DNA from: Eubacterium sp. | GTDB taxonomy: Bacteria; Bacillota; Clostridia; Lachnospirales; Lachnospiraceae | DNA: 64,000 nt | Assembly (NCBI GenBank): GCA_017539165.1 | Contig: JAFYHN010000079.1 | Location: forward strand, 179,473 to 243,472 | Direction of reading: 5' to 3' | Shown: one piece after another, positions 1 through 64,000 of the stretch | How positions within the stretch are numbered: position 1 is the stretch's first letter | Layout: the number at the start of each line of letters is the position of its first letter | The notes under the pieces: generated by a model | What the model saw: only the letters and a program-made list of their open reading frames with translations | Database searches by the model: none | What the model was told of the DNA's origin: nothing | Program-made: the position numbers and the translations under genes

Positions 1-779
1 GGGAGCATACGTGGGATATTCTCATAGAATCCACCACCTGTGATGTGACTGCATCCCTTGATTTTAACTCCGGCATTCTTTACTGCCTTAAGTCCCTTAA
101 CATATATTCTTGTAGGAGCTATAAGAGCCTCTCCAAGAGTTTTGCCAAGTTCATCATAATATGTATCAAGTGATTCTCTTGACATATCAAATACCTTTCT
201 CACAAGTGAGAAACCATTGCTGTGAACTCCTGTTGAAGCAATTCCTATAAGTGTATCTCCCGGCTTGATATCATCACCGGTGATCATATCTTTTCTATCT
301 ACAACGCCTACCGCAAAACCTGCAAGATCATATTCATCCTCAGGCATAAGACCTGGATGTTCTGCAGTTTCTCCACCAACGAGAGCTGCCTCTGACTGAA
401 CGCAACCTTCAGCAACACCGCTTACTATAGCAGCTATCTTTTCAGGGTAGTTCTTTCCACATGCGATATAGTCCAGGAAAAACAGGGGTTCTCCTCCTGA
501 ACAAGCGATATCATTTACACACATTGCAACTGCATCTATTCCAATAGTATCATGTTTATCTAAAACAAATGCCAGTTTAACTTTAGTACCACATCCATCT
601 GTTCCTGAAAGAAGAACAGGATCATCCATCTCTTTAATCTTACTGAGATCAAACGCTCCTGCAAATCCACCCAGTCCGCCGAGTACTTCCGGTCTGAAGG
701 TTTTCTTTACGTGTTCCTTCATAAGTTCAACTGACTTGTAACCAGCTTCAATATCAACACCTGACTTCTTGTAATCCAT
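1..779 (-). CDS. purM: Phosphoribosylformylglycinamidine cyclo-ligase (AIR synthetase), 5' part
   Basis: Catalyses ATP-dependent ring closure of FGAM to AIR, the fifth step of de novo purine synthesis, in the cytoplasm. The frame is open from an ATG at 779 to the window edge (about 259 codons of a usual 340-350), so the C-terminus lies outside. Recognisable family segments are the GTDGCGTK phosphate/ATP loop, [17 protein letters not shown], the GGETAEHPG segment and [11 protein letters not shown], ending in a HITGGG segment near the edge. The start is set by an AGGAGG site 5-6 bases upstream. The next gene (GH5) ends at 962 with its own terminator, so purM is probably the first gene of its unit or follows a weak promoter in the 180-bp gap. 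Confidence 0.95.
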
Positions 780-877
780 GATTTTTCCTCCTCATTGGAT
801 ATGCAAACATTTTTTTACATGGTAATTATAACCCATAAACATCCTTTTGTAAACCGAACGTAAGTGTCAAAAATACT

Positions 878-926
878 CCAAAAACAGCCCCATTACAGTG
901 CATTTTTCACACTATAACAGGGCTGT
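878..926 (-). terminator. Intrinsic terminator after the GH5 gene
   Basis: An imperfect inverted repeat (ACAGCCC at 884-890 with GGGCTGT at 920-926, extending inward to a 19-bp stem with three mismatches). Read on the minus strand it is followed by a T-rich run. It separates the GH5 gene from purM. Confidence 0.75.
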
Positions 927-961
927 CTAAATCTTTTTTTTGAGCACACGATCATATCGTA

Positions 962-1990
962 TTATAAGAGTTTTATAACCTGATCTTTTACTTCTTTCAT
1001 ATGTTCATCTATGAGTCCAAAATCCTTCTCCTTATAGTTCCACGATGCACGTCCTATATGGAATCTGTCAAATGACTCACTTATACTCTTGTACCATTTC
1101 AGAGTATCCTCCGGATTGGCACGATCGATAACTCCATATTCACCACAATACAGAGCAACATTCCTCTCCTCAGCCACTCTCACCGCTTCTTTAAAATACA
1201 TATCGAAGAACGCAGAACTAAGACATTCACTCTCATCAAGACCATCGAATCCGGCAGTAATCTGTGATAGATGTTCTTTGGACAGTTCGCCCATCTCCTT
1301 ATATGTTTTTTCCAAAGTCATTCTGAAATCCACATCCATACCCGGCGCCCAGTGTGCACCCTGATGGGTAAAGATAAGCGGTTCATAACAGTGGAATGTA
1401 TAAACTACATTTTCATCCACAGGCATAGCAAGATCTGGCAGCGCCTGAATACTGTTGTTATGGTATCCACCGATGATTATCTTAATCTCAGGAGCTATCT
1501 TTCTGATCCTCTTGATACACTTGGTGGAAATGTCATTCCATGCATCATTAAACTCCTTATCAGTAACCTCATTCAGCAGTTCAAAAGTCATATGTTCATA
1601 ATTCGAACCGAATCTTCTGGCAAACTCTTCCCATAGTTTGTAGAAACGTTCCTGATAGGATTCATTTTCGAAAAAGCCGAATTCATTCTCATCTCCGTCA
1701 AAGCTGTATCCGAATGCCTTATGAAGATCAAGTATCATATTCAGATTATTCTTTCTGCACCAGTCATATGCCTTCTGGATCTTATCAAAACCGTATTCTA
1801 TATATTCTCCATCTTTTGTTTCAACCAGATCGTAATCTATAGGAATACGGACATGATCAAGCCCCCAGCTTCCAATCTCTTCTATATTTTTTTCAGTAAT
1901 AAATGTCTCATAATGCTCACGAGAATGCTCACACTGTGAAAGCCACCCTCCAAGATTTACACCATGCTCATAACCTGCAAACTCTCTCAT
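962..1990 (-). CDS. Glycoside hydrolase family 5 (cellulase-like), cytoplasmic
   Basis: A (beta/alpha)8 retaining glycosidase of the GH5 type, 342 aa, predicted to cut beta-1,4-linked glucans, mannans or short oligosaccharides; the exact substrate cannot be read from sequence. The N-terminal VNLGGWLSQ and VRIPIDY segments, the acid/base Glu in ELLNEV (E141) and the nucleophile Glu in YCGEYGV (E284) are all present. There is no signal peptide or carbohydrate-binding module, so it should act on imported oligosaccharides. A GGGGAGG site precedes the ATG. It sits downstream of the uronate/xylan genes but is separated from them by a GGDEF gene, so co-regulation is an inference. Confidence 0.85.
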   Translation of the reverse strand: MREFAGYEHGVNLGGWLSQCEHSREHYETFITEKNIEEIGSWGLDHVRIPIDYDLVETKDGEYIEYGFDKIQKAYDWCRKNNLNMILDLHKAFGYSFDGDENEFGFFENESYQERFYKLWEEFARRFGSNYEHMTFELLNEVTDKEFNDAWNDISTKCIKRIRKIAPEIKIIIGGYHNNSIQALPDLAMPVDENVVYTFHCYEPLIFTHQGAHWAPGMDVDFRMTLEKTYKEMGELSKEHLSQITAGFDGLDESECLSSAFFDMYFKEAVRVAEERNVALYCGEYGVIDRANPEDTLKWYKSISESFDRFHIGRASWNYKEKDFGLIDEHMKEVKDQVIKLL

Positions 1991-2126
1991 ACATACCTCC
2001 CCACAGATCGAACTTATATGTTTTATCTAAGTTTTTCTTAATGTTCACTTTACAGTATTCCTATCAACTTATCTACAACATATATATAAAAAATATCAAT
2101 TCTCTGAAGTGATATAAACGAATAAT

Positions 2127-3518
2127 CTATCTGTACTTTTTCTCTGGATAAAGAGCATAATATTCCTGCTTATTTGTATACATTTTCTCATCAGCGATCT
2201 GCATAGCCTTACGGATATCGTCCCCTTCTCTTACCATACAGGTACCTACCGCAAACCTCACATTTTCCGTTGCATCTGCCTGATCCTGAAGCACCCTTAC
2301 TCTTCTTTCAATCTCTGCCTCATCCAGCCATCTTACCATCGCCACAAATTCATCTCCACCGGCACGATATATCTTACTTCCCGGAAAAACACCGCCCAAA
2401 ATATCAGCTGCCATCTTCAACGTACGGTCTCCTTCACTATGCCCCTGTTCATCATTTACTCTCTTAAGTCCATTCAGATCAGCAAACACTACAGCATACG
2501 GAGGTTCTATATCTCCTTTTCCACTTGCTATAGCATCAACATCATTATTCATGGCATTGCGATTCATAACCCCTGTCAGCATATCCATCGCACTAAGGAC
2601 TCCAAGCTTTTGGAGAAGAATGTAATTGGCTATCTCAGAAGCCACAAAAAACGAAGTAATTTCCAAAGTTTCCTTGATTTTTACCGTATCTTCAACATTA
2701 AAGTTAGTTGCCCACATGTATCCCAATAATTCATCATTATAATTTAATGGCAACAAGACTATTGTTCTTACTCCTGCATCACAAAGAGACTTATACCATT
2801 CAGGATTAACAGATTCCAACCATTCTCTATCCTGATCATCCTTAATTATGATACTTGAACTGTCGCCCAATGTAGCCTTCCATGTTTCACAGAGTTCATA
2901 GAATTCTTCATCATAATATGTGTCCATCTGCCGCAGACCACTTTCCGGTTTTATCGCTTCACCAAATGTAACACATTTCCGCTCCATATTATCCAGGAGA
3001 AGAATACAGCAATTGTCCGAATCACACAGTTCACGAATATCCTCTAAAACCTCATTAAAAGTCGTTCGGATATCACTAGCACCACGAAGTTTGATGCACG
3101 TCTGAAGAACCGCCGTCGAAGTATCAGCCGAGAGGCTCGCCTGCTGTTCTGAATCAACAAATGGCTTTACATCATATGTATACAAACAATATCCGATATT
3201 TTCTTCTTCAGATTCAAGCGGAATCAAAAACATATTCAGCCAGAGTCCCATCCGCGGAAGCTCCACATATGTATGTAACGGTTGCCCCATAAATGAAGCT
3301 CGATAGCAAAAATCTTCAAAATTTTTATTCATCGGAAAATACTGTTCATAGGGGGAATCCGGAACAAATGGATGTTTTATCGTTTTAAGCATATCATCAT
3401 AATGAGCTTTATTCCCCTCGACGATTCGTATATTCCCATAATTACCGTCAGAGAATCTTTCAACCGATATTATACACGTCTTATTCTTGTGTCCCTCCAG
3501 TACCTTCTTAAAATCCAT
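2127..3518 (-). CDS. Diguanylate cyclase: sensor/GAF-like N-terminus plus GGDEF
   Basis: Predicted to make cyclic di-GMP from two GTP. The last ~160 residues form a GGDEF domain with an intact active-site AGGDEF and the usual upstream segment DMLTGVMNRNAM. The central part (about residues 130-300) has the look of a GAF domain, and a further N-terminal segment is unassigned. No membrane segment is visible. No RxxD inhibitory site lies five residues before GGDEF, so product inhibition may be weak. I place the start at 3518 (MDFKK) because a GAGGAGGGG site sits 7-8 bases upstream. The frame is open to 3605, but that stretch is the terminator hairpin of the esterase gene upstream. Confidence 0.85.
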   Translation of the reverse strand: MDFKKVLEGHKNKTCIISVERFSDGNYGNIRIVEGNKAHYDDMLKTIKHPFVPDSPYEQYFPMNKNFEDFCYRASFMGQPLHTYVELPRMGLWLNMFLIPLESEEENIGYCLYTYDVKPFVDSEQQASLSADTSTAVLQTCIKLRGASDIRTTFNEVLEDIRELCDSDNCCILLLDNMERKCVTFGEAIKPESGLRQMDTYYDEEFYELCETWKATLGDSSSIIIKDDQDREWLESVNPEWYKSLCDAGVRTIVLLPLNYNDELLGYMWATNFNVEDTVKIKETLEITSFFVASEIANYILLQKLGVLSAMDMLTGVMNRNAMNNDVDAIASGKGDIEPPYAVVFADLNGLKRVNDEQGHSEGDRTLKMAADILGGVFPGSKIYRAGGDEFVAMVRWLDEAEIERRVRVLQDQADATENVRFAVGTCMVREGDDIRKAMQIADEKMYTNKQEYYALYPEKKYR

Positions 3519-3543
3519 AAGCAACCCCTCCTCATTTTTTCTA

Positions 3544-3597
3544 AAAGCAAAACAAGTCAGACACCTTGGGATATAGCATCCAAAATGCCTAACTTGT
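3544..3597 (-). terminator. Intrinsic terminator after the carboxylesterase
   Basis: Stem arms 3552-3569 and 3580-3597. On the plus strand there are four mismatches, but on the minus-strand RNA all four become G-U pairs, giving an unbroken 18-bp stem followed by a T-rich tract. That asymmetry shows it works on the minus strand. Confidence 0.85.
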
Positions 3598-3605
3598 CTA
3601 ATCAA

Positions 3606-4991
3606 CTATTTGAGAACCGGACCTTCCTTGGTCATGACCATTTCAGTTTTATTTTCCGAATCATATTCTTTCCACTCAGGCATAGCTGTTCCATCATCGT
3701 CCATGCCATTAGGATCACCTGTCTTTACAAAGTTCGCAAAGTAATTCGCCATCTGTCTGGCAAGATCATAATGCCTTCCTCTAAATGGTCTCCAGCACTT
3801 GCTTATACTCTCGAACCAGAACCAGAGATCAACAGAATGAAATGTACCCGGATCATCTTCTCCCGGAATATCAGGATCAAAGCAGTAACAGTAGAAGTTT
3901 CTGCTGTAACCTTTTTCCTTATCACCTTTCACAGCAGCATCAAGGTATTTGTTAACACTTCTTTTAACTATGTTCACTCCGTCAAATGTAAACTCATCAC
4001 TTGTGTATCCGGTAATGATCGGAACATCAGGGCATTCTCCAGCTGCCATTCTTTTTGCCGAATCACCGACATAATTCTTTCCATCCATGATAGGAAACAT
4101 CTTCTTCGACATATCTGGTGGAGAATCAGGAGCGAATTCCATAGGAGAAAACTCCGCATAGAGGTCACGAAGTTTAAAAGCATCTATCTGTCTTGCCTCT
4201 TCCAGACTCTTCACACCTATATAATCAAAGAATGCTTCACCTCTCTTTTCAGCCTCACTAAGGTCTATAGGTTTAAATATATCACCCTTCTGACCTTCCA
4301 TATCGATGACACCACTCATGATGACAGCACCCTTTACTATATGCTTATTAGCATCGCATGTAAGCTGCTGAAGAGTACTTCCACCACCCGCTGACTGACC
4401 AGCTATAGTAATCTTCTCAGGATCACCACCAAACGCAGCGATATTTCTATAAACCCAATGAAGTCCTGCCTGCTGATCAAGAAGTCCAAAGTTTGCAGGT
4501 GCATCAGGGTTTTCTTTAGTTATTTCCGGATGCGCCAGGAATCCCATAAGTGCAAGTCTGTAATTCACACTTACAACTATAATCCCTCTTCTCGCAAGTC
4601 TTTCACCATCGAATTCCATCTCTGGTGTATATCCCCACTGAAAAGCTCCGCCAAAGAACCATACCAGAACAGGAAGCTTTTCATCCGTACTGTTTGCAGG
4701 AGTCCATACATTAAGATACAGACAGTCTTCATCCATAGGAATATCCTTGTCAACATGCCATTCCTTACAATACACATCATCACCAACACCTGGCTGATCC
4801 TGAATAGATATCGGCGCAAATGTATACGCTTCTCTCACACCTTCCCAGTTTTCAGCAGGTTGAGGTGCCCTCCACCTGTTCTTTCCAACCGGAGGTGCTG
4901 CAAATGGAACTCCTTTGAATACAGTTACTCTTGGGTCTGCCGAGGGGATTCCTCGAAGACGGCCATTTTCAACTTCGACCTCTCTTAACAT
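3606..4991 (-). CDS. Type B carboxylesterase
   Basis: An alpha/beta hydrolase of the carboxylesterase type B family, 461 aa, hydrolysing carboxylic esters. The nucleophile elbow GQSAGG (Ser about residue 200), the EDCLYLNVW signature and the oxyanion segment FFGGAF are visible. There is no signal peptide, so it is cytoplasmic. Beside the GH115/GH43/uxu genes it may remove acyl or methyl esters from xylan or glucuronoxylan fragments; this is inference. The start at 4991 (MLREV) follows an AAGGAG six bases upstream; the in-frame ATG at 5012 has no comparable site. A 100-bp gap separates it from uxuB. Confidence 0.88.
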   Translation of the reverse strand: MLREVEVENGRLRGIPSADPRVTVFKGVPFAAPPVGKNRWRAPQPAENWEGVREAYTFAPISIQDQPGVGDDVYCKEWHVDKDIPMDEDCLYLNVWTPANSTDEKLPVLVWFFGGAFQWGYTPEMEFDGERLARRGIIVVSVNYRLALMGFLAHPEITKENPDAPANFGLLDQQAGLHWVYRNIAAFGGDPEKITIAGQSAGGGSTLQQLTCDANKHIVKGAVIMSGVIDMEGQKGDIFKPIDLSEAEKRGEAFFDYIGVKSLEEARQIDAFKLRDLYAEFSPMEFAPDSPPDMSKKMFPIMDGKNYVGDSAKRMAAGECPDVPIITGYTSDEFTFDGVNIVKRSVNKYLDAAVKGDKEKGYSRNFYCYCFDPDIPGEDDPGTFHSVDLWFWFESISKCWRPFRGRHYDLARQMANYFANFVKTGDPNGMDDDGTAMPEWKEYDSENKTEMVMTKEGPVLK

Positions 4992-5093
4992 CCATGTCTC
5001 CTTCCAAAGCATTATTATAGTCTTTTGATATATATCTTATAGCATCAATTTTAACACTTTTCGGAAGATTTACAATAACCTCATTCTCGGAAT

Positions 5094-6692
5094 TTATATA
5101 ACTTTTTTCAATGTTGTTCTTACTGCTCCCGGACCCTCAAGCATCTCATTCAGATATCCGATGATCTTCTGAGACATACTTTCTGCTTCCAGAAGATTAA
5201 CTCCGAACAATTCTTCTTTACTGAGTATATAGTTGATCCCTGAGTTATCATCGACCTTCTGTCCGAGCTTTATATCCTTAACCAGCGGCGCAAGTACATC
5301 CATAAGAGGATCAGGACTAAGTTCCATCTCACGTCCCTCATCATCCACACCGATAAGATATCTGAACCATGCTGCTATCACAAAAGGTATGATCTTAAGG
5401 TCACTCAGCTTACCTTCTTTCATGTAAGATTTTATAGTCTCACCGTATCTTATAACGAGCTTCTGACTTGTATCAGTTGCAATTCTCTGTGGTGTATCAG
5501 GCATAAAAGGATTAGGAAGTCTTTCCGTCAAAACTTCATTCAGAAATTCTTCAGGTTTAATGATTCCCGGATTCACAACCACCTTCAGTCCTTCCTGCCC
5601 CAAAGCATAAACCAGATTCTTAAGATCTTCGTCCATCATTTCATCAGATATCTTGGTGAACCCAAGCAGACATCCACATACTGCAAGAGCTGTATGAAGA
5701 GGGTTTAGACAAGTTGTAACCTTCATTGTCTCCGCCTTATTGACAGTATCTCTGTCAGTCATATATACTCCGGCCTTTTCAAGTGGTGGACGTCCATTTG
5801 GAAAACTGTCTTCTATAACAAGATACTCAGGTATCTCCGCATTAACAAACGGCGCAATATACGTATTCTTTTTAGTAACTATAGGGTTCATATTTATAAC
5901 ACCAAGTTTTTCAAGTTCTTCTGCAACTTCATCTGCAGGTCTAGGTGTTATCTTATCTATCATGCTCCATGGAAATGTCACCTTACTCTCATCATTCACA
6001 TAGCTGATAAATTCTTCTGAAACAAATCCATTTTCAAGCCAGCCCTTTGCCATAGTAAGAACTGCATTTTTCAGTTTACTTCCATTCTGACTGCAGTTAT
6101 CCATACTTACAACTGCAACAGGGCACTTATTCTCACTAAATCGGTAATAGAGAAGCTCTGCAACTATTCCCATAGCAGTTTCTGCCAAACCAGGACCGTT
6201 TTTAATATCTTTTTCTGTCCCTGGGAGAAATTCTCCCGACATATCTTTAACCGCATAACCTTTCTCAGTTATCGTAAATGAGATCAGCTGAAGAGACTCA
6301 CTTGTCGCAATCTTTTTAAGCTGCTCTTTTGAATCTTCGTCTGCTTTGATAGCATTTCCAATCCCTGCAAGAACTCTCTTTTCACTGTTACCATCCGATC
6401 TAAGTCCCACAGAAAGGGTGAGCATATCAAATGGCTTATATATCTTGTCGATTATCTCTCCATCAAAGTTTGACATAGCCACAATTCCGGTATCCATATC
6501 TCCGGAAGCGATCAGCTTATCCGCAATACTTCCTATAAATCCTCTGAAGATATTTCCCGGTCCGAAGTGGAGCCAGACCGGTCTCTCTAAAGTATTTTTT
6601 CTTACCTGTTCATAATCATAATCCGGCAGACTGATTCCCGCCTTTTCCCATTCCTGTTTCTCATCTGATATACTTTTAACACTTAATTCCAT
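5094..6692 (-). CDS. uxuB: D-fructuronate reductase / mannitol dehydrogenase family
   Basis: A 532-aa long-chain mannitol dehydrogenase family oxidoreductase. Next to mannonate dehydratase it is best read as UxuB, which interconverts D-fructuronate and D-mannonate with NAD(H). The N-terminal WLHFGPGNIFRGF segment is the usual nucleotide-binding region, and the KVTTCLNPLHTALA segment matches the catalytic helix region of the family. A GGAGG sits seven bases before the ATG, partly inside the 17-bp gap after uxuA. It is the last gene of the GH43-GH115-uxuA-uxuB run and should receive glucuronate or mannonate produced by GH115 after isomerisation. Confidence 0.93.
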   Translation of the reverse strand: MELSVKSISDEKQEWEKAGISLPDYDYEQVRKNTLERPVWLHFGPGNIFRGFIGSIADKLIASGDMDTGIVAMSNFDGEIIDKIYKPFDMLTLSVGLRSDGNSEKRVLAGIGNAIKADEDSKEQLKKIATSESLQLISFTITEKGYAVKDMSGEFLPGTEKDIKNGPGLAETAMGIVAELLYYRFSENKCPVAVVSMDNCSQNGSKLKNAVLTMAKGWLENGFVSEEFISYVNDESKVTFPWSMIDKITPRPADEVAEELEKLGVINMNPIVTKKNTYIAPFVNAEIPEYLVIEDSFPNGRPPLEKAGVYMTDRDTVNKAETMKVTTCLNPLHTALAVCGCLLGFTKISDEMMDEDLKNLVYALGQEGLKVVVNPGIIKPEEFLNEVLTERLPNPFMPDTPQRIATDTSQKLVIRYGETIKSYMKEGKLSDLKIIPFVIAAWFRYLIGVDDEGREMELSPDPLMDVLAPLVKDIKLGQKVDDNSGINYILSKEELFGVNLLEAESMSQKIIGYLNEMLEGPGAVRTTLKKVI

Positions 6693-6709
6693 TTAATGGC
6701 CTCCATCAT

Positions 6710-7783
6710 TTAATTATCCTTTTTACTTAACTTATCAAGTGTATCCCACGCTCCGAGGATGTACATGATTCCCAGTGCACGGTCATACAATCCGTACCCC
6801 GGTCTGCATTTTTCACCCCAGATGTGTCTTCCGTGATCCGGACGTATGTAACCATCAAAACCGGCATCGTGATATGCCTTGATTATATCCAGTACTCCAA
6901 CGTCTCCGTCACAGTCTCGATGTGAAACCTCACTGAAATCTCCGTTATCATATATCTTTACATTTCTGATATGAGCAAATGCAATTCTATCCGCATGCTT
7001 TCTTACTATATCCGCAACTGTATTTCCGGAGCTTGATCCCAGAGATCCTGAACAAAGAGTAAGACAGTTATAAGGATCATCAACCATTTTCAGGAATCTG
7101 TCGACGGAAGCCTCATCTATAAGAAGTCTTGGAAGCCCGAAAATATCCCATGGTGGATCATCCGGATGAATGGCCATCTTTATTCCACACTCATGACATA
7201 CCGGCATGAGCTTAGAGAGGAAGTATCTGAGATTCTCCCAGAGTGTTTCTTTATCAACTTCCTTGTACTTTTCAAAAAGATCCTTTAATCCGGCCATTCT
7301 TTCCGGTTCCCAGCCAGGCATAGTAAAGCCCTTGCATTCTCTTAAAATGTATTCTGCCATCTCCTCCGGATCCTGCTTTATCTTCGACTTCTCATAGAAC
7401 AGTGCTGTCGAACCATCAGGAAGAGGATGGAACAGATCTGTTCTTGTCCAGTCAAACACAGGCATGAAGTTATAACATATAACCTTCACTCCGAATTCAG
7501 ACAGATTTCTTATAGTCTGAATATAATTCTCGATATACTTATCTCTGTCAGGCCCTGCTGTTTTAATATCATCATGAACATTCACGGATTCTACTACACT
7601 CATTCCGAACCCATATTCATCCAGTTCATCCTTAACAGCCTGAATCTCTGACTTCTCCCAGACCTCTCCGGGCATTTTGCTGTGAAGAGCCCAGACAATC
7701 TCTTCAACTCCAGGAATCTGCTTGATATCAGACAGGGAAATAGTGTCATTGCCGGTACCGTACCAGCGGAAAGACATTTTCAT
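6710..7783 (-). CDS. uxuA: Mannonate dehydratase
   Basis: Removes water from D-mannonate to give 2-keto-3-deoxygluconate in hexuronate breakdown. The 357-aa length and segments such as MSFRWYG at the N-terminus, MAIHPDDPPWDIFG in the metal/active-site region and IRPDHGRHIWGE near the C-terminus are diagnostic of UxuA. The start is the ATG at 7783, six bases after a GGAGG; a TTG two codons upstream is closer to the ribosome site and unlikely. It lies 16 bp after GH115 and 17 bp before uxuB, and is clearly translated from the same message. Confidence 0.96.
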   Translation of the reverse strand: MKMSFRWYGTGNDTISLSDIKQIPGVEEIVWALHSKMPGEVWEKSEIQAVKDELDEYGFGMSVVESVNVHDDIKTAGPDRDKYIENYIQTIRNLSEFGVKVICYNFMPVFDWTRTDLFHPLPDGSTALFYEKSKIKQDPEEMAEYILRECKGFTMPGWEPERMAGLKDLFEKYKEVDKETLWENLRYFLSKLMPVCHECGIKMAIHPDDPPWDIFGLPRLLIDEASVDRFLKMVDDPYNCLTLCSGSLGSSSGNTVADIVRKHADRIAFAHIRNVKIYDNGDFSEVSHRDCDGDVGVLDIIKAYHDAGFDGYIRPDHGRHIWGEKCRPGYGLYDRALGIMYILGAWDTLDKLSKKDN

Positions 7784-7799
7784 AAACAACCTCCTTAGA

Positions 7800-10682
7800 T
7801 CATAATAGATATGCAGAAGGAAGCTCCCTGCCCTCCCTTAAGATAATGATCTTCTCAAGGACATTTTCCATGTCCATTCCATAGAAACGCAGCCTGTTTC
7901 TTCCTTTTCTGCAATTAATGTAAGCGCTTACATTTCTGGCATGATTTAAAACTCCTTGCATCCAATCTTCAGTAACGCCTGCCGCGTAGCTTTCAGAAAC
8001 TACGTGCTCAAACTTTACTTCAGAGGTGTCATCAGAGTTTACCAGATAAGCTATTTTCATCCTCTTTCCGAATCTGAACGGATTGGTCGGTTCCAGCTGG
8101 AATATAACTTCGCACCTTCCATCGAAATCCATATCAAACTCGTATTCAACGTATGGCGCATTTTCAGGACTATTGCAGTTCTCGGTAACAGGAAATACCT
8201 TGATGGCATTTTCATCACGACCGAGTGCATCCAGAACCACAAACTCTTTTCCATCCTGTGAAGGTTTGCTCTCACAAAATTCATCTGCGTTAATGATAAC
8301 CATTCCGTCATTCTCATGAAGATGAGTCGAGCGATGCACCGAAAGCTGAACCTCTATCGTTCCAAGAGGGTATCTTATAAATACCGTTCCCGAAGTTATC
8401 TTGTCTGAATCTTCTTCCTTCGTCAAACAAGTTTTATCGACTGTAAGTCTTAAGTAATGAAGATTATCTTCGGGTGTCAGTCTTCCGGATTCTCTGTCCG
8501 TACGAATCCAATTATAATCCGAAGTTACAGAATAATCAACATCAACACTGCCTGTAAGGCCCAAAAACATCTCCGCTTCAGCATATTCGTCGTTTTCCAC
8601 AAGATATTCGGTTATGATAAGCTTCTTTTTCGTCCAATCCTGACCACTTGTGGCCCCTTCGTCTCCAAGAAGTCCTGCCATGATCTCACCACGTTTCACC
8701 GGAAATACCGTAGCAACCACAGGATTAGCACATTCTTCTGAATTCCAGTATCTGAATCCTATATGTTCAGCGAGTCCAAATCCATCCCACTTGCCATCCG
8801 CCGCTCTATGGAAGTTCTCCGTAAGTTCACGGTCAATATCCATAGCTTCTATAACTTTCTGTCCGAAATCATTTGCTGCAGCCATTCCCAGAGATGCAAA
8901 ATAATGATTGTAAGCCGTATATATCCACATCTTTACAAGATTCATTCCACCCAGAACGTTATAGGATATAAGCTCGGTAAATGCATCTTTAAGCTTATCG
9001 CAGCATTTAGCTTCTAGCTCCTTACAGCATTCGATTATTTCTTCAGCCTGTTCAAGTATTCTCTTTGCTTCATATCTGCTGTTTATCTTATATATCTTAT
9101 CATTCAAGTGTTCTGGTCTTCTGTTATGCATCAACCTTGTATATCTGGTATACATATCAGAAAGCTTCTTCAGATCATCTTCATCGAAGGCTTCGCCAAA
9201 CTGTTTTCTCATCCAGTCTTCCATGTACTCAGAAGTTTTATTTACCGTATTGATACCATACTTCTCATAGTCATATGCAAGATCAAGGAAGTATGAAAGC
9301 GGCATTTCCTGAAGCCCAAGATCACCGACATTTACTATCCAGAGTTTTTTGATTCCATATTCATATGCCGTGGTCATCTGCTCCCAAACTTCTGGCAGAT
9401 AAGTAGAATTGTTCCACTCATACGAGATTGGATCTCCATGATAATCAAAGTGATAGTACATTCCGAATCCTCCGGAATGTTTTCTCATCTTCTCATCCGG
9501 AAGGCTTCTGACATATCCATGATTATCGTCACAGAGCATTAGGATGACATCCTCCAGCTCGGGATTATCCATAAGTCCCTCTACTTCATCATTTCCGTAG
9601 TAGAAAGGTTCAACCTCTTTATAGAGTGCGAGCATTCTCGGCACTTCTTTCAGATTCTCATTCACTTCTTCTCTTATCAGTTGATTCTGAGTTTTCAGAA
9701 CACCTCGAAGAAGATCTATATTGTCTTTTAGAGTAGCATTCTCTCCAAGAATCTTCGAATCATTCTCTCCACGCATTCCAATGGTTATTATGTTCTCGAG
9801 ATGGCCATTTCTCTTAAGACCATCCCGCCAGAATCTTGTGATGCCCTCTTCGTTACTTCTAAAATCCCAGGCATCTCCGTATATTGATTCAGGACCGCGA
9901 ACATATCTGTATTCCTCACCATGCCTGAGACAAGGCTCGTGATGCGAAAGTCCCATCACAACTCCCAGCTCGTCTGCCAGTTCCGCACTGGCAAGCCCCG
10001 GACCATCCATTGCAAATCTTCCGGTCCACATAGCCGGCCACAGATAGTTACCCTTCATACGAAGCAGGAGTTCAAACACCCCTTTATACATCTCGCAGTT
10101 TATTCCGCCGAAATGTTTAAAACACCAGTTACCGAATGCAGGCCACTCATCATTGATAAAGAAGCCTCTATATTCAACAGAAGGCTCTTTTGAGACAAAT
10201 GTATCTTCCGATGAAAGTTCCAGATACTCTTTTTCAGCCGGTATGACATTTGACCAGTTCACCAGTGGTGAAACTCCGAGAAGTTCAGAAAGGTGGAACA
10301 ACCCATAGATTGTTCCCCTTTTATCACTGCCCGCAATTACAACCAGTTCTCTCGATCCGTCAGTTACCGGATAAAAGCCATATACTTCTCTTTTACCTGC
10401 AACCGAACTTAGATCAATAACATTCCTCTTACTCAGATCATCAAGCAAAGCACTCTGTCCTGCTATTCCAAAGATGACATATACTGGTTTACTGTTCCCC
10501 TCAGCACTTGAGACATTTGCTCCAAAAGCCTCTGTCTCTGATATCATCTCAGGTTCAAAACCCAAAACTAATCTGATATCATTTCTCACAAGATCAGCTA
10601 TCTTCATTAGTCCTGACAAAGTCTCATTCTCATGAACGAAGCTGACCCCTTTAATCTTTGAAAGAGTTACACTATTTCCCAT
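7800..10682 (-). CDS. GH115 xylan alpha-1,2-glucuronidase
   Basis: A 960-aa GH115 enzyme that removes (4-O-methyl-)glucuronic acid side chains from xylan or xylo-oligosaccharides. The family-specific stretch around residues 175-225 is clear (GFFINDEWPAFGNW, then HFGGIN and NYLWPAMW), as are GMRGENDS and DDNHGYVR. A C-terminal beta-sandwich-like region follows residue ~700. There is no secretion signal, so it acts inside the cell on imported aldouronic acids. It is translated just before uxuA (16-bp gap), which directly links release of glucuronate to its breakdown. A perfect cre-like palindrome lies within the 3' end of the gene (see separate entry). Confidence 0.94.
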   Translation of the reverse strand: MGNSVTLSKIKGVSFVHENETLSGLMKIADLVRNDIRLVLGFEPEMISETEAFGANVSSAEGNSKPVYVIFGIAGQSALLDDLSKRNVIDLSSVAGKREVYGFYPVTDGSRELVVIAGSDKRGTIYGLFHLSELLGVSPLVNWSNVIPAEKEYLELSSEDTFVSKEPSVEYRGFFINDEWPAFGNWCFKHFGGINCEMYKGVFELLLRMKGNYLWPAMWTGRFAMDGPGLASAELADELGVVMGLSHHEPCLRHGEEYRYVRGPESIYGDAWDFRSNEEGITRFWRDGLKRNGHLENIITIGMRGENDSKILGENATLKDNIDLLRGVLKTQNQLIREEVNENLKEVPRMLALYKEVEPFYYGNDEVEGLMDNPELEDVILMLCDDNHGYVRSLPDEKMRKHSGGFGMYYHFDYHGDPISYEWNNSTYLPEVWEQMTTAYEYGIKKLWIVNVGDLGLQEMPLSYFLDLAYDYEKYGINTVNKTSEYMEDWMRKQFGEAFDEDDLKKLSDMYTRYTRLMHNRRPEHLNDKIYKINSRYEAKRILEQAEEIIECCKELEAKCCDKLKDAFTELISYNVLGGMNLVKMWIYTAYNHYFASLGMAAANDFGQKVIEAMDIDRELTENFHRAADGKWDGFGLAEHIGFRYWNSEECANPVVATVFPVKRGEIMAGLLGDEGATSGQDWTKKKLIITEYLVENDEYAEAEMFLGLTGSVDVDYSVTSDYNWIRTDRESGRLTPEDNLHYLRLTVDKTCLTKEEDSDKITSGTVFIRYPLGTIEVQLSVHRSTHLHENDGMVIINADEFCESKPSQDGKEFVVLDALGRDENAIKVFPVTENCNSPENAPYVEYEFDMDFDGRCEVIFQLEPTNPFRFGKRMKIAYLVNSDDTSEVKFEHVVSESYAAGVTEDWMQGVLNHARNVSAYINCRKGRNRLRFYGMDMENVLEKIIILREGRELPSAYLL
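7919..7932. promoter_or_regulatory. cre-like palindrome inside GH115
   Basis: TGTAAGCGCTTACA is a perfect palindrome that fits the CcpA catabolite-responsive consensus TGWAARCGYTWNCA at every position. It encodes part of a VSAYI segment near the GH115 C-terminus. Intragenic cre sites can act as roadblocks to elongation. Whether this one is used is inference. Confidence 0.55.
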
Positions 10683-10699
10683 AAAACACCCCCTGATTT

Positions 10700-12097
10700 T
10701 TATGAAAGTTCAAAACTAAGAAGCTGAAGACCTCCATGGCCCTTGAATGTTATATAGAATGGATATACACCGTCAGCAAGCTTGATATCTGATACAAAAT
10801 CAGTCCATACATTCTTGTTGTCCACATCCATTTTGGCTATAACTTCACCACCGATAGAAGTTCTCACTTCAAATGTTCCGTCTCCGTATCCTCTGACTTT
10901 AAGACATATCTTTGAGATATCCTTACAGTCATAATACTTGAATCCAATAGTTGCATTATTATCAATACCTGCAATAAATGCTTCCGGCTTGTCCATATCC
11001 TCATCACGTCTTTCAGTAATCTTAGGAACTCCCGGAGCACCTACATACATATGATCTACATCAGTGAAAAGGTTGCAGGCTGTATAAGCCATATGCACGC
11101 CCTTTCCTGTAAGAGGCTTTCCGTTCAGACCACACGATGTGATCTCAACCTGTGGAATAGTACCATCCTCAAGGAACTCTATCTTCTCTGCACATCCCTG
11201 TCTGCTGTACCATGTTCCGTTGGTATGTCTGTGATAGAAGATATACCACTGACCGTCTATCTCAACTATACTTCCATGGTTATTTGCGCCATACATAGCA
11301 GGCTTGTCAGCAGGCTTATATGAATCTATTCCGATATCAGCATTACTTACTATAACACCGCAATATGTAAATGGTCCTCTGGGATCATCAGCCATTGCAT
11401 AGCAAAGCTCATGCATAACGATAGATGAATAGATGAAGTAATACTTATCTCCTCTTTTTCTGATTGAAGAAGCTTCGAAGAACTCGTGATCTACGAAGTT
11501 TCTTCGATCTTTATTTTCTACACCAGGAACAACAAATACTGGTTCTTCCTCGATAGTGAGCATATCCTCACCGAGAACAGTCAGCATAGAGCCTGTTCTT
11601 GACTTATCTCCTCTTGCACAGAATCCAGTATAGAGATATGTCTTCCCATTCTCTGTAAGAACACCAGGATCAAACTGAGGCTCATCTCCCGGTCTTTCTC
11701 CTAGTCTTGTCCCATCCTTGTAATGCACAAACCCCAGGAACTCATACTTACCTGCAGGAGTATCGCATACCGCAACTGATACAACGCTTATCTTATCAAG
11801 AACATAATAGAGATAATATCTTCCGTCAGGTCCGACAGTAACATCCGGAGCATAGAGGCACATTGCACCGTCAGGATTCTCTGGATCATCTGTTTTATTA
11901 TAAATGACGCCTTCATATCTCCAGTTACCGAGATCATTTACAGGCGCCGAATAACAAACATAATCACCAAGACAGAATACCTGACCATCAAATATGTCAT
12001 GAGAACCGTATACATATACACGGTCTCCAAACACATAAGGTTCACCATCAGGAATGTACTCCCATGAAGGAAGATATGGATTGATTGCTTCTTTCAT
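10700..12097 (-). CDS. GH43 family glycosidase with C-terminal CBM6-like domain
   Basis: A 465-aa protein. Residues 1-320 look like a five-bladed GH43 propeller (NPYLPSWEYIPDGEPYVF, the YAPDVTVGPDGRYYLYY segment and FFEASSIRKRGDKYYF are typical), with specificity likely for arabinofuranose or xylose. The last ~125 residues resemble a CBM6-type jelly roll (GFKYYDCKDI and LRVRGYGDGTFEV-like strands). There is no signal peptide. The start at 12097 (MKEAINPY) follows an AAAGGG; an upstream in-frame extension to 12163 is lysine/isoleucine-rich, AT-rich DNA and looks non-coding. It is the first gene of the GH43-GH115-uxuA-uxuB run (18-bp gap to GH115). The AT-rich 12098-12168 leader should hold the operon promoter, but several weak -35/-10 pairings are possible and I do not pick one. 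Confidence 0.85.
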   Translation of the reverse strand: MKEAINPYLPSWEYIPDGEPYVFGDRVYVYGSHDIFDGQVFCLGDYVCYSAPVNDLGNWRYEGVIYNKTDDPENPDGAMCLYAPDVTVGPDGRYYLYYVLDKISVVSVAVCDTPAGKYEFLGFVHYKDGTRLGERPGDEPQFDPGVLTENGKTYLYTGFCARGDKSRTGSMLTVLGEDMLTIEEEPVFVVPGVENKDRRNFVDHEFFEASSIRKRGDKYYFIYSSIVMHELCYAMADDPRGPFTYCGVIVSNADIGIDSYKPADKPAMYGANNHGSIVEIDGQWYIFYHRHTNGTWYSRQGCAEKIEFLEDGTIPQVEITSCGLNGKPLTGKGVHMAYTACNLFTDVDHMYVGAPGVPKITERRDEDMDKPEAFIAGIDNNATIGFKYYDCKDISKICLKVRGYGDGTFEVRTSIGGEVIAKMDVDNKNVWTDFVSDIKLADGVYPFYITFKGHGGLQLLSFELS

Positions 12098-12168
12098 AAT
12101 AAACCCTTTCTTTCGTCTTTGAATGTTTATAGTATAAATATATTTTATTTTAATTTTTTTCAATTAAT

Positions 12169-12828
12169 TTACTGTTTATTCAATATATACTTCAAAACTG
12201 CGATTGCGGATTCATCATCCTCTATCTTACCTGTCACGACAAAATAAGCTTTATCATTCGAAGTTATATATTCTTTAGAAAATGCCGTATCAGATATATC
12301 TATCGCTGCTGCTATATTAGTCCCGTTTTCACCAGACTTAGCATATGCCATATCAGATGACAATCTGTCCTTCAGATCCTGATCCAGGATCTCATTCATA
12401 TCTCCGGCACATTCCATCTGCGCTATATATTCCATCCCCGCTTTATCTGTTATCAGATAATTATACTGTCCTGACAGAAGCTCTGCCTGGAATATAGCAT
12501 AAGACTGAGGTTCAGACTGATCCAACAAAATATATGAAGCGAACTCTATGTTATGGGTTTTCTCGTTCTTCCCAAGAGACTTCATATAATCTTCTCTGAG
12601 AAATGTAGCACCCTCCGAAGTTATATGGACGTTCAGAACACCTCCCGTAACAACTGTAGGTCTCATGTTTTTGCCCATATCTATCAAAAACCACACAAGA
12701 AGTGCAAGTATTACAAGTGCAGCGATACATACTTTAAGGTAATACTCTTTAAAGTATGCAATCTTCTCACTCTTATTCATTTCTCCGAGTTTTTCTTTTT
12801 CTGTTTCAATATATTCTTTAAATGTCAT
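12169..12828 (-). CDS. Hypothetical membrane-anchored protein
   Basis: I do not recognise this 219-aa protein. It has a charged cytoplasmic N-terminus of ~30 residues, one strong membrane helix (about residues 31-50, VCIAALVILALLVWFLI) and an extracytoplasmic remainder of ~165 residues with no cysteine pairs apart from one Cys. Its ATG overlaps the TGA of the thioesterase gene (ATGA at 12825-12828), so the two are translationally coupled and belong to the 14866-12169 unit. Confidence 0.75.
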   Translation of the reverse strand: MTFKEYIETEKEKLGEMNKSEKIAYFKEYYLKVCIAALVILALLVWFLIDMGKNMRPTVVTGGVLNVHITSEGATFLREDYMKSLGKNEKTHNIEFASYILLDQSEPQSYAIFQAELLSGQYNYLITDKAGMEYIAQMECAGDMNEILDQDLKDRLSSDMAYAKSGENGTNIAAAIDISDTAFSKEYITSNDKAYFVVTGKIEDDESAIAVLKYILNKQ

Positions 12829-13253
12829 TCCGCTTTTCTCACTATAGCCTGCATTTTTTCATACAGATCAGGAAACTTCTTTTTCATATTCATCGGTTTA
12901 AATTCACTGTCGACAAATGCATGAGATGTCTGGGCTCTATGGATCAATTCATCTGTTCCGGATCTGAATATCTCATATTCAAGTGTAAATCTCACAGGAG
13001 TGAGTTTCACGATTGTCGGAACTATCTCTATCACATCACCATAGGTTATAGACTTGATATAGTAATCATGCAGTTCAAGAACCGGAATAATGATTCCCAA
13101 TTTTTCCATTTTGTCATATGACAGACCAACCTGATCCATCAGATTGAGTCTGGCCTCTTCCAGATATCTTGCATAGTTGGAATGATGCACAACATGCATC
13201 TGGTCAGTTTCATAATAGTTTATAACTCTTATATATGATTCTGTATTACTCAT
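12825..13253 (-). CDS. Acyl-CoA thioesterase, hotdog fold (YbgC/FadM-like)
   Basis: A 142-aa 4HBT-family thioesterase that hydrolyses acyl-CoA. The N-terminal YYETDQMHVVHHSNYARYLEE segment carries the family's Asp active-site motif (residues ~11-30), followed by ITYGDVIEI. The start at 13253 (MSNTES) is preceded by a weak GA-rich site and overlaps the stop of the coiled-coil gene by 8 bp. The upstream in-frame extension is a lysine-rich shadow of that gene. The substrate is not predictable. Confidence 0.87.
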   Translation of the reverse strand: MSNTESYIRVINYYETDQMHVVHHSNYARYLEEARLNLMDQVGLSYDKMEKLGIIIPVLELHDYYIKSITYGDVIEIVPTIVKLTPVRFTLEYEIFRSGTDELIHRAQTSHAFVDSEFKPMNMKKKFPDLYEKMQAIVRKAE

Positions 13254-14079
13254 CTTTCTGTTCTCTTTTTTCTTCCTTCTTATCGGATACTTCACCTGAT
13301 CTATCCATCACTTCAATATCCATTCTACTCTTAACCTGTTCAATCTTTTTAGCTGTTCTGTCAGGACTTATAGGAGGTCTTGCAGATTCAACCTTCAGAT
13401 CCGCCTCACCATTTTCATTAAGAGTAAGACGAAGCTGATCTTTATCTTCTTTTTCACGTGCCATAGCCTTTACACGTTCATTGTATAGTTCTACCGAAAG
13501 AAGATCACTGAGCTCAAGTATCTGTGCATATCTGTCATTTGCCTTAAGGCCGTTAAGACTGCTCATAAGCTCTGATTTATTCTCCGATATGTCTTCTATC
13601 TTCTGACGAAGTGTACTTCTCATCCTTGCGTATTCTTGTTCAATCTTCTCATAGGAATCAGCCACAAGGTGATCCACTTCAGTAAGCATCTCATCAGTAT
13701 AGATAAGAGATGCAGCGTATATATCCGAAGCAGTTCTAAGTGATTTCTTTTCTTCATCACTAAGTTCTGATGCTCTGAAAGCAGGAGGCTCGTTCTTCTT
13801 TCTCTTCGTAACTCTGATTCTGCTGGCAGTTTTTTCCGCCTGATACAGTATCTCTTCAGCTTCCTGTTTAGCTTCGTTTATTATTCTGGCCCTCTTGTCA
13901 TTTACTTCTCTGCAGGCATTGATCTCGGCGAGAACAACTTCGGAAACGTTATCCAGAAGTCTTAACAGCTCTTCCCTGTCGAGCACCGCTTTATCCTGAT
14001 TAAATGCAGCCGAAGGCGCATCCTTTATTCTGGTTTTGATACCATCCAGCAGAAATTCTGCTCTGCCTTTCTTTTCCAT
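13246..14079 (-). CDS. Coiled-coil protein of unknown function
   Basis: 277 aa, highly charged. Helical heptad-like stretches run through about residues 30-110 and 125-215, including AKQEAEEILYQAEKTASRI, which resembles the helices of DivIVA/SepIVA-like or ATP-synthase b-like proteins. No enzyme motif or membrane helix is seen, and the C-terminal ~50 residues are Glu/Lys-rich and probably disordered. The start at 14079 (MEKKGR) follows AAGGAG nine bases upstream. Its place just beyond ftsZ could fit a role in envelope or division-site organisation, but that is only proximity. Confidence 0.72.
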   Translation of the reverse strand: MEKKGRAEFLLDGIKTRIKDAPSAAFNQDKAVLDREELLRLLDNVSEVVLAEINACREVNDKRARIINEAKQEAEEILYQAEKTASRIRVTKRKKNEPPAFRASELSDEEKKSLRTASDIYAASLIYTDEMLTEVDHLVADSYEKIEQEYARMRSTLRQKIEDISENKSELMSSLNGLKANDRYAQILELSDLLSVELYNERVKAMAREKEDKDQLRLTLNENGEADLKVESARPPISPDRTAKKIEQVKSRMDIEVMDRSGEVSDKKEEKREQKDE

Positions 14080-14092
14080 ATTGTTAGTCTCC

Positions 14093-14866
14093 TTACTTCG
14101 GTTGTTTTCTGTTTGTTCCTCTATATGTTCCTGTATACTTCCGGATTCCGGCCATTGTATATGAAACCATCTTTTGCAAGCTTTCCTTGGTTCCAATCCC
14201 AACATACTTATAGTCCTGATAAGTCATATACGCAGATCTTATCTTATTAGCCGACCTGCTGCCCGGACTTAGTCGATATCTTATAAGAGGACGATTGATA
14301 CCCACAGCTGCCCCGCCATCCTTCAGAATAGCAAGCCATACAGCATAATCCTCATGAAGATTACCTTCCGGAAATGGATATCTAAGAGCCAGTTCTCTCT
14401 TCATTAGTACTGACGAACAGTTGATCTGATTACTTTTCAGAAGATTGTCATATCTCACAATCTTATCACAGCCTACATATTTACCTGTATCTATTCCGGA
14501 TGCATTTATCAGACGGCGTCCCGTAAAACATATCTTAGGCTGTTCCCCATCTACTTTGAAGAAGTTTATAACCTTCATCTGTTTTGCAAGCTTATCTTTT
14601 TCCCATATATCATCTGAATCAAGAAACGCAACAAATTCACCATTTGCGGCCTTAACCCCTTCATTCCGGGCTCCGGCAGCGCCTAGTGATTTTTCAAATC
14701 TTATAACCCTTAGTCGTTCATCCCGAATCTCTGTTTTAAATGCCTTATTACTTCCATCGTCTACCAGTATTACTTCGATATTTTTATAGGTCTGATCCAG
14801 AGCTGATCTAACCGACTCATATACAGTTTTTTCGTTATTATGATATGGCACGATAACACTTATCAT
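14093..14866 (-). CDS. Family 2 glycosyltransferase
   Basis: A GT-A fold inverting glycosyltransferase, 257 aa, transferring a sugar from an NDP-sugar to an unknown acceptor. The N-terminal MISVIVPYHNNEKTV, the ILVDDGSN nucleotide-binding segment, LGAAGARNEG and the DSDD metal-binding motif are all intact. There is no membrane helix. The start at 14866 follows AGAGGG. It is the first gene of the run down to 12169 and is separated from ftsZ by a hairpin, so it probably has its own promoter. Confidence 0.9.
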   Translation of the reverse strand: MISVIVPYHNNEKTVYESVRSALDQTYKNIEVILVDDGSNKAFKTEIRDERLRVIRFEKSLGAAGARNEGVKAANGEFVAFLDSDDIWEKDKLAKQMKVINFFKVDGEQPKICFTGRRLINASGIDTGKYVGCDKIVRYDNLLKSNQINCSSVLMKRELALRYPFPEGNLHEDYAVWLAILKDGGAAVGINRPLIRYRLSPGSRSANKIRSAYMTYQDYKYVGIGTKESLQKMVSYTMAGIRKYTGTYRGTNRKQPK

Positions 14867-14964
14867 ACTATCCCTCTTTTTTTCGCATAGCTTTTGGTAG
14901 TATACCACTATTCCGATTATTTTTCCAGTTTCTTAAACCAATATAAAACGTTTCTATTAATGCA

Positions 14965-14991
14965 AAAGTGGGACGAATCTCGCCCCACTTT
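14965..14991 (-). terminator. Hairpin after ftsZ
   Basis: AAAGTGGG at 14965-14972 pairs with CCCACTTT at 14984-14991, with an inner CGA/TCG extension and a three-base loop. On the minus strand it is followed by TTTTG only, so termination may be partial. Confidence 0.6.
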
Positions 14992-15019
14992 GTAAAATAA
15001 TATCACACTTTATTATGTA

Positions 15020-16240
15020 TTATCCTCTTCTAAGAAAATCAGGAATTTTGATATTCTGATTAGCATTGCTAGGTCTAACAGGTTCAGAAGCAGCTTCTAT
15101 ACTGTTAACAACCTCCTCTGCACTCTTCTCAGGCTCAGCAGTCTTTGCGCCACCAAGATTGAGAGGCATAGGTGTAGCTCTTCTTGATCCCTCAGATACT
15201 GTAGGATTCTTTAGTCCCTCACCAAATGTAGGTGCCTTAGGAGCTTCTTTCTTGATTGAAGAAAGTACACTTGATGTCTGAACTCTATCGACATCTTCAA
15301 GTCCTGTTGCGATGATAGTAATACTTACATCTTCTCCTGCTATATCGTTATCAACTGTACCGAAGATGATATTCGCTTCTTCTCCGGCAACTTCTGAAAG
15401 GTATGTGATTGCATCATATGCTTCAACGATACCAACATTTCCTGAGAAGTTAACAATGATATCTGTAGCTCCATCAACAGTTGTTTCAAGAAGTGGTGAA
15501 TCCATAGCAGCCTTGATCGCATCAACTGCCTTGTTATCTCCACTACCCTGACCGATACCGATATGAGCGATACCCTTATCACGCATAACTGTCTGAATAT
15601 CAGCAAAGTCAAGATTGATAAGACCTGGCTTATTGATAAGGTCGGTAACACCCTGAACACCCTGCTGAAGAACCTCATCAGCCTTCTTAAGAGCATCAGG
15701 AATACTTGTTCTTTTATCACATATCTGAAGAAGCTTGTCGTTCGGAATAACAATGAGAGTATCAACATTCTCACGCAGTTTTGCGATACCGTTCAGAGCA
15801 TTGTTCATACGAGGCTTTCCCTCAAATGAGAATGGCTTTGTAACAACACCGACTGTAAGTATACCAAGATTTCTTGAAATCTCTGCTACTACAGGGGCAG
15901 CACCTGTACCAGTTCCACCACCCATACCGCAGGTAACGAATACCATATCAGCATCTTTTATAATGTCATTTATCTCTTCTCTATTCTCTTCAACTGCACT
16001 AGCACCGATCTCAGGCTTAGCACCTGCTCCCAGTCCTTTAGTCAGTTTTTCACCTATCTGAATCTTGGTTGTAGCTCTACTGAGTGATAAAGCCTGTTTA
16101 TCGGTGTTAATAGCTATAAGTTCAACACCTTCAACATTCTCATCAATCATTCTGTTTACTGCGTTGTTTCCTGCTCCACCTACTCCTATTACCAGTATTC
16201 TTGCAGGATTTTTCTCATCATTTGATTTTATCTCGAGCAA
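15020..16240 (-). CDS. ftsZ: Cell division protein FtsZ (TTG start)
   Basis: The tubulin-like GTPase that forms the Z ring. The 406-aa protein has the [13 protein letters not shown] nucleotide loop, the tubulin signature [10 protein letters not shown], the T7 loop region [10 protein letters not shown] and the C-terminal partner-binding peptide IKIPDFLRR at the extreme end, after a variable linker of ~70 residues. I choose the TTG at 16240 (MLEIKSND) because a perfect AAGGAGG lies 8 bases upstream and the protein then begins like other Firmicutes FtsZ. The ATG at 16285 would place that ribosome site inside the gene. A separate promoter at 16335-16363 lets ftsZ be made independently of the upstream dcw genes. 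Confidence 0.97.
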
Positions 16241-16334
16241 GGTTCCTTCCTCCTTAAAATATACTTCGCACTTTTTTCCAAGCACTGAATTGTTTACTAT
16301 TATTTAATACTGTGTATATTAACACCCATCTTAT

Positions 16335-16363
16335 AGAATATAATAAAATGGTGAAAATATCAA
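16335..16363 (-). promoter_or_regulatory. ftsZ promoter
   Basis: On the minus strand TTGATA and TATTCT are separated by exactly 17 bp, in the 144-bp gap between divIB and ftsZ. It predicts a leader of about 90 nt. Confidence 0.65.
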
Positions 16364-16384
16364 GAAAATATTTGCTTTAGCGGG

Positions 16385-17086
16385 TTATCTGACCTTGAAA
16401 CTAGCCGTAGAATTTTCAGAGTCAAACTCTTTCATATACAAAATTCCACTCTTGCCTTCAAGCTCTTTTAAAATGCTTCCAAGATTCATAAGCTGAATTG
16501 GAAGATTTTGACCTTCGCCAAGTTCAATCTCGATGTTATCATGACGAAGCACCACTTCGCCATCAACAGTGAATTCGATACCTCTGATGTCCAGATCATA
16601 CTTATCTACCAACTGTGTGATATTCAGTATAGTATCAAATCTTTTTTTGTTCTCAACCGGCAGCTCTTTACCGAGTTCCCAGCTCTTTACGGTAAGTCCT
16701 TTGATGTTCGGTACTTTATCGTATCTGACCTTTGCGGTTTCAAGAACTATTCCATCTTTATCGAAATACACGTAGCTTTCCATGTATTCGATGCATCCAG
16801 CAACAGATTTCTCATAGACATCTACCGATATCTTGTTTTTGTCTACATACTCCACATCCATCTTGGCGACGAAAGGTATATCTTTCACCGGTTTGATCTT
16901 GTTCTGGAGATACAGGACAAGCGTATTGCTGATGTAGGCATTATCCATCACCGCTTTTCTGACTTCATCCTCTGATGACATCACACAACCATTAACTTCC
17001 ACATTTGCAACAGAAAATGTACTGAGATATGCCACCGCCCCTACGATGATTGCCAGAAAACATAACCATATTACTTTTCTAACCAT
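16385..17086 (-). CDS. divIB: Cell division protein FtsQ/DivIB
   Basis: A bitopic septal-ring protein, 233 aa, shorter than many. It has a short cytoplasmic tail, one membrane helix (residues ~5-25), then a POTRA domain (FSVANVEVNGCVMSSEDEV) and a beta domain with KVPNIKGL. Its ATG lies inside the 3' end of ftsW (8-bp overlap), so the two are coupled. The family stabilises the FtsL/DivIC complex and links peptidoglycan synthesis to the ring. Confidence 0.9.
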   Translation of the reverse strand: MVRKVIWLCFLAIIVGAVAYLSTFSVANVEVNGCVMSSEDEVRKAVMDNAYISNTLVLYLQNKIKPVKDIPFVAKMDVEYVDKNKISVDVYEKSVAGCIEYMESYVYFDKDGIVLETAKVRYDKVPNIKGLTVKSWELGKELPVENKKRFDTILNITQLVDKYDLDIRGIEFTVDGEVVLRHDNIEIELGEGQNLPIQLMNLGSILKELEGKSGILYMKEFDSENSTASFKVR

Positions 17087-18221
17087 ACTCTTTTCCTTCC
17101 TCTTCCTCCAATAGACTCAGAGGTTCGATCTGCCTTGAAACAGACAGCACTACTCCCATCTCGATAAGGAGGAAAAACAATGACGTTCCACCGTAACTTA
17201 TGAATGGAAGTGTAACACCCGTATTCGGGATTATATTTGTAACAACACACATATTTACAAGCACCTGCGTTGCAACGTGTGTAATCACCCCAACAACTAT
17301 TAATGAACCGTATCTGTCAGGAGCACCTTCTGCTATGAATCTGAATCTCCAGATCAGCATAAGAAATACTATGATAAGTCCTGCAGCACCAACGATTCCA
17401 AGCTCTTCGCATATGATACTGAAGATCATATCGTTCTGAGCCTCGGGAATGAATCCCATTTTCTGTATACTCTGTCCCAGACCACGACCGAACAGTCCGC
17501 CGGAACCTATAGCATAAAGTCCCTGCATCGTCTGATATCCATGCTGACTTGTTTCCGGATGCAGCCATGCATCTATTCTTCCGCTTCGATAGCTCTGTAA
17601 CTTGATCATTAATGGAACGAATACACATCCCGCAAGAACCACTATTCCCATGTATCTTACCTTAGGTGTGGCTACAAACCATATACCTACTGCAATTGCT
17701 GCACATATGATAGCAGTACTAAGGTTCTCTATAGCTATGATCATTATCAGAAGGCCAACTGGCCAGAATGCTTTAGCTATTCCCTGTATACTATTCATGC
17801 TATCTGGATTAGCGGTACAAACATGTGCCATAAATAAAATTATAACAAGCTTTGCAATCTCTGAAGGCTGAAATCCGATTCCACCGATATATATCCATCT
17901 GGCAGATCCATTTGTAGTCGTACCGATAACGAATACCAGCAAAAGCACTATGACCATACCGTATATGAAGATTTCAGTAAACTTTTTATATATCTGATAT
18001 CTTATCTTGGATGCAACAAGCATCACTACGAATCCACCGACAGCGAATACAAACTGTCTGAAAAGGAAATGTGTACTGCTCTTAAAATCTCGACTGGCAA
18101 CAAATGAACTCGAACTGTAAACCATCATCAGTCCAAAAAGCACCAGGAAAAATATCAGAAAAAGAGAGGGATAATCAAAATATGTTCCTCTAATAAATAA
18201 ACCCTTTTTCTTTACAGCCAC
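17079..18221 (-). CDS. ftsW: SEDS peptidoglycan polymerase FtsW/SpoVE
   Basis: A 380-aa SEDS-family glycan polymerase with about ten membrane helices that works with the class B PBP encoded two genes upstream. Family segments QPSEIAKL, the GYQ(T)MQGLYAIGSGGLFGRGLG loop and the C-terminal NTGVTLPFISYGGTS are intact. It starts at a GTG (18221) with GGTGAGG eight bases upstream. Because only one SEDS gene is present here and no RodA context is seen, FtsW rather than SpoVE is the simpler name; sequence alone cannot separate them. Confidence 0.93.
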   Translation of the reverse strand: MAVKKKGLFIRGTYFDYPSLFLIFFLVLFGLMMVYSSSSFVASRDFKSSTHFLFRQFVFAVGGFVVMLVASKIRYQIYKKFTEIFIYGMVIVLLLVFVIGTTTNGSARWIYIGGIGFQPSEIAKLVIILFMAHVCTANPDSMNSIQGIAKAFWPVGLLIMIIAIENLSTAIICAAIAVGIWFVATPKVRYMGIVVLAGCVFVPLMIKLQSYRSGRIDAWLHPETSQHGYQTMQGLYAIGSGGLFGRGLGQSIQKMGFIPEAQNDMIFSIICEELGIVGAAGLIIVFLMLIWRFRFIAEGAPDRYGSLIVVGVITHVATQVLVNMCVVTNIIPNTGVTLPFISYGGTSLFFLLIEMGVVLSVSRQIEPLSLLEEEEGKEYG

Positions 18222-18244
18222 TATCGTTTCCTCACCTTAGTATC

Positions 18245-19618
18245 TTACTCTTCTATACCCTCGACATATAATTTGAAAAGATTTCCTCTCTCCTCATAAC
18301 TTTTGAACATGTCCCAGCTGGCACATGCCGGAGATAGAAGAACATCATCACCGGGTTTTGCATTTGCCTCACAGAATGTAACAGCATCCTTAAGCGTCTC
18401 TGCTCTGACTACCTGATTGAATCCATGATCCTTACAGCATTTCTCAATCTTATCTGCTGTTGCACCTATAAGAATGAGATATCTTACTTTTCCAGGAAAA
18501 CATTCAACCCATTCATCATATTCCGAATCCTTGTCATATCCCCCACCGATAAGAAGTGTTGTTGACTTCATAGCCTTTATGGCCTTTATGGCAGCATCAG
18601 GATTGGTTCCCTTGGAGTCGTTGTAATATCTGACTCCCTTGACTTCTCGAACAAATTCTATTCTATGTTCAACTCCCTTGAAGGAGTAAACTGTTTCTCT
18701 GATTATACTAGCAGGAATATCCATGTAGATTGCTATACATACAGCGGCAAGTACATTTTCAAGGTTATGCTCACCAAGAATCTGTATACCATCCACATTC
18801 AGGATCTCTGATTCAACTCCTGCCCTTCTTACGTATATCTTTCCATCCTTTACATATGCACCTTCTTCAGGGCATATCTCATGACTGAACCATACGAGTT
18901 TTGCATTTTTTACTTTATCTGCTCTGACTCTTGTTTCAGGATCATCGTAATTCAAGATCATGAAATCGTCAGCTGTCTGATTCTCTGTTATTCTGAACTT
19001 GGCATCAATATAGTTCTCAAATGTGTGATGTCTGTTCAGATGATCTGGTGTAAGATTCAGTATTGCAGATACATGTGGTTTGAATGATTCAATAGTTTCA
19101 AGCTGGAACGAACTGATCTCAGCCGCAACCAGTGTATCCTCTGTAGTCGTATCTGCAAACCTTGTAAATGGAAGTCCTATATTTCCTACAACAAGAGAAT
19201 TCTCTTTATAGTTCTTGAATATCTCACCGACCAGAGTAGTCGTAGTTGTTTTTCCGTTAGTTCCCGTGATAGCTGCTATAACGCCTTTGTTGAAATAATA
19301 TGCAAGCTCGATTTCTCCCCAGATAGGGATATTCTTAGCTTTTACCTTTTCTACAAAAGGAGCTTCTATCGAAATACCAGGACTTATGATAAAGAGTTCT
19401 GTTCCATCCAGAAGTTCATCTGTGAGTTCTCCGAGCACCACATCTATATTCTCAGATTCATTAAAATCAGCAAGAATTGCTTCTTTATCAAGTTTTGTAT
19501 TTCCATCATACAGGATAGCATTTGCACCATTTCTTAGAAGAAGACCAACCGAGGCTACTCCACTCTTTCCAGCTCCTGCAACTATTACTTTTTTATCTTT
19601 TAATCCATTTTCAAACAT
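18245..19618 (-). CDS. murD: UDP-N-acetylmuramoyl-L-alanine--D-glutamate ligase
   Basis: A cytoplasmic Mur ligase adding D-Glu to UDP-MurNAc-L-Ala, 457 aa. The N-terminal Rossmann loop VAGAGKSGVAS, the ATP loop GTNGKTTTT, the central NLTPDHLNRH segment and the C-terminal YNDSKGTNPDA and LLSPACASWDMF segments are diagnostic of MurD. The ATG at 19618 lies eight bases after AGAGG; the TTG two codons earlier is too close to it. Confidence 0.96.
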   Translation of the reverse strand: MFENGLKDKKVIVAGAGKSGVASVGLLLRNGANAILYDGNTKLDKEAILADFNESENIDVVLGELTDELLDGTELFIISPGISIEAPFVEKVKAKNIPIWGEIELAYYFNKGVIAAITGTNGKTTTTTLVGEIFKNYKENSLVVGNIGLPFTRFADTTTEDTLVAAEISSFQLETIESFKPHVSAILNLTPDHLNRHHTFENYIDAKFRITENQTADDFMILNYDDPETRVRADKVKNAKLVWFSHEICPEEGAYVKDGKIYVRRAGVESEILNVDGIQILGEHNLENVLAAVCIAIYMDIPASIIRETVYSFKGVEHRIEFVREVKGVRYYNDSKGTNPDAAIKAIKAMKSTTLLIGGGYDKDSEYDEWVECFPGKVRYLILIGATADKIEKCCKDHGFNQVVRAETLKDAVTFCEANAKPGDDVLLSPACASWDMFKSYEERGNLFKLYVEGIEE

Positions 19619-19632
19619 TTCCAAAACCTCTT

Positions 19633-21651
19633 TTACTCTGCATCTGTGGTTGATGCTGTTTCTTGCTCTCCCTCAGGTTGTGCATTTTCCTCAGGTGTCG
19701 AACCTGCCGCGCTAATCTCCGGTGCATCTCCTTCAAAAACCGGAGTTGCAACTTCTTCAGATTGAGATGCATCTGTTGCAGAAGCATCAGTAGGAGAAGC
19801 GTCTCCTGTTTTATAAATATTCATATAAGGCAACAGTTCTGAAGCTATCTTATGGAATAGGATAGAACCAGCTCCTGTGTTTGCCGGATCATCTGATTTA
19901 GGTTCATCAACAACACAATATATTACTACCTGCGGAGATTCCACAGGTGAAAATCCGATAAATGAAAGGATGTATTTTCCATTTCCTCTAGGAAGTTTCT
20001 CAGCCGTTCCGGTTTTACCACCTATCTCATATCCTTCAACGATGGCTTTTTTACCAGTACCGTATTCTACTGTTTCCTTCAGAATACCCTTTATCTTGTC
20101 CGAAGTATCCTGAGAGATTGTTCTTCTGACGAGGATCTTATCATAGTTTTCTACAAGATTGCCGTCCTCATCCAGGATTTGTTTTACAACATGAGGCTGA
20201 TAATAATATCCACCATTTATTGCAGAACAGAATGCTGTTCCGAGCTGCATCATGGTAACTGTAACACCCTGACCAAATGATGATGTTGCAAGCTCAACAG
20301 GATTGAGTGTATCCTCGTGATAGATCATAGTATAGTAATCTTCATCACTTGATTCACCAGTCAGATCCACATTTGTCTTCTGACCAAATCCAAACAGCGT
20401 CTGATACTTATCGAATATAGTTGATCCTTCAAGTGCAGCGATCTGCATAAGTGCATCATTACAAGATAATTCAAGAGCCTGTGGCACAGTGATCAGTCCG
20501 TGTCCGGATGTATTATGACATGCTATATCGTAATCTGCTATATGCTGACCACCATCACAGTAAAATGTCTCCTCACCGCTTATAACTCCATCTTCCAACG
20601 CTCCGGAGATTGTAAATGTCTTAAAAGTAGATCCAGGTTCAAATGAATCACTTACTACAAAGTTTCTCCAAACTTCATAAAGTGAAGCAAGCTTCTCCTC
20701 ATCTGACATTTTCTTTGCCTTCTCTTTGAACGCTTCGTCCGATAAACCTTCAGCATCTTTGAACTGGTACTTTGTCGGAAGCATTGAGTATGGATCATTC
20801 GGATCATACTGATGTGAATTGTAAAGAGCAAGTATATCACAGTTCATAGGATCCATGACCAGAACGGATATATTTTTAGCTCCCATTTCTGCCATGAATT
20901 CATCACATTTTCTCTGAACTATTCTCTGTGTTTCTGTATCTATTGTAGTAACAAGGCTGCAACCATCTCGGGCAGGCTCAAGTTTTTTCTGAAGATTATA
21001 ATCCTCACCAAGGTATGCATATGTACGTCCATTCTGTCCATTCAGCTGTTCATCATAACATCCTTCGATTCCACCCTGGCCAACATTACCACTAACAACA
21101 TATCCCAGAAGATGACAACCAACTTCTTTATTTGGATATGTTCTCTCGTATCCATCTTCCATAAATACGCCGGTAACTCTATTTCCGGCTGGAGATTTGA
21201 CATAATCCTGAAACGCTTTTACTTCTTCATAGGAGAGCTTCTTTCTAACAACAGTGTACAGGCTGTCTTTGTCTTGAAGATATTTGCTCATCTCCTCTTC
21301 TGATACGCCAAAAAACTTTTTAAGAGCCTTACTGGTAGCAATCGTTGACTTTTCATTTTCAAGTATATTCTTTGGCTCAATTACAAGATTGTACACTTTC
21401 TTGCTTGTAGCCAGAATCGAACCATTACGATCGTATATATCACCCCTCTTATATGGAACTGTGACACTGACATAGTTGTTCTGACTCAAAACTCTCTGAG
21501 AATACTTATCTCCTTTAACTACATTCAGATATATGATTTTGCCTAGCACGACAAGAAAAGCCGCGCTCAAAATTAAAAGCAAAAAGAGAAGATGCGCTCG
21601 CATTCTCCTCGTGAAAACCTTCTTTCTCTTTTTGCCGATATTTCTTTTCAT
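19633..21651 (-). CDS. Class B penicillin-binding protein (FtsI/SpoVD type)
   Basis: A septal D,D-transpeptidase, 672 aa. It has a short basic cytoplasmic tail, one membrane helix (~19-43), a PBP dimerisation domain (RGDIYDRNG) and a transpeptidase domain with SxxK (S341-K344), SxN (S396-N398) and KTGT (K546-G548). No PASTA repeats are present; instead the last ~55 residues are a Pro/Ala/Ser/Thr/Glu-rich tail with repeated TDAS units, probably a disordered surface tail. The position between ftsL and murD identifies it as the division PBP; a SpoVD role is also possible. Confidence 0.93.
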   Translation of the reverse strand: MKRNIGKKRKKVFTRRMRAHLLFLLLILSAAFLVVLGKIIYLNVVKGDKYSQRVLSQNNYVSVTVPYKRGDIYDRNGSILATSKKVYNLVIEPKNILENEKSTIATSKALKKFFGVSEEEMSKYLQDKDSLYTVVRKKLSYEEVKAFQDYVKSPAGNRVTGVFMEDGYERTYPNKEVGCHLLGYVVSGNVGQGGIEGCYDEQLNGQNGRTYAYLGEDYNLQKKLEPARDGCSLVTTIDTETQRIVQRKCDEFMAEMGAKNISVLVMDPMNCDILALYNSHQYDPNDPYSMLPTKYQFKDAEGLSDEAFKEKAKKMSDEEKLASLYEVWRNFVVSDSFEPGSTFKTFTISGALEDGVISGEETFYCDGGQHIADYDIACHNTSGHGLITVPQALELSCNDALMQIAALEGSTIFDKYQTLFGFGQKTNVDLTGESSDEDYYTMIYHEDTLNPVELATSSFGQGVTVTMMQLGTAFCSAINGGYYYQPHVVKQILDEDGNLVENYDKILVRRTISQDTSDKIKGILKETVEYGTGKKAIVEGYEIGGKTGTAEKLPRGNGKYILSFIGFSPVESPQVVIYCVVDEPKSDDPANTGAGSILFHKIASELLPYMNIYKTGDASPTDASATDASQSEEVATPVFEGDAPEISAAGSTPEENAQPEGEQETASTTDAE

Positions 21652-21664
21652 AGGTCAAACCTTA

Positions 21665-22147
21665 TTAATAACTTGATTTTGGAACGTCTCCGTACTGTTT
21701 AACATAATCTCCTTGTTCACTATCATAGTATCGGATCTGTCCATTACGGGAGTATACCATCCCGAGTTCGCCGGTTGCAATATCATATATATCTTCCAGC
21801 GAATACATATTATTTAACGAATTCTCGTAAGCCGCATTATCTACCTGTAAAGACTGGAGTTCTTCCTGGAGTGATTCAATATTTCTCTCCTTAGTCTCTA
21901 CTGCCCCCTGAACCGTAAGCATTATAACGCATGATACGATCATTACAATAAACATCACAGAAAGCAGGAGTGTATATCTAAGATCGAAGCCCTTCGAATT
22001 CTCAGCTTTACGTGCAGCCTTTTTATATGTTTTTGATCTCCTTTTCGGAACTCTTTGTGGTTCCTCACGGCGTCTAGGAACTGCCGTTTCCCTTTTACGT
22101 ACTACGCTGCCTTCAACATAGTACAGGTCACTTGGTCTAGTTGACAT
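21665..22147 (-). CDS. ftsL: FtsL-like bitopic division protein
   Basis: 160 aa. The N-terminal cytoplasmic region of ~55 residues is very basic, followed by one membrane helix (~56-80) and a short extracellular leucine-rich coiled coil (ESLQEELQSLQVDN) ending in a septum-type LGMVYSRNGQIRYY segment. Sequence identity in this family is low, so the call rests mainly on topology and on its fixed place between rsmH and the PBP gene. An ATG with GGGGAG five bases upstream sets the start. Confidence 0.82.
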   Translation of the reverse strand: MSTRPSDLYYVEGSVVRKRETAVPRRREEPQRVPKRRSKTYKKAARKAENSKGFDLRYTLLLSVMFIVMIVSCVIMLTVQGAVETKERNIESLQEELQSLQVDNAAYENSLNNMYSLEDIYDIATGELGMVYSRNGQIRYYDSEQGDYVKQYGDVPKSSY

Positions 22148-22183
22148 ATAATCTCCCCTTATCTATTCTGGCCCCTGATTTCC

Positions 22184-23143
22184 TCAACCTTTTATTAGTT
22201 TCACATCTCCTGAAGCTTTCTCAAACACTCTCAGCTTCGCACTGCTGCTTCTTGGATTCATTTCTAATTCTTCCTCATCAGCAACTATAGGTTTTCTCGT
22301 AACAATCTTTCCCTTTGATACCCTTCCGCAAGTACATACCGGGAATTCAGGTGGGCATATACATGGATGCTCAGCATCCTTAAATGCATTTTTAACTATG
22401 CGATCCTCTAGCGAATGGAATGTTATTATGCAAAACCGTCCCCCAGGTTTCAAAATATCTATCATATCCGCCAGGGATTCTTCCAGAACACTCAACTCTT
22501 TGTTAAGCTCAATCCTTAGTGCCTGATATGTTCTTTTACCCGGATTTCCACCCTGACGTCTCGCAGCCGCCGGGATCGCATTTTTTATAATCTCATTCAA
22601 TTGGAATGTGGTTTCTATTCTCTGCTTTTCTCTGAACTTAAATATTCCGGATGCTATTCGTCCTGCAAATTTCTCCTCGCCATATCGACTTATGATCCTT
22701 CTGAGTTCTTCCTCCGAGTAATCATTAACGATATCAGCTGCAGTGTAGTCGCTGTCCCTGTCCATTCTCATGTCCAGTGGAGCATCCTCTCGATAACTGA
22801 AACCTCTGTCTTTGTTATCCAATTGATACGATGAAACTCCCAGGTCCAGGAGTATTCCATCAACACCTTGTATATTAAAGTCATCCAATACTGACCTGAT
22901 ATTTACGTAATTGCTATGGACTATCGTTACGTTATCGTAATCCGCAAGTCTTTTTGAAGCTGCGGCTATAGCGTCCATATCCTGATCTATACCTATCAGA
23001 CGTCCCTTACTGCTCAGTCGCTTGACAATCTCTGAAGAATGTCCTGCTCCACCCAGAGTTCCGTCCACGTATATTCCATCTTCTTTTATATTCAGACCTT
23101 GGAGAACAGGTTCCAGCATTATCGGGATATGTTTAAATTCCAT
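22184..23143 (-). CDS. rsmH: 16S rRNA m4C1402 methyltransferase
   Basis: SAM-dependent N4-methylation of C1402 in 16S rRNA, 319 aa. The [14 protein letters not shown]-binding motif, [30 protein letters not shown] and the C-terminal [12 protein letters not shown] segment are diagnostic. AGGAG lies eight bases before the ATG. It is the second gene of the dcw cluster, after mraZ. Confidence 0.97.
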
Positions 23144-23198
23144 TTACTCAACTCCTGTTCTTTAGATTATCAGCGTATGTTAAATGCCATCACCGGAT

Positions 23199-23645
23199 TT
23201 AGAAATCTATCTCCATATTCTCCAGCATAGCCTTGATGTTCTCCTTGTCGAAGATATCCTCTTTCTGAAGAGCATCCCACTTAGCTTTATCCCAGATCTC
23301 GGCCTTCTCACCGGCACCGATGATAACTACTTCTTTTGTGATACCAACTGCATCTCTTAAATCCTGAGGAACAACAACTCTACCCTGAGAATCCATTTCC
23401 ACGTCTGCTGCTTTTGATCTGAAGTATCTCTTCAGCATACGAACCTTCTCTTTGTTATTGCTCTGTCTATCCAGCTTCTCTGTAAAGTTCTCCCACTCTT
23501 CGAGTGAGTACATAGAAAGGCAGTCATCGATGCCTTCTGTGATTACAAAGCTGCTACCGAGCGAATCACGGATTTTTGCAGGAATGATCAAACGGCCCTT
23601 GGTATCTATATTATGTTTATAAGTACCCTTCATGCTGAGAGCCAT
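23199..23645 (-). CDS. mraZ: Transcriptional regulator MraZ
   Basis: A 148-aa protein with two tandem AbrB/MazE-like swapped-hairpin half domains: residues ~7-50 (DTKGRLIIPAKIRD) and ~78-120 (DSQGRVVVPQDLRD). MraZ binds direct repeats upstream of its own operon and represses the dcw genes. The start at 23645 has AAAGGAGG eight bases upstream. The frame is open further to 23753, but that stretch contains the promoter and operator. Confidence 0.96.
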   Translation of the reverse strand: MALSMKGTYKHNIDTKGRLIIPAKIRDSLGSSFVITEGIDDCLSMYSLEEWENFTEKLDRQSNNKEKVRMLKRYFRSKAADVEMDSQGRVVVPQDLRDAVGITKEVVIIGAGEKAEIWDKAKWDALQKEDIFDKENIKAMLENMEIDF

Positions 23646-23708
23646 GATACGTTCCTCCTTTCCGGGATTCTTTAAGTGTTGATAACTTTGTTGATAATGT
23701 TGACATCT

Positions 23709-23791
23709 CCACTTTGTGGGTAAAACGTGGTATGACACTCCACTTCCCGCCACTTAGTAAACATAATATACCACAAAATCTTTAATTGCAA
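23709..23791 (-). promoter_or_regulatory. mraZ/dcw promoter with MraZ-type repeats
   Basis: On the minus strand TTGCAA (23786-23791) and TATTAT (23763-23768) are 17 bp apart. Two AAGTGG units spaced exactly 10 bp (23750-23755 and 23740-23745) lie at about the transcription start, with a third AAGTGG at 23709-23714. Helically phased GTGG repeats are the known binding pattern of MraZ, so this is a likely autorepression site. Confidence 0.75.
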
Positions 23792-23832
23792 GGTGTTTTT
23801 TTTCACAAAACTAGCATTTTAGCCAAAAAAAG

Positions 23833-23871
23833 AGCTCATTTTCAGAAGTTTTAAACATCTGAAAATGAGCT
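23833..23871. terminator. Strong terminator between lgt and mraZ
   Basis: A perfect 14-bp stem (23833-23846 with 23858-23871) flanked by A-rich sequence on the left and T-rich sequence on the right, so it can work in both directions. On the minus strand it ends the ychF/lgt transcript. Confidence 0.9.
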
Positions 23872-23935
23872 TTCGCCTTTTTTTCAACAATATGTAGTTA
23901 TAGTTTGCGTCTAACTGGTCAATATATAGTGCACG

Positions 23936-24919
23936 TTATTCTTCTACGCTTTTCTCACCACTTTGCTCCACTTTTTCATTTTTTTTGAGATTATCAACAG
24001 AAATAGGGTGAAGCTTGGGTTTTATACCCCTCTTTATCCTCAAATAATTGAAAGTAAGAACAGCTATAGAAACAACAACACATGACAGTGCCACTACCTG
24101 ACTTACCTTAAATGGTCCTATCATTAGAGAATCAGTTCTTATTCCCTCGATAAGAAATCTACCGATCCCATATCCAAGCAGATACAGCATCGCAAGCTCT
24201 CCATCAAACTTCTTTCTCTTTCTATATATAAAGAAAATAATAAGAATCATAAGATTCCAGAGACTTTCATATAAGAATGTCGGATGAACTGTTATGCATG
24301 AAACCCCATTTATCATCTCCTGATTTGCGAGCATAGTTTCGTTAACGATTCCATTTGCCTTAAGGTAATTCATAAAAGAATCGCTGTAATAGCCAACAGG
24401 AATTCCCATTCTTATAAATGAATTCGTATAGTCTCCGAACACTTCGCGGTTAAAGAAGTTTCCGCCTCTTCCAAGAATCTGACCTATCAGAATTCCCATC
24501 GCGATGGTGTCTCCAAAAAGTGGGATTGACATTCCCTTCTTCTTTGCAAATATACAAAGAGTGATAACTCCGGCTATCAGTCCGCCATATATGGCGAGAC
24601 CACCATTTCGAAGATTGATCATCTCAAATACTGTATCTTTGAAACTTTGACCGGGAACCACAAAGTCTTCCAGTTTAAAAATTATATAGTATATTCTGGC
24701 TCCGAGAATAGCCGGTACTACGAGCACCAGGAGAAAATCCAGGTAGTTCTCTTCGTTCTGTCCCGAAAGCTTTGCTTCTCTCACAGAACAAAGATAGGCT
24801 AGTATGAATCCAAGCGCTATAAGCATACCGTAAAACTTTATCTCAAATCCGAATATATTTATGCCGGTGGGGACATTTCCCAGATTGATGCCCGTCCCGG
24901 GGAAATATATGCCATTCAT
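23936..24919 (-). CDS. lgt: Prolipoprotein diacylglyceryl transferase
   Basis: An integral membrane enzyme moving diacylglycerol from phosphatidylglycerol to the lipobox Cys of prolipoproteins. The 327-aa protein has about seven membrane helices, the signature GGLAIYGGLIAGV with the conserved His region replaced by family-typical residues, GRGGNFFNREVFG (the Arg/Asn lgt signature) and HPTFLYESLWNL. The C-terminal tail is hydrophilic and lysine-rich. AAGGA precedes the ATG. It lies 34 bp downstream of ychF and is probably cotranscribed with it. Confidence 0.94.
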   Translation of the reverse strand: MNGIYFPGTGINLGNVPTGINIFGFEIKFYGMLIALGFILAYLCSVREAKLSGQNEENYLDFLLVLVVPAILGARIYYIIFKLEDFVVPGQSFKDTVFEMINLRNGGLAIYGGLIAGVITLCIFAKKKGMSIPLFGDTIAMGILIGQILGRGGNFFNREVFGDYTNSFIRMGIPVGYYSDSFMNYLKANGIVNETMLANQEMINGVSCITVHPTFLYESLWNLMILIIFFIYRKRKKFDGELAMLYLLGYGIGRFLIEGIRTDSLMIGPFKVSQVVALSCVVVSIAVLTFNYLRIKRGIKPKLHPISVDNLKKNEKVEQSGEKSVEE

Positions 24920-24953
24920 GTTTTATGTCCTTTTCTTTTTAGCCAGCAGAGAT

Positions 24954-26057
24954 TTAGACGTTGAATTTGAATAATACTACATCTCCGTCCTGCATTACAT
25001 ATTCTTTACCTTCCTGACGAACAAGACCTTTTTCCTTAGCTGCTGTCATGCTGCCCTCACGGATCAGATCATCGTAAGCAACTATCTCTGCCTTGATGAA
25101 TCCACGTTCAAAATCAGAGTGAATCTTACCTGCAGCCTGAGGAGCTTTTGTACCCTTTGTAATAGTCCATGCTCTTGACTCCTGCTTTCCTGCAGTCAGA
25201 TAACTGATAAGTCCAAGAAGTGTGTAACTTGCCCTGATAAGTTTATCAAGGCCTGACTCACTAAGTCCAAGATCTTCAAGAAACATCTTTCTCTCTTCAT
25301 CATCAAGTTCGGATATCTCTGCTTCCATCTGCGCACAAACAGTAAATACCTGCGCACCAGTTTCAGCTGCATATTCACGAACCTTCTTAACATTTTCATT
25401 TGAAGCGCCATCATCAGCCATGTCGTCTTCACCGACATTTGCAGCATAAATAACCTTCTTCTCTGTAAGAAGACAGTAATCACGAATCCATGCTTTTTCA
25501 TCATCATCTGATTCATTTATCTCAAATGTTCTAACAGGCTTGTTAGCTTCGAGATGAGCCTTGATCCTGTTCTGGAAATCGAGTTCCTTGGCAGCCTGCT
25601 TGTCATTTCTGGAAAGCTTTACTGTCTTTGAGATTCTTCTCTCGAGAACTTCAAGGTCTGAGAAGATCAGCTCGATATTAATTGTTTCAATATCTCTGAT
25701 AGGATCAACTGAACCATCTACATGAACTACGTCAGGATCCTCAAAGCATCTTACTACATGAACTATCGCATCACACTCACGGATATTTGCAAGGAACTGA
25801 TTACCAAGTCCTTCACCTTTTGATGCACCCTTTACAAGACCTGCAATATCAACAAATTCGATAACAGCAGGAGTTGTTTTATCTGAATCATACATCTTCG
25901 TAAGAACGTCCAGACGCTCATCCGGTACTGCTACTATTCCAACGTTGGGATCAATTGTAGCAAACGGATAGTTTGCAGCAAGAGCTCCAGCCTTTGTAAG
26001 TGAATTAAATAAAGTGGATTTTCCGACATTTGGTAATCCTACGATTCCTAGTTTCAT
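24954..26057 (-). CDS. ychF: Redox-regulated ATPase/GTPase YchF (OBG family)
   Basis: A 367-aa Obg-related P-loop protein that binds ATP and ribosomes. The GLPNVGKST loop, VDIAGLVKGASKGEGLGNQFL switch region and the C-terminal TGS-like domain (RGFIKAEIVAYDDL) are intact. The first five codons plus one base form the attachment site of the neighbouring element. The coding sequence is undamaged, but everything upstream of the start, including the AAGGAG at ~26070 and any promoter, now comes from the element. Transcription from int enters this gene with no terminator between them. Confidence 0.95.
   Translation of the reverse strand: MKLGIVGLPNVGKSTLFNSLTKAGALAANYPFATIDPNVGIVAVPDERLDVLTKMYDSDKTTPAVIEFVDIAGLVKGASKGEGLGNQFLANIRECDAIVHVVRCFEDPDVVHVDGSVDPIRDIETINIELIFSDLEVLERRISKTVKLSRNDKQAAKELDFQNRIKAHLEANKPVRTFEINESDDDEKAWIRDYCLLTEKKVIYAANVGEDDMADDGASNENVKKVREYAAETGAQVFTVCAQMEAEISELDDEERKMFLEDLGLSESGLDKLIRASYTLLGLISYLTAGKQESRAWTITKGTKAPQAAGKIHSDFERGFIKAEIVAYDDLIREGSMTAAKEKGLVRQEGKEYVMQDGDVVLFKFNV
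26042..26057. repeat. Attachment core, integrase side (attL)
   Basis: CGATTCCTAGTTTCAT, identical to 42024-42039. It spans the ychF start codon and the next four codons plus one base. Flanking bases diverge on both sides apart from shared T-richness. Confidence 0.85.
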
Positions 26058-26119
26058 ATTTCTTTATATCTCCTTTAAAAACATTGATTTTATGCGGTTT
26101 TCTGTTTTTCAAAACCGGC

Positions 26120-26191
26120 TTACGTACCATTTACGTACCATTTTTGAAATATCAGAAAGTATTTTAAGTGTTACGTACCACTTACGTACCA
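26120..26191. repeat. Four TTACGTACCA direct repeats (probable integrase arm sites)
   Basis: Copies at 26120, 26131, 26171 and 26182. They form two pairs, each with an 11-bp internal period, 51 bp apart, lying between the integrase stop and the attachment core. A matching pair at the other end (41872-41892) supports a role as arm-type recombinase binding sites. Confidence 0.7.
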
Positions 26192-26207
26192 CAATTAATT
26201 AGCCATT

Positions 26208-27338
26208 TTAGATAACTTTTAATGCCTCCGATATACGTACCATTTCTTTACACTTTTCTTCATCAGTGGTATGCACATATCGATTCATAGTGATGGAAAT
26301 ATTAGAATGTCCAAGTATTGTCTGTAAGGTCTTCGGTTTCATACCTGCTTCAATACATCTGGTAGCAAATGTATGACGAAGCACATGCATGGAAAACCTC
26401 GGGATTCCAATACGATCACACAGTTTAAAAAGCATCGTATCATATGCACTATTCTTTACAGGAGTTCCTTTTCTGCATAAGAACACGTAATCAGTCCACT
26501 CTAGCAGAATAATTTTGCACATAGCATTTTTCAGCTTCTGCCTGCGAAGGATTTCTATTGCTTCATCAGTCAGAGGAACGCTACGATAGCCTGACTCACT
26601 CTTGGGCGGTCCTACTCTCCACTCGCCTACCGAGTAACGATATTCCATAGTCTGATTCACGTGTAATACTCTTGATTTAAAATCAATATCACTCCATCTA
26701 AGTCCAACCATTTCACCGGTCCGAAGTCCAGTCTGGAGCAAAAACAAATATTGATTCTCGTAGGCATTTCCCTTAATACCTTTTACAAACTTCTTCTGCT
26801 GATCAATGGTTAAAGCTTCTTTTTTAGATACCGCTTTGCCAATATTCGCTTTCACAGTCTTATTACACGGGTTCTTTAAGATTACATCATTTTGAACTGC
26901 ATAATCAAGCATATTATAAAGAGCAATCCTGGCCTGATAAATGGTTGATGATGAATATCCTTCTTCTGCCATCTTATTCATAATCTGCTGACAGGAAAAT
27001 GGCTTTACATCCTTCAATCTCATCTTCCCTATTACCGGTGCGATATTTTTCTCATATCTCTCACGATAGTTTCTGATAGTATTTGGACGAACTGTCTTTT
27101 CTTTTAAATCAATCCAGTAAAGATACCAATCCTTAACACAGATTTCTCTATCGAAAGCACAATCACCTTGCTCATCAGCCAATTGAGAATCAGCTAACCA
27201 TTGTCTACACTCCTGTAATTTGGGAAATACTTTTTGTCTCCGTTTACCATTTCTGTCCGTAAAACGAGCCAGATACAATGAGTCGGAGCGCTGGCTTATC
27301 CCCTTTCCCAGCTCTTTTCCTTTTATATCTTTACCCAT
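26208..27338 (-). CDS. int: Tyrosine recombinase (integrase)
   Basis: A 376-aa Tn916/phage-type integrase with an N-terminal arm-binding segment (AP2-like, YLARFTDRNGKRRQKVFP), a core-binding SAM-like domain (~70-165) and a catalytic domain. R206 (TGLRTGE), H318 and R321 (HVLRHTF), H344 (LGHSN) and Y354 are all in place, so it should be active. AAAGGAG lies eight bases before the ATG. It points out of the element toward ychF, 150 bp away. A hairpin terminator lies immediately upstream, between xis and int. Confidence 0.96.
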   Translation of the reverse strand: MGKDIKGKELGKGISQRSDSLYLARFTDRNGKRRQKVFPKLQECRQWLADSQLADEQGDCAFDREICVKDWYLYWIDLKEKTVRPNTIRNYRERYEKNIAPVIGKMRLKDVKPFSCQQIMNKMAEEGYSSSTIYQARIALYNMLDYAVQNDVILKNPCNKTVKANIGKAVSKKEALTIDQQKKFVKGIKGNAYENQYLFLLQTGLRTGEMVGLRWSDIDFKSRVLHVNQTMEYRYSVGEWRVGPPKSESGYRSVPLTDEAIEILRRQKLKNAMCKIILLEWTDYVFLCRKGTPVKNSAYDTMLFKLCDRIGIPRFSMHVLRHTFATRCIEAGMKPKTLQTILGHSNISITMNRYVHTTDEEKCKEMVRISEALKVI

Positions 27339-27355
27339 ATTAAAAGCTCCTTTCG

Positions 27356-27402
27356 AAAAAAGAGCCCTAATACTCAGAGAGTACTATATCACAAAAGGGC
27401 TC
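27356..27402 (-). terminator. Terminator between xis and int
   Basis: GAGCCCT (27362-27368) pairs with AGGGCTC (27396-27402). On the minus strand the stem is followed directly by six T, then by the int ribosome site. Transcripts from xis should mostly stop here, so int depends on readthrough or antitermination. Confidence 0.75.
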
Positions 27403-27441
27403 CTTTAACTATATAAAAATGAAAATAGATTAAGAAATCCG

Positions 27442-27651
27442 CTACACTTCCCTTGTGTTCTCAATAAACTCTTCAAATTCTTTTCTCTTGATAAGCTTCT
27501 TTTTCCCTACATAAAGAACAAAGGGGCAGTTAGGAATCTTAAGCAGATCTTCAAGCTTATTAATTCCTATATGACTGTATGCAGCAGCTTCTTCTTTTGT
27601 AATAGTAACCTTTCGCCACACTGGGATGTCCTTCATCACATCCTCACTCAT
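27442..27651 (-). CDS. xis: Excisionase, Tn916 Xis family
   Basis: A 69-aa winged-helix DNA-binding protein that directs excision by the integrase. The DIPVWRKVTITKEEAAAY start, GINKLEDLL helix and KKLIKRKEFEEFI end match Tn916 Xis in order and spacing. The ATG overlaps the stop of the DnaC-like gene (TAATG), so it is coupled to the replication genes. An internal ATG at codon 6 is an alternative start. Confidence 0.88.
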   Translation of the reverse strand: MSEDVMKDIPVWRKVTITKEEAAAYSHIGINKLEDLLKIPNCPFVLYVGKKKLIKRKEFEEFIENTREV

Positions 27652-28502
27652 TAATTTCCGCCCCCTCTCTCATAAACTCTTTTTGATATTGCCTCGCTCA
27701 TTAATTTATTGTTCTCTCCCATATTAATCTCTCTGATATTCTTCCCTTCAATCAGAATCGGAGTACACCTCTCGAGAATTCTGTCATAAATCCTCTTATG
27801 AGCCAGATCATTCGGATTCCTAAGATCATCCAATATAATATTGGTTGTAATTATCATAGGCCTACCGCTTCTGTATCTGGTATCAATAACGTTATAGACC
27901 TGTTCTGTCGCATAATCTGTATTACGCTCTATACCCAGATCATCAATTATCAAAAGCGCCTTCTTATTTATATTTTCGATAATCTGATTCTTCTCTTCGG
28001 AAAATGCACCTGTCAGCTGATTTATTATTGTTGAAAAGTTTGTCATATAAACAGAATTCCCTTTATCAATAAGAGCATTTGCTATACACCCTGCAAAATA
28101 TGTCTTACCTGTTCCAGTCTGTCCCCATAGAAGCAGTCCTCTTCCATCAACTTTTAGTTCATCAAATTTATCAACATAGTTTTGTGCCATATAAAGCTTT
28201 GCGTTATATCCTTTGTCATTCTTAAACGTGTAATCCCACATTTTTCTATCCGGTAACCCTGATAGGCGCAAGCCTTCAGTACGCCTTATAAAATCCAATC
28301 TCTCAGCTTCCTTATCCCTGGCATCACGTTCAGCCTCTCCACATTTGCAAAGCGTTCTCACTATGTGCATCTCGCCCTGTATTGGTAAACGAAGCTGTCT
28401 ATGCTTTCCACAGATCTTACAGTGAATAAGTCCATCAATCGGATCTATATACTCATCATCCTCTAAATCACTTAAATTATTGTCATTAAAAGATATATTC
28501 AT
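27651..28502 (-). CDS. DnaC/IstB-like helicase-loader ATPase
   Basis: A 283-aa AAA+ protein. The N-terminus carries a Cys-rich zinc-binding segment (CKIC...CKC, residues ~27-58). Walker A is GQTGTGKT (~125-132), Walker B is LLIIDDLG (~178-185) and a TTN sensor 1 follows. DnaC-like proteins load the replicative helicase, here probably at the element's own origin. It overlaps the RepA_N gene by 4 bp (ATGA) and xis by one base, forming a tight rep-xis unit. Confidence 0.92.
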   Translation of the reverse strand: MNISFNDNNLSDLEDDEYIDPIDGLIHCKICGKHRQLRLPIQGEMHIVRTLCKCGEAERDARDKEAERLDFIRRTEGLRLSGLPDRKMWDYTFKNDKGYNAKLYMAQNYVDKFDELKVDGRGLLLWGQTGTGKTYFAGCIANALIDKGNSVYMTNFSTIINQLTGAFSEEKNQIIENINKKALLIIDDLGIERNTDYATEQVYNVIDTRYRSGRPMIITTNIILDDLRNPNDLAHKRIYDRILERCTPILIEGKNIREINMGENNKLMSEAISKRVYERGGGN

Positions 28503-29041
28503 AAACTCCCTCCACTCTCAGTATATTTATTCTCGCTTACACCCAGTAAATAGTTATACGGATGTTTATTATTAATATTTTTATAATTATTTATATTCTT
28601 ATTAGCGGTACTTTTAGTACCAACTTCATTGTTCTTTTGGGCGCAGCTATTGTTCATTCGGGCGTATTCTTTGGTTCTTTCCGGTATATACTTATGAATA
28701 TAAATTATTGACGCCTTTCCTCGGCCTTGTTCCACTCTGGTAATAAGACCAATCCCATCCTCTCCTAACTCTCTGAATATGTCTCTTGCCTTGTGGTTAC
28801 TGCAGCCAAGAAAAGATTCAACATTTTTCAATGTAAATCTGATATAAAGACGCCCTTCATCATCAACCCACCCACGTTTTGCTGAAAACTCCAAAAGCTC
28901 AAGAAGTTTGGAATATAATAATTTGGCTTCCGCTGATAGTCCCTTTAATATTTCATCCTCGAACAAATACTTCGGCACCCTGTAATATATTCCTCGTTCT
29001 AGCGTATCGTCATACCTATACAGATACTTTTCTATCGCCAT
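28499..29041 (-). CDS. Replication initiator, RepA_N-like winged helix
   Basis: 180 aa. The N-terminus has the RepA_N pattern: YYRVPKYLFED, then LSAEAKLLYSKLLEL, then GWVDDEGRLYIRFTLKNVESFLGCSNHKARDIFREL, a winged helix-turn-helix. The C-terminal third is Asn/Lys-rich and of low complexity. Initiators of this type bind iterons and melt the origin. A GGGAGG eight bases upstream sets the ATG. A shorter paralogue lies immediately upstream. Confidence 0.85.
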   Translation of the reverse strand: MAIEKYLYRYDDTLERGIYYRVPKYLFEDEILKGLSAEAKLLYSKLLELLEFSAKRGWVDDEGRLYIRFTLKNVESFLGCSNHKARDIFRELGEDGIGLITRVEQGRGKASIIYIHKYIPERTKEYARMNNSCAQKNNEVGTKSTANKNINNYKNINNKHPYNYLLGVSENKYTESGGSL

Positions 29042-29079
29042 CGGGTCCGCCTCCCTTCATGATAATGTTTTGAGCAGTA

Positions 29080-29454
29080 TTACTCTTCTTTCTTATACCA
29101 ATTCACATAAATAATCGTTTTACAGCCTCGTCCCGCGCCTGTTTTAATAATCAGTCCTATACCACCCCTAAAATCAAGTTCTTTAAGAACATCCTGGGCT
29201 TTATGGCAGCTACAATTCAGGAACTCCTGTATTTCTTTTATTGTTATAGTTATATAAAACCTTCCAGACGAATCCTGCTGTTTCTTTTCTCGTGCTTCTA
29301 ATGCTAATTGAACAAATCTTGAATAGAGCAGCTTCGCCTCAGCTGAAAGATTTTTGAAATAACTATCTTCAACAATAAACTTAGGAATATAAAAGTAATC
29401 CGATATAAGATATCCCATAAACTTTCTAGGATCCGGATAATTGATTATTGGCAT
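29080..29454 (-). CDS. Second RepA_N-like protein, short paralogue
   Basis: 124 aa, aligning end to end with the DNA-binding part of the next gene: YIPKFIVEDSYFKNLSAEAKLLYSRF, then GRFYITITIKEIQEFLNCSCHKAQDVLKEL. It lacks the low-complexity tail. AAGGAGG lies eight bases before the ATG at 29454. It could be a second initiator, a copy-number or excision regulator, or a truncated duplicate. The two genes are 38 bp apart. Confidence 0.75.
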   Translation of the reverse strand: MPIINYPDPRKFMGYLISDYFYIPKFIVEDSYFKNLSAEAKLLYSRFVQLALEAREKKQQDSSGRFYITITIKEIQEFLNCSCHKAQDVLKELDFRGGIGLIIKTGAGRGCKTIIYVNWYKKEE

Positions 29455-29676
29455 TATCTTCACCTCCTTTCACTTAACACTCAAATATCAGGGGTTTTAA
29501 CAACCATAATTTTATAATTTGTTATACCCACATTCACCCAACAAACTTTTTGAAAGGTGTTTTACAACCATTTTGATCATTTTTCCCAAAAAAATTCATT
29601 CCTAACAGTGCCTTATATTAATCGCACGGAAATACAGCTGTTTTACAACCAAAAAGATATAATTTTAAAAATAAAA

Positions 29677-29711
29677 AACAGCGAAGAGATTTCTGTTATC
29701 TCCTCACTGTT
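29677..29711 (-). terminator. Terminator downstream of the defence operon
   Basis: AACAG-GA-GAGA (from 29677) pairs with TCTC-TC-CTGTT (to 29711) with small bulges. On the minus strand it is followed by TTTTTTATTTTT. It would end transcripts from the defence operon before they reach the rep genes. Confidence 0.65.
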
Positions 29712-29743
29712 CGTGAATTTAACTATGTAATTCATTTAAAGAA

Positions 29744-29838
29744 TACCCTGAAAGTATATTTTCCTAAAGAGAATAGATTACCCCAAAAGCATATTCTCTA
29801 AGAAATTGCTATATTACCCCAGAAGTATATTCTTCTAA
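29744..29838. repeat. Three iteron-like repeats, ~35-bp period
   Basis: Units TACCC(T/C)(G/A)(A/G)AAG(T/C)ATATT begin near 29744, 29779 and 29815 and share a trailing CTAA. Around the middle unit AGAGAATA and TATTCTCT also make an 8-bp dyad. Regular spacing beside an initiator gene suggests iterons. Confidence 0.55.
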
Positions 29839-30055
29839 TAAAGCGCAAGATACGCCTTTTGTAAAACAAAACGCAACTTGTTAAGGGCCGCCCCTAATAC
29901 CCCGGCAATATCCAATAACCTTTATTGCCATATTTTATCATATAATACATAGATTATATAAGGCTTATCTCATAGCATATACCAATGTTTACACAATATC
30001 CTATTCCATTTCTATCAAAAAAGTGCATTTTAAAAACTATAATATTATAAAAACT

Positions 30056-31366
30056 TTAATATCTCCTTTTTTCAGGGATCAAATTGATAGGTACATTTAT
30101 CTTTGCCTTTGCAACACAGATATTATTTTTCACCAAATAACACTCAGTATAATGCGGCCCTCTAAACACAGAATGTTCCCTGTGAGATGATACCCCCTTG
30201 ACTATTTGTCCACGTATATCATCTCGAGATTCTGCTTCTTTTCCAACATTTCTCACCTTCCAATATATATCATATGGTTGTGGACAATCTGTCGATATAA
30301 TCATAAATTCTAAGCTTTTGTCAACCTTCAAAAAACCATCTGCTTTTATAATTCGAGAAAGCAGATTAGGGCGCCAGCCATCTTGTTTTACTTCACAATC
30401 AATTTTCAAATTATAAATTATATCAACAGGAAATTTATCTCTTATAAACTCTTCTGTATTTCTATATTCTTTAACACTATAATCACGCACTTCTTTGTCG
30501 ATTTTAGGAAAATCATGTCCAAGAATTTCTCGAAGAACTTCATTTATACTGTCATCACTCGCATTATAAATTTTTTCATATGCTTGCTTAGCCTTTTTAA
30601 CAAATCTTCCTTTTCCCTTATCTGAAACATGCTGGTTACTCCCTAGTGCAAACCAATAACTCTGATTTGAATCTTCCTCTTTTAAAAATCCAAATAAATC
30701 TAACAGTATCTTCCTGTAGTCATAGTAAGTTGCATCTTCAAAACAATCATTATTCTCAAAGAACTCTGCAACAAGTGTATCTATTAACAATCCACTAAAT
30801 GAGAAACCAACATTATTTTTCCATGTTCTTAAAATACCTGTAAAGTTTCGAAAAGCACCATTGGACGAATCATCAATATCATCACATGCCTCTTGTTCCA
30901 GCAACGGTTTTGTAATCTTCCAACTACCACCATCATGAGTATCAGGATAAACAAAAGAAGTATCATCGTTTATAAATGCAGGTACAAGCTCTACCGTATA
31001 TGCATCAAAATCTATAACTACAACTTGACCATCTCCGCTTATTTCGGTTTTAGGATATCTTTCTTTTAAAACATTTTTTACTTCTTGAAGTAATTGCGAC
31101 TGCCCCCCACTCTCATATCCATTGTATTTGTCATAAATCTCGTCAGGAAGAACAAACAATAAATCAAGGTCACTGCTTCCTTTAATAGCTGTTTTTCGAC
31201 CCACAGATCCGACAATATACATATGCTCGGACTCTTCCCCTGTAACATCGTAGAATTCCTTATTAAGTTTTTTAGCTATCTCTGCAGATGTAGTCCTCAT
31301 AGCACTATCATCAAGTTTTATCTTTTTACAAAAATTCTTAAAATCACTGCTTAGTGACAACTTCAC
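30056..31366 (-). CDS. CD-NTase (SMODS) with C-terminal AGS-C sensor domain
   Basis: 436 aa. The N-terminal half is a cGAS/DncV-like nucleotidyltransferase: GS at 53-54, the DLD metal-binding pair at D66/D68 and the third acid in VELVPAF (E126) are all intact, followed by the helical OAS-type domain (PDTHDGGSW). Residues ~300-436 match the AGS-C sensor described with SMODS enzymes (KVRNVGKEAE, RGQIVKG, HYTECYLVKNN). Such enzymes make cyclic or linear oligonucleotide alarms on infection in CBASS. The start is a GTG at 31366, 16 bp after the 2TM effector. It is the last gene of the defence operon. Confidence 0.88.
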   Translation of the reverse strand: MKLSLSSDFKNFCKKIKLDDSAMRTTSAEIAKKLNKEFYDVTGEESEHMYIVGSVGRKTAIKGSSDLDLLFVLPDEIYDKYNGYESGGQSQLLQEVKNVLKERYPKTEISGDGQVVVIDFDAYTVELVPAFINDDTSFVYPDTHDGGSWKITKPLLEQEACDDIDDSSNGAFRNFTGILRTWKNNVGFSFSGLLIDTLVAEFFENNDCFEDATYYDYRKILLDLFGFLKEEDSNQSYWFALGSNQHVSDKGKGRFVKKAKQAYEKIYNASDDSINEVLREILGHDFPKIDKEVRDYSVKEYRNTEEFIRDKFPVDIIYNLKIDCEVKQDGWRPNLLSRIIKADGFLKVDKSLEFMIISTDCPQPYDIYWKVRNVGKEAESRDDIRGQIVKGVSSHREHSVFRGPHYTECYLVKNNICVAKAKINVPINLIPEKRRY

Positions 31367-31382
31367 CCTCTCCCTTCAATTT

Positions 31383-31946
31383 TTAAGCTTTTATATTCCC
31401 CTTTAACGACTCAGGTAAAAATCTATCAATTTCCCCTTCTGTAAATGTATAATCTTTATCAACTTCTAATCTTTTTTTTGCTCTTGTAACCGCTTTATTA
31501 TTTGTTGCTGGTGCAGAAATAAATATTTCATTTGATTCACTCATTACCAGTTCATACTTTTCCTGAATCTCATCTGCCGGTTTTTTCATCATATGTATTT
31601 CTGCAATTATACTTAGCATTTTATTCCTTACAACAAGAAATCTGTTAGCATAATCCTTGTTTTCTTTTGCCATACTTTTTAAATCAAAACTTTTTAAATA
31701 TGCTGTAATAAAAAGCGTTGTAAATGATAAAAGAATAGTTATCACTTTTATCCATAGCTTATCTTGATAAAAAGTCGAAAAAATTCCACAAGAAGTGAGA
31801 GCCGCCGAAAAAATATTAATAGTCTCAATTAATTTATATTTTTCTTCGTATATTTCAGCCTGTTGTTCTTGTATCTTGTGAGTCCAAACAACACTAGCAT
31901 AGTTTTGCCTTACTAAATCTAATAGTTTCTGATATTGTTCTTTCAT
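31383..31946 (-). CDS. SLATT-domain 2TM effector
   Basis: A 187-aa protein with two adjacent membrane helices (residues ~42-62 and ~66-86) flanked by long helical, charged cytoplasmic segments. This is the SLATT layout (SMODS- and SLOG-associating 2TM). SLATT proteins are predicted membrane-pore effectors triggered by the nucleotide made by a neighbouring CD-NTase, giving abortive infection. Here it is flanked on both sides by CD-NTase genes. AAGGAGG precedes the ATG by five bases. The family call rests on topology and context rather than a conserved motif. Confidence 0.8.
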   Translation of the reverse strand: MKEQYQKLLDLVRQNYASVVWTHKIQEQQAEIYEEKYKLIETINIFSAALTSCGIFSTFYQDKLWIKVITILLSFTTLFITAYLKSFDLKSMAKENKDYANRFLVVRNKMLSIIAEIHMMKKPADEIQEKYELVMSESNEIFISAPATNNKAVTRAKKRLEVDKDYTFTEGEIDRFLPESLKGNIKA

Positions 31947-31956
31947 TAGTCCCTCC

Positions 31957-32778
31957 TTAATTAGCCATGAAGTTTAATATACTTCCCAAAACATCCCATC
32001 CTTTTTGTGAATCAACTTGCAATCCACTACCTGGTGCCTTAATACTTGGTTTAATCATACCAAACATCGAAATCTCATTGTAATAATCTAACAAGGCCTC
32101 TTCATATTTTTTCTGTGATACAACATGTTTCTCACCATCTCTAGTAAAACGCCAACCTCCTATAGCTTCATAAACAAATGAATCAATAAGAATTCCAGAT
32201 AAATGATAGCTCGAAAAATTGTTATCCCTTATATAACGGATATGCTTACAAGTCGCATACAGCAGGCCGTTTGTAATGTTATCTTTCTGTTTCATAGCCT
32301 TTTGTTCTGCTTTGGGATTAGTTGTCATCCAGTTTCCGCCCATGTGTGTGTCTGGATACTTATATATCTCATCATAATTCCAGTAGTTCCGAACCTTGAA
32401 TGCAGGCAATATTTCAAACTTCATCCCATCCGAAAATTTCACAACGACAACTTGTCCGTCACCTCTAATATCAGTATTCGGATATGTGTCTAAAATGGCA
32501 TTCTTAACTGCTTGAAGAAGTCTAGACTGACCATTCCCATTCATAGTAGAAAAACGATTATATTCACTTTCTGGAAGTTGAATAAGCACGTCCAAATCAC
32601 TAGTATTTATTGCAGTCCCTCTTCCATATGAACCAACATAAATACTATGATCAACATCACTACTACTGTTCCAAAATGACTGATTTACTGATTTTGTAAT
32701 TTTATGGTATCTTAAAGAAATTTTGCTTCTAGTACTATCATCTATTTTATGTTGTTCCTTAATTACACGTGAACTAAT
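31957..32778 (-). CDS. CD-NTase (SMODS) without sensor domain; probable ATT start
   Basis: A cGAS/DncV-like nucleotidyltransferase of about 273 aa: GS (49-50), DLD (D61/D63), the third acid in FEILPAF and PDTHMGGNW are all present. It ends before any AGS-C domain. Between the preceding in-frame TAA and the TTG encoding the Leu of DLD there is no ATG, GTG or TTG, yet the reading frame encodes a normal N-terminus. The best initiation codon is ATT at 32778-32776, eight bases after an AGGAGG and overlapping the TAG of hsdR. Starting at the TTG (32595) would delete the GS loop and one catalytic Asp environment, so I reject it. Confidence 0.75.
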   Translation of the reverse strand: MSSRVIKEQHKIDDSTRSKISLRYHKITKSVNQSFWNSSSDVDHSIYVGSYGRGTAINTSDLDVLIQLPESEYNRFSTMNGNGQSRLLQAVKNAILDTYPNTDIRGDGQVVVVKFSDGMKFEILPAFKVRNYWNYDEIYKYPDTHMGGNWMTTNPKAEQKAMKQKDNITNGLLYATCKHIRYIRDNNFSSYHLSGILIDSFVYEAIGGWRFTRDGEKHVVSQKKYEEALLDYYNEISMFGMIKPSIKAPGSGLQVDSQKGWDVLGSILNFMAN

Positions 32779-35700
32779 CTGAATCCCCTCCTTCCATGTT
32801 TATAACATAATTCAAACTTTCTTCTGCCTCAATCATTCCTCCAACATTATAAAACTTCTCATAATACGCTTTTAATCTTTCAATTACACGTGCTTTGACT
32901 TCAGCACGTTGTCCACCTCCAAACCTTGAAATAGGTGGCAATATTTTATCGATGTCAGTTCCTGTTGTTTTTAATTCACCCAATCGGAATGCATACTCCA
33001 TGAGCCTTCTAGCAGCTTCTTCTTGAAGCCTTTCTTCCTGAATAATAACTACCAATTGTTGCTCACGCTGAGCCGCAACGTAGTTATTCCATTCAGTCAT
33101 AATGTCATCGACATCATTGATACCTGCAATGAAGTTCTCGATAAGAGCTTTCTTACTTCTAAGTTCAGGACTTGCAGCAATCGCTTTCTTGATGGTGACA
33201 AGTACTTCCTTGTCCTCACAATGGCTGTCATGATACTTCTTAACCAGCATGAGAATATAATCAATATTGATTTCAATCTGCTTGATAAGTTCAATCTCAA
33301 AGACGATATCGTCATCAATATTAACCGCTGTATGCTCTTCACGCTTACGTTTCCACTCATCACGAAGATCCTGATACTTTCCAAGGTAATCCTGCATATC
33401 ACGGTCTGAAAGGATTTCTTTCCCTGCAAACTCGTCAAAGGAACTAAGGAGGTTTCTCATTCTAAGGATTGCACCAAACAGTGAGATAAAAGCCTTCTGA
33501 TTGGTTTCACCTTCAATACGAGCTTCTTCTACTGGGAACTTTGTTGTAAGTTCTTCAATCATATCAACATAGCCCGGATGCGGTGTATCATCTACTCCGG
33601 TGTAACCGTAGTAGTAATCCTTGAAACTCTGCATCAGAACGATGCCGCCTGCATCTTTATCTCCAAATAAGGAAATAGCTGAATCCACCCTCTTCTGAAG
33701 ATTACGGAAGCAAACAATATTACCGAAAGTCTTAATAGAATTGAGGATTCGGTTCGTTCTTGAAAAGGCCTGGATTAACCCATGCATCTTCAAGTTCTTA
33801 TCAACCCAAAGAGTATTCAGCGTTGTTGCATCAAAACCGGTAAGGAACATATTTACTACGATAAGAAGGTCAATCTCCTTATTCTTCATTCTAAGAGATA
33901 CATCCTTATAATAATTCTGGAACTTATCGCTGGATGTATCATAATTTGTATTAAACATCTTATTGTAGTCATCAATAGCAGCTTCCAAGAAGTCTCTGCT
34001 TGACTGATCAAGAGCTGATGTATCCTCTGAATTTTCCTCTCCTAGCAAACCATTATCTTCTTCCGCTTCCTCTTCATTTGCTGCGAAGCTAAAGATTGTA
34101 GCGACACGCAGCTTCTTAGATGGATCCGCCTGCATCTGCTTCTTAAACTCTTCGTAATAAAGCTTTGCCATCGGAACAGATGCCACAGCAAAAATAGAAT
34201 TGAAACCACTGAGTCTTTGCTGTTGCTTAATCTCTTCAACTGTTCCTTGCTTTGAAGATGCCACCTCTTCAATGTTAATCAAAGAGTTATAAACGTATGA
34301 CTTATCTCCTCTATAGGTCTTTCGATCAAAGTTATCAAGGATATACTTTGTGACCATAGAGATTCTCTGAGGTGCCATCATAGCCTTTTCTCTGGCAATA
34401 TCCCACACCTCTTCATCTTCGATGTTGTCATCAATGTCCATCGTTTTTATGTAGTCAACGCGGAACGGAAGAACGTTCTTGTCATTGATAGCATCTACAA
34501 TAGTATAGGAATGAAGCTGATCTCCAAAGGTCTGCTCTGTTGTAAAGAAAGTCGTCTTTCTCGTACTTCCGATATTTGTCGGGAAGATCGGAGTTCCTGT
34601 AAATCCAAACAAATGGTACTTCTTAAAGTGCTTTACGATAGCTGCATGCATATCGCCAAACTGACTGCGGTGACATTCATCAAAAATAATAACCACATGC
34701 TTGTTGTAAATCTCATGCTCCTTATTCTTCTTGATAAATGTAGCCAGCTTCTGAATGGTGGTAATGATAATCTTATACTCATGATGAACACCATTCTTAT
34801 CCTTATCTTCCAACTGTCTCTGAAGGATTGAAGTCTTCGTATTGCTATTGGCAGCTCCCTTTTCGAATCTGTCATACTCCTTCATGGTCTGATAATCCAG
34901 ATCTTTACGGTCTACAACAAAGAGCACCTTGTCAATGTAAGGCAGATTAGAAGCCAATCTTGCTGTCTTAAATGAAGTCAGGGTCTTTCCGGAACCTGTT
35001 GTATGCCAAATGTAACCACCGCCGGAAATATCCCCATACTTTTTATAGTTATTTGCAATTTCAATACGGTTAAGAATACGCTCCGTAGCAGTAATCTGAT
35101 ATGGACGCATAACCATAAGCATATTCTCGGAAGTAAAGATACAGTACTTCGTGAGGATATTAAGGATCGTATGTCTTGCAAAGAAAGTCTTCGTAAAGTC
35201 TACAAGATCAGCAATAACTCTATTCTTTGAGTCAGCCCAATAAGATGTGAATTCAAAGCTATTGCTTGTCTTACCCTTCTTTGTCTTCGCTGCATTTGCA
35301 TCTTTGATGGCGTTAAATCGTGTACTATTTGAGTAATACTTGGTATTTGTTCCATTCGAGATTACAAATAACTGTACATACTCAAACAATCCGCAGCCTG
35401 CCCAGAAGCTGTCTCTCTGATATCTGTTAATCTGGTTAAACGCTTCTCTGATAGCAACGCCACGTCTCTTAAGTTCCACATGAACAAGTGGAAATCCGTT
35501 TACAAGAATTGTCACATCGTAGCGATTATCATGCTTTGCACCATCAGCGGTTCCGATAACATACTGATTGATAACCTGAAGGAAATTATTGTGGATGTTC
35601 TTCTTGTCAATGATGGTAATATTTTTCGTACTACCGTCATCTCGCTTAAGAACCTGAACATTATCCTCCTGGATCTTTCTCGTCTTCTCAACAATGCCTT

Positions 35701-35995
35701 CATTCTGATTCGCGATGGATTCATTAAAGAATCTATCCCATTCAGCATCAGAGAATTGATAATCATTAAGAATCTCGAGGCGTTTGCGCAAGTTTGCAAT
35801 CAAATCTGATTCCTGATGAATTTTAAGATACTCATACCCCAATCCGCCTTGGCCATTTTCCCCGGACAGTAGTTTTATAAACTCTGCTTCAAGTGCTGCT
35901 TCTGACTGGTAGCTTTCAGAGCGAGACTTTGATGGCTCATACTCTGTAACTACTGTATTTTCATTTGTCTGTGCGACTATATTAAAATACGGCAC
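32774..35995 (-). CDS. hsdR: Type I restriction enzyme R subunit
   Basis: 1073 aa, the motor and nuclease of a type I system that cuts unmodified DNA after ATP-driven translocation. The N-terminal PD-(D/E)xK nuclease core ([21 protein letters not shown]), Walker A HTTGSGKT, the DECH box and helicase motifs FTGTPIF and [13 protein letters not shown] are intact, with a helical C-terminus. The start is a GTG at 35995 (MPYFNIV) with AGGAGG eight bases upstream; the GTG at 36004 overlaps that site. The gene follows hsdS by 16 bp and its TAG overlaps the putative ATT of the next gene. Confidence 0.95.
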   Translation of the reverse strand: [1073 protein letters not shown]

Positions 35996-36011
35996 AGCTA
36001 ACACCTCCTCC

Positions 36012-37250
36012 TTATATTGCTTCTTTAAATGCTAATATCTTATCTCGATAATATTCATATTGTTTTTGTCTGGCTTCGATTTCAGCTGGAATACCTTTAG
36101 TAATATCATTACATAACACATCAAACCGATCTAAAATATCTACAATTTCCTTCTGCTTATCAATACTAATTATCGGAACCATAATCTTCGAAAGCTTTGG
36201 CCCAGTTGTCGTTGCCCTGGTTGTTACAGCAGCATATCTAACAATAGTCTTTCTTACTTCATCTGAAGAAAAAAAGTAAGCACAGAACTTAGGTAAAAGA
36301 AGATTTGTTTTAGGCCTAGCTCTTAATACAAATCCACTAAACACGCAGTCCTTAATATCATCTACCAACGTACTGGACATTCCTATATCTTCTTTTGTTT
36401 CAGATGTTCTTGTAAAAAACACATCTCCCTTTTGAGCACTAAACCGCGAGATTTCATCATCCGACACATCCACTAACCCAATTACATCTTTTTTTTCTAA
36501 ATATCTCTTATTGTATACATCGGAGAAATTAATTATCGGTTTCCCATGACCAAACGCTGCCTTTTCTTTGCTCAACCCATTACGTATATCAAATAATTCT
36601 CCGACAGACATAAACGGAACATCACTCTCAGAAAAATCCAGTAACTTATTCTTATAATATTCGTACTGTACCTTACGAGCTGAAAGCTCCGCTGAAAGCT
36701 CCGCTGAAAGTAGCGTGAACCCGTCCAAAATATGGACAATTTCACGCTGCACCTCCAGAGGAGGTACAGGGATCCTTATGCTTTTAATCGAAGGAATACT
36801 TGCATGTACTACCTTGCTCTTAACCTTTCCTTTACTTTTCTGCATTCTTGCGTCAGATGTAGATAAAGCATATGACAAATATTTAGGGTTTTGCTGATGC
36901 TTAAGAACTACAATATCACCACCTGCAATACAGCGTTCATTTCCGACATATGCACATGATTTTGAAATATCTTCGACACTTTCACCTGTTATGGCGAAAA
37001 GAATGTCTCCATACTCAAAATATTTTGGTGAAGAAAGGAATTCTTCTCGGGTATGAGAAACACACTCGTCAAACCAAATTCCATATTTCGTATAAATCTC
37101 ACCATACCTAACACATGGAACCCCGTCATCCGTTACTTCAGTTCTTTTTACTCCAGTCCCCCTATAAATATCCGTAGCTAATTCTCCAATTGTTTTGTAT
37201 TCTACGCCATCAGGGCATAATTCTCTTATCAAATAATCTAATTTTGACAT
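36012..37250 (-). CDS. hsdS: Type I specificity subunit, two target-recognition domains
   Basis: 412 aa. TRD1 covers ~1-150 and is followed by a conserved coiled coil (VPPLEVQREIVHILDGF) and a repeat of LSAE; TRD2 covers ~215-360 and the second coiled coil ends in EARQKQYEYYRDKIL. HsdS sets the bipartite DNA target of the HsdM/HsdR complex. The central 12-bp repeats (separate entry) determine the spacing between the two TRDs. It starts in a TAATG overlap with the half-size hsdS gene. Confidence 0.93.
   Translation of the reverse strand: MSKLDYLIRELCPDGVEYKTIGELATDIYRGTGVKRTEVTDDGVPCVRYGEIYTKYGIWFDECVSHTREEFLSSPKYFEYGDILFAITGESVEDISKSCAYVGNERCIAGGDIVVLKHQQNPKYLSYALSTSDARMQKSKGKVKSKVVHASIPSIKSIRIPVPPLEVQREIVHILDGFTLLSAELSAELSARKVQYEYYKNKLLDFSESDVPFMSVGELFDIRNGLSKEKAAFGHGKPIINFSDVYNKRYLEKKDVIGLVDVSDDEISRFSAQKGDVFFTRTSETKEDIGMSSTLVDDIKDCVFSGFVLRARPKTNLLLPKFCAYFFSSDEVRKTIVRYAAVTTRATTTGPKLSKIMVPIISIDKQKEIVDILDRFDVLCNDITKGIPAEIEARQKQYEYYRDKILAFKEAI
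36679..36714. repeat. 12-bp tandem repeats in the hsdS spacer
   Basis: GCTGAAAGCTCC twice (36679-36702) plus a diverged third unit (36703-36714), encoding LSAE units between the conserved helix and TRD2. This is the position of the TAEL-type repeats of EcoR124-like HsdS. Confidence 0.85.
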
Positions 37251-37846
37251 TACTCATCCTCCTTAATTGTAAAATCAAAGAGTTGCTGTCTGTAGTAGTC
37301 ATATTGCTTTCTTCTTGCTTCCAATTCTGCTTCCAATTCTGCTTCCAATTCTGCTTCCAATTCTGAAAACTTATTCAACAGATTTACTATCATTTCCTGA
37401 ATTGGAATAGGTGGAAATGGTATTGGTATTTTATTTAGATTTTTTTGATTAAGTTTCGGTTGCGCTGCTCCTGAAATGTATGGAGACAAGTCGATAGAAT
37501 TCAAAAAATGTTCAACATACTGTTGCGTTATAATTGAATCAAATTTTAAAATATGCGCATGATTATTTACCCAGTTTTTTCCGGATATCGAAAAAGCAAT
37601 TGGTGTATTTCTTGCCAAAAGATTGGCACCATCTTCTGAAACTAACAAATAATCCCCATCAAAAATGTAATCACTAACATAATCGACTATTCCTGATGCT
37701 CCATAATATGGATATACTCCGGCCTCTCTATTTCCACTTGTAACCGGACGCCTCTCGCTATCGCAATTCTCTGATATCTGATCAAGTGTCTTTAATTCAA
37801 CGCCTCTCGGACATAATTCATCAATCATTTTTTGTAATCGTGCCAT
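37250..37846 (-). CDS. Half-size HsdS with one target-recognition domain
   Basis: 198 aa: one TRD (~1-140, YPYYGASGIVDYV and NNHAHILK are typical), the conserved PIPFPPIPIQEMIVNLL segment and a single coiled coil ending RRKQYDYYRQQLF. It contains four LEAE units encoded by perfect 12-bp repeats. Single-TRD S proteins can dimerise to recognise palindromic split sites, or may pair with or displace the full HsdS. The ATG is five bases after GAGGTG and close to the hsdM stop. Confidence 0.88.
   Translation of the reverse strand: MARLQKMIDELCPRGVELKTLDQISENCDSERRPVTSGNREAGVYPYYGASGIVDYVSDYIFDGDYLLVSEDGANLLARNTPIAFSISGKNWVNNHAHILKFDSIITQQYVEHFLNSIDLSPYISGAAQPKLNQKNLNKIPIPFPPIPIQEMIVNLLNKFSELEAELEAELEAELEARRKQYDYYRQQLFDFTIKEDE
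37317..37364. repeat. Four perfect 12-bp tandem repeats in half-size hsdS
   Basis: GCTTCCAATTCT repeated four times without change, encoding LEAE units in the coiled coil. Perfect repeats of a codon-multiple length can expand or contract by slippage without frameshift. Confidence 0.92.
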
Positions 37847-37848
37847 AG

Positions 37849-39411
37849 TTACACCTCGATTTCTGCAATGATGCTATCTATTTCATCACGGATTCTTTGT
37901 TCTTTTTGTACAATCTCCTTTATCTGCGAATTGAGCAAAGTTATATCTATCTTCTCCCGTGTGTCTTCTGCCTCAACATATGCGCTAACCGATAAATTAT
38001 ACTCATTACTTGTTATTTCTTCATATGATGCAGAATAAACTCTATAATCAACATTCTCTCTGGATTTATACTGTTCAACAATAGTATCTATATTTTCTTC
38101 TGTCAGCTTATTATTATTTGTAACTTTGATACATTCATTAGTTGCATCAATAAAGAGAACATTACTATCCTTCTTTCCCTTCTTCAAAACCATAATGCAG
38201 GTTGCAATTGAGGTTCCAAAGAAAAGATTGCTAGGTAACTGAATCACACAATCAACATAGTTGTTATCTACCAAATATTTACGAATCTTCTGTTCAGCCC
38301 CACTACGATACATAATGCCAGGGAAGCAAACGATAGCAGCTGTACCATCATTTGCTAGCCAACTTAACGCATGCATAATAAACGCCATATCTGCTTTACT
38401 CTTTGGTGCTAATACACCTGCCGGTGCAAAGCGAGGATCATTGATGAGCAACGGATTCTCGTCACCCTCCCACTTAATTGAATACGGAGGATTTGAAACG
38501 ATAAGTTCAAAAGGCTCATCATCCCAATGCTGTGGCGCAGTAAGAGTGTCTTCACAAGCAATGTTAAACTTATCAAAGCCCACATCATGAAGGAACATAT
38601 TAATTCTACAAAGGTTGTATGTCGTAATGTTGATCTCCTGCCCGAAGAATCCATTTCTAACCTTATCCTTACCAAGGACCTTTTCTGCCTTCAAAAGAAG
38701 CGAACCGGATCCACACGCAGGGTCATATACCTTATTTACCTCTGTCTTTCCCACAGTTCCGAGTCTGGTAAGAAGTTCAGAAACATCTGCCGGAGTAAAA
38801 AACTCTCCACCGCTTTTGCCTGCATTCGAAGCATACATGGTCATCAAATACTCATATGCATCGCCGAATGCATCAATGTCATGGTTCTTTACATCGCCAA
38901 GATTCATTTCTGCTACGCCCTTAAGCAACTTTGCGAGTTTTTCATTTCTCTTAGCAACTGTGGAGCCAAGCTTATTGCTGTTTACATCAAAGTCATCAAA
39001 TAATCCTTCAAAATCGCTTTCAGACTCGCTACCCTTAGCTGATTCCTCAATATGACGGAATACAGTCTCCAGCGTCTCATTAAGGTTCTCATCATCGTCA
39101 GCCTTTGCTTTTACATTACAGAACAACTCACTCGGAAGGATGAAAAATCCCTTTTCCTGCACAAGATCCTTTCTTGCGGTCTCTGCCTCATCATCTGACA
39201 TCTTGGCATAATCAAAGCCTGTATTACCGGCCTTCTCTTCGCCTTCATTTACATAATTAGTAAGATTTTCGGAAACATATCTGTAGAACATTGTGCCAAG
39301 GACATAGTTCTTGAAATCCCATCCGTCTACAGCTCCTCTTAATTCATCTGCAATCGCCCAAATAGCGCGGTGTAATTCGTCTCTTTCCTGTTCTTTCTTT
39401 GTATCAATCAT
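37849..39411 (-). CDS. hsdM: Type I modification methyltransferase
   Basis: A 520-aa N6-adenine methyltransferase. It has the helical N-terminal HsdM domain (~8-165), SAM motif DPACGSG (230-236), catalytic NPPY (307-310) and a C-terminal helical region that contacts HsdS. AAGGAG lies seven bases before the ATG. It forms the canonical M-S-S-R order with the downstream genes and is 60 bp after the atypical HsdM-like gene. Confidence 0.95.
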
Positions 39412-39471
39412 TTTGATTCTCCTTTTCTGGATATAGTATTTCCACTCTAATCAACTGTCCCATAATATGGA

Positions 39472-40815
39472 CTATGAAAACAGTTTTATATTTTTACTTT
39501 GGATGCTTAATTCTTCTAATCTTTTATAGCAGCGATCTAATTCCTCGTTTATCTCAGAAATAGGTCTTAACTCGATTTTCTCTTCCGCATCCATGTATCT
39601 TGAAATTGACCAATCGCCTACTTCCATTACCTCTGCGTTTGGTACTGTAAACGATATTCCTTCAACAACCTTCCGGTTCTCAAGAATGTCATGTAACTGA
39701 GCCTTATTCTCTTCAGTAATATATGCGTCATTTCTTCTCTCACGAGTAACAAGCATCGAACCATCTACAAACAATACATCTTTATTACCTGCTTCAATAA
39801 CAAGCATCGTCGTATTGATCATAGTGCTGTTATAAACCGGTGGTAACGCTACAACAGCCTTCAGCAAGCCCTCTTTTATCAGATTCTTGCGGAAATTTGA
39901 TAACGCCTTTGACTGGCCAAACATAAATCTCTGTGGAACGATTACAACCAAACGTCCACCATCTTCCATATAATCAATGCCTGCAGCGATGAACAATGCT
40001 TCCATTTCTTTGCAGGTATCTGAATCCATCCACTTGTTTGCTCTGTGAAGCTGATAACCTGCAAGTTCCGCACGAGGTCTCATTCCAAATGGAATATCCA
40101 TGACAACCTTGTTTGCAAATCCGCCCATTCCCATAGCAGTACTGTCTTCCAACATCATCTCGCAGTCTACACCACACAGAATCATATATAACGAAGAAAC
40201 CTGCAGCGCATCTATATTAAGATCGACTCCATACAGCTTTATATCCTTCTTTCCTTGGATACACTTCATCGCTGAATAACCATATCCAATGGCTCCATCT
40301 AAAACAGTATCTCCGTCCTTGATATCTGCGCCAATACTCAGAAGATCTGCTACGGCATTACTGGATATTTTCTCCGCCTTATCTCTTCCATCTTTAGAGG
40401 CGTAATACAGAATTTGCTGAACATATGGAGCGTATCCATCTTCGTCGATTTCAATCTGCGCCGTTGCCGCTACGATGTCCAAGAACGCCTTCTTCCATGA
40501 TTCTTCCTCTGAGCGATACGTTGATAAGACATCCGTAAATAATCCCTCTTTTGCATGATAGGTCTCTTCCAGCACCTTTGATGCATTTCGGATAATGTCT
40601 ATATCACTTGATGATGTTGGATGATATAAAACCTTTGTAAGTGCAACTACAGATGACATATACTCCGGATTCATGCAGGCATTTTCTTCAACCATCTTCT
40701 TCAATCCCATTACGTAAAGCATACATCCAACGTAATTAGAAGCATCCATTCCTGCGTTATGCCAAATATTTGCGATATTTGAAATGTAGTTTTCAATCTT
40801 TTTATAATCAGCCAT
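39472..40815 (-). CDS. HsdM-like methyltransferase with atypical catalytic motifs
   Basis: 447 aa, organised like a small HsdM: helical N-terminus (~1-150), Rossmann core and C-terminal tail of charged helices. The SAM loop reads DGAIGYG (173-179) rather than DPACGSG, and the catalytic tetrad reads DIPF (240-243, followed by GM) rather than NPPY/F. The fold glycines are kept, so SAM binding is possible, but base methylation may be lost or changed; DxPFG is also seen in some RNA methyltransferases. It is paired with a half-size HsdS-like gene one base upstream and precedes the canonical hsdM. Confidence 0.8.
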   Translation of the reverse strand: MADYKKIENYISNIANIWHNAGMDASNYVGCMLYVMGLKKMVEENACMNPEYMSSVVALTKVLYHPTSSSDIDIIRNASKVLEETYHAKEGLFTDVLSTYRSEEESWKKAFLDIVAATAQIEIDEDGYAPYVQQILYYASKDGRDKAEKISSNAVADLLSIGADIKDGDTVLDGAIGYGYSAMKCIQGKKDIKLYGVDLNIDALQVSSLYMILCGVDCEMMLEDSTAMGMGGFANKVVMDIPFGMRPRAELAGYQLHRANKWMDSDTCKEMEALFIAAGIDYMEDGGRLVVIVPQRFMFGQSKALSNFRKNLIKEGLLKAVVALPPVYNSTMINTTMLVIEAGNKDVLFVDGSMLVTRERRNDAYITEENKAQLHDILENRKVVEGISFTVPNAEVMEVGDWSISRYMDAEEKIELRPISEINEELDRCYKRLEELSIQSKNIKLFS

Positions 40816-40816
40816 A

Positions 40817-41404
40817 TTACTTACCTCCCAATACGGTGTTTAACTTCTCCTTTTCAAGAGAGATGATCTGTTCCATGATTTGTTCTTTTTCGCAAAGATT
40901 CTTGTAATACTGTGCCACCTGATCCTGCTCTTCAATAGTGAGAAGCTTAATCTTTGCCTCTTTTACCTTACCAATAGTAAGCATCGGAACCTTTGCTCCG
41001 CTAACCATTCCCATAACCTGTCTTAAATAAATATCCGAATTGCAGAAGGTTGCCAGATATTCCGATAAAACATTCTTACCGGTGTTGCGGATAATGATGC
41101 AGAAAGAAGTAATTAAAAGTCCTTCATCTTCCTTGGTTACATATGCTGCATCATATGGCGAGGAAAGCTTAACTACGACGTCACCTTCTTTTGTAAGTTT
41201 CTTTTCATCAAACTCTGTTTTGTAATCAACCTCGTATAACTCTTCCTGCTCGATCTTTCCAGCCTTAATAGCCTTTGGCGGAATAACCTTTACTGTGCCG
41301 ATAGCTCTTTCATTTTTCTTTTCATCTGCTTCTATTCTTGATGTAATCTGACCTCCAATAAAGGATAATCCCTTAATATCACTTAATTTTACTTGTTTGT
41401 TCAT
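40817..41404 (-). CDS. Half-size HsdS-like specificity protein
   Basis: 195 aa. It has one TRD-like domain (~10-135, with VVVKLSSPYDAAYV and SFCIIIRNTG), then the conserved SGAKVPMLTIGKVKEAKI and TIEEQDQVAQYYKN coiled coil. It is the first gene of the operon, with the promoter at 41503-41531 and a GGAGG seven bases before the ATG at 41404. It is presumably the DNA-recognition partner of the atypical HsdM-like protein, which begins two bases after its stop. Confidence 0.83.
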   Translation of the reverse strand: MNKQVKLSDIKGLSFIGGQITSRIEADEKKNERAIGTVKVIPPKAIKAGKIEQEELYEVDYKTEFDEKKLTKEGDVVVKLSSPYDAAYVTKEDEGLLITSFCIIIRNTGKNVLSEYLATFCNSDIYLRQVMGMVSGAKVPMLTIGKVKEAKIKLLTIEEQDQVAQYYKNLCEKEQIMEQIISLEKEKLNTVLGGK

Positions 41405-41465
41405 TTTATATCCTCCGTAGTATTGATATATTTTTAAATGTTCAAAACCGGTTTGTAAAAGAAAT

Positions 41466-41564
41466 GGCACGGTACCAGTGCCTCTTCCTTTTTGATGATC
41501 TCATATTATCATAATGTTCTTTACTCGTCAATAACATTTTTAGAAATATCGGTAATGTTATTGA
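41466..41564 (-). promoter_or_regulatory. Defence-operon promoter with two dyads
   Basis: On the minus strand TTGACG (41526-41531) and TAATAT (41503-41508) are 17 bp apart, near consensus. TCAATAACATT (41528-41538) and AATGTTATTGA (41554-41564) form a perfect 11-bp inverted repeat overlapping the -35. A second palindrome, GGCAC-GGTACCA-GTGCC (41466-41482), lies in the leader. Both look like operators, but no regulator gene is encoded nearby. Confidence 0.8.
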
Positions 41565-41871
41565 TATATTTTTTTATGTTCTTTTTTGATTACCTACAAA
41601 TTAGTAAATAATTAATTAAACAAAGCTACAAAATAAAATATGCAACCTCATCTAATCACTATTATTACTTTTCAAACGGGTAAATAAATAGAAAATATAA
41701 TAGTTTGTATTTTTGCTCCCTAACTCTATTTTTTTTATAGTTACGGAGTAAAAATAAAACGACCCCTTTCGAATCAGTCATAATGCAGGAACTACATTCC
41801 TATCCTTTGACATTCTCAAAAGGGATTGTCTAGTATTAGGGCTCATATTGATATAACATCTATTTTCATTT

Positions 41872-41892
41872 TTGCGTACCATTTTCGTACCA
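41872..41892. repeat. Arm-type repeat pair, right end
   Basis: TTGCGTACCA (41872-41881) and TTTCGTACCA (41883-41892), spaced 11 bp like the pairs at 26120-26191. Confidence 0.65.
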
Positions 41893-42023
41893 GTTTTTCT
41901 GAAAATATATAAAGATATATTGAATTATATCGGAATAGATACCTTCGTAAAGTTCAGTATCTATAAGGCTTTATGAGCATTTAATCAACTATAAAGAGAT
42001 TTATATGAAACATCAATTTCGTG

Positions 42024-42039
42024 CGATTCCTAGTTTCAT
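42024..42039. repeat. Attachment core, distal side (attR)
   Basis: CGATTCCTAGTTTCAT, identical over 16 bp to 26042-26057 at the ychF start. On the minus strand it reads ATG AAA CTA GGA ATC G. Confidence 0.85.
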
Positions 42040-42092
42040 TTTTTTCCTCTTTTCCTTTATTTTAGCCTTTTTTCAGACATTAGATTTTAACT

Positions 42093-42111
42093 TTACGCCA
42101 TTTTTACGCCA
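42093..42111. repeat. Diverged arm-type pair outside the element (possible relic)
   Basis: TTACGCCA twice with the same 11-bp period, 54 bp beyond the distal core, followed by AAAATATATAAA, which also follows the pair at 41872. It suggests the end of a related element that once used the same site. Confidence 0.45.
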
Positions 42112-42198
42112 TCTTGATATCAAAATATATAAACTTATACAATTCAGCATAGCTGTTAGATATTATCACAAAAACCTTTAATTTTCAATGAATTTACA

Positions 42199-43407
42199 TC
42201 AATTATTAGCTAAACCCTGCCATTCTTCTTTAGTCATGCAATTGACATGGCCTATTCGTTTTTCACGCATCAACGGCACATCGACATTCTCAGATTTCCA
42301 TTGAAACTTAAAGCCACATTTTTCCTGAACCCTTTTCGACTTGTTATTGCCCTCAAAATATCCGCACCATACTTTCTGCATTCCGCAATCCTCAAAAGCG
42401 TGGCGAAGCAATTCCTTTACAGCTTCCGGCATAATGCCCTGTCCCCAGAAAGGTTTTCCAAGCCAATATCCCAGTTCGCATTCATCGTCCCTTTCAGTCA
42501 GATCCGTATATCCATTCAGCTTTAGCTCAATGGCACCAATAGCCTTTTCGTCTTCCTTCAGACAGATGGCATATGCTTCTTTACCATTAAAGACATTCTT
42601 TATCACTTCAAGACTTTCCTCTATACTCTGATGTGCCGGCCATCCCGCGATTGGTCCAACATCCGGATCGCTGGCATACTTAAACAGATCATCTGCGTCA
42701 CTATCTTTCCAACGTCGCAGGATAAGTCTGTCTGTCTCCAATTTTTTCTCAAATGAACCTGTAATATCATCACTCATATTACACCATTTATTCCAATGAA
42801 TCCTATCCTGCGGATTAATCTCTACCTGTTTAACCGGCGCAACACCTTCTAATGGTTTTCCAATTCCTATAAAACATGGCATGAAATAATCATCCGGATA
42901 TTTAAGAACTTCTCTTACATGTTCACTCTCATCACCAAGCGGTATTCTAAGATTACATCCCAATCCCTCCGCAGTAGCAGCAAGAAAAATGTTCTCAATA
43001 CAGCACCATATTGACGCAAATCCATTTAGATGAGATACATTTTCCGGATGCAAAATATCCGTCTTTTCCTTAAGTAGAGGAATTATGACAGCTGATGCCT
43101 CAAAAAGCATTCGATATTGTTTAGGTACAGCATTGCGATAACACGCCTGTTGAAGTTTATCATTCAAATTCCAATCCTTAAGAAGTTGCTCCATATCAGC
43201 ATCCGATATTCCCTTAGGAATACAATCAAGAAGCTCAGCAGTGACGCCCTTATCTGTTATCACTATAAAATGCCAATCTCTCATATGGTCATTTGTCGGC
43301 GCCTTAAGACCTGCTGATATTATTTTTTCAAGTACTTCTTTTGATATTTCTACGTTCTCAAAATCTCGAATAGTCCTTCTTTTATTTATTGCATCAAATA
43401 GTTCCAT
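42199..43407 (-). CDS. Nitroreductase-GNAT acetyltransferase fusion
   Basis: 402 aa, two domains. Residues 1-205 are an FMN-dependent nitroreductase (AINKRRTIRDFENVEI and SAGLKAPTNDHMRDWHF at the FMN site, LGCNLRIPLG near the end). Residues ~225-400 are a RimJ/RimL-type GNAT (ETDRLILRRWKDSD, LGYWLGKPFWGQGIMPEA acetyl-CoA loop, GNNKSKRVQEKCGF). Each half has its usual full length, so it is a real fusion and not an overlap. Its substrates are unknown; coupling reduction of a nitro or quinone compound to N-acetylation of the resulting amine is a plausible detoxification role. Confidence 0.87.
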   Translation of the reverse strand: MELFDAINKRRTIRDFENVEISKEVLEKIISAGLKAPTNDHMRDWHFIVITDKGVTAELLDCIPKGISDADMEQLLKDWNLNDKLQQACYRNAVPKQYRMLFEASAVIIPLLKEKTDILHPENVSHLNGFASIWCCIENIFLAATAEGLGCNLRIPLGDESEHVREVLKYPDDYFMPCFIGIGKPLEGVAPVKQVEINPQDRIHWNKWCNMSDDITGSFEKKLETDRLILRRWKDSDADDLFKYASDPDVGPIAGWPAHQSIEESLEVIKNVFNGKEAYAICLKEDEKAIGAIELKLNGYTDLTERDDECELGYWLGKPFWGQGIMPEAVKELLRHAFEDCGMQKVWCGYFEGNNKSKRVQEKCGFKFQWKSENVDVPLMREKRIGHVNCMTKEEWQGLANN

Positions 43408-43454
43408 GATTCAGATTCTCCTCGCCGTATCTTAATAAAATTTTTTATCGATAT

Positions 43455-44015
43455 TTAATTATCTGTTTTTATATCCCACAGTTTAGTCCTGTCATAGTTT
43501 TCCGGGATTTTTACCCATTTCCCATCACTATTCTCTATTTCCCAACCATTGGAGTTGTTTTTTACCCATCCATGAGTACCGTAATTACCAGAGATGTCTT
43601 TATACCAGTACATCCATTCTTTTGAAGAGGAATCATACCAGGTGTAACTCAAATCCTTATGATCATAATAGCAATGGTATCTTTCTGCCCATTCCATCTT
43701 CTTATCATAATGATCATTTTCAGAAACTATTTTATAAGAAGAGCCATCTGTTTTTTCCAGATAGAGATATTGTCCAAACTCTTCCACATTTGATTCTCGC
43801 TTTCCTGCCGGAGATGTTCTCGATACTCCTTTTCCTCCGGTTATGCCTGTATAGATAGCTAGGCCAATACATACAACAATCATTATCATCGGAGCAATAG
43901 TTAAGATAAATATGCAAATATAAACCACAAATCTCTTTAACGGAGATTCGGGAAGAATATTATTATTTGAACTGTTTGTTTTAGAACCGTTTCTTTTACC
44001 CATTTTCCCAGTCAT
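43455..44015 (-). CDS. Hypothetical membrane protein with YxWY-rich exterior
   Basis: I do not recognise this 186-aa protein. A hydrophilic N-terminus rich in Asn/Ser (~1-27) is followed by one long membrane helix (~28-55) and an exterior region rich in Trp and Tyr (YTWYDSSSKEWMYWY) with short aromatic repeats. ATGs at codons 1 and 5 are both possible starts. A hairpin repeat lies upstream toward 44055, and a 47-bp gap separates it from the nitroreductase gene. Confidence 0.65.
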   Translation of the reverse strand: MTGKMGKRNGSKTNSSNNNILPESPLKRFVVYICIFILTIAPMIMIVVCIGLAIYTGITGGKGVSRTSPAGKRESNVEEFGQYLYLEKTDGSSYKIVSENDHYDKKMEWAERYHCYYDHKDLSYTWYDSSSKEWMYWYKDISGNYGTHGWVKNNSNGWEIENSDGKWVKIPENYDRTKLWDIKTDN

Positions 44016-44053
44016 ATACCCTTTCGCTTAATGCTTATACACACAGATTCAAA

Positions 44054-44120
44054 AGCCCCTTCTTAGATAAGATTGGACTTTCCTAAGAAGAGGCTAATGT
44101 AATTAAAGAATTATTTCAAG
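44054..44120. repeat. Dispersed hairpin repeat, copy 1 (terminator-like)
   Basis: GCCCCTTCTTAG...CTAAGAAGAGGC hairpin followed by CTAATGTAATTAA. Nearly the same ~60 bp recurs at 53881-53945. On the minus strand it follows the surface-protein stop and ends in TTTT, so this copy can act as a terminator. Confidence 0.7.
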
Positions 44121-44132
44121 AGAAATATTAAA

Positions 44133-46817
44133 TTATCGTGTTTTTTTCAGACGTATTATAACCGCTATACCTGAAAGTGAGAGCACCGCAAGTATAAGCA
44201 CGAGTATTATATTTGCATTATCTCCAGTCTTCACGCTAGTATATATAGTTCTCATTGTGGTATTATTTTTCGGTTCTTCTGTCGAAGCCTGTGTAGTAGT
44301 TTGTTGTCTGTCCTCTGTAGTCATTTCAGATTTGTTTTCTGTAGGTTTTTCAGTCGTTGTTTCGGTATTTGCTTCAGTCGTTGCTTCAGTTATTGTCTCT
44401 GTATCTTTTTCTGTTGTTTTTTCAGCTTCTTTTATACTGAACCTGACTTTATCACCATCCCCATCATCAAAGAGAGCTTCAAATGTATGTTCACCAGCTG
44501 AAAGTGTTTCCAGATATTCTGGCTTTACATCGATTATGATGCTTCCTGTTGTCAGTACTGTAAACGCCGGGTCGACAGCCTGGTCATCTATTTTGCACCC
44601 TGTATAATGCTCTCTGGTCATCTGCCCATCCTCGTCTCTATCATAAACGAACCTGAGGTATTCCTTAGACCCTTTTGTCCATTCTGTCTTGCTTCCCTGT
44701 TTATTCTGATATACAAATCTATCATGTACCTGAGGCTTCGGTGTTATCGAGAACCTAACAGGCTGGCTTTCTGAACCGATATAATTTTCAGTATCAGTCA
44801 CGACTGCTTTCATGTAATATGTACCCGCTTTTGTCGGAACTGTCCCAGAGTATCCTCCGTCTTTAGAAGTGCTGTATAAGACAGTAGCAGTATCTTCTCC
44901 AAAATCCGCTGTTACTACCGGAGTAGAAGCGGATTCTCCTTCTTTCCAGTCTTCTATAGATGCTTTAACAGTATTATTCATATTTTTCGTAACTGTGAAT
45001 ATAGCATTCTGAGCAGCGTAAACGTAGTTACCCTGTCCCTGTATAGTAACATCGTACTTTCCTGCATCGATCATCTCTGTTTCTTCGATAGTTCCATCAT
45101 TTTTTGAGTAACTCACCGTATAATCTTTACCTTCTGAAAGTGTAGCCTTAGTATTAATATCCCTGACAGTTATACTCGGATGGACCACAGTCCCTTTATA
45201 TACTTCAGATGGTATAGCATCAACCGTAAAGTCGTTTTTACTCCAGCCAGCATATATCGTAGTATCCTCGGTAAATACAGTATCTGTATCTACCTTTGTC
45301 TCATAACCTTCATCCATATACCAGCCTGTAAAAGAGTATCCATCTAATACAGGTTCCGGAAGTTTTTTTAACTGCCCATTCTTAGCTATTTTGAATGATT
45401 CAGGCGATACAGTTCCTTTTCCAGCTGAAAATGTAACTCTGATCATCAGTGCTACATCATTAATATCAGTGTCTGGTGGGTAAGTAAAAAGTCCTCCTTC
45501 TTCTCCTAATCCAGAAATATCATAGTTATCTTCTATAGGCTCTTCGTATTCTCTACCGATCACATGTACTTCTGCAGATCCGCTGATTACAATTGAGTCT
45601 CCATATCCACATTTAATCCCATATTCTGCATAATCCCCTGCTTTTGAAACCACTAATCCATCACTTATCCTGATATCGTCTGCCATCGCCAAAAAACTAC
45701 TACCAATACCGGCTCCACAGTCGTATCCTGTCGAATGCACTTCGCCCCCATTTATCGTGATATCACCTATGGTTCCATTATAACCACTACCAATACCAGC
45801 TCCAGCATATCCACCGTAAGCTTGTATATTGCCCCCATTTATCGTGATATCGCCTACCGTCCCATAATCACCAATACCAACACCAGCTCCACAGTAGTAT
45901 CCTGTCGAATGCACTTCACCCCCATTTATCGTGATCTCATTAACGGTTCCATAATAACCACTACCAATACCGGCTCCATCGCCTGCGCCATTTGCATGTA
46001 CTTCGCCCCCATTTATCGTGATAGCTCCTACTGTTCCTTGCTCACCACTACCAATACCAGCTCCATCATATCCACCGTAAGCTTGTATATTGCCCCCACT
46101 TATCGTGATATCGCCGGCTGTTCTATAACGACCACTACCAATACCTGATCCATATTCTCCACCGCTAGCAGTCAGACGTCCTTCTTTACGCCCTATATCA
46201 TCTTTTATAGTCAATAAACCATTACCTTTTAGTTCTAAGCCGGCATGATAAGTCCCTGCTTTCAATGTATTCTCCCCATTTAATTCAATATATACAGCTC
46301 CTGGGTTATTACAATTGACCAGCAAAGCATACGAATCACTATCAATACTTAAGTCTTCAAGGATCAGATTCACCGTTCCACCAGCATCCACATTATTTAC
46401 TATAATATTATCAGAAGTCGATGTTCCTGTGAGAGTGATAGTACCAGTTACATATTCTGTATTATCCCCCTGCTTTACACTTACACCGTCCTGATCTGCA
46501 TCAATTATTATGTCTCCATCTGAAATGTTATAAACTCCTTCAGATACTGCTTCACTGGCAGTAACTTCTTCTACGTTTTCTTTCTGAACATCTTCAGAAG
46601 AAACAACCATATCTTCTACAAATTCTTCTATTTCAGGTGAATCTTCATTTTCATTTATCTCTACTTCTAATTCCTTTTCAGATCCTTCAGATATCGGTTC
46701 TGTTGGTGTTGCCAGTTCATCAGCGTGAACCATCCCGCCAAACGCAGACATCTGCAGGACCAGAACTACGGTCAATGCTATAGATATTATTCTCCCAATT
46801 CCCTTTTTTACTTTCAT
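44133..46817 (-). CDS. Repeat-rich secreted surface protein with C-terminal anchor
   Basis: 894 aa. Signal peptide ~1-32 (cleavage after VHA), acidic linker, then an all-beta region with six 29-residue repeats (residues ~223-396, GAGIGSG..GTVGDITINGGEVH) predicted to form a solenoid. Next come an InlB-type B-repeat (TFSAGKGTVSPESF...TTIYAGW, ~463-530), MBG/Ig-like strands, a Thr/Glu-rich stalk (~800-860) and a C-terminal SVKTGD motif, hydrophobic helix and KKTR tail, like a sortase or membrane anchor. It is probably an adhesin or wall protein. GGAGG precedes the ATG. It is the last gene of the cluster headed by the ECF sigma factor. Confidence 0.85.
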   Translation of the reverse strand: MKVKKGIGRIISIALTVVLVLQMSAFGGMVHADELATPTEPISEGSEKELEVEINENEDSPEIEEFVEDMVVSSEDVQKENVEEVTASEAVSEGVYNISDGDIIIDADQDGVSVKQGDNTEYVTGTITLTGTSTSDNIIVNNVDAGGTVNLILEDLSIDSDSYALLVNCNNPGAVYIELNGENTLKAGTYHAGLELKGNGLLTIKDDIGRKEGRLTASGGEYGSGIGSGRYRTAGDITISGGNIQAYGGYDGAGIGSGEQGTVGAITINGGEVHANGAGDGAGIGSGYYGTVNEITINGGEVHSTGYYCGAGVGIGDYGTVGDITINGGNIQAYGGYAGAGIGSGYNGTIGDITINGGEVHSTGYDCGAGIGSSFLAMADDIRISDGLVVSKAGDYAEYGIKCGYGDSIVISGSAEVHVIGREYEEPIEDNYDISGLGEEGGLFTYPPDTDINDVALMIRVTFSAGKGTVSPESFKIAKNGQLKKLPEPVLDGYSFTGWYMDEGYETKVDTDTVFTEDTTIYAGWSKNDFTVDAIPSEVYKGTVVHPSITVRDINTKATLSEGKDYTVSYSKNDGTIEETEMIDAGKYDVTIQGQGNYVYAAQNAIFTVTKNMNNTVKASIEDWKEGESASTPVVTADFGEDTATVLYSTSKDGGYSGTVPTKAGTYYMKAVVTDTENYIGSESQPVRFSITPKPQVHDRFVYQNKQGSKTEWTKGSKEYLRFVYDRDEDGQMTREHYTGCKIDDQAVDPAFTVLTTGSIIIDVKPEYLETLSAGEHTFEALFDDGDGDKVRFSIKEAEKTTEKDTETITEATTEANTETTTEKPTENKSEMTTEDRQQTTTQASTEEPKNNTTMRTIYTSVKTGDNANIILVLILAVLSLSGIAVIIRLKKTR
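45630..46151 (-). repeat. 87-bp coding repeats of the surface protein
   Basis: Six in-frame copies of an 87-bp unit encoding the 29-residue solenoid turn. Copies 2-5 are very similar at DNA level; copies 1 and 6 have diverged. Copy number is likely to vary between strains. Confidence 0.85.
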
Positions 46818-46834
46818 CGTATTGCCTCCATAAT

Positions 46835-47167
46835 TTACTCTTTTTTGTCTTTATCTTCTGTCTCTTTATTCTTTTCTTTGTCTTTTAACTTCCGAATTGC
46901 AATAGTGATAACCACTCCCAACATAAACGCCACAACCGCAACCATCACATATCCCCCAACGCTCACATCGAGAAGTGAGGCTCCTGTATACTGATTCGAG
47001 GCATATCCTGTTGCCCTGTCAGTGAGGTTTAGCGTAATACATACCAGAAGAGCAGCCAACATCGTACACAGACTTCCATTTACAAATAAATGTATCTTAT
47101 CTCTTTCTCGTATCAGCTCTTTTTCCCTTTTATGAAGAAGATCTATACGTTCTTCATTACTTCTCAT
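46835..47167 (-). CDS. Small 2TM protein, paralogue of 48569-48907
   Basis: 110 aa: an N-terminal MRSNEERIDLLHKREKELI segment, two membrane helices (~27-47 and ~72-92) and a very charged C-terminal tail (KDKEKNKETED). It shares the N-terminus, size and topology with the protein encoded next to the sigma factor. GGAGG precedes the ATG. Function unknown; an anti-sigma-like role is discussed under the paralogue. Confidence 0.72.
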   Translation of the reverse strand: MRSNEERIDLLHKREKELIRERDKIHLFVNGSLCTMLAALLVCITLNLTDRATGYASNQYTGASLLDVSVGGYVMVAVVAFMLGVVITIAIRKLKDKEKNKETEDKDKKE

Positions 47168-47250
47168 GTTGACCTCCTTTCAACCAAAACTCTCTCTCTA
47201 TTTATAGATACATAAAAGACGAATAATCCCCCCAGGAAATAAAAAACCAC

Positions 47251-47285
47251 AAAAAACCCGCTTTACTGTTATCCAGCAAAGCGGG
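47251..47285 (-). terminator. Terminator after the PrsW-like gene
   Basis: A perfect 8-bp CCCGCTTT/AAAGCGGG stem (47257-47264, 47278-47285) followed on the minus strand by six T. It splits the cluster: the 110-aa gene and the surface-protein gene need their own promoter or readthrough. Confidence 0.85.
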
Positions 47286-47313
47286 CACATATCAATCTCG
47301 ATTGACTCATCTT

Positions 47314-47937
47314 CTAATTATTTTTCAGTTTTTTTCGAACCATCAAACTAAATATAGTCGTAATAACCGGTATACTGTAACCTATCATCGATACCACACC
47401 ATTTTGAGAAACCAAAATATTAAAAACGGCATGATATGAAACTGCAACAGACAGAAGTGCCAATGTTCCTGCTGCCCTTAAGGAGTCCCTATCCCATAGA
47501 TGAAGCAGTCCAAATGCGATAATATTTCCACAGACCACATGCATAGCACCAGTTCCGAATCCTCTAATAGTCAGATGTATAAGGTCTGCAGCTCCATTCT
47601 GTGTCAGGAAACATACATTTTCGAAAGTCGCAAAACCAACTGCCGTAAGCATTATACTATTTGACGCATATTCCTTATTCGGTTCAAAGATCAGTATATA
47701 AAACAAAACAGGAAAAAGTTTCATGACCTCTTCCACAAGAGGTGATATTTCTAATGATGCACTCACTAGATCAGCTTTCTGAACTTCAGCAAGGAAAGTA
47801 CTTATGTATGAAGACAGCAAGCATGATGTCATACCGCCCATAAGAAAAAGTATTATCCTTCTTTTCCCTCTCATACAGAGAACCGAAATAAGAAGCGGTG
47901 CAGCCAAACATACAAAGATATTCTCTATATAATTCAT
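47314..47937 (-). CDS. PrsW-like intramembrane metalloprotease
   Basis: 207 aa, about six to seven membrane helices. The PrsW (M82) motifs are readable: EE at 69-70 in SPLVEEVMK, Glu106 in GFATFEN, His133 in AMHVVCGN and His169 in YHAVFN. PrsW cuts anti-sigma factors at site 1 in Bacillus subtilis. Here it lies in a run with an ECF sigma factor and small 2TM proteins that could be its substrates. Its ATG overlaps the stop of the split membrane gene upstream. Confidence 0.8.
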   Translation of the reverse strand: MNYIENIFVCLAAPLLISVLCMRGKRRIILFLMGGMTSCLLSSYISTFLAEVQKADLVSASLEISPLVEEVMKLFPVLFYILIFEPNKEYASNSIMLTAVGFATFENVCFLTQNGAADLIHLTIRGFGTGAMHVVCGNIIAFGLLHLWDRDSLRAAGTLALLSVAVSYHAVFNILVSQNGVVSMIGYSIPVITTIFSLMVRKKLKNN

Positions 47938-48572
47938 CTATCCACCGCCTTTCTGAGTGCCGGCGGGAATAGCAGAAATGTCAGAGACAAAAGCACATCA
48001 AACCAAAAATACGGATTTTGAATGCTATCTCCCATCCAGAAACAGGATGCGGTCGAAGTACTATATTCCGCAAAACAGAAAAGCAAGATTGAAAGATATA
48101 TCCATTTTCTGCCGCTTATTTCTTTGGCTGAATTCTTCAAAGAAAGAAGTCCGACCAGCGTATTCCATATCAGAATACACATCAAGATGGAGTAAACTAT
48201 ATTTCCTATTCAATCTCCCTTTTGACTAAAAAAGATACACATCCCTATTGCAAAAACCGGGATGATATATAACAATCTGTGATGCGGCAAAGATTTAAAT
48301 GCAATCTCCCCTCCTCTTATCTCCAGTACCAGCAATATCAAAAAGATATATGCCGAATACCAGCTTAAGGACGATATATATGAATACTGCGGAGTTTTTC
48401 CATAGAACACGAGATATAGCTGCCAATAAAGACATCCTAAAAAGAACACGCCTGAAGATAATCCCAAAAGAATCCATGCTTTCTTCCTAAAATGATAAGC
48501 TTTCCATATAGATATGACAGTGCATATTCCGGTCAGGATGAGTTGGAAAGCATTATCTATGCTTTCTATCAT
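47934..48572 (-). pseudogene. Multi-TM membrane protein split by an in-frame TGA
   Basis: Two open segments, 48572-48213 (120 aa) and 48209-47934, lie in the same frame, separated only by a TGA at 48210-48212. Read through, they give one ~212-aa protein with about seven membrane helices; the helix IGNIVYSILMCILIW begins directly after the stop. The second half has no good ribosome site at its first ATG or TTG. A nonsense mutation is the simplest reading. I do not recognise the family. It is coupled by ATGA overlap to the 2TM gene upstream and overlaps prsW downstream. Confidence 0.75.
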
Positions 48573-48907
48573 TCCTTATCCTCCCTATCTCTGTCTTCCT
48601 GCCACTTCTTCAAACTGTAACAGAACATTGTAACTGATATTCCCAGAAGAAATGCAATAATACCAATAACTATAAAACCTAATATGCTATTTCCCGCAAA
48701 GATACTCGCTCTCATACTGGAAGTATCAGCATCAGGTGTTATCATCTGAGTGTACTTTGGCATAAATGTAGCAATTAGTACGATAACCGTTACACACGAC
48801 ATCACTACAGCAGCCTGTATCCTTATTATATTCTTCTGTCTTTTTTCTATCTTAAGTTCAGTCGCTCTCTTATGGAGCGCCTCAATTCTTTCCTCATTCG
48901 TGCGCAT
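48569..48907 (-). CDS. Small 2TM protein, candidate anti-sigma factor
   Basis: 112 aa: MRTNEERIEALHKRATELKIEK cytoplasmic segment, then two membrane helices (~30-50 and ~75-97) and a charged tail. The gene overlaps the 3' end of the sigma gene by 14 bp, a typical sigma/anti-sigma arrangement. It lacks a zinc-binding or ASD-like motif, so an anti-sigma role is inferred only from position, topology and the nearby PrsW-like protease. Confidence 0.72.
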   Translation of the reverse strand: MRTNEERIEALHKRATELKIEKRQKNIIRIQAAVVMSCVTVIVLIATFMPKYTQMITPDADTSSMRASIFAGNSILGFIVIGIIAFLLGISVTMFCYSLKKWQEDRDREDKE

Positions 48908-49448
48908 TTGTTATACCTTCTTTCTGAAGTTCATCTCTGATTTTAATCTTTCCAGTCTGAAGAAGCTTATCTATCTTCTTTTTATTTACTTTCATAACGT
49001 CAGCAGCTTCTGCGTAGCTTAATCCCTCATAGTAAACAAGCCACAAAGCTTCTTTTTGTTTCGGATCTATACGATCAAGACATTTCTTCAGAATATCTTG
49101 ATGTTCTTCTTTGATCAGCATTTCTTCAGTTAGCTTTCCATCTGAAATGTCATCCTCAATATCATCCAGACTGAACATATCATTCTTCTTAGAAGACGAG
49201 TGATGTCTTGATGCCAGGTTTCGAGCCGTCTTATATAAATACGCCTTGAAACCATCTTCCCGAATACTAGGCTTTTTAACCATTATTCTTGCAAAAGCTT
49301 CTATCATAAGATCTTCAGAATCCTGCCAATTGTGAAGATATCCATACAAGTACGTAGTAATGCTATCTCCATAACGGATCATCAGTTCGTCATATGACGA
49401 AGTATCACCGTGCAGATATTCAGTATATAATTCGTAATCAGTTTGCAC
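48894..49448 (-). CDS. ECF-type RNA polymerase sigma factor
   Basis: 184 aa with region 2 (~1-75: YGDSITTYLYGYLHNWQDSEDLMIEAFARIM) and region 4 (~120-175: KQKEALWLVYYEGLSYAEAADVMKVNKKKIDKLL) joined by an acidic linker. It starts at a GTG (49448) with GAGAGGAG seven bases upstream. The spacer to the divergent 49638 gene is 190 bp. No clear ECF promoter could be read, so autoregulation is open. Confidence 0.9.
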   Translation of the reverse strand: MQTDYELYTEYLHGDTSSYDELMIRYGDSITTYLYGYLHNWQDSEDLMIEAFARIMVKKPSIREDGFKAYLYKTARNLASRHHSSSKKNDMFSLDDIEDDISDGKLTEEMLIKEEHQDILKKCLDRIDPKQKEALWLVYYEGLSYAEAADVMKVNKKKIDKLLQTGKIKIRDELQKEGITNAHE

Positions 49449-49569
49449 AGGCCGACTCCTCTCACGTTAAGTAACATTTTTCATTTCACATTTATCGACA
49501 TATCTGATTGTACTTCATACGTAGTATTTCCACAATGAAAATTTACACTGTCAAATGAGGTTCCACACA

Positions 49570-49598
49570 TTGACACAGGTCCGTATTTTTGCTATAAA
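49570..49598 (+). promoter_or_regulatory. Promoter for 49638-52238
   Basis: Consensus TTGACA (49570-49575), 17-bp spacer, TATAAA (49593-49598), about 40 bp before the first gene of the plus-strand pair. Confidence 0.8.
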
Positions 49599-49637
49599 AA
49601 ATTGATATATTTGACTAGTATTAAGGGGGACTTTGTT

Positions 49638-50252
49638 ATGAATATGTTTTTACTGCTTCTTGGCGGAATTGGCTGGACTATTGTATATATCGGATGTATC
49701 CGACTGGGATTCCGAGATAAAACTTACGCCATGCCACTTTTTGCACTCGGTCTCAATATTGCCTGGGAAGCAATCTATGCTTTTCGCGGGCTAATTGTTG
49801 AAACCTCTCCTCAAACATTTGTTAATCTGACATGGATGTGTCTGGATATCGCTATAATCTACACCTATTTCAAATTTGGTAAAAAGGAATTCCCGGAGAA
49901 TGCACAGAAATATTTCGTTTCATTTTCCATCCTCGCCTTTATAACATGCGCTGTTATTGAGCTTGCTTTTTTTATCACCTTCGATCCTCTCGGTGCAGCA
50001 CAGTATTCCGCATTTGCCCAGAATGCAGCAATGTCTATTCTATTTATTGTAATGCTGTTCAGAAGAAATAGTACAAGAGGACAATCCATGACAATCGCCA
50101 TAGCCAAATGTATAGGAACGCTGGCTCCTACTCTTCAACAAGGAGTTCTCTGGGAGATCAATCCGTATATTATAATGACTGGTGCTGTATGTTTCGTATT
50201 CGACATTCTGTACATTTATCTGCTATATCGATTCAAAAAAGAAGGAAAATAA
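49638..50252 (+). CDS. Seven-TM protein, putative transmembrane-type terpene cyclase
   Basis: 204 aa with about seven membrane helices. GGIGWTIVYIGCIRLGFRDKTYAMP followed by ALGLNIAWEAIYAF matches the bacterial family named for fungal PaxB-type terpene cyclases, in which a helix-2 Glu (here in WEAIY) and a late acidic residue (here the Asp in VFDILYIYLL) are catalytic. I recognise the pattern but cannot test it. Start at 49638 with AAGGGGGA seven bases upstream. No prenyltransferase or isoprenoid gene is near, so a different membrane role remains possible. Confidence 0.6.
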   Translation: MNMFLLLLGGIGWTIVYIGCIRLGFRDKTYAMPLFALGLNIAWEAIYAFRGLIVETSPQTFVNLTWMCLDIAIIYTYFKFGKKEFPENAQKYFVSFSILAFITCAVIELAFFITFDPLGAAQYSAFAQNAAMSILFIVMLFRRNSTRGQSMTIAIAKCIGTLAPTLQQGVLWEINPYIIMTGAVCFVFDILYIYLLYRFKKEGK

Positions 50253-50264
50253 GAAGGGGCTATC

Positions 50265-52238
50265 ATGGGAAAAATATATATTGAAGAAAAGAAATTATTA
50301 TTCAGAAGAAAAGACGAGCTTACGATCATTGAGCCTTACGGCGAAAACTGTTTAAGGTGCCGTAGTACAAAAAACGGAAAGATATTGGACGAAAACTGGA
50401 CAGTTCAGGATCCTGTTACAAAAGATTCTTGCGTGATAACCGGTGATGAAAAGAAGGCCACTATCACTAATGGAATGATGAGTGCCACAATAGAGGCCGG
50501 AGAAATCTGGTATGGTGGAATCATTACATATTATCGTAATGATCAACAGATACTACATACTAGATTTGAGGGCGATTACACAAACAGAAATCAGCATGTA
50601 GAAGGCGATCATTATCAGATATCTGTGGTTTTTGATTCAAATGAAGGAGAACATTTTTACGGAATGGGACAGGAGCAGGTAGATCTTTTTGATCGTAAAG
50701 GAAGCACCTGTCAGATAATACATTTTAATACCAAGTCAACTCTTCCTGTTCTTTATTCGTCCCTTGGATATGGATTTTTCTGGAATAATCCTGCTCCCGG
50801 AAGAGTTGAAACCACAAGAAATCATACTATGTTTGTGGCAGATAGTGCATATCAGGCGGATTACTTTATATATGCTGGAGAAACACCGGCAGACGTTATG
50901 AAGATATACTGTGATCTTACAGGCTATTCTCCTGAATTCCCACGATGGGCAGCTGGGTTCTGGCAATGCAAACTGCGATACGAAAGCCAGGATGAACTAT
51001 TGAATATTGCGAGAGAATATAAGAAACGCGGAATACCTATTGACGCTATAGTAATAGATTATTTTCACTGGACCGAACAGGGCGAGTGGAAGTTCGATCC
51101 TAAATACTGGCCAGATCCTAAGGCTATGGTTGATGAACTGAAAAGCATGGGAATAGAACTTATTGTTTCTATATGGCCTACTATTAATCCAAATAGTGAA
51201 AACTATCTCGAGATGAGTGAAGGCAACATGCTGATCCGTACAGAAAACGGACAATACGGAACCTTTGATTTTTATGGACAGCAGACTTTTATCGATGTGA
51301 TGAATCCGGAAACAAGAAAATATGTATGGCAGAAAGTCAGAGAGAATTATTATAAATATGGCATTAAAACATTCTGGCTTGATGAAGCTGAACCTGAAGT
51401 TCATCCTCAACAACCGTCTCATCTGAAGTATTATCTTGGAAATGGTTCTCAAGTTGCTCAGCTATATCCATACTATTATGCAAAAACATTCTATGATGGA
51501 TTGAATGCCGAAGGCGAACAACCAGTCGTGCTTACCAGAGCTGCATATCCTGGAAGCCAGAAGTTTGGCGCTATCGTGTGGAACGGCGATATTCCTTCTA
51601 CATTTGAAGCCCTTAAGGAAAGTATCTCAAGCGGTCTTTCCATGGGAATGTGCGGAATCCCTTGGTGGAATTCGGATATTGGTGGGTTCCTGTTTGGAGA
51701 TATAGAAAGTGATTATTTCAGAGAACTTATCGTACGCTGGTTTCAGTTTGGTGTCTTCTGCCCTGTTATGCGATTGCATGGAGCTCGCAAGAAGCAGTCC
51801 GACTATGTTGAACGTCATCCCGGAATAATAGAACCAAGCGGCGGAGATAATGAAATATGGAGTTTCGGTGAAGAAAACTATCCAATACTGAAAGAACTAA
51901 TAGAACTTAGAGAACGTCTTAAGGATTATACCTGCAAATATATGGATGAAGCTTCAAAAACCGGAGCCCCTATAATGAGACCAATGTTCTGGGATTATTA
52001 TAATGATGAAAAATGCTACACTATCGAAGATCAATACTTCTACGGAAGAGACATTCTTTTCGCTCCGATATATAAACAAGGCTGTACAGAAAGAGAGGTT
52101 TACCTTCCTGAAGGAGAGTGGATCAATGCGCTTTCCAAAGAGAAGGTTTCAGGCAGTCAAACCATTCATGCACATGCGGAAATCAATGAATTCATCGCAT
52201 ACATACGCGAAGGCAGTGAAGTATTAAAGTGTTTTTAA
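50265..52238 (+). CDS. GH31 alpha-glycosidase (alpha-xylosidase or alpha-glucosidase)
   Basis: A 657-aa retaining GH31 enzyme, cytoplasmic. It has the N-terminal beta-sandwich (1-220), then a TIM barrel with PRWAAGFWQCKLRY, DYFHW, the nucleophile D373 in TFWLDEAEPE, acid/base D442 in WNGDIPSTFEAL and a C-terminal beta domain. The LDEAEPE form of the nucleophile loop is common in alpha-xylosidase-like members; substrate remains uncertain. AAGGGG precedes the ATG, 12 bp after the previous gene, and both share the promoter at 49570. Confidence 0.9.
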   Translation: MGKIYIEEKKLLFRRKDELTIIEPYGENCLRCRSTKNGKILDENWTVQDPVTKDSCVITGDEKKATITNGMMSATIEAGEIWYGGIITYYRNDQQILHTRFEGDYTNRNQHVEGDHYQISVVFDSNEGEHFYGMGQEQVDLFDRKGSTCQIIHFNTKSTLPVLYSSLGYGFFWNNPAPGRVETTRNHTMFVADSAYQADYFIYAGETPADVMKIYCDLTGYSPEFPRWAAGFWQCKLRYESQDELLNIAREYKKRGIPIDAIVIDYFHWTEQGEWKFDPKYWPDPKAMVDELKSMGIELIVSIWPTINPNSENYLEMSEGNMLIRTENGQYGTFDFYGQQTFIDVMNPETRKYVWQKVRENYYKYGIKTFWLDEAEPEVHPQQPSHLKYYLGNGSQVAQLYPYYYAKTFYDGLNAEGEQPVVLTRAAYPGSQKFGAIVWNGDIPSTFEALKESISSGLSMGMCGIPWWNSDIGGFLFGDIESDYFRELIVRWFQFGVFCPVMRLHGARKKQSDYVERHPGIIEPSGGDNEIWSFGEENYPILKELIELRERLKDYTCKYMDEASKTGAPIMRPMFWDYYNDEKCYTIEDQYFYGRDILFAPIYKQGCTEREVYLPEGEWINALSKEKVSGSQTIHAHAEINEFIAYIREGSEVLKCF

Positions 52239-52247
52239 ATTGAAAAA

Positions 52248-52276
52248 GCAGTTCTACTCACATCGAGTAGAACTGC
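52248..52276. terminator. Convergent terminator between GH31 and the deoxyribosyltransferase
   Basis: A perfect 12-bp stem (52248-52259, 52265-52276) with a five-base loop, followed on the minus strand by TTTTT. It serves the minus-strand gene best and may also slow GH31 readthrough. Confidence 0.85.
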
Positions 52277-52314
52277 AACTCATTGAGTTATATTCCTTAA
52301 ATCTTTACCCACTC

Positions 52315-52740
52315 TCAGAACATCTTTCCCTCATACCTTTTCCGGGTCATCTCATTAAAATCATAGCTTTCCAGCTCATCCAGCCCTATAAGATTAGTAT
52401 GGGATCCTTCATGGATCATAAGGTTTGAGTTGGTTTCTCCGACGTGGACTACAATCACAGGTTTGTGTGTAGCGAAAGCATATCCCATCTCCCATGCAGT
52501 GCCACTATCACTATAATTTCCATAGTATAAGGCTACAACAAGGTCACTGGAATCAATCCCCCTGATATCATTTGTAAAAGTTTCAAGACTCCAGGAGAGG
52601 CTTCCTACATTCCCCTCTCTTACCTCATGCTCTCTGGGGCTGAACAGTTCTAAACCCTTATCCCGGATTATCTTCTCAGCCTTGGAAAGATTTTCACACT
52701 CTTCATCGTTAAAAAATGGACTTGCAAGATAAATTCTCAT
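52315..52740 (-). CDS. Nucleoside 2-deoxyribosyltransferase
   Basis: 141 aa. It exchanges bases between deoxynucleosides, or hydrolyses dNMPs, in nucleotide salvage. The YLASPFF start, ETFTNDIRGIDSSDLVVAL, SGTAWEMGYA with the nucleophile Glu, and SNLM segments define the family. The ATG at 52740 has AGGAGG eight bases upstream; the ATG two codons earlier is too close to it. Confidence 0.9.
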   Translation of the reverse strand: MRIYLASPFFNDEECENLSKAEKIIRDKGLELFSPREHEVREGNVGSLSWSLETFTNDIRGIDSSDLVVALYYGNYSDSGTAWEMGYAFATHKPVIVVHVGETNSNLMIHEGSHTNLIGLDELESYDFNEMTRKRYEGKMF

Positions 52741-52884
52741 GATCATTTCCTCCTAAGTATGATTCATATCACATTATACACCATGGTCCAATTATGAGTA
52801 ACCACTATTTTATATTTGGACTACAACAACGTTTTATGCCGCCTTTAGTCCATTTATATAAATATATATCATCACTTTTCTTCA

Positions 52885-53874
52885 TCAACATATGGTTGAT
52901 AATACCTTTTGTTCTATGAAATCCACCCTATCGTATACTCTTGGTTTAAATGTACCCGTCATTCCGATAGATACATTTATTTCTTTATTGACATAGATGA
53001 TATTACCAGAGTCTCCGATCGCAGCATATACATCTCTGTCATCAAAAGGCTTGTACCACAGATAGCCGTAATTCATATTTCCAAACCTCTCTCCTAGTTT
53101 AAGATGTGGAGCAGTCATATCTTTTAAGTATTCTTCAGAGATTATTCTTTTCCCTTTAAACTTTCCGTTGTCAAGTACAAGCGTTCCGATCACAGCCATA
53201 TCTCTGGCCGACATACATAATCCCCAACCTGCAGTAACGGTTCCCTGTGGATCTGAATACCACTCATTTTTTCTAGGATTCTTATTCATGAAGAAGTCGA
53301 ACTGATCTTCTTTAGAGCTTTCTCCATGCAGAATTCTCTCCGGAAGTCCTAATGGTTTATATAGGTAACTATTTGCGAGATCAATACATTTCTGTCCAGT
53401 AGCATTCTCTATCACACCTGCAAGGATTTGAATTCCAAGTGTTGCATACTTAAACTCACCCGTTATTCCTTTACGTCCTCCAAGAAAATCCAGAACTGCT
53501 AGAGTCCAGTCTCGGGAAGTGCAAACCTTAGTCCATGGTTCAGATCTATACTTATATGGAGCGGTCATAGTGAGAAGATGCCTTACTGTTACATCATAGA
53601 TAGTTTTCTCTCCACGTTTAACAGTATAATCCGGAAAGAAGTCCATCACTTTCTGGTCCAGACTTCTAATGCACCCCATATCCAGGGCTATTCCTGCAAG
53701 CAGTGACATCACACCTTTAGTCACTGAGTTAACGTTCATGGCATCCTCAGTCTTAAATCCATGCCAGCAATCTTCGTATACTTCTTCACCATCTTTTATT
53801 GCATAAATCTGACAGATATTACTCTCATTTCCAGTACTCCCAGAAATATATCTATGCAGTTGTTCTTTATTCAT
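52885..53874 (-). CDS. Beta-lactamase-related serine hydrolase
   Basis: A 329-aa penicillin-binding/class C beta-lactamase-like fold, without signal peptide, so cytoplasmic. SVTK (S50-K53) is the catalytic Ser-Lys pair, the Tyr motif reads YAT (Y143) and the third motif is degenerate (GDSGN). Such proteins are usually esterases or peptidases and seldom true beta-lactamases. It is preceded on the minus strand by copy 2 of the dispersed hairpin repeat, which ends five bases before its ATG. Confidence 0.87.
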   Translation of the reverse strand: MNKEQLHRYISGSTGNESNICQIYAIKDGEEVYEDCWHGFKTEDAMNVNSVTKGVMSLLAGIALDMGCIRSLDQKVMDFFPDYTVKRGEKTIYDVTVRHLLTMTAPYKYRSEPWTKVCTSRDWTLAVLDFLGGRKGITGEFKYATLGIQILAGVIENATGQKCIDLANSYLYKPLGLPERILHGESSKEDQFDFFMNKNPRKNEWYSDPQGTVTAGWGLCMSARDMAVIGTLVLDNGKFKGKRIISEEYLKDMTAPHLKLGERFGNMNYGYLWYKPFDDRDVYAAIGDSGNIIYVNKEINVSIGMTGTFKPRVYDRVDFIEQKVLSTIC

Positions 53875-53880
53875 ATAAAT

Positions 53881-53945
53881 GCCTCCTCTTAGGAAAGATT
53901 GGACGTCCTAAGAAGAGGCTAATGTAATTAAAAATATTTTTCAAG
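53881..53945. repeat. Dispersed hairpin repeat, copy 2
   Basis: GCCTCCTCTTAGGA pairs with TCCTAAGAAGAGGC, followed by TAATGTAATTAA. It matches 44054-44120 over ~60 bp, including the loop bases AAGATTGGAC. This copy lacks a T-run on the minus strand. Confidence 0.7.
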
Positions 53946-53960
53946 TAAAATCTAAAATAC

Positions 53961-54647
53961 TTATTTAAGGATTTTTTCAATCCATTTATCTTCAACACCC
54001 GGAAGTATCTTTTTGAAATGTTTAAACACTTTTTCATATGATTCTTCCGGCGTTCTTTTATATACTTTATCTGTGAATTTTTTACCGAAAAACTTTTCCG
54101 GTGTGGTATATTCTGCGATTCCCCATCCGTATTCATTGCCCTGTTTATCTGTTGCGAACTTGAAGTCATTTGTGATAACGTAACACTGTTTCTGCAGACG
54201 GGTTATAGAACTGTCGAATCCTTTTCTTCCACCTTTCCCATAATTACCAAGTCTCTTTAATGGCTTGGAAAGGATTGGAGAATTCTCATCTATCAATTCA
54301 AACAGATACCTGTCATCGTAGGATGCAAGGCCATCCTCAAATCGTGCATCAAAATCATAACCGTCTCTTCTGAAATTCGCAAAATCCGGAAACCATTTTG
54401 CACTGATATACATTGCTTTATTTCGAAGAAACTTTCCATATGCACACTTTGTCTTCTGAATTACCGGTCCCTTCCACCACCAGGCTTCCCAGGGATCACT
54501 TCCAGTATACCAGCAAGCCTGAGTTATATGCTCTTCAAGAGAAAAACCTTCTATATCATTTTCGAAAAATGGTACAAAACCAAGCCCATTTATCATGTCA
54601 ATAAGTTCGTCCATCGAATCGACTAGAAAATCATCAAAATATGTCAT
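53961..54647 (-). CDS. AlkZ-related conserved hypothetical protein
   Basis: 228 aa, soluble, rich in Trp and Lys. The segments ACWYTGSDPWEAWWWK, YGKFLRNKAMYIS, WFPDFANFRRDGYDFDAR and YVITNDFKFA are conserved in a clostridial family that I associate with the AlkZ/YcaQ winged-helix glycosylase relatives. No catalytic QxQ/QxD motif of true AlkZ is evident, so glycosylase activity is doubtful. Confidence 0.6.
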   Translation of the reverse strand: MTYFDDFLVDSMDELIDMINGLGFVPFFENDIEGFSLEEHITQACWYTGSDPWEAWWWKGPVIQKTKCAYGKFLRNKAMYISAKWFPDFANFRRDGYDFDARFEDGLASYDDRYLFELIDENSPILSKPLKRLGNYGKGGRKGFDSSITRLQKQCYVITNDFKFATDKQGNEYGWGIAEYTTPEKFFGKKFTDKVYKRTPEESYEKVFKHFKKILPGVEDKWIEKILK

Positions 54648-54666
54648 AGCACCCCCTCAAAAATCT

Positions 54667-54859
54667 CTATCGGATAAAATTCGTCGCCTTCCATTCTTCT
54701 TTTTCCGGCAGACCATACTTTTCTTTACCAAGTGCTATGCGCTTCATAAGAAATTCCTGTCTCTATACCATCTGCCTCAAAAACCTTTACGATCTCATCC
54801 AATGCTATACTTGTGTTTCCACCCACTCTAGGGCTGCCATTAAGAATTAAAACTTTCAT
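54667..54859 (-). pseudogene. NADPH-dependent FMN reductase, internally deleted remnant
   Basis: From ATG at 54859 the frame encodes MKVLILNGSPRVGGNTS, the FMN-phosphate loop of the flavodoxin-like reductases, and 44 codons before a stop. A second frame overlapping its end encodes EFLMKRIALGKEKYGLPEKEEWKATNFIR, the family's C-terminus, to a TAG at 54667. The ~100-residue middle is missing and the joint is out of frame. Confidence 0.72.
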
Positions 54860-54871
54860 GATAGTACCATC

Positions 54872-55408
54872 CTATTCTTCAGAATTAAAACCTTCCATTC
54901 CCTTCATGATCATCATAGAGGCAACCTGATTGTTAAGATCCTCGTCTTCTATATTCAGAGTTAGATGAGTATCTTTATTATATATTTTGTATTCAAACTC
55001 ATCTTTCAAAACACACCAACCGGATTCTTTTCCGTCCCAAAGATAGCTATATTCATTAACTTTTGACATATCAACTTCATCTGTTTCCAATTCAGTTTCC
55101 GCATCTATATAAAAAGCTGTTTCTTTACTAGACTTAAGCCGGTTCTTTAGCAGGCTGATGGGTATTTCTTCTTCACCTTTAATGATTTTTACGGTTGTTT
55201 CTTTCGCTTTTAATTTATCTATGCATTTTAAGATTCGATTACTGATCTCAACATCATCATAATACGAACACGTCAACACGGCATTTCCATTTGAAATGTT
55301 ATTCTTAATATCTCCTATCGAATCATTTGTATATTTTCGAAGAATTTTTATTACTTCTGTAGGGGAGTTGTACTGATCAATAACAATCCCGATCATATCT
55401 TCTTTCAT
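54872..55408 (-). CDS. Hypothetical cytoplasmic protein
   Basis: 178 aa, acidic, no membrane helix, no family recognised. The first half looks like an alpha/beta module (VLTCSYYDDVEISNRILKCIDKLKA), with a helix resembling the L7/L12 C-terminal fold; the second half has strands rich in Tyr/Trp. The start at 55408 (MKEDMI) follows AAGGA; the in-frame ATG at 55426 lacks a site. Confidence 0.6.
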   Translation of the reverse strand: MKEDMIGIVIDQYNSPTEVIKILRKYTNDSIGDIKNNISNGNAVLTCSYYDDVEISNRILKCIDKLKAKETTVKIIKGEEEIPISLLKNRLKSSKETAFYIDAETELETDEVDMSKVNEYSYLWDGKESGWCVLKDEFEYKIYNKDTHLTLNIEDEDLNNQVASMMIMKGMEGFNSEE

Positions 55409-55432
55409 ATCCAGTTCCTTCTGCAAGTCACA

Positions 55433-55563
55433 TCATTCATCCCAGATGCAGTATAATTCATCTTCATCATCCCAAGGTGTCTGACCTTCGAATGGTCCTA
55501 CATAAACCACCTTGTCCCCTCTGCCAGATCATCTTCAATCTTAAGATTTTTAATTATTCCCAT
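55433..55563 (-). pseudogene. Small gene interrupted by a frameshift at a G run
   Basis: From ATG at 55563 the frame reads MGIIKNLKIEDDLAEG, then a stop appears five codons later. One base gained at the GAGGGGAC run restores DKVVYVGPFEGQTPWDDEDELYCIWDE to a TGA at 55433. The combined protein would be about 43 aa and acidic. A one-base loss is likely; a sequencing error is possible. Confidence 0.55.
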
Positions 55564-55584
55564 TGTTTTAACCTTTCATATCTA

Positions 55585-56202
55585 TTAACCAAACTTCTTT
55601 TCAAATTCAAGATTTTGTCCTATTAATTCTTTTAATGGAACAACCTTCTTGGTAGCTGTTTCAATGTCACATTCTTTTGCCCAAAGATATGGATAAATAA
55701 GCATTCCTTCATTAGGTAAATCAACGTCTCTTACATCGTTTTCCCAACCGGACCATCTCATGGACTTATAATATTCAGACAGATCTCCCTGTGCTAACCA
55801 GACTAAAAACTCTGAATACTTATACTTCAGACATTCCCACTGAATAGTATCCGGCGCATAGTACCATACTAAACCTGCACCTTTTCTAAATCTTCCAGTT
55901 TTAATTGCATAAATGCCGCCGACAACATCCACTGCAACAATACGCATACCTGCAAATTCGTAACCCATTCGTTTATTAAAATCAATTACACCTGCACTTC
56001 TATCTGATGACTGACCAAGTACATATACCCAGTTATCAATCACTATTCCCTGAGTATGCTCTATTATAGTTCCCAAACTGGATTCCGATGAAATCTTCAT
56101 GCAAGAATTCTCTTCTTTTCCCTTACCTTCAAATCCTTCAATAATTTGAACATCCCTACTTGACTCTTCAAATATAGACTTAATCTGCTGCCATAAATTC
56201 AT
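55585..56202 (-). CDS. DUF2625-like protein
   Basis: 205 aa, soluble. The segments GTIIEHTQGIVIDNWVYVLGQ, VAVDVVGGIYAI, GLVWYYAPDTIQWECL and YSEFLVWLAQGDLSEYYKSMRW match the DUF2625 family, whose function is unknown. It is often found among small SUKH/immunity-like genes, which would agree with the patchwork of small genes here, but no toxin is seen nearby. Confidence 0.72.
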   Translation of the reverse strand: MNLWQQIKSIFEESSRDVQIIEGFEGKGKEENSCMKISSESSLGTIIEHTQGIVIDNWVYVLGQSSDRSAGVIDFNKRMGYEFAGMRIVAVDVVGGIYAIKTGRFRKGAGLVWYYAPDTIQWECLKYKYSEFLVWLAQGDLSEYYKSMRWSGWENDVRDVDLPNEGMLIYPYLWAKECDIETATKKVVPLKELIGQNLEFEKKFG

Positions 56203-56225
56203 GTCAATTCCCCTTTCGATATACT

Positions 56226-56263
56226 TTTTCTATGGATATAACCTACATATCATCCATAGAAAA
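56226..56263. other. 12-bp inverted repeat between GNAT and DUF2625 genes
   Basis: TTTTCTATGGAT (56226-56237) and ATCCATAGAAAA (56252-56263), perfect, 14 bp apart. There is no T-run after it on either strand beyond the arms themselves, so it may be an operator or a weak terminator. Confidence 0.4.
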
Positions 56264-56312
56264 CATATTATATATTTCGAAAGTGACTCTAAAGTGACTA
56301 AGCTGTAATAAA

Positions 56313-56780
56313 TTATTTTTCTTTATCTGGACCACACAGAACCATACATTCTTCAGAAGCCGAAAATCCGCACTTCTCATACAGCGGTCGTCCCGCTTCC
56401 GTAGCATCCAAATTGATTTCTGTAGTTCCTCTACCCCAGGCATCTTCCATAAGCATATCCATCATTTTCTGAGCAATACCTTTTCTACGATACTCCTTAG
56501 ATGTATATACGTTCATCAGATGGGCTCTTTTTCCTGTAGGATGTGAAAATGTAGGCATCACTTCAATATAGCAGATAGATGCGCATCCGATAACCTTACC
56601 TGCGTCTAGTGCTAACACTGTTGTCTGATCACCTTCCAAAAAGTACTTTCGACTGTTACTGATAAACTCATCATCATATTTATAGTTTTCTGAGAGATTA
56701 TTAACTTCTCTAAGCATTTCCAATCTGCTGCTCATCAGAAGTTCTATATCTTCTTTGGTAGTTATTTTATATTCAATCAT
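56313..56780 (-). CDS. GNAT family N-acetyltransferase
   Basis: 155 aa, one complete GNAT fold. The acetyl-CoA loop reads RRKGIAQKMMD (~97-107), preceded by the beta-4 strand MNVYTSKEY, and the C-terminal LYEKCGFSASEECMVL is typical. The substrate is unknown. Confidence 0.9.
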   Translation of the reverse strand: MIEYKITTKEDIELLMSSRLEMLREVNNLSENYKYDDEFISNSRKYFLEGDQTTVLALDAGKVIGCASICYIEVMPTFSHPTGKRAHLMNVYTSKEYRRKGIAQKMMDMLMEDAWGRGTTEINLDATEAGRPLYEKCGFSASEECMVLCGPDKEK

Positions 56781-56817
56781 CTCTAATCCCTTTATAATCT
56801 TCTTAATAATCTGTCAC

Positions 56818-57657
56818 TTATAATCTGTCACGAGAGATTTCCCAGAACATAACAGCACTTGCCGCTCCTACATTAAGCGAATCAACCACCGGATTCATTG
56901 GTATCTTGGCAACATAATTACTTCTTTTTATGGTTTCTTCACTTAGGCCATAGCCTTCATTTCCAAGAATTATCGCAAGCCTTTTTTCCTCTTTGATCTT
57001 GTCATCACGAATGCTTACAGAATTATCAGAAAGAGCCATAGCAACAGTGGCAAAACCTTTATCTGCCAAGATTGATATATAATCACATTTCTTATCTATC
57101 TTGGTCCACGGAATTTGAAAAACCGTACCCATACTAACTCGTTCTGATCTTCTGTATAAAGGATCAGAACAATCCGATGTCAGAATAACTGCTTCCACTC
57201 CCATAGCTGCAGCGCTCCTGAATATCGCGCCTATGTTAGTCGGATTCTGAACATTCTCTAGAACTGCGATAACATTTTTATCTGCCACCATCTCTTCTAC
57301 AGAACTCATCTTACGCCTCTTCATAGCGGCGAATAATCCGCCCGTCAGAGCATATCCGGAAAGTTCCCTTAGAACCTGATCATCACCGTAGTAGATAGGG
57401 ACATTTGCACACACCTCATATATCCTTCTTATCTCTTCGTCTGGATTGTCAAGAGAAGTAAGAATTGAGATTGGTTCATATCCAGCATCCAGCGCACGCC
57501 TTAAAACTTTTGCACTTTCGCATATGAATATCCCCGGATCCGGTTCGTTTATTCTAAGAAGCTGCACTTCATTCCGGAGTTTATACACTTCCAGTTCCGG
57601 AAGATTCAGTGTTTCAATCCGTATTAATCTGTAAGAACAATTACTATTTCCAATCAT
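56818..57657 (-). CDS. SpoU/TrmH family RNA 2'-O-methyltransferase
   Basis: A 279-aa SPOUT enzyme with an N-terminal substrate-binding domain (~1-115) and a knotted catalytic domain: NVQNPTNIGAIFRSAAAMGV, then GNEGYGLSEE and IPMNPVVDSLNVGAASAVMFWE, the three SpoU motifs in order. It methylates a ribose in rRNA or tRNA; the target cannot be read. AAGGA precedes the ATG. Confidence 0.93.
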   Translation of the reverse strand: MIGNSNCSYRLIRIETLNLPELEVYKLRNEVQLLRINEPDPGIFICESAKVLRRALDAGYEPISILTSLDNPDEEIRRIYEVCANVPIYYGDDQVLRELSGYALTGGLFAAMKRRKMSSVEEMVADKNVIAVLENVQNPTNIGAIFRSAAAMGVEAVILTSDCSDPLYRRSERVSMGTVFQIPWTKIDKKCDYISILADKGFATVAMALSDNSVSIRDDKIKEEKRLAIILGNEGYGLSEETIKRSNYVAKIPMNPVVDSLNVGAASAVMFWEISRDRL

Positions 57658-57722
57658 TATAAATCCTTATCCTATTTCAGCAGCATTCAGATTCGCAAAT
57701 ACTAGATGCTATCGTATACTTT

Positions 57723-59564
57723 CTATATTTCATAAAGCCAGGCTTTTGCGCTGAAGTCGCATTCGCCACTTCCAAACTCGGCTATTATCCTTGTTCCTTC
57801 AGGGAATTCTGGCTCTACTTTACGGGAGTTTTCAAAGCGATGAAGAATAGCCAGTCTTCTTCCGTCATACTCACGTATCAGAAGCTGCTGTCCCTGAGGC
57901 TCATTATAAGTTGTCTGTTCATAATCATGATGAATTGTGATACCGTTCTTAATGATATCTGAACATTTGCGATAGAACTGCATTCCTTCTTCCACTAGAG
58001 ACCACTGCTCATCAGAAAGATCATATATATCTCCACTCAGGCACATACGTCCGAAAAGAGTCGCAGCCAGGGAATATTCTATTCTTTCCCTGCTATCTTC
58101 AGCACGTAACACAGCCCATATCTGAGACTGATCCGGACGGATAACTCTATGCATATTTGCTGCTATAAGAGGTATGGACTTTATCTCATGAGCATCAGAA
58201 AAACTAGCCTGACTGCATAACTGCATCATAGAAGGTTCAAGTCTATGTCCACCGCTTGAACAATTTTCTATAACTATTCCAGGGATCTCTTCACGAATCT
58301 TTTCGAAGAATCTTTGTGAAGCCACAACCTTTCTTCTTAAAGCTTCTCCCATACTCTCAGCTCCGTCGCATCCCATGCCGAGAGTGTCATTATAATCTAC
58401 CTTGAGATAACCGAAACCGGATTCTTTAAGAAGTCCGATAACTTTTTCACTCAGATAATCCACAACCCAGGGATCTTCCATATCCCAGAATCTTCTTCCG
58501 CCGATTGTAAGCGGTTCGCCATCCTTCTTAACAAGATGTTCTACTGCATTAAAATACTTACTTCCTGATGCAAGTGCCTCCATCTCGTACCAAAGTCCCG
58601 GAATCATTCCTTTGGATCTTATATAATCTGCGATTGGCTTCATGCCACCTGGGAAACGTTCTTCATTTACCTGCCAGTCACCTATACTTTCCCACCAGGC
58701 ATCTGAACCATACCAGCCAGAATCGATTACCAGAAACTTGATTCCCTTTCCGGCTATCTTATCGCATATCTTCTTTACATTTTCAAATGACGGATTACCC
58801 CAGGTTGTACAATACTCGTTGAACATGATGTCCATATTTCCGTCTTCTTCAGATATCTTCGGATGCTGAGCCTTAACCAGCTTATCACACACTTTACTCA
58901 GAGTCTTACCTCTTGCGATCACAGCCTCCGGAGATTCGAATGTATCACCCTGCGCCAACTTCTTCATCCAGTGTCCGAAATCTCGGTCTCCCAAGCCACC
59001 CGTAACTGTCAGTGTTTCATCTTCCTTACAGATTATCTCAATCTGCCAGGTAGAAGCCTGATAAAGCTGTATACCTATCAGTTCTCCCGAAGTACTGTCT
59101 TCAAGCGCAAGAAATGGGAAATACTTTCTGACCGGCATCGATCCGTTATTTCCAAACTTCTCTATTCTTAGTCCGCATCTGTTCCATGAAGGTTCCAGAT
59201 GAAGTTCATCTATAGTCTCTGTACGAAGCTTTCCTTCCGCGCTCCAGAAGGATTGCAGACGATGTATCTTATCGGCATGGACATTTCCTATAGCAAATGT
59301 AGTCAGCATCTCCAGACCTATCTCATGTCCTGTATTGTTCGTAATTGAAGTCTTCACACGAAGAGCGTTTTCGTCACATTTCTTGAAAACTTTAAGTGTC
59401 AAGCCGTCTGTTGACTCATAAACTGTAATACCCTCTGATAGTTCTTCATCTCCCTCTTTCAAGGCAAAACGTTCCATGGTAGCATTCCCATGCATAGTAA
59501 GTCCGCAGGAGAATCCGCCTGCATAACCGTCACCCAAAAGTTTCGTTTCAGTATAAAGTCTCAT
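57723..59564 (-). CDS. GH36 alpha-galactosidase
   Basis: A 613-aa cytoplasmic retaining alpha-galactosidase acting on raffinose-family or galactomannan oligosaccharides. It has an N-terminal beta-sandwich and a TIM barrel with IDSGWYG, the nucleophile D390 in YLKVDYND, the CSSGGHRLEPSM motif and the acid/base D457 in FSDAHE. It is shorter than the ~730-aa members but catalytically complete. AAGGAG lies six bases before the ATG at 59564. It is monocistronic, bounded by two terminators upstream. Confidence 0.92.
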   Translation of the reverse strand: MRLYTETKLLGDGYAGGFSCGLTMHGNATMERFALKEGDEELSEGITVYESTDGLTLKVFKKCDENALRVKTSITNNTGHEIGLEMLTTFAIGNVHADKIHRLQSFWSAEGKLRTETIDELHLEPSWNRCGLRIEKFGNNGSMPVRKYFPFLALEDSTSGELIGIQLYQASTWQIEIICKEDETLTVTGGLGDRDFGHWMKKLAQGDTFESPEAVIARGKTLSKVCDKLVKAQHPKISEEDGNMDIMFNEYCTTWGNPSFENVKKICDKIAGKGIKFLVIDSGWYGSDAWWESIGDWQVNEERFPGGMKPIADYIRSKGMIPGLWYEMEALASGSKYFNAVEHLVKKDGEPLTIGGRRFWDMEDPWVVDYLSEKVIGLLKESGFGYLKVDYNDTLGMGCDGAESMGEALRRKVVASQRFFEKIREEIPGIVIENCSSGGHRLEPSMMQLCSQASFSDAHEIKSIPLIAANMHRVIRPDQSQIWAVLRAEDSRERIEYSLAATLFGRMCLSGDIYDLSDEQWSLVEEGMQFYRKCSDIIKNGITIHHDYEQTTYNEPQGQQLLIREYDGRRLAILHRFENSRKVEPEFPEGTRIIAEFGSGECDFSAKAWLYEI

Positions 59565-59640
59565 AACCTGCTCCTTGTAATTCAAATGATGTTCTTATCA
59601 TATTTCATTATGACGAAAAAATCCACAACGACATCAAAAA

Positions 59641-59721
59641 ATATGACAGTTGAAATCAGATTTCAACTGTCATATTTTGAAAAAACGACACGAGGTTTTC
59701 TCATGCATTAAACCTCGTGTC
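59641..59721 (-). terminator. Two tandem terminators after flavodoxin
   Basis: Stem 1 is a perfect 12 bp at 59687-59698/59710-59721, followed on the minus strand by GTTTTTT. Stem 2 is a perfect 16 bp at 59641-59656/59660-59675 with a three-base loop, followed by TTTTTT. Together they isolate GH36 from the iron genes. Confidence 0.9.
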
Positions 59722-59817
59722 TAAATTAGGAGTATAACTGTTTGAGCAAGTCAATTCGACCTTTCTCAAATATTTCTTAAGATGACTGATTTTATCTGCC
59801 ATCTTATAAGCGACATA

Positions 59818-60240
59818 TTATGCGAGTGCACGTCCAAGTTCTGCGCAATTCTCAAGCGCCTCGTCATCAGGTGCATTGTTAGCCATAACGCCATCAGAAA
59901 CGAGATTAGCTCCGGCAGATTCTGCTCTCTCCTGCCAATCTCTCATCCACTGACCATCACCCCATCCATATGATCCGAAAAGGCCGATCTTCTTTCCCAT
60001 AAGAGAACCTTCCACTTCCGTAAACATAGGATCAAATTCTGTCTCTTCAAGTACCTCTGCCCCCATAGCCGGGCAGCCAAATGCTATGGCATCATATTCT
60101 GCAACTTTAGCTGATGAAAACTCACCAGGTCCAAAGTAACTGACCGCCGCACCATTTGATGCCGCTGCTTCACCAACTGCTTTTGCCATAGCTTCTGTAT
60201 TCCCTGAAGCGCTCCAGAAAACTACTGCTACTTTACTCAT
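59818..60240 (-). CDS. Flavodoxin
   Basis: A 140-aa FMN electron carrier that replaces ferredoxin when iron is short. The phosphate loop SASGNTE (10-16) and the isoalloxazine loops GCPAMGAE and GSYGWGDGQW are complete. It lies 90 bp after the DUF3793 gene, downstream of a promoter with a metalloregulator-like operator. Confidence 0.95.
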   Translation of the reverse strand: MSKVAVVFWSASGNTEAMAKAVGEAAASNGAAVSYFGPGEFSSAKVAEYDAIAFGCPAMGAEVLEETEFDPMFTEVEGSLMGKKIGLFGSYGWGDGQWMRDWQERAESAGANLVSDGVMANNAPDDEALENCAELGRALA

Positions 60241-60329
60241 TATTTATCCTTTCTAGGGCATTACTATAAGCGAAGCCCTTAATCTATTATTTTTGAACGC
60301 CACCTCCCGGTAACAGTTACATACGATTC

Positions 60330-60614
60330 TCAGATTGCCACAGCAAGTTTTTCGAGTCCGACCCCTGCCGAGAATCTCTTCTTAAACTCAGTGGTACACT
60401 TTGTGTATCTGTCAAATGTATCTACAGCCTTTTTCACATCTCCATATACCTTCCAACAGCCGACACATTTTGAACACTCACCTTTATGTTCGATAAAGCC
60501 CTTCACATCCTCCAAAACTTCTGATCTGTCGTGATAAGCGCAGGAGAAAAGATTAGCTGTCTTTATCCCCGCGAGCGTGGGAGCGCAATACTCTACTATA
60601 TTTTCTTCTGACAT
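60330..60614 (-). CDS. DUF3793 protein with internal deletion
   Basis: 94 aa. The N-terminus MSEENIVEYCAPTLAGIKTANLFSC and the C-terminus VKGFIEHKGECSKCVGCWKVYGD...GLEKLAVAI are those of DUF3793, but the usual ~90-residue middle is missing, while the frame is kept. DUF3793 genes commonly sit beside flavodoxin and ferrous iron transport genes. The start at 60614 is taken from the conserved N-terminus; the strong ribosome site upstream belongs to another frame (60596-60676). Confidence 0.75.
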   Translation of the reverse strand: MSEENIVEYCAPTLAGIKTANLFSCAYHDRSEVLEDVKGFIEHKGECSKCVGCWKVYGDVKKAVDTFDRYTKCTTEFKKRFSAGVGLEKLAVAI

Positions 60615-60676
60615 TTTCCACCGCTCCGAAACAATTCCTCTATCCATCTGATGCGTCTCTTGATTGTAGGTCGCAT
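60596..60676 (-). CDS. Possible 26-aa leader ORF overlapping DUF3793
   Basis: ATG at 60676 follows GAAGGAGGTGATCTT, the best ribosome site in this stretch. It encodes a basic 26-aa peptide (MRPTIKRRIRWIEELF...) that ends inside the DUF3793 gene in another frame. It may couple translation, or mark the true start of a frameshifted gene. Confidence 0.3.
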   Translation of the reverse strand: MRPTIKRRIRWIEELFRSGGKCQKKI

Positions 60677-60725
60677 AAGATCACCTCCTTCATAGATGAT
60701 ATAAAATTAGAAGTGTTTATTTTAT

Positions 60726-60778
60726 GTTAGATGTACCTAACCCGATTACAATATAACACATCAGTTTCTTTTTGTCTA
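60726..60778 (-). promoter_or_regulatory. Promoter and operator of the DUF3793-flavodoxin unit
   Basis: TAGACA (60773-60778), 17 bp, TATATT (60750-60755) on the minus strand. The near-palindrome GTTAGATGTACCTAAC (60726-60741) covers the start of transcription. The same core, TTAGATGTA(C/T)CTAA, recurs upstream of the HMA gene. Confidence 0.65.
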
Positions 60779-61129
60779 CTACTGTTTCTCAGCCTTGTAT
60801 CCTAAGCTTTCAATAACTCTTATCAGTTCATCATCGGAAATGTCCTTGCCAAGCTGCACCGTAGCCGTCTTCTTTTCCAGACTGACTTTTGCGCTGACTC
60901 CATCCATCTGATTCAATTTATTCTGAACTCTTATGCGACAGTTGGCACATCTCATTCCCTCAATATGGATCGTTTTAACTGCTATAACATTATCCAGTTT
61001 TTTAGTTTTTATCAGTTTTTCCTTATCTCCGCCGCCACAACAGGCTCCTTCACCTTTAAAATGTGGAATTGAATTCTTTATCGCAAAGAAAAGGATTACC
61101 GCTATAATAACCAACAACAAAACGTTCAT
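60779..61129 (-). CDS. Membrane-anchored Cys-rich/HMA metal-binding protein
   Basis: 116 aa. An N-terminal membrane helix (~1-18) leads into a GACCGGG Cys-rich stretch like the small FeoB-associated proteins, then a full heavy-metal-associated domain (~50-115) with GMRCANC. It may shuttle iron or copper at the membrane. No FeoB or P-type ATPase lies in the window. Confidence 0.83.
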   Translation of the reverse strand: MNVLLLVIIAVILFFAIKNSIPHFKGEGACCGGGDKEKLIKTKKLDNVIAVKTIHIEGMRCANCRIRVQNKLNQMDGVSAKVSLEKKTATVQLGKDISDDELIRVIESLGYKAEKQ

Positions 61130-61181
61130 ATCATTTTAATCCATAAATACACTTATTAACATAGCTTGTAGTTATATCAAT

Positions 61182-61246
61182 ATATCGCAAATTAGATGTA
61201 TCTAATTTGCGATATAAAATATAACACATTTACTTTTTAAAATCAA
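61182..61246 (-). promoter_or_regulatory. Promoter and long palindromic operator of the HMA gene
   Basis: TTGATT (61241-61246), 17 bp, TATATT (61218-61223). Directly downstream lies a perfect 16-bp inverted repeat, ATATCGCAAATTAGAT-GT-ATCTAATTTGCGATAT (arms 61182-61197 and 61200-61215). Its centre matches the operator at 60726, and both promoters share ATGTGTTATATT. Confidence 0.75.
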
Positions 61247-61270
61247 TCCCCTTCATTCAGCTATGGAACA

Positions 61271-62140
61271 TTATTCCTTACTGTTTATGTATATATAAGC
61301 ATCTTCCAAAGATACATCGGCAGGAACAGAACCCAACGCTGGTTTTCTGTCGCTCAATATCTTAAAACGAATTCCGCCCTCAATATGCATCTTTGTTGTG
61401 ATCCTGTATCTACTCTCAAGCATTCTCGCCTCTTCCTCACTTTCGGTAAAGTAAGTCCATAACATTCCCTCAGCACATTTTATCAGTTTGCCTGCCTGGC
61501 CTGTATATTCCAGTTTTCCTTTCTTCATAACCATTATCTGATCTGTTGTAGCTGCAAGGTCTTCCACAACATGTGTTGAAAAAAGAACTGTTCTGTCCTT
61601 CGAAAAATCAACCAGCAGTTTTCTTATTTTTACTCTCTCTTCCGGATCCAGTCCCGTTGTTGGTTCATCTACTATCAGTAGTTCCGGTTCATTCACCAGT
61701 GCCTGACAAAGTCCCACTCTCCTTTTCATTCCACCGGACAGCTGTTTGTTCTTCTTAGTTTTGTGTTCTGCTAAGTCAGTTCGTTCCAGATAATGATTTA
61801 CTCTCTTCTTACATTTATCTTTATCAACTCCCGACATTCTCCCCAGATACATCAGAGTTTCTTCCACGGTCAGGTTTGGAAAAAGATTAAGTTCCTGGGG
61901 AAGATAACCGATTCTTTTACAGATTTCATTATAGTTATTTTCTGTATACGGTATATCATCAAACATTACATTTCCCGAAGCCGGTTTGATGATAGTCGTG
62001 AGAACTCTCATAAGAGTAGTTTTTCCCGCTCCATTTTCTCCCAAAAGTCCATATATACCCGTTCCTATATCAAAACTCATATCATCTATTCCAATATGTC
62101 CGTTCTTAAATATAACCTTAAGATTTTTAACTGTTATCAT
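61271..62140 (-). CDS. ABC transporter ATP-binding protein
   Basis: 289 aa, ABC-2 exporter type. Walker A GENGAGKTT (~35-43), Q-loop LPQELNLFPNLTV, signature LSGGMKRRVG, Walker B LLIVDEPTTGLDP and H-loop STHVVED are all intact, with a ~70-residue C-terminal extension. The ATG at 62140 follows AGGAGG. It drives export by the two membrane proteins encoded upstream; the cargo (antimicrobial peptide, lipid or drug) is unknown. Confidence 0.93.
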   Translation of the reverse strand: MITVKNLKVIFKNGHIGIDDMSFDIGTGIYGLLGENGAGKTTLMRVLTTIIKPASGNVMFDDIPYTENNYNEICKRIGYLPQELNLFPNLTVEETLMYLGRMSGVDKDKCKKRVNHYLERTDLAEHKTKKNKQLSGGMKRRVGLCQALVNEPELLIVDEPTTGLDPEERVKIRKLLVDFSKDRTVLFSTHVVEDLAATTDQIMVMKKGKLEYTGQAGKLIKCAEGMLWTYFTESEEEARMLESRYRITTKMHIEGGIRFKILSDRKPALGSVPADVSLEDAYIYINSKE

Positions 62141-62144
62141 CAAA

Positions 62145-62801
62145 TCAATCCCTCCTGAATTCTAATGTCTTAGGTAGTATTAAAATGCCTAAAACCCCTG
62201 CGATCATTAACCCTATAATCTTTCCCGGAATCCAGCCCGATATTCCTGTATCAGTTTCGGCATATACATAAGCAAAAACATTGTATCTTCCTAATGTTCT
62301 GTTCCCAAGAGTTGAGAACAGATTTAACCATAACACCAGTCCAGTTCCTATTCCTTTCCAGATATTACTGGTGACATTTGCTATTATCAAAACTAAAATG
62401 CCCCAGAAAACTATAGATATTCCTACTGCCAGCAGATACTCAAAATACTTTTGTAATTCACTATGAAAATCCTGAGTTACAGGCTTCCATATAAAAAACG
62501 TAAAATATCCTGCAGCTGAGAAGAATAATATATATATTAACTGAATGAAAAATCTCATATATACCATCCTTTTTCTACTCTTTTCCGGGAGTAAAGATAT
62601 GATCTCCCATCTTTGTTCTCTTTTCTCAACAAGGTAAGTATCTGCAAACATTACCATCGTGAGAGCAGACATCATTACATCCATAGTACATCCAATCTCA
62701 TTAGTATCTGAGATTCCCCTTAATACCGGCAAGAACATAACGATCAAAACCGAATAGATAATCTTGTACGGCGGAAGCACGATCTTTATCTCCTCCCTCA
62801 T
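62145..62801 (-). CDS. ABC-2 type membrane protein (smaller subunit)
   Basis: 218 aa with about six membrane helices. It has no conserved motif beyond the topology, and a KREQRWEIISLLPEKSRKRM cytoplasmic coupling-type segment (~55-75). The ATG at 62801 overlaps the stop of the larger permease (ATGA), and the ATPase gene follows within 5 bp. Confidence 0.82.
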   Translation of the reverse strand: MREEIKIVLPPYKIIYSVLIVMFLPVLRGISDTNEIGCTMDVMMSALTMVMFADTYLVEKREQRWEIISLLPEKSRKRMVYMRFFIQLIYILFFSAAGYFTFFIWKPVTQDFHSELQKYFEYLLAVGISIVFWGILVLIIANVTSNIWKGIGTGLVLWLNLFSTLGNRTLGRYNVFAYVYAETDTGISGWIPGKIIGLMIAGVLGILILPKTLEFRRD

Positions 62802-63907
62802 AATCTCACCTTCTTCCACTTAAATATTCCCAAAAGAATGCATATACCCGAAACCAAAATTAGCAAAATCTGATTTAAGAGATATATCTGTTCAGGAGCC
62901 GTCTCAAAAAAAGTACCATCAAATCTGAACAACAGCCCCAGAAACCTTCCATAAAACCCGAAATATCCACATGAATCATAGGAACCAAGATTTGAATATA
63001 TAATATACAGAATCATAATTGGTATCGCCGGTATCGGATTTCTAAACAGAAGAGACACAAGCACACATATAGCTGTCGAAATGATAACCGTCGGCATAAC
63101 ATAGAGTGCTGACGCCCTTGTCATATTAATAATCACATCTAGTACACTATCACTGAGTTCATTTCTTATACAAGGGGTAGAAAAAACAATTAGCATAACA
63201 AATACAACTATTGTTAACGCAATAACTCCACTCAGGAATTTTCCCAAAACATAACGCCATGCAGTAATCGGTTTAGTATGAAGTAATTCATACGTTTCTT
63301 TTTTAGTATCAGCTATAAAGAGAAACGCTAGCATTACCGCTGAGAAAAATGACACCATCACACCGGCGAAGTCAGCGAATTTATACGCAAAATAATAGGA
63401 GTACGAATGTTCACTCAGCTTAGAATCCATGTACTGATTTACCTCGTCCGTTGTCGCCTTTTTATTTGCTGCATCCACAAATACACCGCTATTATAATAG
63501 CTGTATTTTTCCTTCATATACGATATCGTTTCCGACATTGTCATATTGCGTGATCTGATGTCATTTATAGCTTCTTCTGCTTCCGTTTCATTCATATCCA
63601 AATGCTCCATCAGATCATTTTTTATGATCTCAAGTCCTCTCTCATATCTCTCTTGCCCATCAACCGTTATATATCCATAATATACATCCGTATCAGTTAT
63701 TGTGACTTCCTCCGGTTTTTCAAGGACCTCATCCTCTGAATACCTATGTATATTCAGATATTCAACTAGGCACAAATATACTGTGACCATAATGACCAGC
63801 ATCCCAATCCAATATAAGGGATTTTTAAGATAGTTTTTTAATTCCCTGCCTATAATAACTTTCATATTTATAACCCGTCTTTCCGCGAAAGACACCGATG
63901 GGGTCAT
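62798..63907 (-). CDS. ABC-2 type permease (larger subunit)
   Basis: 369 aa. It has a first membrane helix (~30-50), a large extracellular domain (~55-180), then five helices in the C-terminal half (from ~185), with the KKETYELLHTKPITAWRYVLGKFLSG segment typical of ABC-2 permeases. AAGAGGG lies four bases before the ATG at 63907; the later ATG at 63865 (MKVIIGREL) looks more family-like but has a poor site. A GTCTTTC-CGC-GAAAGAC dyad (63877-63893) lies between the two. It is the first gene of the ABC unit seen here. Confidence 0.85.
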   Translation of the reverse strand: MTPSVSFAERRVINMKVIIGRELKNYLKNPLYWIGMLVIMVTVYLCLVEYLNIHRYSEDEVLEKPEEVTITDTDVYYGYITVDGQERYERGLEIIKNDLMEHLDMNETEAEEAINDIRSRNMTMSETISYMKEKYSYYNSGVFVDAANKKATTDEVNQYMDSKLSEHSYSYYFAYKFADFAGVMVSFFSAVMLAFLFIADTKKETYELLHTKPITAWRYVLGKFLSGVIALTIVVFVMLIVFSTPCIRNELSDSVLDVIINMTRASALYVMPTVIISTAICVLVSLLFRNPIPAIPIMILYIIYSNLGSYDSCGYFGFYGRFLGLLFRFDGTFFETAPEQIYLLNQILLILVSGICILLGIFKWKKVRL

Positions 63908-64000
63908 GAAACCCTCTTTTCTTTCGCTATCTAATCTATTTTCCTTCTGTTATTATCTTCTTATAAGACTGACACACTACAGAACACGTGGAGGTGAGTG

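Follow-up and report, generated by a model that had tools for sequence, protein, structure and literature searches.

Few cases are known that explain the safe switching-on of lethal modules and mobile type I RM systems in a new host, of which the available parts of two reports describe RptR and a C protein (PMC12255303; PMC12707154). RptR, a 9-kDa helical repressor from a type I RM/DarTG2 island, recognizes a 6-bp site, TAGCTA; its gene heads a type I RM operon that includes a second defence module, and the direct repeats to which it binds lie at its own promoter, an arrangement the locus described here resembles, except that an HsdS/HsdM-like pair (S1-M1) and a 20-bp box are found instead (available text of PMC12255303). 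A C protein is encoded upstream of the type I hsd operon of Mycoplasma gallisepticum; such operon-borne regulators, which control RM expression autogenously, bind by HTH motifs, whereas neither S1 nor M1 matches an HTH or small helical repressor family in Pfam or NCBIfam (PMC12707154, in part). According to the same portion of that report, the methyltransferases of CfrBI, AhdI and LlaDII act on their own promoters, but these are type II systems in which the protective methyltransferase is itself the regulator, whereas here a separate type-I-like pair lies beside a full RM system (PMC12707154). CapK/CapS is likewise a two-gene regulatory cassette ahead of diverse immune operons, but consists, as far as the available text goes, of a kinase-like protein and a STAS-like DNA-binding repressor, which belong to other families (PMC13373217).

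Half-HsdS dimers, whose S subunit has one TRD as S1 does, read palindromes and have been likened to homodimeric transcription factors; these are, however, engineered methyltransferases, and a natural regulator is absent from the available part of the report (PMC6158711). No HsdS/HsdM-like pair acting as a natural regulator was found in the literature searched, some of it available in part. The end of the locus resembles CBASS with a 2TM SLATT effector, where a cyclase adjoins the effector (PADLOC models; plasmid examples), with the difference that here a single effector is shared between two distinct cyclases and the module lies behind hsdR.

Layout of the operon and its mobile setting

The window, i.e. 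the whole 64,000-nucleotide stretch of Eubacterium sp. DNA analysed, contains nine consecutive minus-strand genes, all present with the identities given in the original prediction and operon-like in arrangement (Table 1). They are probably carried on one transcript, the scan leaving room for internal promoters. The promoter claimed for the set occupies a position common to related leaders, but its pattern alone is no commoner than chance; since 44 matches at this level were observed in the 12.9 kb scanned versus 47.6 expected, the match alone carries little weight. The claimed terminator is borne out, having by far the longest stem among seven terminator-like sites (6.2 expected; second-longest stem, 6 pairs). 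A tyrosine integrase, RepA_N and DnaC-like genes and flanking 16-bp direct repeats make it probable that the set rides, as had been proposed, on an integrative element of ~16 kb.

Table 1. Features of the operon, its leader and the element that carries it
Feature	Position	Strand	Remarks
Putative att repeat	26042..26057	.	CGATTCCTAGTTTCAT; 5' end of ychF
Tyrosine integrase	26208..27338	(-)	
Intrinsic-terminator-like stem	29676..29712	(-)	15 pairs, plus T run
CDN2	30056..31366	(-)	SMODS CD-NTase with AGS_C sensor domain
SLATT	31383..31946	(-)	SLATT_4 2TM effector
CDN1	31957..32778	(-)	SMODS-family CD-NTase; ATT start overlapping hsdR stop
HsdR	32774..36004	(-)	HSDR_N, SWI2_SNF2, EcoR124_C
S2b	36012..37250	(-)	HsdS
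S2a	37250..37846	(-)	Half HsdS
HsdM	37849..39411	(-)	Type I RM modification subunit; TIGR00497
M1	39472..40815	(-)	HsdM-like; SAM-binding residues retained (putative), motif IV DIPF
S1	40817..41404	(-)	Half-HsdS-like, single TRD; kept across loci
Box B	41424..41443	(-)	GAACATTTAAAAATATATCA; within 5' leader; repeats box A in direct orientation at a distance of 138 bp
Palindrome	41466..41482	(-)	GGCACTGGTACCGTGCC; possible attenuator, an RNA hairpin extended by A/U-rich sequence; present in all S1-M1 leaders but that of L085
Promoter	41503..41531	(-)	TTGACG-17-TAATAT; 9/12 match
Box A	41562..41581	(-)	GAACATAAAAAAATATATCA; upstream of -35
Putative att repeat, second copy	42024..42039	.	

By domain content, the genes from 39411 to 32774 constitute a type I RM system: HsdM, HsdS and HsdR contain MTase, TRD, nuclease and SF2 motor domains, all above the Pfam cut-off, HsdM and HsdR also exceed the NCBIfam cut-off, and the HsdR C-terminal domain is EcoR124-like (IC; EcoR124_C, E 8e-69). 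Assignment to MADS is not supported by NCBIfam, where the MAD2 and MAD5 equivalogs stay far below cut-off (HsdM 54 versus 720; S1 25 and S2b 44 versus 400) and M1 has no MADS match.

The S1-M1 pair and its leader

In each of the seven distinct loci, S1-M1 stands directly before a type I RM gene set, save that in L085 three small genes come between. Seven is a lower bound, because the contig scan was seeded with peptides that L085 does not match; duplicates were merged before counting (L016, L008 and L020, genome G009; L017, L009, L023 and L021, G096; L049 and L019, G600, identical coordinates; L085 and its second copy L086, G686). The G009 genes are on two contigs, L020 ending in hsdS and L050 containing hsdR and SEFIR, and a single operon is assumed. 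All seven loci fall within one family, the pair being found in 3/397 family genomes (E≤1e-60), 2/295 order genomes (E≤1e-50) and 1/196 class genomes (E≤1e-28), the last being the window's own. IMG/VR contains no M1 and no S1; plasmids and phages give only distant HsdM-like matches to M1, and plasmids none to S1. As a linkage control, HsdR was found at E≤1e-250 in 22/299 family genomes, 18 of which were fetched (without G000, G255, G281 and G028). One of these, G009 (HsdR 95% identical), is an S1-M1 genome; the other 17 (61–79% identical) gave no S1-M1, with hsdM and its upstream region visible in just 11.

Three kinds of RM system follow S1-M1: that of the window (W) and L018–L020, that of L021/L022, and that of L085. 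HsdM of L018–L020 is 85–93% identical to the window's, and across kinds (W, L022 and L085) HsdM is 27–30% and HsdR 24–26% identical; the three kinds are distantly related rather than unrelated.

Two to three copies of a 20-bp box (consensus GAACATNNNAAAANATATCA) surround the promoter of S1-M1 loci. The box pattern matches the window only twice, both times within the leader, and the 18/20 direct repeat of boxes A and B was matched in 0/300 leader shuffles. Exact boxes in five S1-M1 genomes (all but those of L018 and L022) number 2, 2, 2, 2 and 6, 14 in total, every one in an S1 leader, the six representing three in each of two copies. Box matches occur in six of 165 family genomes, three with S1-M1 and paired boxes and three with a single match inside other ORFs, and the box pair is absent from IMG/VR. 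L085, with S1 and M1 identities of 54% and 35%, retains three boxes while most other leader sequence differs. A promoter pattern lies between the outer boxes in 5/7 leaders (not in L021 and L022). Box A is upstream of the -35 element, and the motif can therefore act as DNA. When the leader cores of six loci are compared in pairs (15 pairs), 63–71 of 72 bases agree; M1 fourfold sites are 28.6–44.3% identical in 14 pairs and 77.4% in L021–L022. By these alignments the S1-M1 leader is under strong constraint. The boxes are conserved, repeated, operon-specific sites at the pair's own promoter, as expected for a C-protein or RptR-type regulator. The original prediction contained no mention of them; they point to its atypical M/S pair as the common denominator.

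A homodimer with one TRD would be expected to read a clean inverted repeat; the box does not form one, which speaks against S1-M1 as its reader. The only clean palindrome, GGCAC-N7-GTGCC, was demoted as a type-I-like S1-M1 target, being lost in the most distant relative, L085, and further weakened by two additional genomic occurrences of the bipartite pattern. A LexA-type site (SOS box), which the GAAC start might suggest, was also ruled out: the 20-bp box lacks a GTTC half, and the genome has no further exact box.

S1 appears from sequence to carry an HsdS TRD: it matches PADLOC Specificity_I (E 1e-14) and, in a PDB search, EcoKI S (E 2e-5), while a Pfam search gave no match, Methylase_S not being reached. 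Its start is likelier to be ATG 41404 than GTG 41470, because the sequence ahead is conserved leader with a varying frame to the ATG; box B to ATG is -39 in the window, L018 and L020 and -40 in L019, L021 and L022, a 1-nt shift in three of the six loci. The same variation rules out a conserved leader peptide. S1 is 67–92% identical across six loci; HsdS of L018 and L019 is 27–52% identical to the window's, and that of L020 62% over 193 residues. M1 matches N6_Mtase (Pfam, E 1e-21) and aligns with HsdM across the MTase core; its top PADLOC match is the MADS methylase mad2 (E 5e-21), on which HsdM scores stronger (3e-58). Residues D173, G177, G179, D198 and D224, which we take to be SAM-binding motif I and its acidic residues, are invariant in 7/7 M1 sequences, so that M1 probably binds SAM. 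Catalysis is uncertain, because motif IV is DIPF in six sequences and NIPF in L085, departing from the type I consensus (N/D)PP(Y/F).

These retained residues, including the D/N and P-F of motif IV, would also suit a second type-I-like methyltransferase, orphan or auxiliary, with one fixed target, the leader boxes being bound by another factor; type I RM commonly includes M and S subunits that lack an R partner. We regard this reading as rather unlikely, as box and pair occur together in 7/7 loci, the lack of further exact boxes in the five S1-M1 genomes is a poor fit to a host-wide regulator, and an ordinary orphan methyltransferase has no need of conserved promoter boxes.

The cargo slot behind hsdR

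CDN1 and CDN2 match SMODS and contain GS...DxD...E, presumably the CD-NTase catalytic motifs, and adjoin an effector matching SLATT_4; by sequence the three genes are a predicted CBASS, with the NCBIfam CBASS equivalogs under cut-off (93 and 88 versus 200). The overlap of hsdR with the first CD-NTase gene claimed originally stands, as the start and the hsdR stop codon, TAG, have one base in common, but it does not involve an ordinary start codon. No in-frame ATG, GTG or TTG precedes the CDN1 catalytic motif; where the conserved N-terminus begins, ATT 32778–32776 serves as the putative start, 8 nt behind a strong ribosome-binding site, GGAGG. The first cyclase of Pseudobutyrivibrio xylanivorans MZ8 likewise has no ATG, GTG or TTG start. 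The relative L012 reads ATG AGT TCA where the window and MZ8 read ATT AGT TCA, and among seven cyclase genes compared ATT is found in just these two hsdR-linked copies; at the sequence level, ATT thus stands in place of ATG in two genera. Given the L012 ATG at the same place, a CDN1-HsdR fusion by frameshift was judged less likely than ATT initiation. A truncated pseudogene was ruled out, CDN1 being near full length on PADLOC cyclase models and 79–81% identical in L019.

MZ8 has the order S1-M1-hsdM-hsdS-hsdR-CDN1-SLATT-CDN2 with the same hsdR/CD-NTase junction, through which 83% DNA identity runs; the junction is thus not confined to the window genome but recurs in a second genus. In two other loci SEFIR and DUF2971 (identified by family search on the L018 copies only) follow an HsdR 94–96% identical to the window's, and CDN1+SLATT and SLATT+CDN2 each exist apart from this operon, without RM on plasmids. 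Because the slot is exchangeable and the CBASS pairs exist apart, CBASS looks like plug-in cargo of the operon rather than a fixed partner. The window hsdR agrees at 271/366 fourfold sites with the hsdR of L018, a SEFIR locus, and at 197/359 with the hsdR of L019, which carries CBASS as the window does; its greater closeness to the SEFIR locus suggests cargo exchange at the hsdR 3' end.

The original prediction had read the overlap as fixed stoichiometry or as a layered response, in which restriction and CBASS are mechanistically coupled and restriction failure triggers the membrane effector. The former is not supported, the ATT start predicting weak CDN1 translation. For the latter speak the order and junction shared by two genera and the confinement of ATT to hsdR-linked copies, but the other cargo behind near-identical HsdR and the CBASS pairs standing without this RM system argue against an obligate response, and we hold the coupling to be unlikely. 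Ordinary defence-island packing, where the modules share an operon by chance assembly and are linked by co-transcription alone, would account for the varied genes, some defence-like by eye only, that adjoin the 17 fetched HsdR relatives; it is quite unlikely given that the S1-M1/box unit recurs before three RM kinds behind a strongly constrained leader.

The leader hairpin and the proposed working of the operon

The palindrome is invariant save one loop base in the six leaders that carry it. Chance alone should give such a leader about two 5+5 inverted repeats, and two were observed, a further reason for demoting the palindrome as a target, though a repeat whose arm contains 4 GC or more arose in only 1/300 shuffles; no known RNA family was matched at E≤1 in Rfam. 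That leader RNA alone exerts control, the 5' hairpin (A-tract, GGCAC/GTGCC stem, U-tract) being an attenuator and the boxes and S1-M1 incidental, is decidedly unlikely, for although the hairpin is predicted in 6/6 folded leaders, all with the palindrome (shuffle z -1.2 to -3.3), L085 keeps the boxes without it, box A lies outside the transcript from this promoter and Rfam gives no match. The hairpin could act separately as an attenuator.

We thus favour, with some reservation, the reading of S1-M1 as an autoregulator that derives from restriction components and controls a mobile defence operon with swappable cargo. The ~16-kb element would carry one defence operon of three exchangeable layers: a control cassette, consisting of the promoter with its flanking boxes and S1-M1; the type I RM system; and the cargo slot, here occupied by CBASS with two cyclases around one SLATT effector. 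S1, with its fixed DNA-reading domain, and M1 may form a complex resembling the core of a type I methyltransferase, with the boxes either side of their own promoter as its targets. The pair would thereby tune the entire operon autogenously, e.g. with high expression on entry into a new cell that falls as S1-M1 builds up or the boxes become methylated; box binding, methylation and the sign of regulation are here predictions. The ATT start may in addition keep the first CBASS cyclase low. More tentatively, the type I methyltransferase core might have been repurposed as an epigenetic transcription switch that reads or writes box methylation around its own promoter, gating restriction and an interchangeable abortive-infection module by settlement of the element in its host or by phage-disturbed SAM or methylation.

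If the autoregulator reading is correct, the DNA-recognition parts of restriction enzymes can turn into transcription factors, and the 20-bp box would be a marker for finding such operons. These loci also show a defence operon whose last module varies while control and restriction persist, with the ATT-started cyclase as a candidate translational throttle on an abortive-infection enzyme.

Operon organization and the hsdR/CD-NTase junction

Gene reading and family searches confirmed the nine minus-strand genes of the original prediction, in position and family, and a 15-pair terminator-like stem lies 3′ of them, where a terminator had been claimed. The near-consensus promoter match is present but by itself unremarkable (44 such matches versus 47.6 expected). 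The operon is headed by S1, a half-HsdS-like protein whose start is most likely ATG 41404, leaving a conserved leader upstream, and by M1, an HsdM-like protein. The half and full HsdS proteins encoded downstream differ in copy number of a 4-residue repeat (ELEA ×3–4, AELS ×2) between helical parts. Such repeats resemble those that act as spacers in type IC HsdS, and a change in number would shift target spacing.

The overlap of hsdR with CDN1, the first of two SMODS-family CD-NTases, had been read as a sign of fixed stoichiometry or a layered response; the observation itself held, and the interpretation given with the original prediction, taken as a whole, is supported in part. The junction is not confined to the window genome. 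Pseudobutyrivibrio xylanivorans MZ8 (L019, one locus of the genome contig scan) carries S1-M1-hsdM-hsdS-hsdR-CDN1-SLATT-CDN2, eight of the nine genes given its single hsdS, plus an Mrr_cat gene. Protein identity to the window is 77% (S1), 59% (M1), 85% (HsdM), 96% (HsdR), 79–81% (CDN1), 84% (SLATT), and 82% (CDN2), with 83% DNA similarity over 6.0 kb from the hsdS 3′ end through hsdR to CDN2.

The CDN1 frame opens just before the hsdR stop (TAG) and contains no ATG, GTG, or TTG before a TTG within the catalytic motif, and from residue 3 of its translation onward the CDN1 N terminus aligns with a PADLOC cyclase model. The start context is GGAGG-N8-ATT AGT TCA in both the window and MZ8, and GGAGG-N7-ATG AGT TCA in a relative from another family genome (L012); in MZ8 one base separates the hsdR stop from ATT. 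CDN1 thus very probably starts at ATT, which would predict weak initiation. This start occurs in two genera and, among seven copies compared, only in the two linked to hsdR. E. coli infC and pcnB are known examples of genes with AUU starts. In L012, CDN1 and SLATT lie 15 nt 3′ of a methyltransferase gene and a 918-aa N6_Mtase/Eco57I-like gene, which makes a second, different kind of RM-CBASS junction.

Features of the window and of comparison loci
Feature	Sequence	Position	Strand
16-bp direct repeat, ychF 5′ end	window	26042-26057	
Terminator-like stem	window	29676-29712	
CDN1	window	31957-32778	-
hsdR stop	window	32776-32774	-
Half HsdS and HsdS repeats	window	36012-37846	
M1	window	39472-40815	-
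S1	window	40817-41404	-
16-bp direct repeat, second copy	window	42024-42039	
Nitroreductase-GNAT fusion	window	42199-43407	
CDN1-SLATT junction	L012	2319-7409	
Split CDN2-AGS_C relative	L015	9071-10388	
SEFIR/TIR and DUF2971 genes	L018	10872-13229	
Candidate shufflon	L022	11350-21149	
SEFIR/TIR and DUF2971 genes	L050	4882-7240	

Probable integrative element and cargo behind hsdR

The direct repeats, probably att sites, bracket the operon together with a tyrosine integrase, a DnaC-like protein (IstB-like ATPase), and two RepA_N genes, and probably delimit a ~16-kb integrative element that mainly serves defence. A fusion of nitroreductase and GNAT acetyltransferase domains is encoded just outside it. 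By eye, RepA_N/ParAB-like genes also seem to adjoin the S1-M1 loci L018, L021, and L022, the Pfam run for this comparison covering window genes.

The hsdR products of L018 and of genome G009 (contig L050) are 96% and 94% identical to that of the window, and genes for a SEFIR/TIR protein and then a DUF2971 protein start 21 nt 3′ of hsdR (assigned by Pfam scan in L018; the L050 proteins were judged the same by sequence). These constitute an alternative cargo and a candidate two-gene defence module. At fourfold sites, the window hsdR is 74.0% identical to that of L018, 55.5% to L050, and 54.9% to L019; an EGGD-encoding ribosome site at the hsdR 3′ end is common to the window and L019 and absent from L018 and L050. 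Since the window hsdR is nearest to that of L018, with SEFIR cargo, and not to that of L019, with CBASS cargo, exchange of cargo at the hsdR 3′ end is suggested.

Plasmids of L. plantarum and E. faecium, as well as two family genomes (L012 and L013), carry CDN1 and SLATT without CDN2, and a Paenibacillus larvae plasmid carries SLATT and CDN2 without CDN1. In a third family genome (L014) the partner of SLATT is a cyclase intermediate between CDN1 and CDN2. The window module reads as two cyclases sharing one effector. Another family genome (L015) has a CDN2-AGS_C relative broken into two reading frames, and the sequence retrieved there matched neither SLATT nor CDN1.

The S1-M1 pair and its leader boxes

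S1-M1 is rare, being found in 3 of 397 family genomes (E ≤ 1e-60), 2/295 order genomes, 2/29 genomes of the MZ8 genus, and, among 196 class genomes, the window's own; the contig scan added five loci, and collapsing the matches gave seven distinct ones. Each of the seven has the pair at the head of a type I RM gene set, and these sets fall into three distantly related kinds (across kinds, HsdM 27–30% and HsdR 24–26% identical). The most divergent pair is that of L085 in genome G686 (S1 54%, M1 35% identity). This S1-M1/hsdR-M-S locus occurs twice (L085, L086), with ~90 kb between the copies on a single contig (the genome has three), either a real duplication or an assembly artefact. In L022, hsdR is preceded by two hsdM, several incomplete hsdS-like genes, and a tyrosine recombinase, an arrangement that suggests an invertible specificity shufflon.

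The leader is nearly invariant in the first six loci, running from box A (of a repeated 20-bp element) through the −35 and a palindrome (GGCAC-N7-GTGCC) to box B. Box starts are 138 bp apart (136 in L020), and palindrome and box B starts 39 bp apart in all six; the 72-bp core has 63–71 identical bases in all 15 pairs. Recent transfer does not account for this, as fourfold-site identity in the same loci is low, at 37.3–59.4% for S1 and, for M1, 28.6–44.3% in 14 pairs, the exception being the close pair L021–L022 at 77.4%. The L085 leader lacks the palindrome. Its three boxes lie −201, −130, and −42 relative to the ATG and surround TTGACA-17-TAAATT, the outer two being 159 bp apart (138 + 21 bp, two helical turns). 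Because L085 retains boxes without the palindrome, it isolates GAACATNNNAAAANATATCA as the element that follows S1-M1.

The window has two box matches (none in 100 shuffles), and in five S1-M1 genomes (all but those of L018 and L022) every one of the 14 exact matches falls within an S1 leader. Of 165 family genomes, six contain the box: it is paired in three, which are S1-M1 genomes, and single in three others, where it lies inside another ORF. A two-mismatch search of eight genomes with a slightly narrower pattern gave seven matches beyond the eight leader boxes, versus six for a reversed control. The box is thus close to private to S1-M1 operons, and this favours a reader encoded in the operon itself.

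S1-M1 as a candidate regulator

The likely reader is S1-M1. As an HsdS-like protein with a single TRD, S1 is probably a sequence-specific DNA binder, and it is 67–92% identical between loci; HsdS proteins differ more (27–52% identity to the window's in L018 and L019; 62% over 193 residues in L020). Putative SAM-binding residues of M1 are kept in 7/7 loci but motif IV deviates (DIPF or NIPF), so M1 may be a slow methyltransferase, a SAM binder only, or inactive. Half-HsdS proteins are described as dimerising and reading palindromes (PMC6158711); the weak dyad of the box is the main sequence-level objection to S1-M1 as reader. A leader hairpin is a rival or additional layer of control. Overall, support is strong for S1-M1 and the boxes forming a conserved unit and moderate for S1-M1 regulating the operon.

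RptR is likewise encoded at the front of a type I RM operon that harbours a second defence module and has repeated sites at its promoter (PMC12255303), and the control logic of C proteins, among them one associated with a type I locus (PMC12707154), and of CapK/CapS (PMC13373217) matches that of the window operon, although all these proteins are unlike S1-M1. Control by promoter methylation is described for the type II systems CfrBI, AhdI, and LlaDII (PMC12707154). Our literature searches, based mainly on listings, returned no HsdS/HsdM-like pair as a natural regulator. The new point is that a restriction-derived, putative control cassette with near-private promoter boxes heads mobile defence operons that appear to swap their cargo.
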